Assembly (NCBI RefSeq): GCF_000165395.2
Contig: NC_010574.1
Span: 930,001-994,000, forward strand
Direction of reading: 5' to 3'
DNA length: 64,000 nucleotides
Origin: Babesia bovis T2Bo
Lineage: Eukaryota; Apicomplexa; Aconoidasida; Piroplasmida; Babesiidae
Under the pieces are notes generated by a model. It had not been told where the DNA came from, ran no database searches, and was given only the letters and a program-made list of their open reading frames with translations. The first letter of the stretch is position 1, and each line of letters opens with the position of its first letter. Positions 1 to 64,000 of the stretch are shown here, piece after piece. Both the position numbers and the translations under genes were made by a program.

Positions 1-171
1 TGATGAACACCCCAAAGGACAGTTCTTAATCTGATTCTATATAGCTCATGTGCCGCCCTGGCTCTATGTAAACAATGGTGTTTAATCGTACATTAGTACC
101 AAGTCTTTGTTGTTTCAACAATCCCGGCCTACGTTCACAGGGCTGTAGTCACGTATGACCACCGCACGGCG
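1..171. other. window edge, 3' flank of the GTPase gene
   Basis: No open frame or structural RNA signature is visible. This is the 3' flank of the minus-strand GTPase gene. Confidence 0.5.
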
Positions 172-2061
172 TTACCATCCCTCGTATAAACCTTGGGAGT
201 ATTCACGATTGGCGTGAGTAGAACTTGGTTTGGGTTCCTCGATACCGTTGAATGGTACTGAATAACGGTTAGACACAGTATCAGGGGGTAGTTGCAAAGT
301 TATGCGACCATAGTAACCACGCCTAAAGTCAGACAATATACGGCTGGCTGCAGCATTGAGGTCACCACCGTGATGTTTATAACTAGCAACCTGCAGGCAC
401 TCGTGGCTAAAATCCTCTGGATGCATCTCCAGTATGCTAGGGGTATAGTCAATGCCAATACGCTTCAATATACGCGGTAAATCTACATACGATCGCTTGG
501 ACCTATATACATGCAAAGCCTGCTCAAGCAAGTTTTCCGCTGCCTGGTCGTTGTCATAAGCACCCTCAACTATTTGGTTAGCAGCAGCTATGAGCCATAC
601 ATTGCGCTCTAAACCTGTATGGATCGCATCAATACCGCTTTTGCTGTGGCCACCCTGAACACTCGTGCGCGGTAGCTTAAAATATATACTGCCCAGTAAC
701 CTATTCCGCTTACGACTGGCCTTGTTACCAACTGGCCCAAAGGCCATGTTATACAAATTAGCAGGCAGCACTCCAGGAGTGTCTATCACATCTATAATCT
801 TGTGGGCTGCCTCCCTGTACTCATCAGGGTGTAGACGGACGAGTCGTATGTCACGAGTTACACCCGCTGCATTGAAACTACGAGCTTTGTGACGACCAAG
901 AAGACGGTTAATAAGCGCACTCTTGCCAACATTGGGCATGCCCAAAGCAATTGCACGCAGTGGGCGTGCAGCTAAACCACGACGCAAGCGTTTTTGATTT
1001 GCACGGTGGCATAACTTGTATATCAACTTCTTTAAGCGAACTATACACGAAATTCCGTCACGAGCATTGACAAATATCACAGGGGTCACCGGCTTCTTGT
1101 TAGGATCAGGAATGTTCCTATTGAACGCCTGGGCTTCCCAAAAGTTCTTAATGCGGTAATAAGTGGCCCATTCGTCAGATCCATTGATAGAACTTAAATC
1201 AGCATGAGTAAAAACGATTATCTTAGGCTTGTGAGTAAACATGTTGTTATAGACATTCAATAGAAAGTCGGAATCCGCAACATAAGGGATCCTCGCATCG
1301 CGAACGTCAAGAATAACATCACACATCTTGATGTACTCAGAGAGCTCACCCAGACTCTTACCAAAGTAACGTGGAAACCAATGAATGCGAGCCCTGCCTA
1401 TAACCCACTGGTCACGTATGCTCTCGTAATCCATCCTGCTAGGAGATTGTAATGTCAATTCCTGAACCGATGCCTGCTTAGTACCAATTTGCTGTAACAA
1501 TGAAGATGACTTCATACACTCCCATATGCGGCTCTCAGGCTCCAAAGTTGACATCGTCAAAGAGTGACTGTCGGAAGGTCCCGATATGTCACGCTGCCTA
1601 GTGTTCAAATGTGCAGTTTCGCTGGCAAGAGGTGAAAAGAAACCTAAATGCTCCAATTTCTCTTTAGCCTTTTCATGGCGTTCGTCAGCAACAACACCAC
1701 GAAGCTCCTCATGATGGACTGGATAGTTCACAGAGTAAGGGATCATAATGCTACCCGCATCCTTGTTTGATGTGGCAGCGCTATCAGATCCCGAAAGTTC
1801 AGCTGTACCACCAACCGAATCAACGCTATTTGCTCCGCCATAGTGATCATCCGAGCTATTTAGCCCATAATAATCATCCGGGGGATTTTCAGTGGTACCC
1901 AGCTGGTCACGTGAACCAACAGTTTCCAGGTTGTCATACAAATGATGACGGTGAATGTGACTGCCTAAAAACCCGCACGATTTCCTACTGTCCAACACGA
2001 AACTGCTGCTCAACACCAAAAGAAAGTGGATTGTGTAAAACAAAGCAAATATCCTACTCAT
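172..2061 (-). CDS. circularly permuted GTPase, RbgA/YlqF/MTG1-like, probably organellar
   Basis: A 629-residue ribosome-assembly GTPase with the circularly permuted motif order G4-G5-G1-G2-G3. Visible are the RDARIPYV segment near residue 254, a degenerate G4 (FTHAD, about 284-288), G5 (NARDG, about 332), the P-loop GMPNVGKS (about 374-381), G2 (GVTRD, about 400) and G3 (DTPG, about 427). In the family this protein matures the large ribosomal subunit of bacteria or organelles. The N-terminus is a hydrophobic, signal-like segment (residues 4-22) followed by about 200 poorly structured residues, which suggests apicoplast (or mitochondrial) import; that is inference. G4 reads THAD rather than NKxD, a weak point for guanine specificity. 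It is single-exon, with the ATG at 2059-2061. The family call is firm, the compartment is not. Confidence 0.85.
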   Translation of the reverse strand: MSRIFALFYTIHFLLVLSSSFVLDSRKSCGFLGSHIHRHHLYDNLETVGSRDQLGTTENPPDDYYGLNSSDDHYGGANSVDSVGGTAELSGSDSAATSNKDAGSIMIPYSVNYPVHHEELRGVVADERHEKAKEKLEHLGFFSPLASETAHLNTRQRDISGPSDSHSLTMSTLEPESRIWECMKSSSLLQQIGTKQASVQELTLQSPSRMDYESIRDQWVIGRARIHWFPRYFGKSLGELSEYIKMCDVILDVRDARIPYVADSDFLLNVYNNMFTHKPKIIVFTHADLSSINGSDEWATYYRIKNFWEAQAFNRNIPDPNKKPVTPVIFVNARDGISCIVRLKKLIYKLCHRANQKRLRRGLAARPLRAIALGMPNVGKSALINRLLGRHKARSFNAAGVTRDIRLVRLHPDEYREAAHKIIDVIDTPGVLPANLYNMAFGPVGNKASRKRNRLLGSIYFKLPRTSVQGGHSKSGIDAIHTGLERNVWLIAAANQIVEGAYDNDQAAENLLEQALHVYRSKRSYVDLPRILKRIGIDYTPSILEMHPEDFSHECLQVASYKHHGGDLNAAASRILSDFRRGYYGRITLQLPPDTVSNRYSVPFNGIEEPKPSSTHANREYSQGLYEGW

Positions 2062-2681
2062 CCGGTGTATGAGGATGACGCTCAGGTGGTCGCTCGTTAG
2101 GGTCCCGTGGAGGCTACATGAAATTGAATCAAAGATGGTAATTATGCAGTGGATAGATATATACCATTAGGGTCCAATGCATCATACAATGAACTATAGC
2201 ACTGATGCATCAATAATAACCAAAGCATGTCTCAACGTATATCAACCTACGTTTGGCGGATTCTTGCGCAAAATGAAATTACTGAAGAAGTAATTACCAC
2301 ACATAGCTCCAGAAAAACCCATTAATGATATAAAAAGCCATGGCTTAAAAGGAAGCGAAAAACGTATCGGAGCCACACGGCTGTCAAAGACTACACCGGC
2401 ATTTTTCGGCTAACAGGTCATTAATCAATACCAAAATAAACCAACCGGTACTATCTTGGAACTCGAATGACTCGAAAACCTCCTAACGAATTGCATCGCT
2501 ATTGTAGATATAAAAATAACAAATAACGTCAGTAGTGTGTGACAAGGAAGGCAATAGAAAATAAAACAATCCAATACCCCTTTAGTCCTAATCTAAACAA
2601 ATATGCAATAATAAACAGTGTTAAATTTGTGTTGTTTGGCCATACGATACAACTATGAGGCCACCAATGTCACGCGTCAAA
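2062..2681. other. intergenic, no gene seen
   Basis: AT-rich spacer between the start of the GTPase gene and the 3' end of NAA20, both on the minus strand. It should contain the GTPase promoter. No supported ORF or RNA was recognised. Confidence 0.5.
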
Positions 2682-3467
2682 CTATACAGAGCTCTTCCCG
2701 CGCTCTGCTGAACTACGATTGCTTCCACCCTTGTTTGCTCTAGAATCTGCAAATGTATGCTTCATGGAATAAGCGTCTTCCTTGTCGTGGAAGTATTCCC
2801 GCACAGTCTCATCAATGCTGAAACAATATGTACAAACAGAAAGCAAAGACAATATAACATATAAATCAATGCATCTAGAGGGATATGTACTACATATAAT
2901 GCCGTTATTAATTGGACAGTAATAGACAATGAAATAGCACTAGATACAAGACATTCCTGGATCCACGTAATATAACAAACCAATGCCTTATCCCACTCAC
3001 ATCATAAAGACTTACACGTAACCAAACTTGTGCTTATACATGTTAAATGCCGCCCAGTTAGAAACACGTACGAAAAGGTAGACCGCAGTACAAGCATAAA
3101 TGGCGTTCATAGCATTGTCTGTAATATATCCGGTAACAATAAATAGAACTTACGTGTCTGCTTAATAACATTCTTTGCTATGCCCATGTATCTATATGAA
3201 CGTAGAACGCCAACAGCTGTCAAATGACCCGCGTTTTCAACGTCCTCCTCACTGAAGCATCATGTAAATAAGGTATATGACCTACAGCTTAGCCATGGAA
3301 TAGCCACAGACGTAGCCACTGGGTGATACTGCGATATTAGTAAGTTGAGGCCATGATAACAAGTGATAAAAGTAATACTTCATCTGATAGTTCTCAATCA
3401 CATTAACCAGATTACAATCAGATGTGCCGATCAAATCGTACATAGAAGCACGACGGATTGTAAGCAT
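2682..3467 (-). CDS. NAA20: N-alpha-acetyltransferase 20, catalytic subunit of NatB (4 exons)
   Basis: Spliced exons on the complement are 3286-3467, 3154-3251, 3016-3118 and 2682-2817, giving 519 nt or 172 residues; the joins keep frame and use GT/AG. The family acetylates the N-terminal Met of proteins starting Met-Asp/Glu/Asn/Gln, with the partner NAA25, at the ribosome. Seen in the sequence are the N-terminal TIRRASMYDL segment, a GNAT acetyl-CoA motif region (TAVGVLRSYRYMGIAKNVI, about residues 74-92), the characteristic LFVRVSNWAAFNMYKH block and EDAYSMKHTF near the C-terminus. The resemblance is to NAA20 rather than NAA10, because of the FVRVSN and EYF..KEDAY blocks. The first two introns are 34 and 35 nt and the third is 198 nt. 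No ORF longer than 75 residues covers the gene, so it is easily missed. Confidence 0.88.
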
Positions 3468-3797
3468 CTTGTATACACCGTCAAATTATAAGAGGCACAC
3501 TTTCATACATAAATAAATAGTGATATAATAACCCAACCTTCCAGGGATATAGTCGCAATAATTATATAAACAAACCACATACGCCATTCATACGGGTATA
3601 CACACCCGCAACTAACATTAAACGTAACAGAACACATTAACAATGGATCATCATATACGCCTAATACACACATCTATCTAAACAAATTGTAGATTCTCAG
3701 CTAAAGGAAACCTCAATAAATGGATTACTTGTATATATGAAATAAAACATCGCCTTTTCAAACCCATAAACATTTAATAAAATAAATCTCAAGTCAC
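3468..3797. other. intergenic, no gene seen
   Basis: AT-rich spacer between the NAA20 start codon and the RPS20 stop codon. It presumably holds the NAA20 promoter. Confidence 0.5.
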
Positions 3798-4263
3798 CTA
3801 AATGGTGACCTCAACCTCAACACCAGGGTCCAAGGGGAAAGAGGTAATCTGAGTAACAACCTCACTAGAGGAGTGCAAGCTAATGACACGCTTGTAAAGA
3901 CGGGCCTCAAACTTGTCCCAAGTGTTAGTTCCTAAACACATTTTTTATATTTAGACCAAAGACTTACCTTCACCAACGGGAGACTTCCTAGTGGTAATCT
4001 TGAGAGTCCTCACGGGCATCCTCACAGGGCCAACGACCTTAAGGTCCTTTTCCTTGGCTCCATTGATCATAGTCTTGCAAGCTGTGATATGTATTAGCGG
4101 GTTATATATAAATGTCCCTATAACGATCACATAGGGCAATATACATACCCTTTTCAATGGCTTTGAGATTCATAGAGGTCAATGTGACGTGAATTTTGTG
4201 GATGCGATTGACATTTTCACGGTCACCAGCGCTTTTTATGTCTTTTGCTGCAAGGTCCGCCAT
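3798..4263 (-). CDS. RPS20: 40S ribosomal protein S20 (uS10), 3 exons
   Basis: Exons on the complement are 4149-4263, 3968-4081 and 3798-3931, 363 nt, 120 residues, a normal length for eukaryotic S20. Recognisable blocks are [20 protein letters not shown], the [12 protein letters not shown] segment and the terminal [10 protein letters not shown]. The protein is a component of the small-subunit head. Introns are 67 nt and 36 nt with GT/AG ends, and each joins in phase 1. The start codon is the first ATG of the conserved frame ([10 protein letters not shown]). Confidence 0.95.
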
Positions 4264-5000
4264 TTTGTATATTTTACATAACGTTCAAAACGGTGTTCTA
4301 CTCTGTGATGGCGTAACGTACTAAGCAGTGGTGGGGCTGGAGAGCATAGGGACCACGGTCATAAAAAACGGATGCTGCTCTACAATCTCCGAATAAAATA
4401 TGATTTGTAGTTCGATAGTGTTTCGTAGTTGTTCTAATGAGTATTAAGCGCTAGGATGTGCTATATGATAAGTACTATATACGTGCTGGCATACCACGAC
4501 GTCGTCACTCTTTTTTAAAAAAAAATAGTCACACCTGTTTAAATACTATGAAGCAATGAATGTTTGGACATAAATATAGACCATTCTTGACATGGTAAAT
4601 CCCGTAATGCCGTTCATACTCACATAACACATTAGGACAGTTATTCTAGAGAATATTACACTGTAATAAGATATATATGCATAATTAACGATGCAATGTA
4701 ATGTGTTCATATGCCGCTATTAGCGGCATTCGTTCGACGCTGTGCCACCTGAATGCGGGCATTCACATCAAAAATTATAGATTCCGCTCTCCAACAAGTG
4801 TCCCTTTATTCTAAGCATGCTAGTATAGAAATTTTTATTAAAGGCACTTTTTTGCTCTTAGTCACATGTGCGCATCGGGTGTGCAGGGTACGTGCAGATG
4901 TTGTATGTTGGAAGTGTCAAGTGTCGCAGATATGTGGTGGTACAAATCATTCTCAATTTAAATCATAAAATAATAGCACTAACACTAAAAATTAGTAAAA
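4264..5000. promoter_or_regulatory. divergent intergenic region between RPS20 and the alveolin gene
   Basis: A 737-bp AT-rich spacer separating head-to-head genes; it must carry both promoters. It holds a T6A9 run at about 4511-4525. A 71-codon frame at 4753-4968 has no recognisable similarity and I do not call it. Confidence 0.45.
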
Positions 5001-5873
5001 ATGCAGTGCTGCTCACGTGACACTCGTCTTATGGACGAAGAATGTGAGATACAGGAACCTCAGGTAAGGACCATTGGAACTGTTGCCGACAGGTCCCGCG
5101 CTCAGGAAATTGGCCAAAACGTCGAAAGGCAATGGGTAAGTGTCTATATTTATTTGTATTTATTGCCATTTACGTGGGAATCATGGTACCCTTGCATAGA
5201 GGCCATTCATTATTCACCTATGGCCACATTGTGGGTCCTATGAGCGACTTCTTGCGTCAAATTCTATTCTTATTGGTGACACATATATTTTGCGATATTC
5301 AATGTCATACTGTGTTATCTATGTGTCGAACTATGTTCTAGTTTCGTCACAAGCGTTCCTGCACTGTGTGCATGTTGGCCTTCCAAACGTTTATAATTTC
5401 GCGTTCAGGTTGCAGTCACTACCTACCAACCAGTGGACACTGTCACTAAGACTATCGAGATCCCCGTTGTTAAAACCGTGGAACGTGTTGTGCCAAAGCC
5501 TATCATCCAGGAACGTGTCATTCAAGTACCTCGCGAAGTTACTCAAGTTGTTGAGAAGGTTGTAGAAATTCCCGATGTCAAATTTGTAGAGAAGATCATT
5601 GAAGTGCCTCAAATCCAATACCGCAACAAATTGGTACCCAAGGTTGAGGTTGTTGAAAAGATTGTCGAAAAGCCACAAATCATTGAACAGTGGACCGAAC
5701 GTAAGGTTGAAGTTCCTCAAATCAAGGAAGTCGTACGTTACAAGGAAATTGACGAAACTGAAGAAATCATTCGTTACTACCCCAAGGGACATGGTAACAT
5801 CGACTGGGACAAGGAATGCGAAAAGGCTCACATCATGATCCCCAACGAGGTCACAGAGAGATCTTCAAACTAA
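5001..5873 (+). CDS. alveolin / inner membrane complex protein (2 exons)
   Basis: Exons 5001-5135 and 5409-5873 join in phase 0 to give 199 residues; the intron is 273 nt. Alveolins (IMC1 family) form the subpellicular filament network under the inner membrane complex of apicomplexans. Residues about 50-150 are dense in V, E, K, P and I short repeats such as EIPVVKTVERVVP, EVPQIQYRNKLVPKVEVVEKIVEKPQ and ERKVEVPQIKEVVRYKEI, the diagnostic alveolin pattern. The N-terminus carries a Cys pair (MQCC), a possible palmitoylation site. Family assignment is strong; which IMC paralogue is unclear. Confidence 0.88.
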
Positions 5874-6480
5874 ACTCGCTTACCCGGATAAAATGTCGCG
5901 GATTAATGTAAAAGACTGTGCATTACTCTCTCTACTTCCACAGGCGCTATCAGCTCAAACTGTAGCGATGCGCTCTAATGTACGCATTCTGACGTAATAT
6001 ATTTGCTTAGTAGTCTCTATTTGATCGATAAACTGTGCGTGATATTAAACGTAGCGTTTAATCTGTTCCTTTATCCATTGCCTGGGAATGATGAATCTAG
6101 CTGAACCAGAGTAATGTCCATCGACCTGTAACAATCATTTAGCAATTGATTCTAGTATGCGATATCAAGAATAGAGGTATTGACCATACTCCGCATGAAT
6201 AGTCTAGTATCCTGGAGGCGATACATAATCTAAGATGCCTAGAGCCCATCGTATAGGTATGAGCACTCACAAACGCATTAGTGATATAGCAAGAATGCAA
6301 CGACACTCCTCATAAAAATATAGAACTCCTTATCACAACACTAGATAATGAACTATTCAAACTATAGAATTACCAGCACTGCCGTTAAGTGTCATTGCAG
6401 ACATTCACATGACTGAATGACATCCATGTTAACATGTACCCAAGGTACAAAAGGAACAACACCAAGACACTCTATAAACC
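5874..6480. other. convergent 3' intergenic region, nothing seen
   Basis: Spacer between the 3' ends of the alveolin gene and the MKT1-like gene. No supported frame or RNA recognised. Confidence 0.5.
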
Positions 6481-8649
6481 TTACTGAGACAGATCCGGTA
6501 AAGAAATGCCAAAGTGCTCTACTACTGAACGTAACATTTCAGTGCCACGGTCAAAAGTGGCTATGGCCTCTATGTGCACATACTTCTCAAGGGAATGTAG
6601 CATCACGGATATCTTCATCCAAAACTGTACAAAGGCCTCCAAGTCAGACTTCACATCTACCATGTTGGGGAACTTAGCACGCGTGAGATCTACCAGGTCA
6701 CCGTCCAATTGACCCTCATGGCCACTGTATTCGTGGACAAGAAGCCACCTGAGGACAATACCCAAGAAGCAATTGCTCTCCAACATATAAGGGGGGTCAA
6801 CGCCGTCAATCAAACCACCCATAAGGATAATAGTACCCTCAACCAAATAGTTGAAGCTACGTTTTATTACCTTAACATGGGCCATGTAGTTAGCCACATT
6901 GTAGTCAATCTCACCACGCCAATGCACGGGCTCAACAGTAGCAGGAACCAAACATGCAACGCGGGAAATCAAACTTATCATGTCAAACACATCCTGAGGC
7001 ATAGTGCCTCGGTATTTACTTATCACTTCCTTAGATATAGGGGCGTCAGCAGGTATCTCAAACTCATCGCCCGTAAAAAGACCAAACTTCAACATCTCAA
7101 TGAACAAAATGCCAGTTAATCCCAGGCCGGAGTTTGCTAGTACCTTGCCAAAGGCAGTGGCACCGCCCATACGAGCAAAGTAACCTAAGTTATCAAGCAT
7201 AATACACCATAAATTAGCACGATATATATCCTGCCTAGAAGCCTTCTGAGCATCCGATTCTGTGCCAAACATGTTCGAAATGGCCTCTGATGCCATTGGA
7301 GGAGTCACCTCCTTCAGCATCTTAGTGCTCATCTTAAGGTGCCATGACAAAATAAACTCAGGGTCAACGGTGCCCTTGTTCTGACGAGATATTTCACCAG
7401 ATAAATCAGTCAAACCGTGTTGGGATAACATACGAGTGCTGCAAGTGTTGGGAATGACAGCAACAGCGTTCTGCTTAATGGGAGGATGACCCTTAACAAA
7501 CGTTACATGACCCTGAAAACGAATTTGACGAGACTGATATGCTGGATCAAGCTTAAAAACAGCTAAACCAAGCGCTCTGCACTTGTACTCACGAGTGTCC
7601 TGTAACAATTCACGCAATTCAATGGTATCCGTAAGACTAAAGTCATCAATCCATTCGCCAGTAGCTAAAGCTAACGGTATCTTGGGACTAATCAAACATT
7701 GCCCCAATAGGTGATATATGCCCTGAGGAATCTTTGTACCAACGATCTTGTAATAATCCATCGGTATCTTCGCGCCCTTCTGCAAAGGACGAAGTTCACC
7801 TTTCTTGTCTAGAACAAGTGGATATGTGACCAAAGCCTTTGTCAGACAATAACCATCAATGTAGTCATTTAATGCCTCCCTTTGGGGTAACTGAGATAAG
7901 TGCTTCGCAATGGGACCCTGTTTGATCATGTCAACACAGTGACCAAAGGAAAATGCATTCTGTGATGGAAAACTTAAACAATGCTCAGTACCAGCTAAAA
8001 GACAGACATCAACCAACTGAGGATGAGATATCTCTAAACGCTGAAAGACCTCCTTCAACTCGACCCACTCAAAAGAACTTTTCGGAAAGTCGATTGATAT
8101 AATACATCTAGGAACACCAAACAACATAAGTGATGGCGGACCTAAGATCGCGTCAACAGTGCCCTCAGCACAAAAATAACTCAACTGTGCAGCAGCTAAA
8201 TAGGGGCAACGTATAGCGCTCTTGCCCATATTATGCAATAAATGTATAAGAACCTGAATCAAGTCTTCACTGAATATCAAGCTGTTTTGTAGAAATTTCC
8301 CAATGGCACCAGGAAAATCACCACGAGAATACGAAAGCCAGCCTTCAGCTACACTTAAAGTCATCAACTGAGCTGAAAGAAGCAAATGTGACTTTGATTG
8401 CATACCCTCAAATACAAAGAGCGGCTGGATTCCTAAACGCTCCAATTGCGCTACATTCTCCTCAACAATGGCTACGAAAGTAGGAGGTAAACTACCACCC
8501 ACCTCACTCACCGGATCACATATACCTTTCAAAGACCTGAAAAAGTACACCGCGTCGATACCAACGCGCATACCGCGCAACACATTAGGATTAGCATGAC
8601 GTAATAAACCCTGCTCTCGCAGATATATATTGAAGTTCCTTACCCTCAT
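6481..8649 (-). CDS. MKT1-like XPG-fold post-transcriptional regulator
   Basis: A 722-residue single-exon protein. The N-terminus (RVRNFNIYLREQGLL through GIDAVYFFRSLKG and PLFVFEGM) is an XPG/FEN-type N domain, followed by an internal-domain-like region and a long C-terminal half compatible with MKT1_N and MKT1_C. MKT1 proteins are usually nuclease-inactive scaffolds that bind PBP1/ataxin-2-type partners and affect mRNA stability. In this copy the acidic active-site cluster of FEN nucleases is not evident, which fits MKT1 rather than FEN1 or XPG. The start at 8649 matches the beginning of the XPG_N domain. Cytoplasmic location is inferred from the family. Confidence 0.75.
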   Translation of the reverse strand: MRVRNFNIYLREQGLLRHANPNVLRGMRVGIDAVYFFRSLKGICDPVSEVGGSLPPTFVAIVEENVAQLERLGIQPLFVFEGMQSKSHLLLSAQLMTLSVAEGWLSYSRGDFPGAIGKFLQNSLIFSEDLIQVLIHLLHNMGKSAIRCPYLAAAQLSYFCAEGTVDAILGPPSLMLFGVPRCIISIDFPKSSFEWVELKEVFQRLEISHPQLVDVCLLAGTEHCLSFPSQNAFSFGHCVDMIKQGPIAKHLSQLPQREALNDYIDGYCLTKALVTYPLVLDKKGELRPLQKGAKIPMDYYKIVGTKIPQGIYHLLGQCLISPKIPLALATGEWIDDFSLTDTIELRELLQDTREYKCRALGLAVFKLDPAYQSRQIRFQGHVTFVKGHPPIKQNAVAVIPNTCSTRMLSQHGLTDLSGEISRQNKGTVDPEFILSWHLKMSTKMLKEVTPPMASEAISNMFGTESDAQKASRQDIYRANLWCIMLDNLGYFARMGGATAFGKVLANSGLGLTGILFIEMLKFGLFTGDEFEIPADAPISKEVISKYRGTMPQDVFDMISLISRVACLVPATVEPVHWRGEIDYNVANYMAHVKVIKRSFNYLVEGTIILMGGLIDGVDPPYMLESNCFLGIVLRWLLVHEYSGHEGQLDGDLVDLTRAKFPNMVDVKSDLEAFVQFWMKISVMLHSLEKYVHIEAIATFDRGTEMLRSVVEHFGISLPDLSQ

Positions 8650-9239
8650 TTTCGGGAAACTGTGTTCTGCGCGACGCGGCGCCTATACTCGTGACGCTAG
8701 TCGTCCTTATCGATGGGTATATCAGTATCCCCTCAATATATCGCTTCTCACATGTTTCTGATTATATATAATACGACTATAGCGTCGTGGGAAGGGTTCT
8801 CACCCATAACCAGCCAAATATTGGTTGTTTCACCAAAATGTGGTGTACCAAAGAACACTACCGCAAACCTAAGTATTCTATATACAATCGATTATATATA
8901 CCAATATATCTCAATAAAATTACTTCATTAATATAGTAACGCTTAGAAGGTGGGCTAGATTCTTAAATATTGGTCGTAATCTAATATAGACGGTAACGAC
9001 AAGCTGGGTGTACAGATAAGTCGTTCAAACACACCTGACGTAACACCCCTAATCATATTTAATGCGATATATATCCACGCTTTTGGTAGAGTTGTGCCCA
9101 TCAATTAGCAAGAGCCTTTGTGCTGGTAACCTGAACGGTAAAACCCGGAGGTGACGATGTGAGTCCTTTTGATTTTGCAGTATTGTAGGCCATTTTGAAC
9201 CGCCTTAGTAAGATTAAGTGCTCAAAGGCCCATAATGAA
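8650..9239. other. intergenic, no gene seen
   Basis: Spacer between the MKT1-like start and the 3' end of the Snu114 gene. A 72-codon frame at 8713-8931 is AT-rich and unsupported. Confidence 0.5.
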
Positions 9240-12200
9240 CTAGAAGAATTGCTCCAGCTCCTCACCTAGGGCCTGTAACATACTGGCGTCAAAGTATTTG
9301 TTTATAGTGATATCCTCAGTCAAACCCTTGCGTTTCCTGGTCTTTACCATAAACTCACGAGCAAGGTGTGGAATTGGAGCCGGTTCCAAAGTCTTCAAAA
9401 TAATAGACTGTAATGTTAATTAGAACATGTTTTATATATAGTGAATAATGCATAAAATCGGGTGTATATAAAAGTTATGCCAGGGAATCAAAGCACTCTT
9501 TTTTACCTAAATATATGTACATAGAACCTACCTTATCAAGCGGGTCTCCCGGTACGATGTTCCAGTGGTCAAAGAATGTAATGCAAAATGCCTGACCATG
9601 GGTATGAACACGTAAATCTGTCTCAAAACCAAAGGATTCAATAGCAGGAAGATAAGCATGCACTTCATAAAAGGGGGTACCCGGTTTGGGAAGATCCTTG
9701 AGAACATGACCACGCCGTCTTGAGAGGATTGAATATGCAGCAGAAACACAATCTGCCGCACAAGTTATCTCAGAATACACTACAGGCTCCATTAACCTAG
9801 GAGTTGACAAGAGGAATGCGCCATATACACCACGGCGTGCAGCAGGTATGATCTGTCCAGCACTTCTCAGAATTGGCTCCTCAGCAATATCAGCATCAAT
9901 AAACTTAAATTTGGTATTCCTGAAAGGTTCCTCAACCAGTGGACCTTCTTTACAGGCCCAATTAAAACCTTGGATCAAAGCAGATTTAATGCTGGTGACC
10001 TTGGATTTTACTGGGTTACTTGGAAGCACATCATCCAGCAATATATTAGGGCCACTGTTGTCAGGTCCAAAACACCATACTGACTTAGCAGCTAATATAT
10101 CCCAGTTGTACACTTCCATGAAGGTTGATTCCAACTCATTGGGATCCATAGAGGCACTTACAATGCCCTCATCAATCGCTGACGCCATTCCTCGTTCAAG
10201 GGGTTCAGCAATAAAACATAGCCTATTTTTCTGATTCTGGGTTTCTGCATAGCACTTGGTTGCTGATTGCTCCAATATGGTCTCCGTAAAACGTACAACG
10301 GGATCGGAGACCTTAACTTCCAAATCACCGTATAGCCTACGAAGATCATGAAGCGCAGAGTCAAGGTACAGTTCACCAGTGCCAAGTACCACGTGTTCAC
10401 CACTTTCTTCTACACGGGTCTTAATTGCAGGATAGCTTCGGTCAATGCGACGGAGTCCCTCTACCATACGAGGTAGCTCCGATGGGTTCAAAGGCTCTAT
10501 GGCAACCTTAAAAACAGGCTCACTGGCGAGCAAAGTGTCACTCATACGAAATATCTCAGCACTATACGGGTCATCCAATGACGTTATGGTCATCACTTTA
10601 TGGGTACAAAGGTCTATACCCGAAATTAAAACCCAGTTCCCAGCAGAAACGGATTTCACCTCTACACGATATCTGCCTTCAGGGATCCAAAGAGCACCCA
10701 CAGTCCTTATCTGCGCATCTTCGTCGTCATCAAGGGTGTAACCCTCACCTAATATCTTAATGCGTTGGTTTTTTGTTATCGTACCAGACATGACGCGACC
10801 AAAAACGTCAAAAGAGCCGCTATCTAGACGGTAATAATTCTTAACCACGTAGATCATCAATTGGGCATCAGGATTACAATGCTCTATTCCTTCACATATC
10901 TTTGTGCCACGTTCACCTGTGTACAGACGCTCTAGTATACGTCCACCTGTCTCCGTGGGAGGGGGAATATTTGCAACGACAAAGTCCACAAGACCGCTGG
11001 GATCCTTGAACATCTCACTAAACACTTTCTGTAAAATCCTGGTAGTATCCATGCGATAGTCCGAAGCACGTAGGGATATTCCCAATTGATCCAATATTGG
11101 AGTCAGCTCCTGACGCTCATCTGAGGCAACATGTGAAAAGATCTTGTACAGTGGATCTAAAATAAATGCTACAAAGGAACGTTGCAACTGTGTTTCTACA
11201 ATGTTTCCCTCAGAATCCTCAATCATAACAACCTCCTCCTTAGTGAACGATTGGGTATCAGGGTTATAATATGTGTCACCCCAAAGAGCACTACCTACAG
11301 TAGATGCATCACCAGATGAAGCGTATAACATAGCAAATGACTCCAATGTGAAGAATATGCCATATTTAGCAGAAGCAAAAAGGACATTGCCACGTAAAGG
11401 ATTTAGAACTACTTTATCACGGCCGATAACGGAGCATATATTTGATATGTAGTCATTTAAATCCGCAATAGTATGTCGTATCTTCATATAGGCATCTGCC
11501 GGAGGTATCTTCATCTCCAGTATCAACCTATCCAGGCAATTTAGTAATAAACAGAAAGAGACTTTTGACTTCAAACAGTGTTTTAAAATCAACTCAACCG
11601 TGGTAGTGCGACCCATCAATACATCAACTACCACTACACAACCATCAGATATGCTCTGGGCCTGTATAAACTCATCGATAAAGTTTATATGACCAGGAGT
11701 ATCGAAAAGATTTAAAATATACGATTTGTGTTTCAAAACGTCGCCGCTTAAACCGCCGGTCTCTGTTTGAAATACTAATGAAATTGGAGTTGATTTGATC
11801 GACATCTGACGCGCTTGCTCATCTAAACGAGTGTCTGTATACCGGGTGAAACTGGTATCAAAACCTTCTGCACAGTCAGGAGCGGGGTATCTACTGTAGT
11901 TAATGAACCGATCGATTAAAGTTGTCTTCCCATGGTGGAAGTCGCCACAAATGCAGACATTTCTAATGAATTGAGGTTGACGCATCAACGATGTCATAAA
12001 ATGAAAAGTAAACCTATTCCGTGGAATCTTCTCCTCCAAAATATCGAAACATTTTGCACTAATATCGTCATCCAAGCGCTTAATACTGCTAACTCTATCT
12101 ACGCGCGTCTCGTAAGACTTTACAATAGGCTCATCAATGGTCTGTGTATCCTCATGCTGAATGAAAATCTCTACATCCTTAAACCTGTCGTCCGCTATCG

Positions 12201-12363
12201 TAGTGATAGCTTCCGGAACTATGTCTTCCGGTCCAATCCTCGTTACATGATTACTCGGGACGGAATCATCGACGCTTGCATCAGAATCCAGACCACCATC
12301 TCCATCCTCGTCCAATAGTGGACCTATATAGTTACCAAACTCATCATACAAGTTATCATCCAT
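9240..12363 (-). CDS. EFTUD2: U5 snRNP GTPase Snu114/EFTUD2 (2 exons)
   Basis: Exons on the complement are 9532-12363 and 9240-9407 (intron 124 nt), 3000 nt, 999 residues. This is the EF-2-like GTPase that drives spliceosome activation and disassembly within U5 snRNP with Prp8 and Brr2. Seen: the N-terminal MDDNLYDEFGNYIGP signature with an acidic stretch, P-loop GDFHHGKTTL (about 138-147), DTPGHINF (about 217), EF2 domains II-V, and the C-terminal block [25 protein letters not shown]...RKRKGL, which becomes contiguous only after splicing. The G4 box reads NCLD where the family normally has NK(I/L)D. Without the second exon the protein would end about 55 residues short. Confidence 0.93.
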
Positions 12364-12949
12364 ACTTCCGTGCTTTATCTAATATATAAGCGGCCAATTT
12401 GTTGACCTTCCGTGCCATGGATTCCCCACAGGCACTGTATCTGCCGTTTGCCAGTTTAAACCCTCAAATTATCCATTCTGGCGATTGCAAAAGGTTGACT
12501 TATGCAGGTGTTAGCCCGTATAATTTACACATCGATCGTTGTTGACCATTCTGTCCAATGCAAACACCCCGTATTACTAACTCATTATATAGCTAAAGAA
12601 AGTGCACATACAAAGCTTAAAATGCATTTATGACACCAAACGATGACTTTCCATCCTGTTTCAATCAGTTGGTGTGTATATTTGATTGACTTTTGACTGT
12701 TTCCTCCCATACACCTGATGCATCAGTGTCTATTACAGCACACACCTAATGTTTATCTTCAGTATAAAAACTACATCATTCGATAAGGATTCTAAAATGT
12801 ATATAGAAATGTAGTCATATTGTAAATATTGATTGAACATACTCGCAATTCAGCATGAATACGTTTAACAAACTAGATTGTGCAACAGATTTGTGGCGTC
12901 AAGGTTGTCCATGGATTCCTTCTTGTAACTAGAATTATAGTATACAGAA
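12364..12949. promoter_or_regulatory. divergent intergenic region
   Basis: A 586-bp spacer between the Snu114 start (minus) and the LamG-protein start (plus). It should carry both promoters. Pyrimidine-rich and AT-rich tracts only; no other gene seen. Confidence 0.45.
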
Positions 12950-14145
12950 ATGTATATGCGTTATATTCCATGGTTAGTGGGCTTTTTGTCCACTTGTTTC
13001 ACTGCTAAGTTTGAGGGTTGTGACGTTGTTGTGGATTCGTCTATATGTATCACAAACGGTAATACGATAGTCCTACCGAAGTCACATAGAAACGGTCGTT
13101 TACTTCACTACACATTTGATGAAGACATAGCAGTTGACTCTAGTGGGAATGGAAATCATGCCATTGGAGCATTGATAGGCCGTTCTGGCTTTGGAGGTGT
13201 TGGAAATGCAGCTTACTTCAGAAAGAATTTTATTTACCTGAATGACTCACAACTGTTACACGTACGGGAATTCACAGTCGCATTCTTCATATTCTTACTA
13301 ATGGATGAAGTGTCCATAACAAATGCCCAAAAAGTAAATTCTTACTGCCCTATTGTGCATAAGGGTATTCGTAACTCTTCTATCAGTGAATGTTCACCTG
13401 AAGTAGCTATAAATCCAAAAGATGGGCGCTTGAGGATACTCCTATCGGTTGAATCGAACCACACAATGGAGATTGACTCTAACTATAGATTGCAACCACA
13501 TCAGTGGTATCATATAACCGTGGTCAAAGATAACGCTACCGTAACCCTCTACATAAACGGTTAGTTTCATTAACATATAATATACTTGCTGCAGGAATAG
13601 TGGACTTTGTCTACAGTACGAAAGGTACGTCGATATGTATAACATGGGAAGTTTTGCAGGATATGTACGTTTTAATCCACTCCCGCTCTATATAGGGGCT
13701 TCACCGTACCTTTCTATGTGTGATGTGCCAATGCTTATAGATGAATTCTCTATCTACTCTAGGGTAAGCATTCAACGTGAGAGCTAAGATGTATTTGCAG
13801 GCCCTGGGTCGTGACGAGATACAAGCAGAAGCCTCTTCCGTTATGGGCGGTATCGAACCATCATATATAACAGTAGGATGCAGCAACTGTGGGTACGTAA
13901 AGGGTTTGTTAATATCTATTCTATATATAGAAAACAAGAAGCTATGGAATCATGTCCACACGGTTATCATCTATGTAACAAATTTGAATTGTACACAGGT
14001 ATTTCTAGAATTACTACAAACACTTTTTTCAGGAGGTTATAAAGCTGCGCTTAGGCTATCGATTCCTCCAAACACCATTATGGCAGCCGCAAGTGCTGAA
14101 CCTTCCTATGGTGTTGCACTGTGTTGTGCTAATCTACAAGACTAA
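12950..14145 (+). CDS. secreted LamG/concanavalin-A-like protein with Cys-rich tail (6 exons)
   Basis: Exons 12950-13559, 13595-13624 (30 nt), 13660-13763, 13801-13892, 13931-13998 and 14033-14145 give 1017 nt, 338 residues, all joins in frame. Residues 1-20 look like a signal peptide (YIPWLVGFLSTCFTAKF). Residues about 48-250 have a LamG/ConA-like pattern: LHYTFDEDIAVDSSGNGNHA, then WYHITVVKDNATVTLYING, then FSIYSRALGRDEIQAEA. The C-terminus is a small Cys-rich module with CSNCG, CPHGYHLCNKFELYTGGY and CCA. Extracellular adhesion or lectin-like roles are usual for this fold. No exact orthologue name is claimed. Five introns of 34-38 nt break it into short frames. Confidence 0.72.
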
Positions 14146-14175
14146 ACTTGTTCTTCAGGGCCTTAGTGCGCTGCA

Positions 14176-14664
14176 TTATGAATTATTGTGTTTCATGTCG
14201 AAAACGCAGGGATTTGCAAATACAAGCATCGTGAATACGACGATATTAGACATGAAATGTGCAGATGGAATGCTGCAAACTGGCACCAATATGCAATTAA
14301 AAAGGCGGTCCATAGCAACCTATATTTTAAAATACTACGCAGTAATATATTGCCACATTGATATCAGCAAATGTAACAACATTCAATGTACAGGTGGACA
14401 TAGACATGGGTGTATAGTGCATTACATAATCTATTCCTCACCTCTAAAGTGTCCAGCGCATTCTCCAAAATCTCCGTACGGTTAGTACCCCGAAGCTTAT
14501 CTACAAGTAGCTTCTTAGACTCAAACTTCTTTGGGTCAAGTTCGACCTCTGGTCCCATACGGAATTTGCAATCAGATATCGCTTGTTTCAGCTCAGGAGC
14601 TAGTTGATATTATGATTTTTAAAATGTATTGCAACTTACAAATACTAAGATTACTTGCCGACAT
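14176..14664 (-). CDS. small conserved-looking protein of unknown function (2-3 exons)
   Basis: Exons on the complement are 14640-14664 (MSASNLSI) and 14442-14599, containing SPELKQAISDCKFRMGPEVE and KLLVDKLRGTNRTEILENAL. They join in frame across a 40-nt intron. A third exon, 14176-14319, keeps frame (total 108 residues) but its sequence is less convincing; the frame could instead run on past 14442. The charged helical core looks like a genuine protein, but I do not recognise the family. It lies head-to-head with clpP, with only about 60 bp between start codons, so a shared promoter is likely. Confidence 0.45.
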
Positions 14665-14727
14665 TGGTTCGTATTGATGTGTATTGATTCTAAAAACCGC
14701 CAACACATTCTAACTCGGGCCCAAGGA

Positions 14728-15580
14728 ATGCTCTTAATGGCAGTATTCCATATGTTTCAGGTACTTTCGAGTCTTTTTATTATATTGTTACACAACGCAA
14801 GTCAACCTTCTTCATCATGGCGTGTTCAAATGAATCCTCGTCATGGATGGTACCATGCTAATATGCCAAACCGTCCTAAAATTCTAATCCAAGCCAACAA
14901 TGATGCAAAGGATTATAAATCTAACGTAAGTATTCATTGCTATGCGTTCAAATTTATATCAGTCGGACTACCTGGCTAAAGTGGATGAATTCCACATTCG
15001 AACACGAACGTTGTTCCTTAGTGGTGAACTCAATGATGAAAAATCATACAGATTGATAAATCAGATATTTCGAATGAATGAAGAAAATCCCAATGAAAAT
15101 ATAAAATTTTACATCAATTCGCCGGGAGGATCTGTGTCAGCAGGTTAGCAGCATTGCTATGAATAATATCGTGGTATAGGATTAGCAATATACGACATTT
15201 TACAAAGTCTTAAAATGCGTGTAGAGACCATATGTATCGGACAAGCAGCATCTATGGGTGCGTTTCTGCTTGCTGCTGGAGCAAAGGGGTTGCGATCCGC
15301 AATGCCAAACTCACGTATCATGATCCATCAACCATTGGGAGGTGCACATGGCGAAGTTACTGATATAAAAATACAGGCTAATGAAATACTACACATTCGG
15401 CAAATATTGAATGCACATTTTTCGCACTTCACCGGAAAATCCATAGAACAAGTGGAGCAAGATTGTGAACGAGATTACTATATGCGCCCGTCGGAAGCCA
15501 TGGAATATGGTCTTATTGATCGAATATGTACTACACGAACATCACATATACCCATTCCGACAGCACCAGTCATTGAATAA
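14728..15580 (+). CDS. clpP: ATP-dependent Clp protease proteolytic subunit (3 exons)
   Basis: Exons 14728-14925, 14963-15143 and 15180-15580, 780 nt, 259 residues. The Ser-His-Asp protease has an intact catalytic set: Ser in GQAASMGAF, His in MIHQPLGG, and a C-terminal acidic segment around [31 protein letters not shown] is the oxyanion/substrate-binding segment. The N-terminus ([21 protein letters not shown]) is signal-peptide-like and is followed by a basic stretch, consistent with apicoplast targeting. The ATG at 14728 is chosen because an upstream in-frame ATG at 14629 would lie inside the first exon and intron of the divergent gene. The ClpB gene 7 kb downstream may work in the same organelle. 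Confidence 0.92.
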
Positions 15581-16231
15581 CTAAATTGTTCAACGTCCAT
15601 ATAGCAGCCCATTGATAAATGTTGAGACTTTAGGACATGGTTGCAACGTAAAATCAATGCAACGATATAGCTGTTGTATATTGGATCTACTCATGTGAAC
15701 TTACAGTTCACATTTTCATCTCACCCGAATAACCTGCAGAAATATGGTTTTATATAACATAATTAGGTTATAGTCAGATATTATGGTTGCACTCGAATTA
15801 GAGTCATGGAAACGATTGAATCATGCACCCAACTAAATTCTAGTATCCGTTGTTAACATAATACTCCATTTCACTAATTGCATCTAATCAATTCCAGAGT
15901 GATGGACAAATCATTAAACGCGATAAATATGATATAATTCACAAGTGTTACCACGATTCGTATGAAATATATCAATAGAACTATGAATGTTATTCGTCCA
16001 AAATAACAGGGGAAATCGACGTCACAGAAGTAACAGAGATAATTACATTAGAAACATTATGACTAACACAGTAACTAATTGCGGTGTGAATGAGTATATT
16101 TGTAGTATATAGCAGAATGATTATTTGCAATATGAATTAATATGGTTTGCGCAAGAAGTTTCATCTCAAAACGTAATCTACATTGAGCATTCGGCTATTA
16201 TTGCCATTTTATTTTATATAAGTACAGTCAT
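15581..16231. other. convergent 3' intergenic region, nothing seen
   Basis: AT-rich spacer between the 3' ends of clpP and hsp20; no supported gene. Confidence 0.5.
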
Positions 16232-16917
16232 TTAGGCCTTGGCGTCAATCTGAACGCGGCGCATCTCAGAGAATTGAGAGCACTCGATCCTGATGTCCAA
16301 AATACCATTAGAGTAGCCAACGCTAATGCTCTTGTCAATGGCGTTGTTGGGAAGCTTGAAACGCCTGTAGAAGTAACCAACCTTACGCTCACGAATGTGA
16401 ATGTCCAAGTTGTTACCGAATTTCTCGTAAAGCTCATCCTTGTTACGAGGGCCGCTGATGATCAATTCACCCCAACCACACTCAACATTGATGTCAGTGC
16501 TGCTGAAACCAGGAAGTTCCATCAACAAAACCAATTTGTTGTTGTCAGCATCAAAGAAAGTGTCCACAGTTGGGTTGAAAGTAATCGGGTTCTCCAACTC
16601 CTTAGGAGGAGGAATCTCAAGAAGAGTGTTCTGTGGGACAGTGGTAGAAGGCTTGTAGATGACAGATGGCTTCTCACTCTGCAATAATATTAATGAATGC
16701 ACTATTTATGCCAACATGATTTCGACGATTTTCACCTGACAATTTATTCTGCGTCTTATACATAAATTACAATATACTAAGGAAAAGAGAATAGAATAAT
16801 TCTTCAGTTCTTTAGATCAAATTAACTTACGTAGTCGTGGCTCTTGATAGGGAGACCAGTCTGCTCGTCGATGATGACCTCCTGGTCGGCGTTGTTGCAC
16901 CTCATAATACACGACAT
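16232..16917 (-). CDS. hsp20: small heat shock protein HSP20 (2 exons)
   Basis: Exons on the complement are 16831-16917 and 16232-16678, giving 177 residues, the length reported for the Babesia HSP20 antigen. Residues about 70-165 form an alpha-crystallin domain (KLVLLMELPGFSSTDINVE, then YRRFKLPNNAIDKSISVGYSNGILDIRI, with the GILDI beta-strand). The protein is a cytosolic ATP-independent holdase chaperone; in B. bovis the orthologue is known as a T-cell antigen conserved with B. bigemina. The intron is 152 nt. Confidence 0.92.
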
Positions 16918-17562
16918 CTTGACGGATTCGTATGGAAATCGACAGGAATCTATAGAGGAATGCTGTATAATTTTATATACTGTATACAAATAAGTTATAA
17001 TATAAAACGGAATGATTAGTATACACAGTGAAACGGCAACCACAACAGGTGCACGTGCCACACAGGGCGCGTTGTGGTATATGCGGGGTGTCGCAACAAC
17101 TGAATCTTGTGTCAAGCAAAACGAATGGTTGCATTGCATATACACATGTATAGTAGACTATAAATGGATATGTTTTCTATCGTATGATTCCATGACGCCT
17201 GCATTTGTTACGTGTATTCTACCCTCAAAAAGGCCCCGCTACACATGTCGTTGTGCACTCTTTTACATAAATTAAATGATGCAAAGAATCGACAGTGTTT
17301 AACAAAAATAATTTTCTTTTATGTCACAATATGAATAAATCGCCATTATGTGTATTAACCTGTATAATAGACTGTCCGATGTGTAACATGTTGCGTTGAG
17401 AGCAATAACAGAGGGAAATAACACCTCTGATACGATTTTCCGATAAATGAAGTGTCAATATGAGTTTTATATCATATTTTCTATAATATAATACATGCAC
17501 ACCTATTTTCTTAGGGAGTGTTATTCATTATTAGACATTTGTCCCGAACAACGCGACCTGAT
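16918..17562. other. intergenic, no gene seen
   Basis: AT-rich spacer upstream of hsp20 and downstream of TRAPPC2L; presumably holds the hsp20 promoter. Confidence 0.5.
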
Positions 17563-18163
17563 TCACTCCGACTTTGTAAACGTAGCAGCTATCCGATCTG
17601 GATATATATAACAATACAATATGAAACTTACCTATCTCTGAGATGAATTTTGGGGATTGGAATCTCATCGACATCAATGGGTTGCATATGGTCATCGCAA
17701 ATAAAGTGTGAATTTTTTCAAAAAACTGTAAAGCATGAATGAAACTGATATTTTAATTACTCGTTTTATTGTAGTTGGATGTAAATCCTGATCATTGAAT
17801 ATACCAATGACTGTAAAACCGGTAGCAGCAGAGTACGCATGAATTTTGTAAAATTCCTCACCCACTAAGGTTGGGGTAATAAAACCGAGATAAGGTTCAG
17901 CATTATCTCTAGCAGTTGAAGAATAATGTTGAATTACCACTGTGATGCCATCATTATTGTAAAAGTTGAACATACGCTTTTCCTGTATGATATCCATCGC
18001 GGCGTAAGCGGATAAATGTAGATCAGCTTCATTGTGACCAGCAAATGTTCGCCATACAATTAGCTCGCGCTGCATAATATGTGTCCACATATTTCGTATG
18101 ATATTAGCTTACTTGTTCACCGATTATTGCGATAAAAATGACAATGTTAGTATCGTTGTTCAT
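17563..18163 (-). CDS. TRAPPC2L: TRAPP complex subunit 2-like, sedlin fold (4 exons)
   Basis: Exons on the complement are 18113-18163, 17761-18069, 17632-17725 and 17563-17597; 489 nt, 162 residues, all phases consistent. Members are core subunits of the TRAPP tethering complex that activates Rab1 in ER-Golgi traffic. Visible is the longin/sedlin pattern: an initial strand (NIVIFIAIIGEQ), LHLSAYAAMDIIQEK, EPYLGFITPTLVGEEFYKIHAY, TGFTVIGIFND and the helix RFFEKIHTLFAMTICNPL. The ATG visible at 18088-18090 lies in intron 1; the true start exon was found upstream. Introns are 34-43 nt. Confidence 0.78.
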
Positions 18164-18355
18164 AGTAGAAGCGTTGTATATGGTGTAATAGTTTGCATTG
18201 GTCGTTACATAATTTTGTGTAGATATGCATTAAGTGTTTTCATGCAATTATATCTCTAGAATCTTGATTATATAGCCGCATTTTATATTTGGTGTGTGGC
18301 AAAACTTCGTGGATAAACATTGATTATTAACAGTGATAGGTGTTAGAAAAGACAG
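18164..18355. promoter_or_regulatory. divergent intergenic region
   Basis: A 192-bp AT-rich spacer between TRAPPC2L (minus) and the TM protein gene (plus), presumably a compact bidirectional promoter. Confidence 0.4.
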
Positions 18356-19515
18356 ATGTTAAATAGTCAGGCATTTAAGCCTTCATATTTTTTACGTATA
18401 TGTCGCCGATGGAAAGTAACAAATAATGCACATCGCAACGCTTTAAGCACATCGCCTTCAGTGATCGTCAAAAGGGATGTTATATCTAGATACCATTTTC
18501 CTAAAAATAAAGATGCGCTTTTGTTAGAAACAGAACGTTTAAACCATGCCGAACGCGTTTATCAGCACTTATCTATAGGTAACAACGTATTTTGTCTAGT
18601 TCAAGGTATGCAGCATTCCCCTTTATCGCATTTGTAATTGCTTTATCTGTGCCGCTGGGAATAATTGTGGCGTTCCTGTTCAATGACAAGCAGAAGTGTG
18701 TTTTAAAAGTAGATAAGTGCAATTGTTTTATAGGCTCAATAAAGCTCTTATAGACAGTGTAGAATCTTCGGTGAATAATACTAGCCTACAATTGATCACA
18801 GCTAAGGATTTAATAAAGCTTGTGCACGCTAGGGTACCGACAATAATACTATATTTCCATCCTAGTGGAAATGACGAACAAGCGAATATGCTTAATTTGC
18901 ACTCTGTTCTGCTGAAGGAAATATCCGCTTTAAAGGGGTGAGCTCTATATAAATAAACGTATATAGATCTATGGTGTTTATCAGTAGATTTTATGTCTTT
19001 TTGTTGTTTCATTTTTATAACCTCTACTGATGATAGCTTAAATGATATTGATGGACACGCTCCTCATTGTCATGAAATATAAACGGTTGTTCGCCCACAA
19101 TAACCAATGATGAGAAATTACATACAGATCGCCTCTAAATGTTTATCGGCTCAATGTAATGGAACAGTCGGACGCACTCAATCCTTTGTTGAAAAATGCA
19201 ATTAAAAATGCGCCTGGAGTTTTTATGCAGTTGGTCATACCTACTGAGAATGAATCTAATGTGATTTCCATACAACCTCCAATATCCGTCGAATCGTTTG
19301 TTGTACACATAGCTAGTTTGTTGGAGCATTTTGGGATGAAATTTTCTAAGGACAGTGATGAATTATCTGCGTTGGACAGACGATTATTACGCGTAAAGCG
19401 GTGCTTTTTCAACTTGAGTATGAATGGCCAAGTACGATTTTTAGAAAGTCCGAACCTTTCGATTTTAGAAAAACAATGTGAACAGAATTTGGAACGTACT
19501 AAAACAATATTATGA
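18356..19515 (+). CDS. single-pass membrane protein, possible thioredoxin-like domain (4 exons)
   Basis: Exons 18356-18578, 18614-18695, 18734-18937 and 19128-19515; 897 nt, 298 residues. The start is basic and Ser/Arg-rich, compatible with a mitochondrial presequence. Residues about 75-98 form a clear membrane helix (FPFIAFVIALSVPLGIIVAFL), revealed only by the exon at 18614-18695. Beyond it, VPTIILYFHPSG...LNVYRLNVMEQS resembles the beta-alpha-beta start of a thioredoxin fold, but no CxxC is present. I do not recognise a named family. The fourth exon is joined across a 190-nt intron. Topology and organelle are inferred. Confidence 0.6.
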
Positions 19516-19841
19516 TAATGTGAGTTTAAAATGAATTTTATATGTAGTTCTAACTGTTTGATATAGTGACAATATAACTATCCATTGTTACACGTATTCT
19601 ATAAAGAATATCTAGATTCTTTGTTCCTTCTAACTGCTGTATCACATAAACTCATTTTTGAAAATAAAATTGGTTATCATAGTGCAGTGTTTTCGTTATA
19701 TATATATATATATATACTCTAAAGTTTGATCATTTTTATCTACTTAGTAAAGACTCTTGTTTGGGTTGCAGTTTAAATTGAGTCAAATAAGCTTTAAATG
19801 ACAAATGTCACTTGTACCCAACGATAACATGAGTTACCAAT
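19516..19841. repeat. convergent 3' spacer with a TA microsatellite
   Basis: AT-rich spacer between two convergent 3' ends. It contains a (TA)n run at about 19697-19716. No gene seen. Confidence 0.5.
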
Positions 19842-21014
19842 TTATTTGAATATAGATCCTCGTAATATCTGCTGAATCATTGATGTGCGTTTGCCTTTGA
19901 TATCGCTTTGCGTGAAGTCAAACATTTTACCGATAGATATACATTCGGCATATTGACATAAAAAAACTCCACAATCATAACCATTATACTGCATTGGTGC
20001 GATACGTTCCGCCTGAAATTGCTTGTTGTATTTCCAATCATCTATGGATTCTAGGGGTTTTCCTTTCTTGTGAATATGTTCATCCTGCAGCCACCGTCTG
20101 ATATTTTTAAAAAAAAGTCTGTGCGAACCACCTAATGAATCAAATGTAAGTATGCATCGTGACCCTGGTCTCATGTCAACGACGCCTAAATACCAATGCG
20201 TCTTGTTTTTGTGTATCGGTATCAATAATATGTCCAGATCAAAAATATCCACATTCTTACGCGTTGTCCACCTCTCTACAGCTTTGTAGTTATACTCTAG
20301 ATTAGGATTATCACCTCCACAAAGCAAAGTAAAGAAAAATGTGTTGAAGCACATACAACGCGGTATATCTGGAATGCCATCTGCGATAAGGTAATTATTT
20401 CTTTCCTGTATGAGCTCCATGTAAAAGTTTATTACTTCATCGTTTAGCCAACGTAAACCATGCAAACAAGATAGGTGTTTTCTCGTGATTTCTATGCCAA
20501 ATTTATCAACGAGAACCTCGGATCCTTTGCCTCTGCGTAATATGTATAGTGTTTCTTCTGGATCCCCAAGGGAAGAAATATTTGACCACCTATCGGAAGA
20601 CGTATTTTGAAAGAGCGCTGCAATAGGTTTGTAATCTAGCTGTAGTATTGATTCATGTCTCTTCAAATCCCATATGTCGTAGTCCACGTAGAATTGTTTT
20701 GGCAAAGCTTCAAGGTATGATTTTGATGTTTCCCCTACATTTTTTAAGCAATCCCTTAAATCTTTCGCCCTTTTGGTTTGTACAAAAGATCTAATGGTCT
20801 TATTATTTTTATTATTCGTATCAATATAAAGCTTGTTGAGATCATTTATCACCGACTGACAACTCTCCTCTGACATAGATTTGCATTCGTCATTAATATT
20901 TAGAGTTTCTGACAATTGTTCTTCACCTTCTAGCCGATTATCTACGTATGTTGATGTAGTATCAACCTGATGTGTTATATTGTCATCGTAAAGCACAGGT
21001 GTAGATGAATACAT
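19842..21014 (-). CDS. Ulp1/SENP-family SUMO protease
   Basis: A 390-residue single-exon protein. The C-terminal half (about 175-385) is a C48 cysteine protease domain. The entry segment is CLHGLRWLNDEVINFYMELI, the catalytic His is in THWYLGVVD, the Asp in TFDSLGG, and the Gln and Cys in QYNGYDCGVFLC, so the catalytic set is intact. The enzyme matures SUMO and removes it from targets, normally at the nuclear envelope or nucleoplasm. The N-terminal 170 residues are variable and probably direct localisation. Confidence 0.9.
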   Translation of the reverse strand: MYSSTPVLYDDNITHQVDTTSTYVDNRLEGEEQLSETLNINDECKSMSEESCQSVINDLNKLYIDTNNKNNKTIRSFVQTKRAKDLRDCLKNVGETSKSYLEALPKQFYVDYDIWDLKRHESILQLDYKPIAALFQNTSSDRWSNISSLGDPEETLYILRRGKGSEVLVDKFGIEITRKHLSCLHGLRWLNDEVINFYMELIQERNNYLIADGIPDIPRCMCFNTFFFTLLCGGDNPNLEYNYKAVERWTTRKNVDIFDLDILLIPIHKNKTHWYLGVVDMRPGSRCILTFDSLGGSHRLFFKNIRRWLQDEHIHKKGKPLESIDDWKYNKQFQAERIAPMQYNGYDCGVFLCQYAECISIGKMFDFTQSDIKGKRTSMIQQILRGSIFK

Positions 21015-21978
21015 TGTAAGTTCCCAAGAAAGACTAATATCATATTCACCCGCTAACGTATATCACATATATTGCCATTCAAGTATAAATGACAAATTTA
21101 CTTATTGTATATATGTTATGATCACCGGTCAAAATGAGAGGAGGATATGCAGAACATATAAATGTGCAATACTCTTTCAGAGCTAATTTAATGTATTTCC
21201 CGCTGTATTTCTTGGAATGTTTATCATTGTACCATCACGTAGGTGTGTTTTTTCCGAATTCCGGGTCAGCGTTAACGGTTTGGGGGTTTTCCTGTGGATG
21301 TAATGTGACTTGTTCTATATGCCTAAGTAGCGCTTCACTGTTACCGAATACCAATTTGCCATCGTCTTGTGACCGCTGTCGTCGTCTACAGCAGTTAAAA
21401 AATGTTCCACAAGGCATTTTTTATTTCATTTGTAGCCTCAATGGAATCCAAATTTTCCGTCCAGTCTCATATCGACTAAGTTTTCCTCGTAGTCTAAAAC
21501 TTTACTGACACTTTCAAATTCTTCTGCAATAAACATAAGACGATCGGGCTACACATGTTCCAATGCTCTCAGGATGGGAATGGAAGTTTATATACAGAAG
21601 CCGCCGAACGCTCTATATCAAGCAACACACTTTGCAGTTAGAACATTTATTGGCCCCTTTACACCCACTGTAATATTACCACCTATTTGATGGTTATTAC
21701 TTAGTGAATTAAAAGGCCAGTATCTCAGTAGACACAAATGTGTACACCTAAAGTGTAGGCTTAATCTTTATGTGAGATGTGGAGTGAGGGTAACACAATA
21801 AAGGGAAAATATAGTCATAAAAATATGTTCAACGCATGTCATGTGTCTCTTGTGTAGATAAAAACTCTATGATTATAAGAATCGCCCTACCATAACTCCC
21901 TCCTATTAGCAGTAACATTTCCTAATTTTGAATTACTTATACGATGATAATATGCACAGAAGCATTACAATTTGAATA
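21015..21978. other. divergent intergenic region between Ulp1 and clpB
   Basis: A 964-bp region that should contain both promoters. Apart from a possible small frame at 21235-21417 on the minus strand (separate entry), no gene is evident. Confidence 0.4.
21235..21417 (-). CDS. possible 60-codon gene, function unknown
   Basis: MPCGTFFNCC followed by a charged stretch (RRRQRSQDDGK) and a hydrophilic tail. The N-terminal Cys cluster next to Arg resembles acylated membrane-anchored peptides. An opposite-strand 124-codon frame overlaps it. Neither is supported by similarity that I recognise. Confidence 0.2.
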   Translation of the reverse strand: MPCGTFFNCCRRRQRSQDDGKLVFGNSEALLRHIEQVTLHPQENPQTVNADPEFGKNTPT

Positions 21979-24900
21979 ATGCTGTATAAACATTTTTTAT
22001 TTAAAAATCGTAAAACGAGTCGGACAAATTTCCATGGTCACATGTTTGTCTTAGCCTTTTATACCTTCTTCTGTTTAAGGGTTAGCGTAGCATTCCGACA
22101 TGGCAACAATAATGATCGCAATTCCTATATAAATTCTGTTAGCTCACATGGTGAGCATAGATCATCATATAGTGACTGTTCGTTCATACCTCAAGAACAT
22201 GAAAGCGAGTTCTCCCTTAATGTAGCGCCCATATGGACTTCAAATGATGCTAACAAAGATGACAAACAGTCCATATGGCGGATTCCATCATCAATTTGCA
22301 ACAATGTTTCAAATGCTTTTGGATTCCTAAACAAAAGGCCATCTACTGCTTTAGGGATGTTGGCCGAAAATTACAGTACATATCCTGAAATTGGTGATAG
22401 AAACCGCACATATAAGGATACGGCAAGGCATAATACAGCCCTGTTTATGTTAGGGAGTGGAAATGGTCACACACTTGACTCAGAGGACTTTACAGATAAG
22501 GCATGGGAAGCAGTCAGCTCGTTGGCGGAAGTGGCTAATAAATACAAGTCGTCATTTGTTGAAGCAGATATGTTGTTACTGAACATTCTAAATCTTGGCG
22601 AAGAATCCACATGTCATAAAATCTTGGCTACAGCTGGCGTTGACATTGACAAGATGAGAGAAGAGTTAGAAGCTCATTTATCGAAGCAGCCTAGGATGTC
22701 TGGCGGCTTTGGTGACCAAAAGGTACTTGGTAGGACGCTACAGAATGTGTTGACTGTTACCAGAAGGATTAAATCCGAATATAATGTGAGTTATGCGTTG
22801 GAGATGCCATTATCACATAGGACCATTTCATCAGTGTAGAGCACTTGTTATTAGCCTTGGCCTGCGAAGATACTAAGTTCACAAAACCGTGGTTGACTAA
22901 ACATAAAGTTGGTTATGATAAACTGAAAAGAGCGGTGGAATCTGTACGCGGCAAACGAAAGGTAACTTCAAAAAATCCGGAGATGGTAAGTCTGCAAATG
23001 ATTATTGCTACATGGTAATGATGTTTGTGATGTGTAAATGGTTGTATCAGTGCGTGGTATAAACTGCAATAATAAGGGAACCTTTCTTATGTGCATATAT
23101 CTTTGCTATTGTCCTTCGGATGGTTCACATGATGCTTACATTATTAACTTTTTCTGCCGCAACCAATGTCAAATATTATGGTCGCCATACGAAGTGATAT
23201 ATATATATATATATATATATATTAGATAAGATTTTTTTGTTTTCCAAATTAGAGTCTTCTATTTGGTCTCATATATTTAGAGAATGTGATGAGCAAGTTT
23301 GTATTTTATGTAGTGACGTGGGCTACAATTAGTAGTCAAATGCGTTCACTGTGATTACAAAAGGCGAATCTGATTTCTATGCTACTCCAATTGTTATATA
23401 TAAAGTTGTATTTGCATTGTTTAATTTTATATTTTGAGGCATTGTATTAATTGTAAAGCGTATATTTGACTGATTTTGTCAATGCGTTAGTTATAGAATT
23501 GATGTTTCTTATCCTATATAACTGTATTTATCTTAAACACGATATACAGCTTTTTGGGGTATTGGAAAAATATAGTAAAGATCTTACTATGATGGCAAGA
23601 AGTGGCAAGCTTGATCCAGTTATTGGTCGAGATAATGAAATAAGAAGGACGGTAGAAATCCTTAGCAGGCGAACAAAGAACAATCCTATCCTACTAGGTG
23701 ACCCTGGTGTTGGGAAAACAGCAATTGCTGAAGGGCTGGCTAATCGTATAGTATCAGGTGATGTACCTGATTCATTGAAAAATACACGGGTAATATCGCT
23801 TGATTTAGCTTCCATGCTAGCTGGATCCCAATATCGTGGTGAATTTGAAGAGAGACTTAAAAACATATTGAAGGAAGTGCAAGACTCTCAAGGAGAAATC
23901 ATAATGTTTATAGATGAAATACACACTGTTGTAGGTGCTGGTGATGCCCAGGGTGCCATGGATGCTGGTAACATACTAAAACCTATGCTCGCACGTGGAG
24001 AACTGCGTTGTATCGGAGCTACTACTTTGCAGGAGTATCGACAGCGAATTGAGAAAGATAAAGCATTAGAAAGGCGTTTTCAACCTGTTTATGTAGATCA
24101 GCCCAGTGTGGAAGAGACAATCAGTATTTTACGCGGGCTTCGTGAGCGTTATGAAGTACATCACGGTGTGCGTATTTTGGATTCTGCGCTTGTAGAAGCA
24201 GCACAGCTCAGTGACCGTTATATCACGTAAGTTCATGATCTAACTCTATATTATATCTCAGGGATCGATTTCTTCCCGATAAAGCCATAGATTTGGTGGA
24301 CGAAGCGGCGGCACGTTTAAAGATTCAATTGTCAAGTAAACCTATTCAATTAGATGGTCTGGAACGTCGTTTGATACAACTAGAAATGGAACGTATTTCC
24401 ATATCAAGCGACGCAACCGATGGTCAATTGACAAATAATACGGTAGGCATTTTGCCTGACCCATCGCGAAAATCATCATCTCAAGACAAACGTAGAATGG
24501 CACAAATCGAAAAGATGGTAGAGAATTTGAAGGTTGAAAAAGAATCCCTGACGGCAGCATGGTTGAAGGAAAAAAATTTAGTAGATGCAATAAGAAATAT
24601 CAAAGAAAGACAGGACGTTGTGAAAGTGGAAATAGAAAGGGCGGAACGTGAATTCGATCTCAACAGGGCTGCCGAGCTTCGATTTGAGACTCTTCCCGAT
24701 TTGGATGCACAACTAGAGCAAGCCGTAAATGCTTATGAAGAACACGCCAATAAAGTTGTATCTAGTGGAGGCCAACTGCTTTTGCGTGATGAAGTTTCAC
24801 GTGACGATATTGCAAGCGTTGTGTCTAGGTGGACTGGAATACCTGTAAATAAACTTATCAGATCACAACGTGATAAAATTTTGCATATTGGAGATGAACT

Positions 24901-25786
24901 GAGAAAGCGTATAATAGGGCAGGATGAAGCTGTAGATATTGTAACTCGTGCGGTACAACGTTCACGAGTTGGGATGAATGACCCCAAAAGACCAATAGCT
25001 GGATTGATGTTTTTAGGACCAACTGGTGTTGGTAAAACAGAATTGTGTAAGGCTATTGCGGAGCAGCTTTTCGATACAGATGAAGCCATTATCCGATTTG
25101 ATATGTCAGAATACATGGAAAAGCATTCAGTATCCAGGTTGGTAGGAGCGCCGCCTGGATATATTGGATATGATCAAGGTGGCCTGTTGACTGAGGCCGT
25201 ACGTCGTAGGCCCTATTCAATAGTGCTATTTGACGAAATTGAAAAGGCGCACCCAGACGTCTTCAACATTATGTTGCAGCTGCTAGACGACGGTCGTCTT
25301 ACAGATTCCAGCGGTCGTAAAGTGAATTTCACCAATTGTATGATTATATTTACATCTAACCTTGGAAGTCAATCAATCCTTGAACTTGCTAAAACTCCAG
25401 ATAAAGTGGGAGAGATGAAGAATAAGGTTATGCAGGCGGTTAGGCAGACATTTGCACCTGAGTTCCTTAACCGCCTTGATGAATTTGTTGTGTTTAATGC
25501 ATTATCTAAAGACGACATAAAGGAAATTGTACGCATTGAATTGGGCAAATTATCAGCTCGCCTATCAGAAAAGAATATTAAGTTGGTGGTGGATAATGAA
25601 GCTGTAATGTACATAGCGGAACTAGGCTACGAACCTGCATATGGAGCACGTACCATTAAGCGTGTCATACAACGTGAACTAGAAAGTATGATTGCCAAAG
25701 GAATTTTGGAAGATTTGTATAAGGAAAATGAAACTTTGTGTTTACGGTATGACGGGACCTTGAAGTTAGACGTATCAGCAAAATAA
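21979..25786 (+). CDS. clpB: ClpB-type AAA+ disaggregase, probably apicoplast (4 exons)
   Basis: Exons 21979-22785, 22821-22985, 23550-24226 and 24262-25786; 3174 nt, 1057 residues. The N-terminus has a hydrophobic signal-like segment ([17 protein letters not shown]) after a basic start, then a long linker, an N domain ([11 protein letters not shown]), NBD1 with Walker [10 protein letters not shown] and Walker B MFIDEIHT, a coiled-coil M domain, NBD2 with GPTGVGKTE and LFDEIEKAH, and a C-terminal D2 domain. It unfolds aggregated proteins with ATP. The leader and the presence of an apicoplast-type ClpP nearby argue for the apicoplast. Intron 2 is unusually long (564 nt) and contains an (AT)n run at 23197-23221; introns 1 and 3 are 35 nt. 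Confidence 0.92.
23197..23221. repeat. AT dinucleotide microsatellite inside clpB intron 2
   Basis: An uninterrupted (AT)n run of about 25 nt in the only long intron of clpB. Confidence 0.8.
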
Positions 25787-26480
25787 GGAGGCATATGGCT
25801 ATCCACTAACCAGTAACGTTGATGTTGTCATTAAGTTACTCGGTAATTATACCATACGTAAAATCAACATCAACTTCAAAACCGTTATGATTATGGCAAA
25901 CGTAATACGTTGTAATATTTACATCAAAATATGAAACCTAGGTGTGATTGTTCATAGACTGCGGAGTTTTACTGGCACCTGGGTAATAATGTTATCGGTG
26001 GCTGCAAATATGTGTCAGAAGTGAGTATGTAGCTCTTAGAAACATTGATTTGTGCCCCTACACTGTCGTTTAGGTAGGTGAGGTGGTCGTAGGAAGACAG
26101 CTGAATTGCCATTATGATTTTCGCAGCAATATGCGCTAGGTCAATATCGAAATTTATCTCCGTGGACGCTCCAACGAATTTGGATCCCGCACTACTGATC
26201 CGATACATTTTGGGGGTGTTACCCGTGACGCACCGACTGCTCCGAGTCCAGTTATGCAGAAAAAACACAAACTTTACCAATTAACCCAAATGGGTGTTAT
26301 CACCGTCAGTGGTGCAGTAGAAGTAGCTGGTGATAAATTGAATAAGTGAATGTTCTCTGACGATTAATCAACAGCGACAAAAGAGACATGTGAAGCATTC
26401 CGGTACGCTACTACCCCTCTACAACTATCCTCATTCCCTTAATTCTCTGATAGTATTCATCAATAGTTCACCACCACTAG
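25787..26480. other. boundary between conserved block and ves1 cluster
   Basis: Spacer downstream of clpB. A minus-strand frame at 25969-26280 (103 codons) has a balanced amino-acid composition, for example STEINFDIDLAHIAAKIIMA. I do not recognise it and it has no clear splice partner; it could be a remnant of a single-copy gene at the cluster edge. Confidence 0.3.
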
Positions 26481-26499
26481 TGCTACCAAACCCTATAGT

Positions 26500-26935
26500 A
26501 CTATCAGTACTACTGCAGTAGCTGTGCAACTCTTCTCTAAGGTATGAATGTATCCAGCGAAATTCATACCGGCCGCACTCCTAAATGTACTACCATCATG
26601 GTCCCTGCCATGGCCGTTATTGCCACCACTAGTATCCGCATATCCCATAAAAAACTTTTGTACAAAGTCACTGTTAATCACAACATCCCATCTATTACCG
26701 GGACCACTATTGTTCAACATTTCCTTGGGAAACCCTAGGGAGTGTAGCCATTGGGATAGTGTACCATCATCTAGACCACTACCATCCAGGATATGGTTAT
26801 TCCAGTATGGACTACCCTTGGCATACTTTCCTGTCCAATGCATATACGTAACTCCACTCCAAATGAGACATACTAACCCTAGAAGAATACGGGTACATTG
26901 GTGACGATCAGGAGTACTTGAAACATCTTTGCAAT
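26500..26935 (-). pseudogene. ves1-alpha internal fragment
   Basis: The frame reads RHQCTRILLGLVCLIWSGVTY, then YAKGSPYWNNHILDGSGLDD, TLSQWLHSLGFPKEMLNNSG and GMNFAGYIHT, colinear with the central part of the intact ves1-alpha at 31.1-30.7 kb. It has no start exon, no downstream ectodomain and no TM segment, and ends in unrelated residues. It is a partial copy, possibly a gene-conversion donor. Confidence 0.85.
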
Positions 26936-27149
26936 ACAGTTTGGCATCTATCCGATTAGATTGAGTGAATAGTTTTGTTATAAAATGTCCTACTATGCTT
27001 TTATATTAGCCGAGCCACTACCCGTAACATCTACTTTTTACTCAACTCTTACTAAATGATGTTGTACCATTATGACACAATTACTTATAATGCTGCTTAA
27101 CTTATATGCAGTTCTCACTAAAACTCTTACCAACACCGTTTCCATGCTA

Positions 27150-27440
27150 TTACACAATATTCCTCTTCCTCCTACCAAAATACTCAATCAATTCCACCCC
27201 CTTCCGTCCCGTCATCACCTTATCCCACATACACTGCCACTGGTGCTCTCCACCCCGTAACCAATGCGACCTCATATGTACCCAGTCCAATGGCCATATG
27301 GCACCAAATGCTAGGTAGAGTACCGCTACTAGCCAGGCTAGTGTGAGGACAAAGATCCATGGGAGCCGTATGTCGTATTGGAGCTGGCCGACCTGGGAGA
27401 GGAGATTGGTGAGGGGAGTGGTACTCTTTGTCGTGATCAC
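27150..27440 (-). pseudogene. ves1-alpha 3' end fragment with TM segment
   Basis: Encodes PLTNLLSQVGQLQYDIRLPW, the conserved TM helix (IFVLTLAWLVAVLYLAFGAIW) and the short cytoplasmic tail (SHWLRGGEHQWQCMWDKVMT). This is the last ~90 residues of a VESA1a gene on the same strand as the 26.5-kb fragment; the roughly 2.5 kb that should separate them is deleted. Confidence 0.88.
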
Positions 27441-27519
27441 TGCACCAAAACTCTATGAGTCTTTTACCAACATTGCTACGAAAATCCAAGCAATACACTC
27501 TGTAATCTCATCCATATAC

Positions 27520-27900
27520 CACCCCCAACAGCTACTACTTCTATACTAAACTTTCACCAAAACTATTACTAAACTTTTGTGAAACATTTGCCAAAACTGC
27601 TACTACTTTTATGTGAAACTCTTGCCAAAACTGCCACTACTTTTTTACTAAACTTTCAACAAAAATGCTACTAAACTTCCTTGAAACTTTTACCAAAGTT
27701 ATACTAAACTTCCAGCAAAAGTGCTACTACTTTCTCGTGAACCCTTTACCAAAAGTGCCACTAAAGTTCTGTGAAACACTTATCACATCTAATGCCAAAC
27801 CTCTACCTAAATCCTACTAAGCTTGTACTGAACGTACGACCCAAAATTTTAATAAAACCAGTACTAAACCTTTACTAACACTGCCACTATAACTCTATGT
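27520..27900. repeat. degenerate ves1 3'-flank repeats
   Basis: A run of imperfect units built from CTACTAAACTT, TGTGAAAC and TTACCAAAACTGC, repeated about every 30-45 nt. The complementary pattern (GTTTTGGTAAAAGTTTAGTA-like) lies downstream of ves1-beta at 36715-36990 and is sparser at 49030-49130. Confidence 0.65.
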
Positions 27901-27994
27901 ATACCTTATGAGTATCATTGGTCCTCTAACTCTACCACTAGACTGCTCCACATTACTCATCCCTAGATACTAACTACCACATTATAGCACCGTT

Positions 27995-28007
27995 GCGCCG
28001 AAGGCGC
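27995..28007. repeat. GC hairpin, GAA loop
   Basis: GCGCC-GAA-GGCGC just beyond the ves1-alpha stop codon; member of the hairpin family of this locus. Confidence 0.8.
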
Positions 28008-28020
28008 CACTACGTCGTCA

Positions 28021-31000
28021 CTACCTCCTTTCAAAATACTCCACCAATTCCATTCCTTTGCGTCCCGTCATCACCTTATACCACATACACTGCCACTGGT
28101 GTTCTCCACCCCGTAACCAATGCGACCTCATATGCGTCCAGTCCAGTGGCAATATGGCACCAAAGGCCAGGTAGAGTACCGCTACTAGCCAGGCCACTGC
28201 CAATACAAAGATCCAGGGCAGACGTATGTCGTATTGGAGCTGGCCGACTTGGGTGAGGAGTTCTGTGAGGGGGTGTTGGTCCTGGTCCTGCTTGTTCTGG
28301 ATCACTGCACTAAGACTGTCCAAGAACTCGTGACACCGCTTAGTAGTCTTCGTGTTCTCTATGCTATAATCTCCCTTCTCCTCCCCTTTCTGTTCATACC
28401 CCTCCAGGTTGAATGGGTTACCGTAGCTGAAGCCATGTCTATACAATACCGGTAGTACCCCGGTACATGATACGATTGATTGGCATCCACACTGTCCACT
28501 ACCTTGTCCGTGCTCACCCTTCCTGCACTTATTGGGATCACATTGTCCTTTGCAGCCACGGCATTCAATCTGCTTGAATGCGTCAGAGAGTGACTCTAGT
28601 CCTGAATGAAGTGCATCTGATAGATAGAGTACCCATGAGAGGTATGTTCCACCGAACGTGGCACTCACTGCTGTATAGAGTTCACCGGTTAGGGGGGAAA
28701 GGTATTGGCAGTTCTGTGTGAGTCGTGAGAGGGATGTATTATTGGACTGTGGAGGTGGCTGTTGAGCACTATCCTTGTCGCCTTTAATCTGTATCAGTGC
28801 TTGTCCTACACTTCCTCTATACTTCCCTCCTTTATCACTGTCTCCTCCCTTTGGAATCCACTCTATCTTCTTTACTTCATCCCGTAACCCAGAAGCACAC
28901 CAGCCGCAAAAGTAATCTTCATCTCCTTTCTTAGATGGGTCCTTATTGTGCTCGCACGCCTTGTTTGTCTCTCCATTCTTAGTCTTCCCACTTTCCTTCT
29001 CTCCGATACCACCCCTAAAGAACCCGAATACATCACCCAGTACCTGTGGTGTCGTGGCACTGAGTGCTGCTGTGACCCTCACTAGTGTATAAACACACGA
29101 CTGCATCATGTTCTCGTTACTAAAGAAGTAGAGGATGCCATAGAGTCTTGAGCCAGTCATGTCACTAGTGCCTCCCTTGTGGAATTGACCTCTAAAACCC
29201 ATTGGCAATGGGCAGCACTGACCGGAACCATTACAGTGTCCCAAGTGGGATGCAGCGGGTGGGTAATTTGGGTTTTCCTTCTCATCGTTCAGCACCTTTT
29301 GACAACTAAATCCTGGTAACCGGTCCTCCAGGAATGCCTGGAGGGCGGAGGGGAAGCCGTCCATGTATTGTTGGTGGCACGTAGGGCACTGTCTGGGAAC
29401 TGGCGGTTTGCCACACTTGGCGGAGTGTTGGTCACATGCGCTGCACTTGGGAGAGTTGCAGATGGAGATGAGCTGGTCGATGGCATTGAGAAAGTCATTA
29501 TAGGGGTCTTTCAGATGGCATTTCACGTCCGTTCCCTCCTGTTGTGCCCACTCCTTCAATAGTTTCACTGCTTCCAGTACTCCATTGATAGCCTTTGATA
29601 CCTCGTTCTTGGCGGGATCAACATCGCCGCCTAGTTTATTACATACCTCCCCTAGTATTCCATTTCTACCACTACCATTCGTCAGCTCCACTAGTTTCGC
29701 CTTAGCCTCCTTTAGTTTCTCCTCATCCAGCCCATTCCCATTCACCCTATCTAGTCCCCCCTTAGCCCCATCTAGCTTTCCCTTAGCCTCCGTTAGTTTC
29801 GTCTTCACCTTGTTAATCTCATCTGTCTTCTTCCCTTCCAATGCCTCCTGGGCATTACCCAATTGTACCACTACATTCCCTATGGCCACGAGTAATGCTT
29901 TGGCCTTCTCGATCCCATCTGCTTTAATCCCTTCCGTTACCTTTACATTCTCCAGCTTCTTGACTACCCCATCCAACCCCTTCCCCATCTCCTTTACCCT
30001 ACATTTCCTATCATGTTCCATGGGGTCACACCCCAGGCACATCCAGCTAATTACCCCATTCCCAAGCACTCCACTGCCATACCTACACTCTCTCCACTTC
30101 CCTCCCAGGGCCACTTTAACTGCACACTGTTTCCTAAGGAAGTACAACTGGTAGAACAAAGCCCTAATGTAGTGTACCACCTGGTTGTATGCTTGGATGG
30201 GTACTGCTGGGTAGGTGAATTTACACTCCGTGTTGGAGTATAAGGAGTGAATGGCAGGATCTTTAGTGTCTTTAGTACTGTGTATTCCACCCTGGATACC
30301 TATGAGGACCAGTGGGCAGTACTGAGTCACTGCTTGGAAGTGGGCAAACAGGTTGTATTCATCAACTGTAAAGGGATGTGTGAGGCCTGTTTGATGGAAT
30401 TTGAGTTGTGTCTCTTTTGCACTGCTAGATTCAGTGTCTCCGGGTTTTTTGGTAACATCTTTTAGTTTGTTTTTGGCATAGGTGAGCATCTCCTTATATG
30501 CCTGACTATAGGGCAATGCACTTAGCCAGTATAGGATCTCCCTGATGGTCTTGGGAGTCTTAGTGGTAGTGGGAATAGCTTTCTTTTGTAACCCTGTGAA
30601 GTAGGCACATGATAGAATATAGAGCTTGAATATGGCTCCGTTTTTGTGCTGGTTCGTCTCAGTAATACTAGAGCCGCTGCCATTCGTGAATACAGTAGCT
30701 TCATTGTTGAATGAATCCCTATGTGCAGTATGTACAAAGCCGGCATAATTCATGCCGAAAGGACTTCTAGCTGTATTACCATTGATGTCATTAACTTTAC
30801 CACCATCATTGAGGCCACTAGGCTCCAGGAATCCCAAGAAAAACTTATCCCTAAGTCCATCCCATATAACCTTGTCAAGTCTATTCTTTGGAGCAGCGTT
30901 ATTAAGCATATCCCTAGGGAACCCTAGGGCCTGAAGCCATTGGGATAGTGTTCCATCATCTAGACCACTACCATCCAGGATATGATTGTTCCAGTATGGG

Positions 31001-32161
31001 CTACCTTTGGCATACTTTCCAGTCCAATGCATGTAAGTCACTCCACTCCAGATGAGACATACTGAGCCTAGTAGGATTTGGGCACATTGGTGGCGGCGTT
31101 GGGAGGAAGTAGTACTAATGTCACGGAATGTACCAGTGTATCTATCCAGCGCATTCCACGTAGTTGTCATGTAGTGTTTCTCGATGTACGGGTCATTAGA
31201 TGCTGTATATGCTGACTGATACGAGTCATGGTATATACGACAGTAAGAGCCGTCCTCTTTGTAACAGCTACACTTATCGCTACATCCACATCCCTTCCCC
31301 TTACAACAACACTTGCAGCATTTGCCTGCTAAAGCGCATTTGCAACTGTCAGGACCCTGACAGGTACCATCACCAGGACCACAGCTACATGTATGCCTCT
31401 TACCACCGCTATCACTACACCTTGTACACCTTCTGCCTAGGTGGTGTCCTTTCTCTTCTCGGTCTGCATCGGACACATCCCATTTCATACACCCACACGT
31501 CTCACACTTGTTCTCCGGCTTTATATCATTAAGATACGCGCAGCCATCAAGGCCATGATGTTTCTTGTTATCCTTCTGGCACTTGCCATTACTACCATTA
31601 CCACACTTCTCTATCTTACTCCACCCAACGAGTGCACTGAGTACCTGTGCCAGCTGGTCTATATAAGTCCGGACCACTGCAGTACCACCTAGTCCCTGTA
31701 CCAGAGAGAATAGTCCATTGAGGTGTTTTGTCACGTCATCCTGGGTGGCGCCTTTGTCTTTGGGTTCACCTTGATAGCCTACAGGACACCATGAGGTACT
31801 GTATACCAGTAGTAGAACTAGACAGTACTACTCTGGTACTGGGTACTTACCATTGTACTCCAGTTCTACTGACTGCAGGAGGTCAGTCACTGCCGCCGCC
31901 AGGCCACATATACATTCTGTATCAGAGTGAATCCAATAGTACTGGGCGCGCCACTGTAACGGTTACTGTCGCGCCGAAGGCGCCCCTTCTACACGGGCGC
32001 GCATAACACAGTAATGTCCACAGTAACTTACCTCCCTTGTCCTTTTCCAGTGCCTTTCCATCCCTACCAGTCACCCTGAGGACCCAGTCAATGGCCTCCT
32101 TCAGGTTGGTAGGTGCCTCTGTCAGGGACGCCTTCGGCGTGAAAGTGCTATTCACGGCCAT
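28021..32161 (-). CDS. ves1alpha: ves1-alpha, variant erythrocyte surface antigen VESA1a (3 exons, intact)
   Basis: Exons on the complement are 32032-32161, 31851-31916 and 28021-31778; 3954 nt, 1317 residues. VESA1a pairs with VESA1b on the infected red-cell surface, where it mediates adhesion to host endothelium and antigenic variation. Seen: N-terminal ASLTEAPTNLKEAIDWVLRV with no classical signal peptide; a Cys/Lys-rich region (about 130-255) with CKCALAGKCCKCCCKGKGCG; conserved blocks around CAQILLGSVCLIWSGVTYMH, ILYWLSALPYSQAY and YCPLVLIGIQGG; a low-complexity coiled-coil stretch (about 660-765); a second Cys-rich segment; and a TM helix near 1252-1274 with a ~40-residue cytoplasmic tail. 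The three-exon structure is the ves1-alpha hallmark. Intron 1 carries a GC hairpin at 31971-31983. It is divergent from the ves1-beta at 32518, so this is a candidate active transcription locus. Confidence 0.93.
31971..31983. repeat. GC hairpin in ves1-alpha intron 1
   Basis: GCGCC-GAA-GGCGC, 13 nt, within intron 1 and next to GGCGCGCC-type sequence. Confidence 0.8.
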
Positions 32162-32264
32162 TGTCAGTGCCTTTAGGAGTACTCAGCAGTACTCACAGTG
32201 GTGAGGGAGTGGTCTGGCTATCGGGGTGGAATCCTATATATACTGAGCGCGCCGTAATGAAGGG

Positions 32265-32277
32265 GCGCCTTCGGCGC
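32265..32277. repeat. GC hairpin, left arm of ves1 promoter
   Basis: GCGCC-TTC-GGCGC, followed by GACAGTGTCCTAGGGG. Confidence 0.85.
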
Positions 32278-32378
32278 GACAGTGTCCTAGGGGATTCCAC
32301 CAGGTAGTGCCATTGAGATGATCCCGTTGTTATAGTGGAATCCCCTTTACTCTCACCGCGCGCCACCAAAATACTGTC

Positions 32379-32391
32379 GCGCCAAAGGCGC
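32379..32391. repeat. GC hairpin, right arm of ves1 promoter
   Basis: GCGCC-AAA-GGCGC; the inverted counterpart of the left-arm hairpin with a changed loop. Confidence 0.8.
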
Positions 32392-32517
32392 CACTATCTC
32401 TTTACGGCGCGCTCTACCACGCTAGGATTCCACCCCGATACCTACACTGTCACTACCACTGACTACCATATAGTGCCACCCTTACTGGACACTCTCGAAA
32501 CAAGGGGTGGTGACACA

Positions 32518-35500
32518 ATGGCAGCACAGGCCTGGACCCCTTACACCAGCCTCACCCAGGCTCCCACCAACCTGAAGGAGGCCATTGACTGGGTCCTCAG
32601 GGTAACTGGTAAGGATGGTAAGGAAAACAACAAGGCGGCTTCGCCGCCCCAATTCGGCTGCCTGTGCTACCTTGCCAAGGCAGTGAAGGACCTTCTGTAT
32701 GACGCCAGGTCCCCGGGGTCCCCTGGTCCCAGCCTTGAGAGGAACTGGGACAACGTACTCCTAAAGGAGGAACAGTCCATAGTAAAGCCAGTGCTCACTG
32801 ACCTGGGACTCCTTGGTGCTGGGACTAGTACTGACAGTACTACTTATACTTGCGCTGGTGGTACCGAGGTCATTGGGGCACTGATAGAACAGTTGGCACA
32901 GGGACTACAGAAGTGGGTTGGGTGGCAGAAGGATGATGAGTGTTGTCTTAAGGGAGAAAATGGTAAAGAGAGCAAGGGGATAGGGAAGAAGTGTGAATGT
33001 AGTACTGGTGGTGTTAGCGGGTGTTGTAGTACTAGTAGTGGTACTACTTGTCATCAGTGTGGCACGTGTGGTACCAGTGCCACTGGCCAAAAATGCTACC
33101 AGTCGGCCTATTGCAAAGCCACAAGTCCTCCCAGTTCCCCTACAGACTTCCTTTGGACGTCCATATCCAGTGACTCTGATAAGGTCCACCTCCTGGCCCG
33201 GATTTTCCTAGGGTCAGTATGTCTCATCTGGAGTGGACTCAGTCAGTTGGGGTTCCTAACTAAGGAGGGGAGTGGTGGTATCAATAATAGATGGTCGGAC
33301 AGTAGTCTGCACGAGATCAAGGATGATGGCACGTCTGGTCTCGGCTCATTCATGGCGGCCATGGGCTACGACCTGGAGAGGTTGAATCAGGGAGGTAAAG
33401 GTGAGTACTGCCTAGGGTAGTCATGTGGACTTATGGTGTGGTAGGTAACACGGGTAATGGAGAGTTTGTGCACACTTTGTTGACGGGAAAAGATCCTAAG
33501 ACTGGTGTGGCATGGAACGAATTCAAGAATGGCACAGATAAGGGTAAGTCCACCTCCTCTGTAGTACCAATGTACCCTAGACAGTGTAGCTGAGTACTAT
33601 AGCAGTATCTATAGTACAGCACAGGGTGCTGCCAAGAGTACCAGTGAGACCCTCTGTAAGCAGTACCCCCTATTGGTACTCCATATCCTGGCCAGTGGGT
33701 ACTTCAGGGCAGGCAGTGCCGGGGCCAAGGGTATCACGTCGCCGGCGAAGCCGGCTGAAAAGAAAGACACTCCTGTCTCTAGGAAACCCCGGACAATCCG
33801 GGAAATCCTATACTGGCTTAGTGCATTGCCCTATAGTCAGGGATACAAGGCACTGGTGGATAGGATGAAAGAGAAGTATCCTAGGAAGGAGAACAAACCA
33901 GAAGAATTCGAGGAACAAATAGTGCTTCACGGAGAAGGTGCTGGCAAAAAGACAGAGCTCCATAAGGACAAGATTACCCACTACCTAATGGCCGCCTGTG
34001 GCTACTGCCCACTGGTGCTCATCGGTATCCAGGGGACCATAGAAAGGGAAGTGACACAGCCGCAGACGCAGTCTCCACCAGGTGAGTGATATAGACACTG
34101 TTGTATAGGGGCGCCTTCGGCGCAACAGTGCCCTAGGGGTAGTCATGTGGAGTCATGGTGTAGTAGGTCAGCCGGAGCCGGCAAAGAAGTGTGAAAAGCA
34201 TAAGAAAAACCCTAGTGCTAAAAGGTGTACCCTAGAAGACGCCAACAAGGCTGCATCGGCAGCTCCCAAGGCAGCTCCTGACGACGGCAAACTCAAGGAA
34301 GGTGAAGTCTGCTACGGCGGGTACCACCTGGAAGTGTCCAAATTTGGTAAGTACCCATGAGTACCACTCCCTAACACTTTATAGGCCCCCTCCATGGGAT
34401 GTATGCCAATGGGCTCTTTGGCTTTGACATGGACGGCTCTCCTGCCCAGTGCCTGGACCAACTGAGGGTATATGTCTACCACTGCTTCTACCAGCTCTAT
34501 TTCCTAAGGAAGCAGTGTAGTGTGGGCGCGATAGCGGCCGGAGGAGGAGGGGCAGGGAAGACAGTGCTGGGCTGGAATAGTTGTAGGTATGGTAGTGGAG
34601 TTGCGAAGAAATCTGGTGGCGTTAATGTGAAATGGCAGTGCACCGTAGAGAATACAGGTGAGTGCTCAAAGGGTAATGATGTGAAGTAATAATGTAGTAG
34701 GTAGCGGTGGTACGGATCACACTAAGAAATGTGGATTACAGAGTGGTGCAAGTACTGTTAGTGAGTCAGCTTTACAAGGATTCTTGTGTGATAGTATATA
34801 TGGGATGTACTGCAGGGAAACATTAGGCAAAACCCCTGACAGTGAAGACAAACCATATCCAGAAATTGATGCCCATATGAACAAGACAGTAGATTCTAAA
34901 GGGATAGAACATCCGGCACACCTACAGTATCCTCAATTATGCCCTGTTCCCATGGGCTGGAGCAAGGAAGGCACTAGTGGTGAGAACCACTTCAAAGGTA
35001 CGTCCCATTACTCTATGGTACCCCTAAAGCATTGTATATATACTAGGGGCACCCCCTGGGCGCCACAGTAGCCCTAGTGACCTACAGTGACTCACGTTGT
35101 ATACAGATTTAACCCAAGGTACCCATAAGCAGGCAGAACTGACAACGAAGCCACCAGGTACGTCCCACAGTATATTACATGGACTCATACTGTAGCAGGC
35201 ACTAACAACAAGTACCCTGTACACTGCACTGGGAATACACTGGCGCTACTCCTGGAGTACTACTGTGACCCAGAAAAGTGCCCTAGTGGCACCCTAGTGG
35301 TACTCCTGAGACTGCTGGCATGTATTACTCCCACGGTGCCACGGACCCTGGGTGACCTCTTTGGGTTCTATTACTATATAGTCTACATTGGGGGAAACAG
35401 TGCCAGTGGTGTTGGAGAGCAGGAAGTTAACAAGGCCCTAGGGATATACGAGCAGGAATCTAAACTGCATATGCTGGGTGGTGGTCCTGATGCAGTGGTC

Positions 35501-36682
35501 GAGGCACTAACCACGTGGAACGGTAAGTATACATACAGGGAGTAGTACTGGTCTAGTGCTATAGGGGCGCGCCGTATAGAGACGGTAACTGACAGTGTCC
35601 GTCACGGTGGCGCGCAGTGGTAGTGTATAGGGTGGTGACGTGGTGTAATGGAGTAGTACCACTGACAGTGACTCATGGTGGTGTAGGTGGTAGTAGTACT
35701 GGGTGTAGCGCTGGTGGTTGTACGGAAAAGTCACTTAAGTGCTTATATGGCAACGGCAACAAGTGTACTCCATTCTTATGCCCCCTCAGTGGCCAGCAGT
35801 ATGGCCAGTTGAGTCCCGTGATGGCCGGGACCTACCTGTCATGGTTGGTCTATTTGATAGGGGAGTTCCAGGAAGGGCTGGAAGGGTTGAAAGGGGAGTT
35901 CACAAAGATTAGTTGTAAGGATTCGGATTGTAAAAGTAGGTTTCAGTGCTTATAAGGGCGCCTTCGGCGCACAGTGTCATATGGATTCATGGTGTAGTAG
36001 GTCAGGGAGGTGCTGGTGGATGTGGTGGCGATGGAAAGTGCCAAGCAGGAACCCATGGTACTCCATGTCCTGGTGGTAGTAGTGGTGGTGGCGGAGTCTG
36101 TCAGTGTGCCTCTGTCGTATCATGTACCGGGGTACTACCGGTGTTGTACAAGTATGGCTTTGGGTATGGCAATGTAGAGACGTTGCACAAGACAGGAGGT
36201 AAGTTGTAGTATAGTAGTATGGATAGTGTAGAGACAGTGTAGCTGTAGTTTTGCTGAAAGTTTCACACAAGTTTAGTACAAGTTTTGGTAAAAGTTTTAT
36301 AAGGGCGCCTTCGGCGCAACTGTGCCCTAGGGGTAGTCATAGTGTAGCAGGTTCGAAGACGTGCGATGCGTTCCTAACGACGCTAAAGGGTGTTCTAGAA
36401 AGTGAAAAGTTCGTTGGTGACAGCAGCAAGAAAACAGGGTTAATCCCTAGTGTAAACCAACTCATCTACACCACCAGGCTCCCCTGGATCTTTGTCCTCA
36501 CGCTAGCGTGGCTAGTAGCGGTACTCTACCTCGCCTTTGGTGCCATATGGCCACTGGACTGGGCACATATGAGGTCGCATTGCAGAGGATGGTTCAGGAA
36601 GGGCAGTCTGAGTCCATGGGAAGTACTGATGGTGGGAAAGAAGAAGGGGAGGGGGATACTAGAGTTTTTTGGTGGGAGGTAG
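32518..36682 (+). CDS. ves1beta: ves1-beta, variant erythrocyte surface antigen VESA1b (11 exons, apparently intact)
   Basis: Exons: 32518-33400, 33445-33543, 33620-34081, 34167-34346, 34385-34657, 34701-34997, 35107-35157, 35199-35522, 35687-35935, 36001-36198 and 36351-36682; 3348 nt, 1115 residues. Every intron joins in phase 1, and many exon introns are GT/AG. VESA1b is the second subunit of the VESA1 surface ligand. Seen: TSLTQAPTNLKEAIDWVLRV shared with VESA1a, LARIFLGSVCLIWSGLSQLG, several Cys-rich stretches, ILYWLSALPYSQGY, YCPLVLIGIQG, CASVVSCTGVLPVLYKYGFG, a TM helix near 1049-1071 and a beta-type tail (SHCRGWFRKGSLSPWEVLM). Introns 3, 9 and 10 carry GC hairpins; two further GC hairpins are inside exons 1 and 3. 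The exon 3 acceptor (after 33619) was chosen to keep phase; neighbouring AGs break the frame. Confidence 0.88.
32634..32648. repeat. GC hairpin inside ves1-beta exon 1
   Basis: GGCGGC-TTC-GCCGCC, coding for part of KAASPP; same three-base loop as the intronic hairpins. Confidence 0.75.
33741..33755. repeat. GC hairpin inside ves1-beta exon 3
   Basis: GCCGGC-GAA-GCCGGC, coding for part of SPAKPA. Confidence 0.75.
34111..34139. repeat. hairpin module in ves1-beta intron 3
   Basis: GCGCC-TTC-GGCGC followed by AACAGTGCCCTAGGGG, nearly the same 29 nt as in the promoter at 32265-32293. Confidence 0.85.
35958..35970. repeat. GC hairpin in ves1-beta intron 9
   Basis: GCGCC-TTC-GGCGC followed by ACAGTGTCATATGGA. 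Confidence 0.8.
36305..36333. repeat. hairpin module in ves1-beta intron 10
   Basis: GCGCC-TTC-GGCGC followed by AACTGTGCCCTAGGGG, the third copy of the 29-nt module. Confidence 0.85.
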
Positions 36683-36695
36683 TGGCAAAGTAGTG

Positions 36696-36708
36696 GCGCC
36701 TTCGGCGC
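36696..36708. repeat. GC hairpin just 3' of ves1-beta
   Basis: GCGCC-TTC-GGCGC 13 nt beyond the stop codon, mirroring the hairpin beyond the ves1-alpha stop at 27995-28007. Confidence 0.8.
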
Positions 36709-36714
36709 GATAAC

Positions 36715-36990
36715 TAGGGATAATGTGGATATGGTTAGTAAGGGTTTCATAGAAAAGTAGTGGCAGTTTTGGCAAAAGTTTGGTAGAAAAGTAGTAGCTG
36801 TTAGGGATGGTGATGTGGATAGGGTTACAGAGTGTTTTCTTAGAGTTACGTAGCACTGTTAGTAAAGGTTTAGTAGTGATTGTATTAAAATGTTCGTAGT
36901 ATATTCAATAAAAGCTTAATACGGGTTTTGGTAGAGGTTTGGCATTACTTTTGGTAAAAGTTTGATGCTACATTTTATTAAAAGTTTATA
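36715..36990. repeat. degenerate ves1-beta 3'-flank repeats
   Basis: Imperfect units of GTTTTGGTAAAAGTTT, GTAGAAAAGTAGTAG and similar; complement of the pattern at 27520-27900. A short stretch of the same type occurs in intron 10 (36250-36300). Confidence 0.6.
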
Positions 36991-37024
36991 GGTGTTAAGG
37001 GTAGATTATATGGTGTAGTAGTAC

Positions 37025-37240
37025 GTTTTTGTGACCACATAGTCACTACATGGTAACAACTATGTGTCTCTTCCCCTCTGATTATTCTAAACAGTGTCCT
37101 GCTACAGGTTTATAGAGTCCTATACAAATGGAAGAACGCGTTCACTAGTCTACACAGTACCATATAGAATGTCCCCTCACAAAGGACTGTTTAGTGGGGG
37201 CACTATATATGTTGGCGTTACCCTGGTGGGGTTTTTTTAG
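37025..37240. repeat. direct repeat, left copy, upstream of truncated ves1-alpha
   Basis: Contains TGTGACCACATAGTCACTAC and, at 37180-37240, ACAAAGGACTGTTTAGTGGG followed by GTTACCCTGGTGGGGTTTTT. The right copy is at 41448-41560. Confidence 0.7.
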
Positions 37241-37362
37241 TAAAATTGGGGGTGATGGGGTAGTGTAGAGACACTGATTTAGAATGGGCGCCCGTAGAGA
37301 TGGTACCTGACAGTGTCCATTACAGTGGCGTGCCCAGTACTATTGAACTCACCCCTCTACAG

Positions 37363-40300
37363 AATGCATATGTGGCCTGGCGGCGGCAGTGACTGACCTA
37401 CTGCAGTCAGTACAACTGGAGTACCATGGTAAGTAGACAGTAGTCTAGTAGTTCAGCACCATTATAGGCTATGAAGGTGAAAGTGAAGGCAAAGGTGCCA
37501 ACAGTGACAAGGTGAAGGAACACCTTAATGGACTCTTCTCCCTGGTACAGGGACTAGGTGGTACCTCCGTGGTCCGGACCTACATAGACCAGCTGGCACA
37601 GGTACTCAGTGCACTAGTTGGGTGGAGTAAGATAACGAAGTGTGATAATAGTGGCTGCAAAGGCACTAGTGGCACTAGTGGCGATAGCAATCCCCATGGC
37701 CAAAGTAGCAGTGGTGGCAGTTGCGAGTATCTAAATGAGGTGACAGCGAACAAACCATGTGAACAGTGTAGGTGTATGAAATGGGATGTGCCCGATGCGG
37801 GTGATCACACTAAGGGACACCATCTGGGCAGGGGGTGTACAAGGTGTAAGGATAGTGGTGGTAGTAGTAGTGCACAGTGTAGCTGTGGTAGTGGCACCTG
37901 TACTCCTGACAAGTGTCAATGCGCTATAGAAGGCAAATGCTGCAAGTGTTATTGTAAGGAAGGATGTAAAGATAAGTGTAAGAAGGATGCAAAGTGTAGC
38001 TGTATCGAAACGGACACTAACGGCTTAGATCGTCGTGTATACAAAGAAACATATCAATCGGCATATGGAGGTTTTCTCAGCTTCGATTCATACGTGGGAG
38101 GAAAAAACCAGGCATACAGACAGCCAATATGGAATGATCTCAATGGTAAACTACCTAGTGGTGACACGATCTTTGGGCTACCTGATGCTACTCCCTCCCA
38201 ACGTCGCCAAAAATGTGCCCAGATCCTCCTAGGCTCAGTATGTCTCATCTGGAGTGGCATTACTTATATGTATTGGACAGGTAGATATGCCAAGGGTAGT
38301 CCTTACTGGAACAATCACATCCTGGACGGTAGTGGTATAGATGATGGAAGCTTATCCCAATGGCTTCAGGCCCTAGGGTTTCCTAGGGATATGTTGAACA
38401 ATAGTGGTCCTGGAAATAGATGGGATGCTGTTATATGGGATGGACTTAGTGATAAGTTGCTTCTAGGGTTTGCTAAGCCTAGTGGTGCCAGTGGCTGGGA
38501 CACTGAGGGTAATACAGCCAGAAATCCATTCGCTATGAACTTTGCCGGTTTTGTACATACTGCACATAGGGATTCATTTAATAATAGTGCTATTGTCTTC
38601 CATAAGAATGGCAATGACGCTAGTATTCCTGACACTAACCAGCACAAACGTGGCGCCCTCTTCAAGCTCTACATTCTATCATGTGCCTACTTTACCGGGT
38701 TACAGAAGAAGAATACCACTGAAAGTACTCCAAGGACCCCCAAGACCATCCGTGAGATCCTATACTGGCTAAGTGCATTGCCCTATAGTCAGGCCTATAA
38801 GGATACACTAGACTATGCCAAGGGAAGATTATCTGACGTACTCAAAAAACCCGAAGCCACTGACTCTACCAATGGAGAAACACAATTGAAATTTATTCAA
38901 ACGGATCGTCCCGCACCCATTACCGTTCATGAATACAACCTCTTTGCCCACTTCCAAGCAGTGACTCAGTACTGCCCACTGGTCCTCATAGGTATCCAGG
39001 GTGGAATACACAGTACCACCAAAGGTACTAAAGAACCTCCTATTCACTCCCTCTATGCCAACACTGAGTGCCACTTCACCTATCCCACTGTGTCCATCCA
39101 AGCATACAACCAGGTGGTACACTACATTAGGGCTCTGTTCTATCAGTTGTACTTTCTTAGGAAGCAATGTGCAGTGAAAGTGACTTGTGGAGGGAAGTGG
39201 CGTGAGTGTAGGTATGGTCAGGGGGTGGTATCCAAGGGGGTAATCAGCTGGATGTGCCTGGGGTGTGACCCCATGGAGCATGATAGGAATTATAGGGTAA
39301 AGAAGGTAAAGGAGGAGTTGGATGGGGTGATCAAGGGGAAAGATCCAAAGGATCTTCCGGGGACCCTGAAGGAAGTACTAGAGAAGATTGGTGATGTAGT
39401 GGTACAATTGGGTAATGCTCAGGAGGCATTGGAAGGGAAGAAAAAGGAGGCTATAGAGGGGGTGCAGAAGGCACTAGAGGGGGCTAAGGAGGAACTGGAT
39501 AAACTGAAGGATCTGGATGGGCTGAATGATGAAAAACTAAAGGAAGCTAAGAAGAAACTAGTGGAGCTGACGAATGGTAGTGGTAATGGAATACTAGGGA
39601 AGGTATTAGGACATGGTGGATTAGAGACGGCTAAGAGTGATGTGACAAATGTTGATCCCGGTAAGAACAAGATCAGTGATGCTATCGATGGAGTACACAA
39701 GGCATTGGAAGCATTGAAGGACGCAGTCCAACAGATCATTGAAGCAACAAAGAACGATACAAAACAATTCCAAGAAGCTATTATTACTGCTACCGATGAA
39801 GCAGATGTAATCAGGCGGCTTCAAGAACCCCGAGATAGTCAAAAGGCAACATTGGAAGCGTTATCAGAACTCCTCTCAGCCATCGACCACCTCCTCTCCA
39901 TCTGCAACACCGCAAAGTGCCCTGGATGTAAAGATCACGCCACCAAGTGTGGCCAACCATCAAATCCCAGTATCTGTAAGACCTGTCTCCAACCCACCAC
40001 CACTGGAGTCCCCTCCCCCCTCCAGGCATTCCTCGAGGATCGGTTGCCAGGTTTTAGTTGTAGTGAAGTACCAGCAGACGACACGCCCGACTACCCACCC
40101 GCTGCATCCCACTTACATCACACTAGTGCTACTGGTCAATGCTGCCCGTTGCCAATGGGATTCAGGAATTCCTTCTACAGCGGCAGCACCGGTGACATGA
40201 CGGGCTCAAGACTCTATGGTATCCTCTACTTCTTCAGTAACGGGGACATGATGCAGTCGTGTGTCTATACACTAGTGAGGGTCACTGCAGCTCTCAGTGC

Positions 40301-41375
40301 CACCACACCACAGGTATTGGGTGACGTCTTTGGGTTCTTTAGGGGTGGTGTAGGAGAGAAGGAAAGTGGAAAGAACAAGAAGAATTTGGTAGTGCCGTGT
40401 GATCACAATAAGGACCCATCTAAGAAAGGAGATGATGACTACTTTTGCGGCTGGTGTGCCTCTGGGTTAAGGGATGTAGTGAAAGAGATAGAGTGGATAG
40501 AAAAGGGTAATGAAAGTGATGGAGGGAAGTACAGAGGAAATGTGGGAGAAGCCCTGATACAGATTAAAGGAGAAAAGGACGCTAATACTGCTCTAAAGTC
40601 CAGCACAAGTAACCTCTCGAGACTCACTAAGAACTGCCAGTACCTCTCCCCCCTAACCGGTGAGCTGTACACCGCAGTGAGTGCCACCTTCGGTAACACA
40701 TACCTCTCATGGGTACTATACCTATCAGATGCACTTCATTCAGGACTAGAGTCACTGGCTAGTGCTTTCCAGGAAATCGAATGCCGGGGCTGTAAGGGAA
40801 ACTGTGACCCCAATAAGTGCAAGAAGGGACATCATGGAGCAAGTAGTGATGGACAGTGTGGATGCCAACCAATCGTATCATGTACCGGGGTACTACCAGT
40901 ATTGTATAGGCATGGCTTCAGCTATGGTAACCCATTCAATCTGGAGGAGTACCAGCAGAAGGGAAAGGAGAAGGGAGATTATAGTATTGCAGAGAAGGGT
41001 GGGAAGAAGCAGTGTCACGAGTTCTTAAGCAGTCTTCAGGCAGTGATCCAGAACAAGCAGGACCCCTCTCAGGACCAGGGACAACACCCCCTCACCAATC
41101 TCCTCTCCCAGGTCGGCAAACTCCAATACGACATACGGCTCCCATGGATATTTGTCCTCACGGTGGCATGGCTAGTAGCGGTACTCTACCTTGCATTTGG
41201 TGCCATATGGCCACTGGACTGGACACATATGAGGTCGCATTGGTTACGGGGTGGAGAGCACCAGTGGCAATGTATGTGGTATAAGGTGATGACGGGACGG
41301 AAGGGAAGAGTAGTGCTGGAGGGGGTGGAAAATTTTGGTCAATGTTTACTGGTGCTTATTGTGATGGTTTTGTAG
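37363..41375 (+). pseudogene. ves1-alpha lacking exon 1 (5'-truncated, rest open)
   Basis: Exon 2 (37363-37428) and exon 3 (37468-41375, 1287 codons open from 37512) match the intact ves1-alpha, including the Cys/Lys-rich region, the coiled-coil stretch, the second Cys-rich segment and the TM helix followed by an SHWLRGGEHQWQCMWYKV tail. Upstream similarity continues into the intron 1 equivalent (from about 37285, GGGCGCCCGTAGAGATGGTA) and then stops. No exon 1 or ves1 promoter is found before 37.3 kb. The last residues (VVLEGVENFGQCLLVLIVMVL) differ from other VESA1a tails. I infer a silent, nearly full-length donor copy; it would become expressible by recombination into a complete locus. 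Marked pseudogene because of the missing exon, not because of internal stops. Confidence 0.82.
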
Positions 41376-41447
41376 CATTGTTGGTAGAAGTTTAGCACAG
41401 AAATGGTAGAATTTCTGGGTAGTCTGTAGGCTCTAGTAGTACTATTT

Positions 41448-41560
41448 GGTGACCACATTGTAACTACTATCTGCCTTTGTCTCACCTCCCCTTATCCTGC
41501 ACAAAGGTGTATTTAGTGGGGTCATAATTTATGTTGGTGTTACCCTGGTGGGGCTTTTAG
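41448..41560. repeat. direct repeat, right copy, downstream of truncated ves1-alpha
   Basis: TGGTGACCACATTGTAACTAC, then ACAAAGGTGTATTTAGTGGG and GTTACCCTGGTGGGGCTTTT, matching the left copy. Confidence 0.7.
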
Positions 41561-42198
41561 GATGCTAGGGTAACCCCTATGATGGGGCACTAAATAGGGG
41601 GATAAAAAGTAGTGTTGGCACTTGATAGGTACTGATCTGTGTCTATAATAGTTCATAGGCCAATTAGGAACGATTTCACAATTTACTCTAAGGGCTCCTG
41701 CAGTGATTACTGTGGATATCCTGACAGAGGTAGTGATATGGACTAGTGTGGAGTGTGATGTATAGGTAGTGTACATCAGGGGTGGTGATGTAGAGAGTAA
41801 TAGAGTCTAGAAGAATATATAAAGTAGTACTAACACTGTTGTACAGTACTCTATAACGAAGTCACTTCCATGGGACACTATGGATACCGTGGTTAGTATA
41901 CAGTACCATACTGGGCCATAACAAGGGAGCAACAGAGTAGTGTATACATGTGCTAATGTCCAGTGTTGTTAATGGAGCAGTATAGGGTGGCGATGGATGT
42001 AATGGATGATAGTGTTAGTGAGGTTATCATATGTCTAGGTACTTTAGAGTAATAGAGGAGATGTATTAGGGTAGTCTAGTACAGAGATATATGTACTATG
42101 CCATCGTAGGAAACATGTGGCACTGTCGTGTGATACAAATGTATATCCATTATGACATTATGATAACTGCGTTTTCATCAATATAATCCATAGTTTGT
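41561..42198. other. intergenic, no gene seen
   Basis: Spacer between the ves1-alpha 3' flank and the SmORF pseudogene; only short shadow frames. Confidence 0.5.
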
Positions 42199-43050
42199 TC
42201 ACAAATGCAAATACCAAAAACGATTGGGCCTTTGCTTCTTCTCAATAACTGTGAAATGCTCTCTAATAAGTTCTTCCAACTCGGGATCTATAGGTTCATT
42301 GCAGTTTTCTGGAACCTTGGCAGCCAAATCCTCTGGCAACATATAACGCAATGCAGTTCTGTTTTCTGGCTCCGGTAACAAATACCAGTCGACGCTATAT
42401 AATGACAAATAATCCCTAATGCGTTTTTCAAACACAGGCGCTATTGGTTCTCTACAGTCCGGTGCTACAAAAGCTTTCGTAGAATATGGCAACCTGTCAC
42501 GAAGAAGTTTTCTGTTTTCGGGTTTCTGTACAAAATACCATTCTAGAGAGTATTTTGGTGGCTCAGGTACATCAACAGGGTCAGCTGCAGATGCGTCTTT
42601 TTTACCTTAGAATCTACTGGTGAAAGACTTCTTTGAGGGTTGGCCAACATCAGTGGTTTTACGTTGTGCAGAATCAGACTCCTTTTGTTTCTGTTTCTCA
42701 ACCCAAGAAAAATGATTTCTAATACGGTTTTCTACTGCGGGCAATATTGGCTTTTTGCAATACTCTGGGATACAAGCTTCAAACCCATATGGCAATATGT
42801 AACGAAGAGTTGCTCTGTTTTCTGGCTTGGGTAACAGATACCATTCCACAGAAAACTTGGGTGGTTCATCAGTCTCACTCTTTGAAACCTCTTGAGGTTT
42901 AGTAACAGATTCCTCATTCTTACTTAATGGTCCATCCTACAATGATTACTTTTTGGGTTGCTCCTGGGCTACCTCAGTAGAAGTGGCCGTGGCAGAGAGC
43001 CCGAAGGCCACAACTACAAAGATCTTCCATAACATGTTGTAGGCTATCAT
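42199..43050 (-). pseudogene. SmORF pseudogene with three in-frame stops
   Basis: The frame from ATG 43048-43050 reads a SmORF leader (MIAYNMLWKIFVVVAFGLSA) and then three ~51-residue repeat units (VEWYLLPKPENRATLRYILP; LEWYFVQKPENRKLLRDRLP; VDWYLLPEPENRTALRYMLP). It is broken by TAA and TAG shortly after QEQPKK and by a TAA between the first and second units. SmORFs are secreted small proteins of unknown function linked to ves1 loci. The leader is most like that of the SmORF at 56739, which supports the inverted-duplication pairing. Confidence 0.85.
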
Positions 43051-43976
43051 TTTGGTAAAGTCAGTAAAAAGTGATATTGCTAAATGTAGGAACTAAGGCT
43101 GTTGTTATGCCCCAGGTATGGTAAATCTGCCAGTATATAACAAATTGCGCTTCATTGCAGCAATTCATGCTGCAGTAAAACAGTAATCAAAGTGTTAGGT
43201 GATTATTATGGTTCGCTCGCTCTCAGGCACCCATAATATCAGTATCAGTACAAATCCTCCACAGATCATTATTGGAAGAGTGGATTTATGAAATGAATAT
43301 TACCCATAGGAACGTAATTGTTATGATAAATGACAGTACCCATAACATGAGTGTCACAATCTGTATAACACAAATCAGATGATAGACACTATGTTACCTG
43401 TCAAGTTCTATAGACTCCATATAACCATAAAATACTGTGACGTATATGCCAGGAGAATGTAATAGATACTTTTGTTTCGTTACTGTCCATTATGAAAACA
43501 TATTCCAAGCTAGATGCATCACGGATTGTGTATATATCTAAGTTGTATCACGCTACCAACAAGGGTATAACGAGATGTTGACCGATAAGCAATGATGCCA
43601 CAAATATACTTTGTGCAGTCGTTGTGATTCGCCTATAGAGAAGCCACAATGCATAATGATGTTACTCTAGTAAATAGAGAGCAATATTAAATAAATCTAA
43701 CAGTAATATTAGCAATGCAAGGTGTCGTATGAGATTAATGTAATACTTAACATGTTGCTGTTATGAGGAATATCTGTCTGGGAAAGGAGCTATTATTGGT
43801 GATGACTAAATCTGTGCCTTGTATAGTAACTATGACGTAGGAGGTAACATTAGCTATGAAAGTCTACAAACTACGAGGTACTGCTCCATGTGTATAACAG
43901 TAGTCATCTACAAATATACAGATACTATGAAATCATATTATATTCATTGTCACCAATATACTCAAAGATTGTGAAT
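43051..43976. other. SmORF spacer
   Basis: No gene. The stretch near 43480-43540 is similar, in reverse complement, to 56310-56375 in the spacer between the plus-strand SmORFs (for example TTCATAATGGA next to CTTGGAATAT). Confidence 0.5.
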
Positions 43977-44393
43977 TTACATATTGCGCCCATATGAATC
44001 TAAAATCATTGAACCTTGCTTTTGCACACTGAAGGAGAAAAACGTTCTAATTTTCTTTTCTATAAAAGGTTTTATTGGTTCGTCATAGTCCTCTGGAACC
44101 ATTGCAGCCAAATCCCTTGGTAACCTCTCACGAAGTTGTTTTCTGTTTTCGGGCTCGGGTAATAGAAGCCATTCAACAAACTTCTTGTTTTGTTTTGATG
44201 TTTCAGTCTGTTTTTTAGTCTCAGCCTTCGTTGGTACCGGCACCTCTTGAGGTTCAGTGGCAACTTCGTTCTCCTTGCTAACCAATGCTTCCTGAGTGGG
44301 TTGATCTTGGGCTACATCAGTAGAGGTAGCTGTGGCAAAGAACCCGAAAGCCACAACTACAAAGAGCTTCCACAAATTGTTAAGGCCTATCAT
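43977..44393 (-). CDS. SmORF family secreted protein, single repeat
   Basis: 138 residues, intact. Hydrophobic leader (LWKLFVVVAFGFFATATS) as in other SmORFs, an acidic/Glu-Thr linker (about 25-65), then a single repeat unit VEWLLLPEPENRKQLRERLP...VPEDYDEPIKPFIEKKIRTFF. Predicted secreted; the family function is unknown. The preceding ~330 bp is conserved with the region before the SmORF at 55308. Confidence 0.85.
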   Translation of the reverse strand: MIGLNNLWKLFVVVAFGFFATATSTDVAQDQPTQEALVSKENEVATEPQEVPVPTKAETKKQTETSKQNKKFVEWLLLPEPENRKQLRERLPRDLAAMVPEDYDEPIKPFIEKKIRTFFSFSVQKQGSMILDSYGRNM

Positions 44394-44725
44394 CTTGGTA
44401 AAGTCAGTATGGAGTGAGAACAGTAACTGTTGGAGTCATAGTTGTTATGCCCCATCCATAGTAGAACTGACATGCATAATACATGCGTTATTCCGGAATG
44501 TACATCTGTATAATGGTTGTCGGTATCAAATTGCTGCTGCGTATTGTGGTATATTTGGGATAACTACACTGTAACAGCCCGTGTGGTAATGTACATTAGA
44601 CATGACATCATCATTACAATATTTTCCATAGAATCTAGAGCTACTCTGCTATTGTATGGTACCGATGATTTTATTGTCCGTTTGTTATTGATTGCTCATA
44701 GGAGAGTATGCTATTATCATGGTGA
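44394..44725 (-). promoter_or_regulatory. conserved SmORF upstream region (inverted copy)
   Basis: Reverse-complement similarity to 54950-55307, including GATACCGAC, AACGCATGTATTATGCATG, TGGGGCATAACAACTATGA and CATCGGTACCAT, ending in the ACTGACTTTACCAAG motif directly before the ATG. Confidence 0.65.
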
Positions 44726-45046
44726 TGTAAAATAATGTAGACGGTCAGAAGTGCTATGTGACGTATCTATGAAAGGGGTCTCCCGTAGAATACTTTGTAA
44801 TACCATTAGTGTCCAGGAATACAAATACATTAATAAGTGATAGTAGGGCGCACTGAATATTGTCTATGGGATCTACATTAGATCCCCGTGTTAGTAACGG
44901 TAGTGTATACACCAGATAAATGCCAATGTATACTACATACCGGCGAGTATATTATGCTATACTATTGCCATCATAGGAATTATTCTATACCACTGATCTT
45001 CGCACTGCCATTCCTAGTCACACTAGTGTCCACAGCAATGTCAAGG
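44726..45046. other. intergenic, no gene seen
   Basis: Spacer with only short unsupported frames. Confidence 0.45.
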
Positions 45047-45450
45047 CTACCCAGTGGTATCTACTGTAGTGTTCACTACAGGAGCCTTCTTGCTTCTAAA
45101 AAGGGCCATTACCTTGTGGCCATATAACTTGTACAGTATAATCCCGAACACGACAATACCCAGCATTATGGGTACTGCTACCTCGCCTTTTTGTCCGTAA
45201 GCGGCAACGACTGCAATCGCCACTACCAAACTAATGACAAACAGTACCCCAAAGACAATAGTGAACGCCTTGTTATGCTTGGCCACAAACTGCTTGTATC
45301 TTTGGTAGAACCCTGGGGAGTCTTCAGTGCTCGATGTAGTGTTTTTTTATGGTATCATCAGTCCGCTCTAGTTCGCTGGAAGCAATCTGTTCAAGGGACT
45401 TTTGAGTACCAGGTACTGTATCCTGGACAGAGGTAGTCCCATCTTAAGTG
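45047..45450 (-). pseudogene. small two-TM protein gene, frameshifted at an A7 run
   Basis: Downstream frame (from about 45345): STEDSPGFYQRYKQFVAKHN, TM1 (FTIVFGVLFVISLVVAIAVV), TM2 (VPIMLGIVVFGIILYKLYG), then a basic, Thr-rich tail. Upstream frame: TSVQDTVPGTQKSLEQIASS. The two are offset by one base at the seven-A run at about 45342-45348 (minus strand). No ATG or clean splice acceptor begins the upstream frame, so the 5' end is missing too. No family recognised; a two-TM membrane protein of the ves1-cluster type. A sequencing error in the homopolymer is the alternative. Confidence 0.45.
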
Positions 45451-45785
45451 ACGTCATGGGTCACCTGGGATAGACAGAGTATAGAGTAATAGTGCAATGC
45501 TAAGTTTATGGTACCGTGCCATTATAGTGATCTAGTGGCAATGTAGAGATGCTGTATATGCTAGTGATATGGAGTAGTACTGAATAGCACTCCGCTATGC
45601 TATCAAACACTCAATTCTGCATTGTATAACGTCAATTATTTCTTATCACTACTAGCTAAAACATACAACTCATATATGATACTTCCACAGTGACCATTCC
45701 AGTTCATATTGGGCTACCCAAAGTTGGGCCATCAATTATAGCAGGGTGTTTCCGGTAGTACAAATAGTACTTAATAATATTCACT

Positions 45786-46420
45786 GCGGTATAAAGCTCA
45801 CCGGTTAGGGGGGATACGTAGTGGTTGCTGTCAGTGAGTGTTGAGAGGTTACTAGGGGTGGTATTAGCACTGAGATATGGAATGGCACCGCCAGTACCCT
45901 TATCGCCTTTAATATCTCTCAGCGCTTCACCGACACTCTCCCTGTACTTCCCTCCATCACTTTCATTACCCTTTTCTATCCACTGGATGCTTTTTACTTC
46001 ATCCCGTAACCCAGAGGCACACCAGCCGCAGAAATAGTCACCGTTGTTTTTCGATTCCTTAGGGTCCTTATCGTGATTGCACTTCTTACTATCCTCCTGT
46101 TCCTTCTCTCCTATACCCCCTCTAAAGAACCCGAATACATCACCCAGTACCTGTGGTGTGGTGGCACTGAGTTCTGCTGTAACTCTCACCAATGTATAGA
46201 CGCACGACTGCATCATGTTCTCATTACTGAAGAAACATAGGATGCCATAAAGGCGTTGGCCAGTCATATCAGTGATGCCTCCATTCTGGAATTGATTTCT
46301 GAAACCCATTGGCAATGGGCAGCATTGGTGTGATTAAAGTGAGAAGAGGTGGGTGGGTAGTTTGGCTGGTCACTGTTCTGGTTCAGTACCTCTCTACAAC
46401 TAAAAGTTGATAACTTATCA
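45786..46420 (-). pseudogene. ves1-alpha ectodomain fragment, frameshifted
   Basis: Colinear with the second Cys-rich region of VESA1a: MPMGFRNQFQNGGITDMTGQ, NENMMQSCVYTLVRVTAELS, DVFGFFRGGIGEKE, DYFCGWCASGLRDEVK, SPLTGELYTAV. The 5' portion (FSCREVLNQNSDQPNYPPTS) is in another frame because of a small deletion near 46315-46325. Similarity ends at about 45786. Confidence 0.85.
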
Positions 46421-46575
46421 TAGAAATGGAAGTTGCAGAGCCTATTGATGCATGGCGATAGTAATGCGTTAATCACGAGTGTGACGTTGAACAGTATATC
46501 GAACTTTTATGATTTTGAAAATTAGAATGTCAGATTACTGCACACGTATTCCGTGAAAGTATTTTACATGTGCAT
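46421..46575. other. spacer
   Basis: Between the ves1 fragment and the 3' end of the transporter gene. Confidence 0.4.
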
Positions 46576-48101
46576 TTAGACGGTGATATGTCCACCATAA
46601 CCTCTCTTAGGACGGATTACTGAGAGGTATATGAGTGTAGCACTGAGTAAGGAGGCAGCTCCCATATATCCCTGAACACATCTGAGACTATTGGTTGTTA
46701 CCTACCATGAATAAAAAGGACAGTGGACGGAAGCGCTGTTCCTTAGGGAAAGTTTTAAAGCTCAACCCCCAATTGTAGAGTGGGATGTTGATCAAAGCGA
46801 TCAATCCTGCGCAACCAAAGATCAGCGTAACTAATGCGCCGAAGTATTGCGGAGGGAACCTTTTGTTTACGTAACAATAGACGGTAGACATGCACAGCGA
46901 ACCCGCCAAAAGGTAAAAGCAGCATGCCACAATCTTCATTGCATAAACATCAAAGACAGTAGATGTATAGTACAACAATGCACACAAATGCAAAAAGTGC
47001 ATAACAATGGCAGGACCAACTCTGTCCATAAGCGCACCCAGAAATGGGCCGGGCACAAAAGTCAATATGTTGAAGTACTTGAATACAACGGTAGCATCGC
47101 CACCACCGGATGCTACAAGAAGGTCACCTTGTGATTTGTTGACAAATTCGATGGCGGGCATAAAAAGACATACAGCAGCGCCAAGAATTAGAAACTCCAG
47201 CAATTGTGGGCTGTTAAACCCATTCTTTATAGATTGTAACACATTTGGTTTGTTACCTTCATTAGTGTCCACAGCGTGTCCTAGCTCATAACTAGCCTCT
47301 TTTCCATTTGTCTTCTCCGATGGTGGAACAGGGATGACAGTAGGCATAATAAAGAAGCCCGAAACAAAGCAGAATCCATTGGATATCAATATGTAACATA
47401 TACCAATTATGTAAAGATGTTCGGCTTTAAATCCTTCAACATTATATATCCATGACAAAAGAGTAGGCACGAAGAAGGAAAGCGAACGGCACGAACCCAT
47501 AATAGCTATAACGGTAGATGAGCCATTAGGAAAATATTTGCTGACTGAAAGCATGGGTATGTAACTTGCCTCACAACATAAGCCAATAACAACAAATGAT
47601 AAGCGAAGTACCACGGGACTCTTAGGAAAACAGAAAATAGATAACCATGCCAAAATAGAGAAGAACTGACCCACTAAAAAGCATATGCGAGGGCCAAATG
47701 TATCTAACAGCCATCCTCCAAGAAATGAACAAATAAAATGGGTGGAATACGCCATAGTATACAAGTTGTTGATGCCACCTGCTCTTTCGGGGCAATCTGA
47801 ACATGCCAGTATCATAGAACAAAAGAGACTCACCTATATATCGCACGCCATATAAAGTTTTGTACGTTGCTTCAATTCCATCCTTTTTTTCACAATAATC
47901 TTCAAAAGCACCTGCCTTGTATAGTATCTCTTGGAGGCCATTCCATCCCCAGTAGATACATCCAGCAGAGAGAATATAGTATAGATATATTGCAAGTCGT
48001 AATATAGGGCTGATGCAAGGTGCTGGCATCAACTTAGGGTCTACTATTTCTATACCAAAACTCTTTGTTTTGGTAGATTCAGCCTCTACGGTTGGGGCCA
48101 T
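46576..48101 (-). CDS. major facilitator superfamily transporter, ApiAT/NPT1-like (3 exons)
   Basis: Exons on the complement are 47834-48101, 46706-47796 and 46576-46671; 1455 nt, 484 residues. About 12 membrane helices, beginning ILRLAIYLYYILSAGCIYWG and with the MFS loop motif GGWLLDTFGPR between helices 2 and 3, and a hydrophilic central loop (about 235-275). The layout resembles the apicomplexan amino-acid transporter family (ApiAT/NPT1); substrate cannot be read from sequence. The start MAPTVEAESTK at 48101 is preferred, although the frame is open to 48191. Introns are 37 and 34 nt. This is the only conserved single-copy-type gene inside the ves1 cluster. Confidence 0.78.
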
Positions 48102-48165
48102 CGTGATAACTGCCGTATAAATTCCCAATATACTTTCACATTTAGACAATCTACTTGTAGTAGCC

Positions 48166-48819
48166 GTGAAGCATTGGTTAAAATGTGTCAAAGAGATTAT
48201 TATGCTACGTATGACTGCTAAACTCTTTGATCATGGGGTATCAGCAGAAGGGGGCAATAGCATCACAAAGAAGAATGCAAAGACTACTAAGCATTCTCAT
48301 GAGTCCCTAGAGAGCTTGAACAAGGTACTGGATGATAAGAAGGAAGCCGAGCAGAAGAACCAGGACCACCCCCTGAGCAACCTCCTCTCCCAGGTCGGCA
48401 AGCTCCAATACGACATACGGCTCCCGTGGATCTTTGTCCTCACGCTGGCATGGCTAGTGGCAGTACTCTACCTTGCATTTGGTGCCATATGGCCACTGGA
48501 CTGGACATATATTAAGTCACATTGTAGGGGATGGTTCAGGAAGGGTAGTCTGAGTCCATGGGAGGTACTGATGGTGGGTAAGAGTAAGGCACTGGTGAAA
48601 CTTTTTTCTAAGGAAGGGATGGGATGGAGTAGTGGATGCAATTGGATTAGGTGGGTGGCAACAGTGGTGTTGGGAGGAAGTATAATAGGAACCATCGTAG
48701 CGGTAGCATTACGCGGGAATGATGGTAATCCCTGTGGATTACCGGTGGCAATATTCGTGGTGATGGGAGCCGGAGCATTGTTGGTGGGAGTAATGGTAAA
48801 AACAGTGGTGACAACGTGA
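48166..48819 (+). CDS. ves1 3' end fragment with alpha/beta mosaic tail and extra TM segments
   Basis: From about 48258 the protein matches the VESA1a membrane-proximal region (PLSNLLSQVGKLQYDIRLPW) and the shared TM helix, then switches to the ves1-beta tail (SHCRGWFRKGSLSPWEVLMV). It then continues about 75 residues with two more hydrophobic helices (WVATVVLGGSIIGTIVAVAL; VAIFVVMGAGALLVGVMV) absent from both intact genes. The ectodomain is absent. The frame is open for 217 codons. It could be a membrane-only product or a silent fragment; no promoter evidence. Confidence 0.6.
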   Translation: MKHWLKCVKEIIMLRMTAKLFDHGVSAEGGNSITKKNAKTTKHSHESLESLNKVLDDKKEAEQKNQDHPLSNLLSQVGKLQYDIRLPWIFVLTLAWLVAVLYLAFGAIWPLDWTYIKSHCRGWFRKGSLSPWEVLMVGKSKALVKLFSKEGMGWSSGCNWIRWVATVVLGGSIIGTIVAVALRGNDGNPCGLPVAIFVVMGAGALLVGVMVKTVVTT

Positions 48820-49198
48820 TACCCAGGTTACCCTGATGAGCATGGGCACCTATACACCACACGATTTATCATTGAGAACACATAATGCAACCTATACGCT
48901 AATAGATGCCACAGTACTATTGCTTAGTAGATATAGACTAGTAGTGGAATGATATATTGTCCATTGGTAACAGTATTACATAGGTAGCAGTGGAAGCATT
49001 ACTAGACTCTGTTTGCCAGCACGGTAGCAAATTGTTTAGTACGTGTTTGGTAAACGTGCATTAAAATCAGTTAGTGCGTAGAGTAGTCTATATAAGGTTT
49101 AGTAACACCTTTAGCAAACGTTTTGTGAGTGATTGGTGACCTTTAGCAGATGTTCGGCGTAGTAGCACAGTAGAGTTTAGCTGTATAGCAGTACGGCC
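48820..49198. other. intergenic with sparse ves1 3'-flank-type repeats
   Basis: GTTTAGTA / GTTTGGTAAAC-type units around 49030-49130; no gene. Confidence 0.45.
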
Positions 49199-50925
49199 TT
49201 ACAAGGCAGTCATTCACTCATTCCAAGAGGATAGACTAAAAGAAGTAACCAAGAAACCCGAAGACAATATCAAGGAAACTCCAACCCTTGCCTTCCTTCA
49301 AACATGCCGTAATGCTCCCATTAGAGTTGATGTATTCAACCTGTTTGCCCACTTCCAAGCAGTGACCCAGTACTGCCCACTGGTCCTCATAGGTATCCAG
49401 GGTGGACTTAAAGGCACTGACAAAACACTAGGACCCGCCATTCACTCCCTGTACTCCAACTCTCACTTCTCCTTCACCTATACCACTGTCCCCATCCAAG
49501 CATACAACCAGGTGGTACACTAGATTAGGGGTTTGTTCTACCAACTCTATTTCCTTAGGAAGCAATGTGCCGTGAAAGTTGCTCTAGGAGGCAAATGGCG
49601 TGAGTGTAGGTATGGTAAGGATGTGGTGTCCAAGGGGGTTATTAGCTGGATGTGCCTGGGGTGTGACCCCATGGAGCATGATAGGAAAAGTAGGGTAAAT
49701 AAAGTAAAGGAGGGGTTAGTGGGGGTTACGAAGAAGGTAGAAAAGGATGCAGAAGAAGGATCAGAGGCAGGAGAGGCAGAGGAAGAAAATGGGAATTCAA
49801 AGACGCTTGGAGAGGCTCTAAAAGATGTATTGGAGAAGATTGGTGACGTTGTGGTACAATTGGGTAATGCCCAGGAGGCATTGGAATAGAAGTCTGAGAG
49901 TAAAGCGATACAGGGGGTGAAGACGGCACTAGTGGCGGCTAGGACGGGACTAGAGAAGGCTAAGGGGGATGATGGGGATGACGTAGGAACCAGGTTATAT
50001 GGGACACTAGAGGAGAACGTGGAGGATGGGGTGGATAATGAATTAAAAAAGAAACTAGATGAGCTGACGAATGGTAGTGGTGGTAGTGGAATACTAAAGG
50101 ATCTAGATGGGAAAGTAGATAAGGCTAATAGTGGTGAATATGATCCAGGTAAGAATGAGGTGTCAAAGGCTGTCCATAAGGTATTGGAGGTACTGAAGGC
50201 ACTAGAGAACGGACTTGAAACGGCAGTCAGAAAGGATATTAAGGACGAGCTGAATGGTCACCAGGGTGCACTGTAAAAAGCTACAGAGCAGCTCATCTCC
50301 CTCTGCAGCTCTCCCAAGTGCCACAACTGCGGCAAACACTCCACCAAGTGTGGCCGACAGGGAGAGAAGAGGACCTGTGACAAGTGCCACCAACCATACA
50401 TGGACGGCACGCCATCCCCCCTCCAGGCATTTCTCGAGGACCGGTTACCAGGGTTTAGTTGTCAAAAGGTAGTGGACCAGGACACAGACCATCCAGACTA
50501 CCCTCCCGCTGCATCCCACTTAGAACACTGCGGTGGCTCTGGCCAGTGCTGCCCATTGCCAATGGGTTTTAGAAATCAATTCCAAAAGGGAGGCATCAGT
50601 GATTGTACCGGTAAACGCCTTTATGGCATCCTCTACTTCTTCAGTAACGAGAACATGATGCAGTCGTGTGTTTATACACTGGTCAGGGTAACTGCAGAAC
50701 TCAGTGCCACCACACCACAGGTACTGGGTGACGTCTTCGGGTTCTTTAGGGGTGGTGTAGGAAATGGAGTAAATGGACAGGGGGAACAGAAAGACAAGAA
50801 GTGTGATCACGGTAAAGATCCTAGAAGATAGACAGGCCAAGATAACTACTTTTGCGGCTGGTGTGCCTCTGGGCTACGGGATGTAGTGAAAAAGATCGAG
50901 TGGATACCAAAGGTAGACATAATGC
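49199..50925 (+). pseudogene. ves1-alpha pseudogene with four nonsense codons
   Basis: A single frame matches the middle of VESA1a from NLFAHFQAVTQYCPLVLIG through the coiled-coil region to DVFGFFRGG and ASGLRDVVKKIEWIP. It is interrupted at TAG 49521-49523, TAG 49887-49889, TAA 50274-50276 and TAG 50829-50831, all in the same frame. No start, exon 1-2 or TM end. The stop codons are single-base differences from the intact copies at matching positions (for example CACTAC to CACTAG), so decay is by point mutation while colinearity is preserved. Confidence 0.9.
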
Positions 50926-50964
50926 CTCTAGCAGTGCTATTGGTTGCATGCAGGGTCACTGAGA

Positions 50965-51612
50965 CTGTGTATTGACAATACTAGTGTCACTATAGGTAGT
51001 GCTACCGAGGTCATAAAGGCACTGATAGACCAGTTGGCACTGGGACTACAGAAGTGGGTTGGGTGGCACGAAGGGGATACCTGTTGTTTGGGACAGAAGA
51101 GTAAGGGTAAAAGTGATGGTGGAGTGAGTAAGGGTATAGGAGAGGACTGTGGAAGTTGTGGCAAAACAGTTAATCCTGGTCCATGTTGGTGTCCAGATTG
51201 TAGTATGTCTACTAGTGGTATTTGCAGTGGTACGTGCCAAGGTTGCGCGAATAAAAACCCTTGCTGCCACTGTGCCAGTCAACCAGATAAATGTAAAGTA
51301 GGCACCTGTAAGTGCTACATCTCAGCCTACCGAAAGAATGGTCAAAGTCCTTCTGAAGGACCCTACTACTGGCCCACCATCTCGGACAAGCCAGATCAGG
51401 TCCACCTCCTGGCCCGGATTTTCCTAGGGTCAGTATGCCTCATCTGGAGTGGACTCAGTCAGTTGGGGTTCCTAACGGGTGATAAGAGGTGGAAGGACAG
51501 TAAGCTGCACGAGATAGGGAATGACACGTCTGGTCTCGGATCATTCATGGCTGCCATGGGCTATGACCTGGATAGGTTGAATGGGAGTGGTGGTAAGTAC
51601 TGCCTAGGGTAG
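50965..51612 (+). pseudogene. ves1-beta exon 1 fragment joined to the ves1-alpha pseudogene
   Basis: ATEVIKALIDQLALGLQKWV, a Cys-rich stretch (CCHCASQPDKCKVGTCKC), then HLLARIFLGSVCLIWSGLSQ and FMAAMGYDLDRLNGSG, matching ves1-beta at 32850-33400; the exon-1 donor and the beginning of intron 1 (GTAAGTACTGCCTAGGGTAG) are preserved. Then unrelated sequence. Confidence 0.85.
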
Positions 51613-51976
51613 TCATATGGACAAGATAGCAAACAATGTTGTTCGGTTGATATGTGATGTGATTCCATTAATGCCTAATATGTGGTAATAATGTGGTACT
51701 GTTGAGTACTCCTACAGTACTACCCTATACACCACCCCTCCACACTAATCTCCCCTTCAATGTTTCCAATCCCCCACACCCTGTATAGCTGTATGTCTAT
51801 AGAAGACAGCCATAATGACGTCCAGAACACACTTCACTAGCAATAACCAATGCCTCCATAACGACCTCACAACTACTGGGTACCGTTGAGTACTACCCTA
51901 ATACTACCATGGAATCCCATTGTTTCGTGAATAAATCGCTACTATTGAGTACTTGCTAGTAGATTCCTAGAACATT
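51613..51976. other. intergenic, no gene seen
   Basis: Pyrimidine-rich spacer (CCCTATACACCACCCCTCCAC around 51721) upstream of the multi-TM gene; may contain its promoter. Confidence 0.45.
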
Positions 51977-53053
51977 ATGGATACCAGTAGCTGTACAACT
52001 ATAGTACTAGTACTTGTATGGTTCTACCTGTGCTGCCAGGCACTGGCTTCATTGGAGAGCGTGCTAGTATCTACTGTACCGCTTGGACTATGTCTATGGC
52101 AATGCAAGAAGGCTGGGTACCTCGTATCCCCAATGACATGGGACCACTGGGTATTAGTACTATCACTAGTACTACTACAGCTAGTTGCAGTGGTATTGGA
52201 GAAATATGAGAAACTAGATTGGGGTCCCTCTCGCGTGGCACATGGGCACAAATGGGCACATCCCATTTACGCTATTTCAGTGGTATTAGTGGGTATACTC
52301 GGTGGTACCCTATACTGCGGTTGGAAGTGTAACCTATTCTGTAGACCATGCTGTAAGAGTCAGTACATATGCTACGGTAGTGCAGTAGTGGTAGTATTAG
52401 TGGTACTTACCGTACTGGCAGTTACCGCATCACTGGTACAGTTCCAAGTCATTGGAGGATCTGCTGGGGAGACAGAAAAGCCCATCATTCAATACCTTGG
52501 TAAAATAGTAGTATGCTGTACCCAATGCTATTCTATGTTGGTGCTGTGGATTACTGTATTCAGACTACCGTATACACTACCGGAAGTGGTGGTACTGATA
52601 GCATCGGCACTGGCAGTGGCTTCTATGGTGGCCTTGGCAGTGGCATTACGGGGGAAAGCTGTGCATTACAACAATACTGAGGTCTACATGTGTCTAGCAG
52701 CGCACTTGGTGACCCTGAGCATTACCTGGTACTGCTTGGAGTATAAAGCGACATTCTGTTGTCCCAAGGAGTACGTGTGCCTCGGGGTACTGACAGTGGT
52801 ACTACTGATAACGTTGGTAGCGGTGGTAGTGGTGATAGTGATAGATATTGGAGATGTCTATGGCGACGAATATAAATTTGATGATGTAAAATACACCCTG
52901 CTGGGCTACTCAATGGTGCTGATGATACCAACATTGTGGTATGCATACCGATGTGGTCTATTTAAATGGTGCATCCCCAAGAAAAAGGGTCTCAAGGCTA
53001 CTGACACTGCTGAGAACACGATACCAGACAGTGATATCGCAAAGGAATCATAG
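51977..53053 (+). CDS. multi-membrane-spanning protein of the ves1 cluster (mtm-like)
   Basis: 358 residues, single exon, about 8-9 hydrophobic helices (roughly 7-26, 57-75, 96-115, 134-155, 178-195, 203-224, 237-255, 268-290, 306-325). Two segments are internally similar: a helix, then a W/Y-C-x-x-x-x-K-x-x-x-F-C-C-type loop (GWKCNLFCRPCCKSQYICYG, about 115-134, and LEYKATFCCPKEYVCLG, about 254-270), then another helix. A third, weaker copy is WYAYRCGLFKWCIPKKKG near the C-terminus. A Cys-rich paired loop is repeated between helices. It fits the multi-transmembrane (mtm) gene family reported in B. bovis near ves1 genes, but I am not certain. No transporter signature is evident. Confidence 0.6.
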   Translation: MDTSSCTTIVLVLVWFYLCCQALASLESVLVSTVPLGLCLWQCKKAGYLVSPMTWDHWVLVLSLVLLQLVAVVLEKYEKLDWGPSRVAHGHKWAHPIYAISVVLVGILGGTLYCGWKCNLFCRPCCKSQYICYGSAVVVVLVVLTVLAVTASLVQFQVIGGSAGETEKPIIQYLGKIVVCCTQCYSMLVLWITVFRLPYTLPEVVVLIASALAVASMVALAVALRGKAVHYNNTEVYMCLAAHLVTLSITWYCLEYKATFCCPKEYVCLGVLTVVLLITLVAVVVVIVIDIGDVYGDEYKFDDVKYTLLGYSMVLMIPTLWYAYRCGLFKWCIPKKKGLKATDTAENTIPDSDIAKES

Positions 53054-53430
53054 TGGTGGGCATGACTGCAGTATTACACTACTATCACTATGACCCTGTT
53101 AGACTTGATGGCCCAACTTTGGATAGCTCAATATGAACTGGAACGTCCCATGTGGAAGTGTAATTTGTACTACGGATAGTATAGACTGTAGTGCCTAGTA
53201 ATTACTGATCTAATGCGATAATAGGCATTCAATAGCAGTAAAGCGGTAGTGTAGATATTATTACCAGATACCACTATTCACTATCACCACTGAATACTTG
53301 TCAGTACAACTACACGACTATACTACTCCACTATTCATTACCACTGAATACGAATACTACTCGCTACTAAACCACCATCCTACTCCACTGATCCATTACT
53401 CCCTACCACTGTATCACTACCATCGTAACC
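53054..53430. other. intergenic, ACTACTCC-rich
   Basis: The region 53290-53430 is a CTAC/ACTAC-rich stretch (for example TACTACTCGCTACTAAACCAC); no gene. Confidence 0.4.
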
Positions 53431-53913
53431 ATGTTGGTCTATCCAGTCATAGTGCTGGCCCTAGGTACCCTATGGCCACTGGACCGGAGACCTATGAAGT
53501 CACATTCACTGAGCCAGGTGACTGGTAACCACCACGGTACTACATGGGCCATGGCAGAGAAGGTGACTCAAGGAGATGATCCTGAGGAAGTAGTGGTAGT
53601 GGAAGGTACTACTAGTGATGAAGTGGCAAAGAACAAGGAGAGTCCAAAAGGTTTAAGAGAAAGCTGTGAGGAGTGGTGTAACAAGTGGGATATACTGGAC
53701 AAAGATGGAAAATTAAAGTGGGATATGAATCCATATGTAGTTGTTCTTCTCGTCGCATTTGGATTTCTAACGGGGCTTGGACCAGTACTCATAGTGGTTA
53801 TTATTATAGTATATGTTATATTGTCTATTGGGAATAAGATAATAAATCCTAAGACCTGGTTGGGGAGCTCTGGAAACAACCTGAAGAATGTGAGTGTTAA
53901 AAATGTAGATTAA
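53431..53913 (+). CDS. small membrane protein whose 5' part resembles the ves1 TM/tail end
   Basis: 160 residues. The first ~28 (LALGTLWPLDRRPMKSHS) resemble the VESA1 junction after the TM helix (LAFGAIWPLDW..MRSH), at DNA level across 53457-53510. The rest is different: an acidic stretch (DDPEEVVVVEGTTSDE), a Cys-containing segment (CEEWCNKWDILDKDGK), a hydrophobic block (about 107-135) and an Asn-rich end. A shorter start at an internal ATG (MAEKVTQGDD, 53551) is possible. Function unknown; it may be a chimera of a ves1 3' end with another small membrane gene. Confidence 0.5.
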   Translation: MLVYPVIVLALGTLWPLDRRPMKSHSLSQVTGNHHGTTWAMAEKVTQGDDPEEVVVVEGTTSDEVAKNKESPKGLRESCEEWCNKWDILDKDGKLKWDMNPYVVVLLVAFGFLTGLGPVLIVVIIIVYVILSIGNKIINPKTWLGSSGNNLKNVSVKNVD

Positions 53914-54949
53914 TTAACATCATCTAAGGTGTAAGTACTGCTGAGTATGTAACCTACAAACAACGTGCATTTAATATGTTGTGTAGTTACATAGTAGTGT
54001 ATAGAGAGTGCTTCCTAGAAGGATTGAGTGTATAGGTTACAGAAGATGTAGAACAAAATCATTATATTGTACACTATATCAACAAAAAGATGAATATTTC
54101 ATAGCTTATATCCATTGTGATGAACACAACTACTGTAATAGTTTATAGAAATAGCACATTGAACAATACTACTTTCTATATTATATGTATATAGTGATCA
54201 TGGTAGGAAAAGGAACATTTCAAGGAAATATCAATAGATACCAAGTGATGGCAAGCAACATATGAGGTATGGTGTTGGAGGGTAAATAGTTTTGTATGGT
54301 ATGTGGTGTTGTAGGGCGTATACTACATATGGGATTTATAGGGTTTATGTTATATGGTGTTTCTGGGGGTTATATTTTTGTAGGGTAGATAGTGCATTAT
54401 TGTATAGAGTGTCAATGATGCAATAGGATATATAGTGTTCTAGTAGCAATGGATAGATCCTGTTTGTTGGCAACATTGCTAGACACTGTTTGACTGGACA
54501 GTAGAGAAGTGTTTAGTATACATTATTTAAGAGTGTTACACAATGTAGTAGATGTTTAGGGTAGTGTAAAGGTTAGTTTTATAATGGTACTAGGTTGGGT
54601 ACTCCACAGTTCCAGGTAGTGCTATTTAGACAAGTAACTGACACCGTATAATGGTATGTTGGACCCATCTAGGATTCTAGGGATGACCACGAGAAACCAC
54701 GCATATATAACTGTAATGGACATTGTCACTACTGTGAAATAGGAACTAGTGATCCATCAGTACATAGGAATTCACCATTGCCTAGAAATTTACTAGTGCA
54801 TAGGAAGTGCGCATCACAACCGGATCTATATAGATTTGTACTACTGAATAGTACTGTATACTAATGGTGTTACACAGACCTTTCGAGGAAACCACATTCA
54901 TGAATGTCATGTATAGCACTTGTCTATATAGTTGGCTGCCACCAGGACA
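53914..54949. other. long AT-rich intergenic stretch
   Basis: No gene seen. The interval 54250-54410 is a GGTATGGTGTTG/TAGGG-rich stretch on the plus strand with no repeat unit I can define. Confidence 0.45.
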
Positions 54950-55307
54950 AGAGCATAATCTCCTATTAGCAATGAATGATAAATGGTCAATACGTCCATC
55001 GGTACCATTCAAAAGAATATAACGTATCACTATATGGAAACAGTTGTAATGTTAGTCAAGTGTCTAGCCTATAATGCAACAGGGTCTATTGTACTATAGA
55101 CGTGTGGACTACATTATTCTGTATTATTCGATGTCAATATAACACTACCCAATATAAGTGACAGCGATTAGATACCGACGATTATTGTAGAGAAGAATAT
55201 CCCGGAGTAACGCATGTACTATGCATGGCAGCTGTACCATGCATGGGGCATTAGAACAACTATGAGTCCGACAGTTAGAAATCTCAATCTCCACTGACTT
55301 TACGAAG
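54950..55307 (+). promoter_or_regulatory. conserved SmORF upstream region
   Basis: Similar to the reverse complement of 44394-44725 and, in its last 65 bp (ATTAGAACAACTATGAGTCC through CTACTGACTTTA), to the sequence before the SmORF at 56739. It ends ACTGACTTTACGAAG directly before the ATG. Confidence 0.65.
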
Positions 55308-55943
55308 ATGGTAGCTTTCAATATGTTATGGAAGCTCTGTGTAGTTGTGGCCTTCGGGCTCTCTGTCACTGCTACTGATGTATCCCAAGAGGAACCCAAG
55401 AAGGAATCATTGGTCAGCGGATTCTCCGGCACGGAAGACGAACATGGCACAGAGCCACCCAAATTCTCTCTCGAATGGTATTTGTTACCCAAACCCGAAA
55501 ACAGAGCTGCGCTACGTTATGTCCTGCCACGAAGTTTGGCTAAAGACGTTCCAGAAGACTATAATAAGCCAATAGATCCCGCGTTGGGGAAAGTCATTAG
55601 GAAATATTTCTTATGGTATGGCTTTGAATGGTATCTGTTAGCCATGCCGGAGAGTAGGGCTGCCTTACGTTATGTCTTGCCAAAGGATTTGGCTGACATG
55701 GTTCCAGAGAACTTTAACAAACCAATAGCACCTTTAGTGGAGAACGACATTAGGAAGCATTTTTTGTGGTATGCTGTTGAATGGTATCTGTTACCGAAGC
55801 CGGAAAATAGATCTGACCTACGTTACTTGTTGCCAAAGAATTTGGCCAAAGACGTTCCAGAAGACTTTAATGTACCAATAACGCCAAAATTGGAAAAGGA
55901 TATTAGAAAGTATTTATCATTGATTAGGAAAAAACAGAAATGA
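55308..55943 (+). CDS. SmORF family secreted protein with three 51-residue repeats
   Basis: 211 residues, intact. Leader LWKLCVVVAFGLSVTAT (about 7-23), an acidic linker to about residue 52, then three units beginning at residues 56, 107 and 158, exactly 51 apart: EWYLLPKPENRAALRYVLP, EWYLLAMPESRAALRYVLP and EWYLLPKPENRSDLRYLLP, each followed by VPE(D/N)(Y/F)NxPI and IRK(Y/H)(F/L). Predicted secreted; function unknown. Confidence 0.88.
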   Translation: MVAFNMLWKLCVVVAFGLSVTATDVSQEEPKKESLVSGFSGTEDEHGTEPPKFSLEWYLLPKPENRAALRYVLPRSLAKDVPEDYNKPIDPALGKVIRKYFLWYGFEWYLLAMPESRAALRYVLPKDLADMVPENFNKPIAPLVENDIRKHFLWYAVEWYLLPKPENRSDLRYLLPKNLAKDVPEDFNVPITPKLEKDIRKYLSLIRKKQK

Positions 55944-56679
55944 AGGTGCCTATGTTCATATAGGTTTCCAGTTGTAGACCACCAATATTGGATTGCCAGA
56001 ATGAAAAAAGATATAACCTTATGTTATGTTAATGAATTTGTGTAGCTATTACTAGTTCTTATGACACGGTTATTATCCTATACATAGACGTGCTCAGTAC
56101 CTATAACAACAATTTTACATATGTATACCTCCTAACAGCAACATCTTAACCCATACATCAATCTGAATCGGGACGTTGCCTTGTTAATGACACCTCTATT
56201 TTAAAGTGTTCTCCAGTAATCATCACCATGATATCAGTATGCATTGTGGCATCAATACTCATAGGTTGGAATTACATTGCACCGTTAGTTACAATGTAAT
56301 ACAACTTAGCTATATACATAATCCGTGATATATCTATCTTGGAATATATTTTCATAATGGAAAGTAAGACATTTCAAGTGCCTTTGACGCTTTACTGGTA
56401 TATGGAATCATAGGATGTCATTAACAGGCTACTGTAGCATATTGTGAAATAGAAGATTGTATATCATGCTACCGATAGTGTACAGATTGTGACAGTCATG
56501 GCACATATCGTGACAATTACGTTCCTGTTGGCGATATTTACCTGAAAAGCCTATGTTCCAATACCGGTCTCTAGATCACCTGTGATATGATGATATACTC
56601 AGGACATGGCAGCGAGGGAAATACAATGGTTTCATATAAGATAGATATTTCCTACCCAGCACTAGTACCATAGCTGAGA
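55944..56679. other. SmORF spacer
   Basis: No gene. The stretch around 56310-56375 is similar to the reverse complement of the minus-strand SmORF spacer at 43480-43540. Confidence 0.45.
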
Positions 56680-56738
56680 CATTAGAACAACTATGAGTCC
56701 GACAGTTAGAAATCTCTCTTTCTACTGACTTTATCAAT
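56680..56738 (+). promoter_or_regulatory. conserved proximal upstream element of the SmORF at 56739
   Basis: ATTAGAACAACTATGAGTCC, GACAGTTAGAAATCTC and TACTGACTTTA, matching 55249-55307 closely. Confidence 0.6.
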
Positions 56739-56984
56739 ATGGTATCCTTTAACATGTTATGGAAGCTTTGTGTAGTTGTGGCCTTCGGGCTCTCTGCCAC
56801 GGCCACTTCTACTGAGGTAGCCCAGGAGCAACCCAAGAAGGAATCACTGGTCAGCGGATTCTCCGGCACGGAAGACGAACATGGCACCGAACCAGTGGAA
56901 GTAAATGAAGAAGAGATTACTGAGACACAAGAAAACACTGAAACACAAGGGCTACCACTGCATGCAATCGATCGATTATTGTAA
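56739..56984 (+). CDS. truncated SmORF (leader and linker only)
   Basis: 81 residues: leader MLWKLCVVVAFGLSATATS and linker (VAQEQPKKESLVSGFSGTED), nearly identical to the SmORF at 55308, followed by GTEPVEVNEEEITETQENTE and a stop. No repeat unit is present downstream. It may be a non-functional truncation or a short secreted peptide. Its leader is closest to the pseudogene at 43050. Confidence 0.6.
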   Translation: MVSFNMLWKLCVVVAFGLSATATSTEVAQEQPKKESLVSGFSGTEDEHGTEPVEVNEEEITETQENTETQGLPLHAIDRLL

Positions 56985-57879
56985 TGCCATCAATATACTC
57001 AGGGATATGAACACCAATGTTGACTTACCGGGGTCAATTTCCAACATAAAAACGTGGGAGCCTTTTGCATTCACATACAGACTGGGATCTAACAGCGAAC
57101 AACGTTGAATCGACTTTCTGTTGCATTAAAGGTATTATTGGACTTCTATACCCAATACAAATAATGGAGGAGGTAACGTTATCACATTAAAAAATCATAA
57201 AATGAAATAGGTTTCTGATATTACAAATCTATGCATAGCAACATGATTCAGTCGTTGCCAAAACACGAAAACATACGGGGACCACCATAGTTGAATAGGT
57301 TACCTGCCATGCATTTTTGTAGCGCGTATAAGATGTAGTGGCCCTCTAGAGCTCATAATACAACACATGCTTCATCTCCTGTTGTTATGATGACCCAGAT
57401 AATAACACAATGGCATTACAAAATTCCTATTATAGTCTACACTACAGTAGATATAACATAACACCTATGAGTATTCTCATCAGTAGATTATAACAAATAC
57501 CGTATGCTCAAACAATGTTTAATGCTATATATGAGAAATCGATAAAAAATGTGAATAATGCTGCTGCTCAAAATGTGAACACAAATTAAGAAGATAAGAG
57601 ACGTTGAGTATGATAGCCTCGATAGTGTTCTGAAAACTATGCATATCACAGTTGGGACCAGTTTTCCCGATATTTTTGCTACCGTGCGAGTACAACGTTC
57701 TACAAGATTCAAGTGATACCAATTATGTAGCAAGGCAAAACCCTGGTATCATGATATATGACTTTTGCGTCAACTTAAAACATGCTGAACTCAAGTCCTG
57801 GGAGTATAAAACAACTCTTTCCATAAAACAACGATAGATAATGACAATTTAAAAGCAATATTTTATTGCAACCTCTATC
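56985..57879. other. intergenic, no gene seen
   Basis: AT-rich spacer at the end of the accessory region, before the 3' end of the ApiAP2 gene. No supported frame. Confidence 0.45.
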
Positions 57880-60669
57880 TCATTTAGAGGTATCAACATC
57901 TACAGAAGCAGAATGTGATCTGCGCTTACGTTTAGATTTCTTAGGGGTGGATGAACTTGTGCTTGTTGCGGTAGAACGTTTAGAAAGTAGTTGAGAAACT
58001 TGAACATAATTTGGGTTAAGCCATTCTGGCTGGACCGGCATGTTTCCAACTTGACAACGGAAAAGAATGCATGCGCGCCTAGCTTCACATAGAGACGAAT
58101 AGTGTCCTAAACTGAAACCTTTTGTACGAAACTTTCCATTTTCACGCCATTGGCAACGCCACAACTTCCGACTTGCATCAAAGTAAACACCAATAGGTAA
58201 TGGACCCATGGGGATAAGAGCATCATGGTTTCCATACATTTCTGTGACAGAAATTGCACTTGGCTTTTGACGCTGCCTACGCGACCCACGCACGCTACTG
58301 TCACTGTCATACCATTCTTCAACCGCCGACTCAGACATAGCATCGTTCCTTTCACCGAGATCATAGATGTATACTTCATTATTCTCCCTGGCAGCCTTAC
58401 GTGTAGTGCGGTTTGTCTCAGTATTACTTTCAACAGTGGCTTGTCGAGGATTGGTCAGCGTGTGTGACCTTGAAGGGCTTGTCGTTTTCCTCCGCGGACT
58501 TTGACTTGCATTAGTCCTAGGACTGTGATATGATACATTATCTTCGATCTCCTCCAAATCATGCTGTATATACTGGTCATTCTCAAACGTGCTATAGAAG
58601 CCCTGGTAGCAATTGCCGCTAAGGACAAAACTATTGCTTATAATATCGCGAAGTGTTGACTCAGAAGAACAAGAACCATCTGATTTGCCATCTTCAACGG
58701 TTTCACCCGCATCATAGTATTCTTTTACAGTTGGCTCTTGCTCACCGAGACGAGGCTCCATGTTGTTTTTCGAAGAATAGAGACAATCCCCTAATCTCAA
58801 TGTAGAAAGTAGGGCAGTATTCAATATCTTCATTGAATTGCTCAATGCTATTTTTGCACCGCCTTGTTCATTAACAAAAGCACGCCCCAAAGTCACACTA
58901 GCATCCAAGGCCGCCTTAATAGAATGTCTGAGTGCAGAAGCAGTTTTAAATTCATCCCAGCCATCTATGTGACACCCATCATACGTCTCTTCCAGTCCAC
59001 CAGCATATGGCGAGCCTCCAAATATGGCGCAACTAAGACTATTTTGCTCAATGAACTCCAAAGACAGCAGATGACGACCGAATGTGGAAGCGGCAGCTAA
59101 ACATTTAAAACAAAAACAAACGGAACCCAACTGAGTAGAAGTATCTACCACCTTGCCGTTAGATAAAGCGTTGAGCGACCTTTGAGACAAACTTGGCGTC
59201 GTTTTTGAATTCAACGAATTGTTTGAACCGTCACTTCGCGGAAACTCACCCAGGTCTTTGCGATTATTTGTAGGAACTTCGAAAGTCGTTACTTGCGAGT
59301 GCCCGAGAGTATCCGATGAAACGCAGTGTGTGGCGACCAGGTGCTCCTCTAGGGTATTACGCGTCTTCCGAGCGATGGGTGTTGACGCACCATCGTCGTG
59401 CGACCTTTGAATCTGAGACCTTGTCAGTCTCTTACCGGAATATGTGTCTTGGCTGGGATCACTCTCTCCTAGAGTATTGGAGAAACTGTAGTAATTCCAC
59501 CAAAATGGGGCCACGTCTGAAGTGTTAAATGAAGTGACGTCGTTCTTTAACGACAACTCAAAACCAGTGTCGTTTTTAACGTTATATGAATTTCTTACAA
59601 CCAAATAATCCTTCATACGATGGAGCGATAAACGGAAACAACCTTCCACACTTGCCAGAGACATTTGACTACATTGCACAATTTCGTGTAAAACAACTCT
59701 CTCACGTTCAATATTTGATGCGTAGCGCCCTGAGATCTCATCAAAGAAGCAATTCGAATAATCAGGACTGTATTCAACCCTATATTCAAGTGCCATATAA
59801 TGCTTTAGCCACCTCAGCTGCACTTTTAATGGAGGTTGACATACGTTATTTATGTGACCTATTATGGTAGAACAGACAGCGACCAATTCGGCTTTAACTG
59901 ATTGTATTAACGATTCTGCCAGATCATTACAACTTTGTATTAACTCGGCATCAACTCCCATTTCGAATGTTCCCTTTGCGGAGGTTTCTTTCACAAGACC
60001 TTCCAATGAAGCTACCGCTTTCGCAAGCTCTTGTGCTTGATCAATACAATCATAGACTGTGGAAATATCCTTTATAATGGGGAATTTTTTCAATAGGGTC
60101 ATTCCTTCATTTACGTTATCGCTATTTTGCAACAGTGCCTTCAGTGCTAAAACAACATCACTGTATTTTGGTGTTGTGACCTTTACAGCATCGTTACAAT
60201 CTAGGCATAGAATTTCAGTTTTTCTAACACCAGACTGGTTTTCTGGCTTACCTTCCTGTAGAAAAGATCCTACATTTCTCTGACCACAGCCCTGGAAAGT
60301 ACTGAAAAGATAGACGCCATCATCGAGTAACAGGGCCACACATTTTGTATCACCGAAATATATAATCCCAGTGCGTTCTTCAGGTGAACGATTCTCCCAT
60401 ACTCCACGCAAACATGAGTCCACATAACGTTTCTGTGCACACGTAGTTAGCCCATGCCTGTTGAATCCACATGAGCAATCTACGCTTTCGACCTCATCAA
60501 AATTAGTTATGTCACTTGCCGCTTGATGTACCCAGCACCTAGTCTTGTTGATTGTAATGCCATTATTGACAAGGGTGACGCGGTTGTAGAAGGTTTCACC
60601 GTACACACCGAGGACGTCACCACGAGAAAGTAGAAATGTCTTCGACGACTCCATATTCAACAACTGCAT
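57880..60669 (-). CDS. ApiAP2 transcription factor
   Basis: 929 residues, single exon. A single AP2 DNA-binding domain lies near the C-terminus (about 827-873: GVYFDASRKLWRCQWRENGK, then FRTKGFSLGHYSSLCEARRA), followed by a Ser/Lys-rich end with a nuclear-localisation-like KKSKRKRR. The rest is long, largely disordered, with a Cys-rich N-terminal third (CSCGFNRHGLTTC, CLDCNDAV). ApiAP2 proteins are the main sequence-specific transcription factors of apicomplexans. The start may be MQLLNMESS at 60669 or the second Met. The DNA target cannot be read from sequence. Confidence 0.85.
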   Translation of the reverse strand: MQLLNMESSKTFLLSRGDVLGVYGETFYNRVTLVNNGITINKTRCWVHQAASDITNFDEVESVDCSCGFNRHGLTTCAQKRYVDSCLRGVWENRSPEERTGIIYFGDTKCVALLLDDGVYLFSTFQGCGQRNVGSFLQEGKPENQSGVRKTEILCLDCNDAVKVTTPKYSDVVLALKALLQNSDNVNEGMTLLKKFPIIKDISTVYDCIDQAQELAKAVASLEGLVKETSAKGTFEMGVDAELIQSCNDLAESLIQSVKAELVAVCSTIIGHINNVCQPPLKVQLRWLKHYMALEYRVEYSPDYSNCFFDEISGRYASNIERERVVLHEIVQCSQMSLASVEGCFRLSLHRMKDYLVVRNSYNVKNDTGFELSLKNDVTSFNTSDVAPFWWNYYSFSNTLGESDPSQDTYSGKRLTRSQIQRSHDDGASTPIARKTRNTLEEHLVATHCVSSDTLGHSQVTTFEVPTNNRKDLGEFPRSDGSNNSLNSKTTPSLSQRSLNALSNGKVVDTSTQLGSVCFCFKCLAAASTFGRHLLSLEFIEQNSLSCAIFGGSPYAGGLEETYDGCHIDGWDEFKTASALRHSIKAALDASVTLGRAFVNEQGGAKIALSNSMKILNTALLSTLRLGDCLYSSKNNMEPRLGEQEPTVKEYYDAGETVEDGKSDGSCSSESTLRDIISNSFVLSGNCYQGFYSTFENDQYIQHDLEEIEDNVSYHSPRTNASQSPRRKTTSPSRSHTLTNPRQATVESNTETNRTTRKAARENNEVYIYDLGERNDAMSESAVEEWYDSDSSVRGSRRQRQKPSAISVTEMYGNHDALIPMGPLPIGVYFDASRKLWRCQWRENGKFRTKGFSLGHYSSLCEARRACILFRCQVGNMPVQPEWLNPNYVQVSQLLSKRSTATSTSSSTPKKSKRKRRSHSASVDVDTSK

Positions 60670-61334
60670 TTACTTCAGCTTATTAAACAATTCTATTGCG
60701 CATTAATGCGCGTTACACTTAGAATCCTATGCTCCCCTTTCCCTTTACACATCCAGGTGGTTAATCCCTGTAAAATCAACCAAACCAACAGTTGATATTC
60801 TGGTAATGATAAAATCAACAACACCAATTAAACAAGTATTTTCGTTGTGATATTTGGACGAAACACCCAGTAAGCTCCCCAGATATTTCTCACTGGTTTT
60901 ACACAGACGATGGTTTCTGTGGTTACAGCTCGTTTATTAGAATGTGTTAGCAATTACACGCAAAAATTACGCACTTTGAAGTAGCAAACGCCTACACACC
61001 ATACCGTGCTGTACCCCGGGGCTGCCACATACGTCACCCTTTGCTATGCCGTCTTGTTGGCAACTAGCGCAACTTGTGCAATCCGGATTATCTCTATGTT
61101 TTAGTATTTAATAACCACTATACAGCAAATTAGACCAAGGTGCGCCCATTAGGACCTAGTGTTCGCATTCGTTACGTGGGATAGATTGGTCATGAGGTGG
61201 AGCGCAGCAAACGGGGGATGTGCATGCGGCGTTTAGGCCTTTGTGCATCAACAGGGCGGAAAGCGCCTTGCAACAGTGAATTAACTGTATGCAGGGGTGT
61301 TATGTTAATTTTAATAACATTTTTTCGAGTTGAT
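60670..61334. other. intergenic, no gene seen
   Basis: Spacer between the ApiAP2 start and the glutaredoxin 3' end, both on the minus strand; presumably the ApiAP2 promoter. Short frames near 61200-61420 are shadows of no recognisable protein. Confidence 0.45.
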
Positions 61335-61997
61335 TTATCGTCCCTCGTTTTTTGTTCCACAGAGGATCTCTGCAAGTGCCCCGGATTCGTGCAGTTGTTG
61401 AACTACATCACAACCTCCCACTAGGTTCCCGTTAACGAATAACTGTGGAAATGTGGGCCAATTTGATACCTTTTTGGCACATGTTCGCAAATGGTCGTGA
61501 GAAAGTACATCCACGTAAGCATAATTGGGTACCTTGTACATATTAAGGATATTAACAACCTGTATACACACATTCAAATACATGAATTTCAGACTAACTG
61601 CTGAGCTAAATCCACATTTGGGTGACTCAGGCGTCCCTTTTAGAAGCAAGAGGATGGGTTCCCTCTTGATTAGACCTCTCAACTTTGTTTCTACTTGCTA
61701 TACCGGCTGTGCAAAAATAGATTACAGACATACCTCTTCTACCGTTGATGTTGAATACAACCGTTTTTTCGGTTTAATATGGCGCAGTTCGTTAGATAAG
61801 ACGGTTGTACGCCTTGATGTCGTTACGATTCCTCGCGACAAAATTTTGCATATCAGACAGTTATGAAACATGTAATCATTAAACACATACAGATTATCTA
61901 CACAACTGCCTCTAAGACTTGGTTGTCTCCAAATTGATGCTGTCAGTTCTCTGCGCCAGGAGGCCAGTGAGGTGCCAGAAACGCGCGCCATTTCCAA
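61335..61997 (-). CDS. monothiol CGFS glutaredoxin (3 exons)
   Basis: Exons on the complement are 61734-61997, 61599-61697 and 61335-61559; 588 nt, 195 residues. The core motif KGTPESPKCGFSSAVVNILN is complete only after splicing out a 39-nt intron that otherwise inserts 13 residues after the CGFS motif. TFPQLFVNGNLVGGCDVV is the glutathione-binding segment. Family members carry iron-sulfur clusters and serve in mitochondrial (or apicoplast) Fe-S assembly. The N-terminal ~85 residues are basic with few acidic residues, compatible with organellar import. The conserved Cys is single, hence monothiol. Confidence 0.85.
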
Positions 61998-62597
61998 TAT
62001 TTCACGTCGGTATAATCGAAACGTGCATATTTACCTACAATATGAATATATAATCCAGCTTTAAATGTTTCTTTCCAACTGAGATACCCTGGATTTACAA
62101 ATATATTTATCGCAACAACGAAAAGAAGGCTAGATGAATAATCAAAAAGACAATTGAAAATTTGTTCCTTTAAGGATTGGAATATTTACACATCAACGTG
62201 TTCTGTGGACACAAACAATTTAGCTTGACAACTATACGATATTATGCTTAATGTTAATATACATATCTAACACAACCCTACTACGTACCATTTTGTGTAG
62301 TAACGTAATGGGATTCTGTTTGCTCAAACCCATATATGGGACTATAGTATGATATATAGATATTTACATTGGGTTTAACTGTATTATCGGATGAGAATAT
62401 CTAATATAACACCATGCTTATATCTTAGTGCCAAACATTATATACCTTCATCGTTTTCGTTAATTTATATTCGGCAATAGTGACCCATTATAAACTTGAC
62501 TATCGGTATTAACTATTTACTTTTATGTATCATTGCTGCTCTCCATGAACTTCTATTGCCAATTGGCTATTTTGAGCGCGGGAGCAAAGCATTAGCA
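61998..62597. promoter_or_regulatory. divergent intergenic region
   Basis: Spacer between the glutaredoxin start (minus) and the NHP2 start (plus); must include both promoters. No other gene seen. Confidence 0.4.
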
Positions 62598-63131
62598 ATG
62601 GAGGATGTAGACGCTAACATGGAATTTGGAGAGGAGGGCTCAACCTATATATCGCCAATTGCTAACCCACAGCTTAGTGGCCGAATGCTGAAGAGAGCGA
62701 TGAAACTTTTGAAAAAAGCGTTATCTGTGGAAAAGCTCGCAAAGCAGCATCAGATGGAAAAAGGCAATAATGATATCGTAATGACAAGATTGGTCAAAAG
62801 AGGTGTTCAAGACGTTACTAAGGCTATACGTAAGGGAATGGACGGCATTGTCTTTATAGCGTGTGACGTTCATCCTATTGACGTAGTTTCTCACCTACCC
62901 GTTATGTGTGAGGAAGCCAACATGGCTTATGCATATGTGGACTCTAAGAGAGTAATATCGAGTGTTTGTCAATCCAAAAGACCGACTTGCGTGGTTCTTA
63001 TTGTCAAACCACCGCATGATTTGGACAAACGTTTACAGACTTTGGTACAAGACAAGCATGACAGACTGAGCTACCTAGAGTTGTATGACAAGCTGAACTC
63101 TGCCATACGGGATTTACACCCTTTCCTGTAG
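62598..63131 (+). CDS. NHP2: NHP2, H/ACA snoRNP subunit (L7Ae family)
   Basis: 177 residues from the ATG at 62598 (MEDVDANMEFGEEG); the frame is open 34 codons upstream, but that extension is hydrophobic and unlike the family, so the internal start is chosen. Features of L7Ae/NHP2 are VKRGVQDVTKAIRKGMDGIV, IACDVHPIDVVSHLPVMCEE, NMAYAYVDSKRVI and a basic N-terminal linker. It binds kink-turn-type RNA in H/ACA snoRNPs for pseudouridylation and rRNA processing in the nucleolus. Confidence 0.85.
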   Translation: MEDVDANMEFGEEGSTYISPIANPQLSGRMLKRAMKLLKKALSVEKLAKQHQMEKGNNDIVMTRLVKRGVQDVTKAIRKGMDGIVFIACDVHPIDVVSHLPVMCEEANMAYAYVDSKRVISSVCQSKRPTCVVLIVKPPHDLDKRLQTLVQDKHDRLSYLELYDKLNSAIRDLHPFL

Positions 63132-63639
63132 GTCTAATTACTGTCGTTTGTGACCCAGCTAATGACACTCAGACAATCGGTTTTAATGTACCAGCGTTAG
63201 TTCTTTAAGCAGTTATCCATACATCTCTGAACATAGTGATGCAATTATATCTGAACCATGGTATTTGCTGGCATACTTTGTCAGGTTCGTATTTATCTAT
63301 GGAGACGTGATGAATCACTTGGTGCCACAACCTTCCAGTTCTTATACTATTGTTGAATACGCTGAAGCACTACCATAAATATAGACCATCCCAGGTTTTT
63401 ATTACGTATGGATGAACAAATCAAGTGTTTGGCATTGATCACATATGACTTTACCTGGTGCGCGTTAATAGAGGAATATGTGCACAGATATAGTGATGTT
63501 TATATATGGTAATGGATGATTTTTATTTTTACCTACATATTCATAAGGATGATAAATGATACATTATGTATTTCACTTTAATGGCGTGTTTATTTTAAAA
63601 AGAAGCTACGGTTTATAACGCCAATAAAGAAGTTTTACG
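63132..63639. other. convergent 3' intergenic region, nothing seen
   Basis: AT-rich spacer between NHP2 and the RanBP1-domain gene. Confidence 0.45.
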
Positions 63640-64000
63640 TCACAACTTCTTTTCTGCATCGAAAATTTCTTTGTTGATCTTCGCAGCTTCTTCGAATTTT
63701 TCCTTAAAAAGATTCGCATGTTCTATTTGTCCAAACTTAAGAGCCATTTGTTCCACTTTTGTCTCATCATCGTATGTATTATTAGCAGTCCAGACCCAAA
63801 TCTTATCGCTTCCAATGTTTGGTCTCAATTTACACAACGATTCTGTTTCTACTACGTAGTGGTTGGCTACAACCTTCAACGTTTTATCTTGCCTTAGCAG
63901 GAATCTTATCTTTTTGGTAGTTTTATGTTGCAAGAGTTTAGATTCTCCGAGACCTCTTTCTTTCCATACTTGTTCTCCATCAGTGTCTGTTCCAAAGCGA
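63640..64000 (-). CDS. Ran-binding protein 1 (C-terminal part; 5' end outside window)
   Basis: The frame is open to the window edge. The visible 119 residues carry the RanBD core: RFGTDTDGEQVWKERGLGES, KIRFLLRQDKTLKVVANHYV, DKIWVWTANN and ALKFGQIEHANLFKEKFEEA, ending DAEKKL. RanBP1 binds RanGTP in the cytosol and assists RanGAP in nuclear transport. The start and any upstream exon are not in the window. Confidence 0.85.
   Translation of the reverse strand, partial: RFGTDTDGEQVWKERGLGESKLLQHKTTKKIRFLLRQDKTLKVVANHYVVETESLCKLRPNIGSDKIWVWTANNTYDDETKVEQMALKFGQIEHANLFKEKFEEAAKINKEIFDAEKKL

Follow-up and report, generated by a model that had tools for sequence, protein, structure and literature searches.

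The window, a stretch of 64,000 nucleotides of Babesia bovis T2Bo (NC_010574.1, positions 930,001 to 994,000), holds a ves1 pair, with ves1-alpha on the minus strand and ves1-beta on the plus strand. Eight hairpins of the form GCGCC-N3-GGCGC, against an expectation of 0.00, occur in it, starting at positions 27995, 31971, 32265, 32379, 34111, 35958, 36305 and 36696. With up to one mismatch permitted, the window yielded these same eight and no more, and the highest hairpin count in 100 dinucleotide shuffles of the window was 0. The positions given in a preliminary description of this DNA were thus borne out, as were the contexts it assigned: both gene ends, both promoter arms, one ves1-alpha intron (intron 1) and three ves1-beta introns. 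Its description of the genome as AT-rich was overstated, the GC content of the window being 42.5%.

The hairpin at 27995-28007 (GCGCC-TTC-GGCGC, minus strand) lies 13 nt past the TAG stop of ves1-alpha (28021-28023), and its counterpart at 36696-36708 (plus strand) lies 13 nt past the TAG stop of ves1-beta (36680-36682). Within ves1-beta, where as elsewhere in the window splice sites were assigned from sequence only, the hairpins at 34111-34123, 35958-35970 and 36305-36317 fall in intron c (34082-34166, 85 nt), intron i (35936-36000, 65 nt) and intron j (36199-36350, 152 nt), respectively, all on the plus strand. The triloop hairpin of intron f (34998-35106, 109 nt, plus strand), AGGGG-CAC-CCCCT at 35045-35057, is of another kind.

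The three other hairpins are associated with a larger palindromic cassette with outer arms GCGCGCC/GGCGCGC. Intron 1 of ves1-alpha (31917-32031, minus strand, GT..AG) bears a 57-bp nested cassette (31946-32002, minus strand) with the hairpin at 31971-31983 (minus strand) as its inner unit. The promoter arm next to ves1-beta carries a full 55-bp nested cassette (32358-32412, minus strand) around the hairpin at 32379-32391 (minus strand), the loop of which is TTT (AAA on the other strand), and the arm next to ves1-alpha (32247-32277, plus strand) has the left outer arm GCGCGCC and the hairpin at 32265-32277 without the right outer arm. A 49-bp outer cassette lacking the inner hairpin lies in ves1-beta intron h (35523-35686) at 35567-35615 (plus strand). 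The next ves1-alpha copy, to the right of the pair, has a degenerate outer cassette at 37286-37334 (plus strand) and no canonical hairpin.

The preliminary description had grouped with these hairpins two variants in ves1-beta exons, GGCGGC-TTC-GCCGCC (32634-32648, in an Ala/Pro-rich variable stretch of exon 1) and GCCGGC-GAA-GCCGGC (33741-33755, encoding PAKPA upstream of the TIREILYW motif). Both exist, and ves1-alpha exon 1 contains a further coding hairpin, ACGCC-TTC-GGCGT, at 32128-32140. The grouping is nevertheless probably wrong, because the exon hairpins lie in coding low-complexity sequence and that of ves1-alpha exon 1 is broken in three listed paralogs (L020, L024 and L032). When hairpins at the TIREILYW site were compared with synonymous resampling, 12 of 35 paralogs exceeded it at p<0.05 (combined by Fisher's method, p 1.3e-5, the paralogs not being independent), and in 11 of these 12 the GC arms are PPKA, PPLA or PAKPA codons. 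With arms made of Ala, Pro and Lys codons, the exon hairpins are unlikely to be the same element and are probably separate from the noncoding module.

Genome-wide, the exact hairpin occurs 243 times and a reversed-pattern control 0 times. All 238 copies that could be located (of the 243) lie within 10 kb of a VESA1_N (PF12785) match, where a uniform distribution would place 14%. GC-rich triloop hairpins reach 0.98 per kb in ves-like DNA vs 0.054 per kb in the remainder, over the 304 kb scanned in full, 20 of the 24 stretches of which come from one contig. The proposed concentration at ves1 loci is thereby strongly upheld; the density outside ves loci is not equal, and hairpin positions recur among ves paralogs. 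The 13-mer is found in eight unrelated contexts, the most among 273 repeated 13-mers and tied only with an overlapping word, and its copies often stand in arrays with repeated spacings of 320, 263 and 705 bp.

Cassettes of 45-59 bp with ends GCGCGCC/GGCGCGC (the ends being the search pattern itself) occur in 89 places, with or without the inner hairpin unit; the hairpin often lies inside a cassette in promoters, in ves1-alpha intron 1 and in some ves1-beta introns. The 57-bp intron 1 cassette of the window is identical at 57 of 57 positions to the promoter cassette of locus L024, while the flanks of the two differ, and cassette content and flanks vary independently. By eye, there are alleles of alpha intron 1 in which an inner and an outer right arm look fused. 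In a comparison with introner-like elements, which are near-identical introns at non-homologous positions, six introns of the one ves1-beta gene (a, c, e, h, i and j) proved to share sequence pairwise (p 0.001-0.007, uncorrected), which intragenic duplication may also explain. The earlier idea of a short mobile hairpin survives insofar as one module recurs in several unrelated contexts. Transposition itself stays hypothetical; a 6-bp repeat (ATACTG or ATACTA) within 1 nt of both ends, a possible target-site duplication, was seen in 3 of 30 cassettes examined, all at the alpha-side promoter site and none at intron sites, and was reached by 33 of 2000 flank re-pairings.

The inner unit has a loop that is usually TTC and is often followed by RACRGTG. 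At 81 hairpin sites chosen by their flanks, in sets of 34 and 47, the arms are perfect in 33/34 and 46/47; changes affect 2 of 810 arm bases vs 31 of 243 loop bases. Counted by context, eight derived loop states stand against two arm changes (p=2e-4 if independent). Both arm changes break pairs, and no compensatory change was found at the 81 sites. Flanks are alike within a class (21-25 of 40 columns invariant), and the arms are more constant than the loop and the upstream flank. GNA-type DNA triloops are stable; the folding parameters give equal energies on both strands. Inversion of the loop was considered as proof of hairpin formation and rejected, with reversed-type loops numbering 2 vs 152, both of them TAA and one change from TTA; AAA vs TTT loops in L032 intron 1 and in an L024 exon are only suggestive of inversion.

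We favour, with somewhat better than even confidence, the joint reading that the hairpins form a family of noncoding palindromic modules restricted to ves loci and that these loci exchange palindrome-bounded noncoding cassettes, the probable mechanism being segmental gene conversion with the arms as anchors. Segmental gene conversion or template switching, with pairing on the short GC arms, would copy modules from one site to another that is not its equivalent; the same copying would return the arms to the family sequence and leave the loop free, and modules would persist where splicing and coding are unharmed. The mean length of published conversion tracts is about 109 bp, and their breakpoints show 2-35 bp of homology, sometimes none (PMC7485966). 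In an ungapped test for switches of homology, with control words containing GGCGC, GCGCC or CGCG excluded, GCGCGCC had a switch rate of 0.774, against a control 99th percentile of 0.69, with 1 of 1016 control 7-mers reaching at least this rate; its smaller-direction share was 0.374 against a control maximum of 0.311 among the 1016, values that serve as ranks only, the genes being related and the pair counts not independent. Presence or absence of the hairpin inflates one switch direction. Inner-arm and edge 7-mers gave rates of 0.06-0.52 (control 95th percentile 0.535), and the 13-bp hairpin alone is not exceptional, 123 of 430 control 13-mers doing at least as well. The suggestion that the hairpins mark recombination is thus supported for the outer GCGCGCC/GGCGCGC arms, whose two-way share is above that of all 1016 controls, and not supported for the 13-bp hairpin; nor do the data support a special status of the inner hairpin at chimera junctions, its arm 7-mers being ordinary to moderately high. 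Against the exchange reading, the identity of promoter and intron cassettes may instead reflect shared constraint, and the 6-bp repeat that may flank cassettes at one of the promoter sites would fit insertion over conversion.

The alternative that fares best, though we hold it unlikely, is that the palindrome folds in the transcript, in introns and just past the stop, and helps longer introns to be spliced or contributes to 3' end formation or to stability. Among 34 beta introns identified through their exon flanks, a GC hairpin is present in 0 of 21 of at most 55 nt and in 9 of 13 longer ones; within the window, all five beta introns of at least 65 nt contain a GC stem, which is the canonical hairpin in three, an outer cassette alone in the fourth and a different hairpin in the fifth, and none of the five short ones does. 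At least one GC stem occurs in 14 of 14 parsed alpha intron 1 sequences, whose mean folding z is -2.05 sense vs -0.94 antisense, and a hairpin lies within 110 nt of 37 of 54 gene ends. However, long beta introns have no sense-strand folding excess (mean z 0.23, n=13), the arms lack compensatory changes, 17 of 54 gene ends have no hairpin, and alpha intron 1 at 37286-37334 and another in L029 have degenerate outer arms without the inner hairpin. Promoter copies may moreover fall outside transcripts, and the paralogs are not independent. No Rfam match at gathering score was found in 27000-38000. That the modules act directly on transcription, the pausing suggested earlier included, on splicing or on the formation of 3' ends is unproven.

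Rather less probable is a protein-binding palindrome, a DNA site with two fixed half-sites and a freer 3-bp spacer in promoters, introns and gene ends, acting for example in silencing or single-ves-locus expression. Fixed arms without compensatory change and the ves-restricted occurrence of one element in promoter and intron agree with such a site, but the freedom of the spacer is asymmetric (of 19 copies with a single mismatch at the examined loci, 17 depart at the third loop base), and the putative site is absent from 17/54 gene ends and 25/34 beta introns. We give slightly less credence still to a ves pairing element, in which identical palindromic modules of the bidirectional promoter and of ves1 introns would be bound or would pair with one another to silence or license a locus and the set kept uniform by swapping. 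That the hairpin is a passive passenger, part of common noncoding DNA that was duplicated along with the ves genes, without exchange role or function, is improbable: the repeat-spaced arrays and the similar flanks within classes are what it would give, but the arms are more constant than the loop and the upstream flank, the contexts are unrelated, and cassette content varies independently of flanks.

Quasi-palindromic bidirectional ves promoters were reportedly described by Al-Khedery and Allred in 2006 and by Wang et al. in 2012, and the hairpins at 32265 and 32379 lie within such a region. The quasi-palindromic character of the promoters is stated in PMC7485966. What differs here is that the same cassette recurs in introns, both alpha intron 1 and beta ones, and that gene ends carry the inner hairpin. 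In an open literature collection, "quasipalindromic" together with Babesia bovis was not found, and the exact 13-mer appeared only in a Caulobacter materials paper. MITE-like elements are short and noncoding, with inverted ends and many copies in several contexts; the ves cassette shares 7-bp inverted ends, but its flank repeat is seen at one promoter site only and its located copies are confined to one gene family. Insulator-like pairing elements of var genes, said to have been described by Avraham in 2012, resemble it in that an antigen gene has the same short element in its promoter and its intron, with a 57/57 match in ves, whereas the ves element lies also in several introns and at the ends of genes. 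The DNA secondary structures reported where Plasmodium var genes recombine likewise tie short palindromes to exchange in an antigen family, but are predicted 50-mers of varied sequence, whereas ves has one near-invariant palindrome bounding a discrete cassette (PMC3936766). If the cassette is regulatory, it would give a sequence handle on single-locus ves expression. G-quadruplexes are enriched near ves genes and proposed to focus conversion, the focusing of sequence change on these genes being a question raised in the field (PMC9047050); like them, the GC palindrome is a motif of the non-B DNA type that clusters at ves loci, though a different one, and its cassette in promoter and introns offers a countable marker of exchange.

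Eight GCGCC-N3-GGCGC palindromes (usual loop TTC) had been reported in the window, and every one of them is confirmed (27995, 31971, 32265, 32379, 34111, 35958, 36305 and 36696). There is no ninth in the window, even with one mismatch to the TTC form tolerated, and 100 dinucleotide shuffles of the window, the GC content of which is 42.5%, yielded zero such palindromes. The exact 13-mer occurs 243 times in the genome and the reversed pattern is absent (0 copies). The clustering at ves loci supposed in the preliminary description is borne out: all 238 copies that were placed through four extended patterns lie at most 10 kb from a VESA1_N (PF12785) match, as opposed to 13.9% predicted by random places on contigs C1-C5, and 204 of the 238 lie at most 5 kb away (9.2% expected). 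Density is not equal outside the ves loci: in a 304 kb sample composed of the window and 24 stretches fetched for holding or adjoining ves matches, the 173 kb that are ves-like contain 170 perfect triloop hairpins (stem of at least 5, at least 4 GC pairs) and the remaining 131 kb contain 7. When the ves-like portion was simulated five times under a Markov model, each run produced between 24 and 34 such hairpins, vs. the 170 observed.

Flank clustering resolves eight unrelated contexts of the 13-mer, the highest number among 273 repeated 13-mers with at least 30 copies, tied solely by a word that overlaps the 13-mer. The contexts comprise gene 3' ends, ves1-beta introns, ves1-alpha intron 1 and promoter arms; beyond the palindrome, a G immediately 5' and RACRGTG 3' are often common to the copies. 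The hairpin is found at 37 of 54 ves gene 3' ends, which were located by coding similarity. In the window, where the ves1-alpha and ves1-beta labels rest on the preliminary description and the VESA1_N match, a reading-frame check places the TAG at the close of the last exon of both genes and the hairpin start 13 nt downstream. In the fetched stretches L019 (160-2300), L020 (2525-4700) and L021 (3547-4700), the terminal module of ves genes (last intron, last exon and gene end) is repeated in tandem, with recurring hairpin spacings (e.g. 263, 388 and 705 bp). The ends at L018 7284, L025 2791, L026 8024 and L028 4729 match others until the hairpin start, beyond which another sequence follows, either ttggagattgtaaataaatac or one that differs little from it; at L028 8876 (minus strand) a ves1-alpha-type end is joined to a ves1-beta-type downstream sequence, the switch being near the hairpin.

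Sites were chosen genome-wide by their flanks, hence the selection is independent of the hairpin. The arms are perfect in 33 of 34 alpha 3' ends and in 46 of 47 c/j-type beta introns, the pattern for the latter having a gap minimum of 5 and therefore being blind to a collapsed allele at L032 that is visible in the fetched loci. At these 81 sites, changes affect 2 of 810 arm bases and 31 of 243 loop bases, spread over 19 sites (TTA, TTT, TTG, ATT, AGG, TGA and ATG besides TTC); counting derived loop states once per context leaves 8 vs. 2 arm changes (p=2e-4 under equal rates, if independent). Both arm changes disrupt pairing, and no compensatory pair changes were seen in the arms at the 81 sites. 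The flank approach in the fetched loci gave perfect arms at 20/20 alpha 3' ends, 13/13 beta 3' ends and 22/23 beta introns. With the cassette flank GACA.T..CCGTTACAGTGG, arms were perfect at just 4 of 10 sites, the other six being five cassettes without the hairpin and one arm change. Of the 19 copies in the fetched loci that have a single mismatch, 17 carry it at loop position 3 and the remaining 2, both in promoters, in an arm. An apparent inversion of a 3-base loop (AAA vs. TTT) with perfect arms was observed at L024 5869, in an exon, and at L032 5352, in an alpha intron 1.

Fixed half-sites with a freer spacer would be consistent with a putative protein site at the palindrome. A putative RNA role would agree with the presence of hairpins in 9 of 13 longer introns vs. 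0 of 21 short ones, and with the folding of alpha intron 1, for which the sense strand outperforms its shuffles (mean z of -2.05, vs. -0.94 antisense, 14 sequences); however, the long beta introns are without folding excess (mean z 0.23), the promoter copies probably lie outside transcripts, and the hairpin is missing from 17 of the 54 gene ends.

A cassette with the ends GCGCGCC/GGCGCGC encloses the hairpin in promoters, in alpha intron 1 and in some beta introns; some cassettes have the inner hairpin and others do not. The cassette pattern matches 89 genome places (its reverse complement is the pattern itself, so that both strands give the same 89), with a length of 45 to 59 bp among the cassettes that were fetched or that belong to the matches listed, about half of the 89. 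All 14 script-parsed alpha intron-1 sequences retain a perfect outer stem, inner stem, or both; a further alpha intron 1 in the window (37286-37334) and one in L029 have degenerate outer arms without the hairpin. By eye, several of the 14 are without the stretch from the inner to the outer right arm, as if these arms had recombined. The alpha intron-1 cassette of the window (31946-32002) is identical to a cassette of L024 at 57 of 57 bases, the flanks being intron in the window and promoter in L024. Two further identical copies lie at C2:237501 and C3:706142 and are promoter-like as judged from orientation.

We propose segmental gene conversion, for which short homology would be enough, as the preferred mechanism by which modules would pass from one ves site to another. 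The preliminary description had suggested that the hairpin could mark recombination, which is supported for the outer arms but not for the 13-mer. When the 30 bp on each side of every word copy were compared between copies, 182 of 235 informative GCGCGCC pairs matched on one side only (94 in one direction, 88 in the other), the pairs of paralogs being non-independent and the comparison ungapped, so that hairpin presence or absence inflates the class that is the same outside and different inside. As high a rate was reached by 1 of 1016 control 7-mers (60-160 copies; words containing GGCGC, GCGCC or CGCG left out) and, in a first run, by 6 of 596 sampled controls; the smaller-direction share (0.374) was equalled by 0 of the 1016 (maximum 0.311). 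Inner-arm and inner-arm-edge 7-mers are unexceptional (0.06 to 0.52), and so is the whole 13-mer (123 of 430 controls equal or higher). The copying of modules would be compatible with the accessible part of PMC7485966, in which conversion tracts are ~109 bp long and the homology at breakpoints spans 2-35 bp or is lacking. Of the 30 fetched cassettes, three have a 6-bp direct repeat at most 1 nt from both ends, and all three occupy the alpha-side promoter site (L024 4195, L027 7858 on the minus strand and L031 5142; ATACTG in two, ATACTA in one), a result reached by 33 of 2000 re-pairings of the flanks; the repeat is absent from all intron cassettes among the 30. It could be the trace of an insertion at a single ancestral site, or could have arisen by chance.

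The exon hairpins had been placed in one family with the noncoding ones. GGCGGC-TTC-GCCGCC, GCCGGC-GAA-GCCGGC and ACGCC-TTC-GGCGT are indeed present, in coding stretches of Ala, Pro and Lys codons; their arms, however, are not those of the noncoding module, and three of the listed paralogs have a disrupted alpha exon-1 version. Upstream of the ves1-beta coding motif TIREILYW, the hairpin beats synonymous resampling at p<0.05 in 12 of 35 paralogs, a modest excess. Within the window ves1-beta (33401-36350), introns a, c, e, h, i and j lie at non-homologous positions and yet have sequence in common beyond their splice sites, in the case of a and c most of the 3' half, which hints at intron multiplication. 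Some ves1-beta paralogs seem, by eye, to have a short intron 3' of the exon-1 low-complexity stretch (examples of the stretch: window 32634; L016 2221, minus strand), an intron absent from the window copy.

In the open literature, as far as its text was accessible, no account of the hairpin family or of cassette sharing between promoters and introns was found, and the accessible parts of PMC4066756, PMC6684078 and PMC6630957 do not mention such a hairpin. The bidirectional ves promoters have already been published as quasi-palindromic, according to the same part of PMC7485966. Near parallels to the ves hairpin and cassette, going by the portions available of each source, are the DNA structures at var recombination sites (PMC3936766) and the G4 enrichment of ves loci (PMC9047050).
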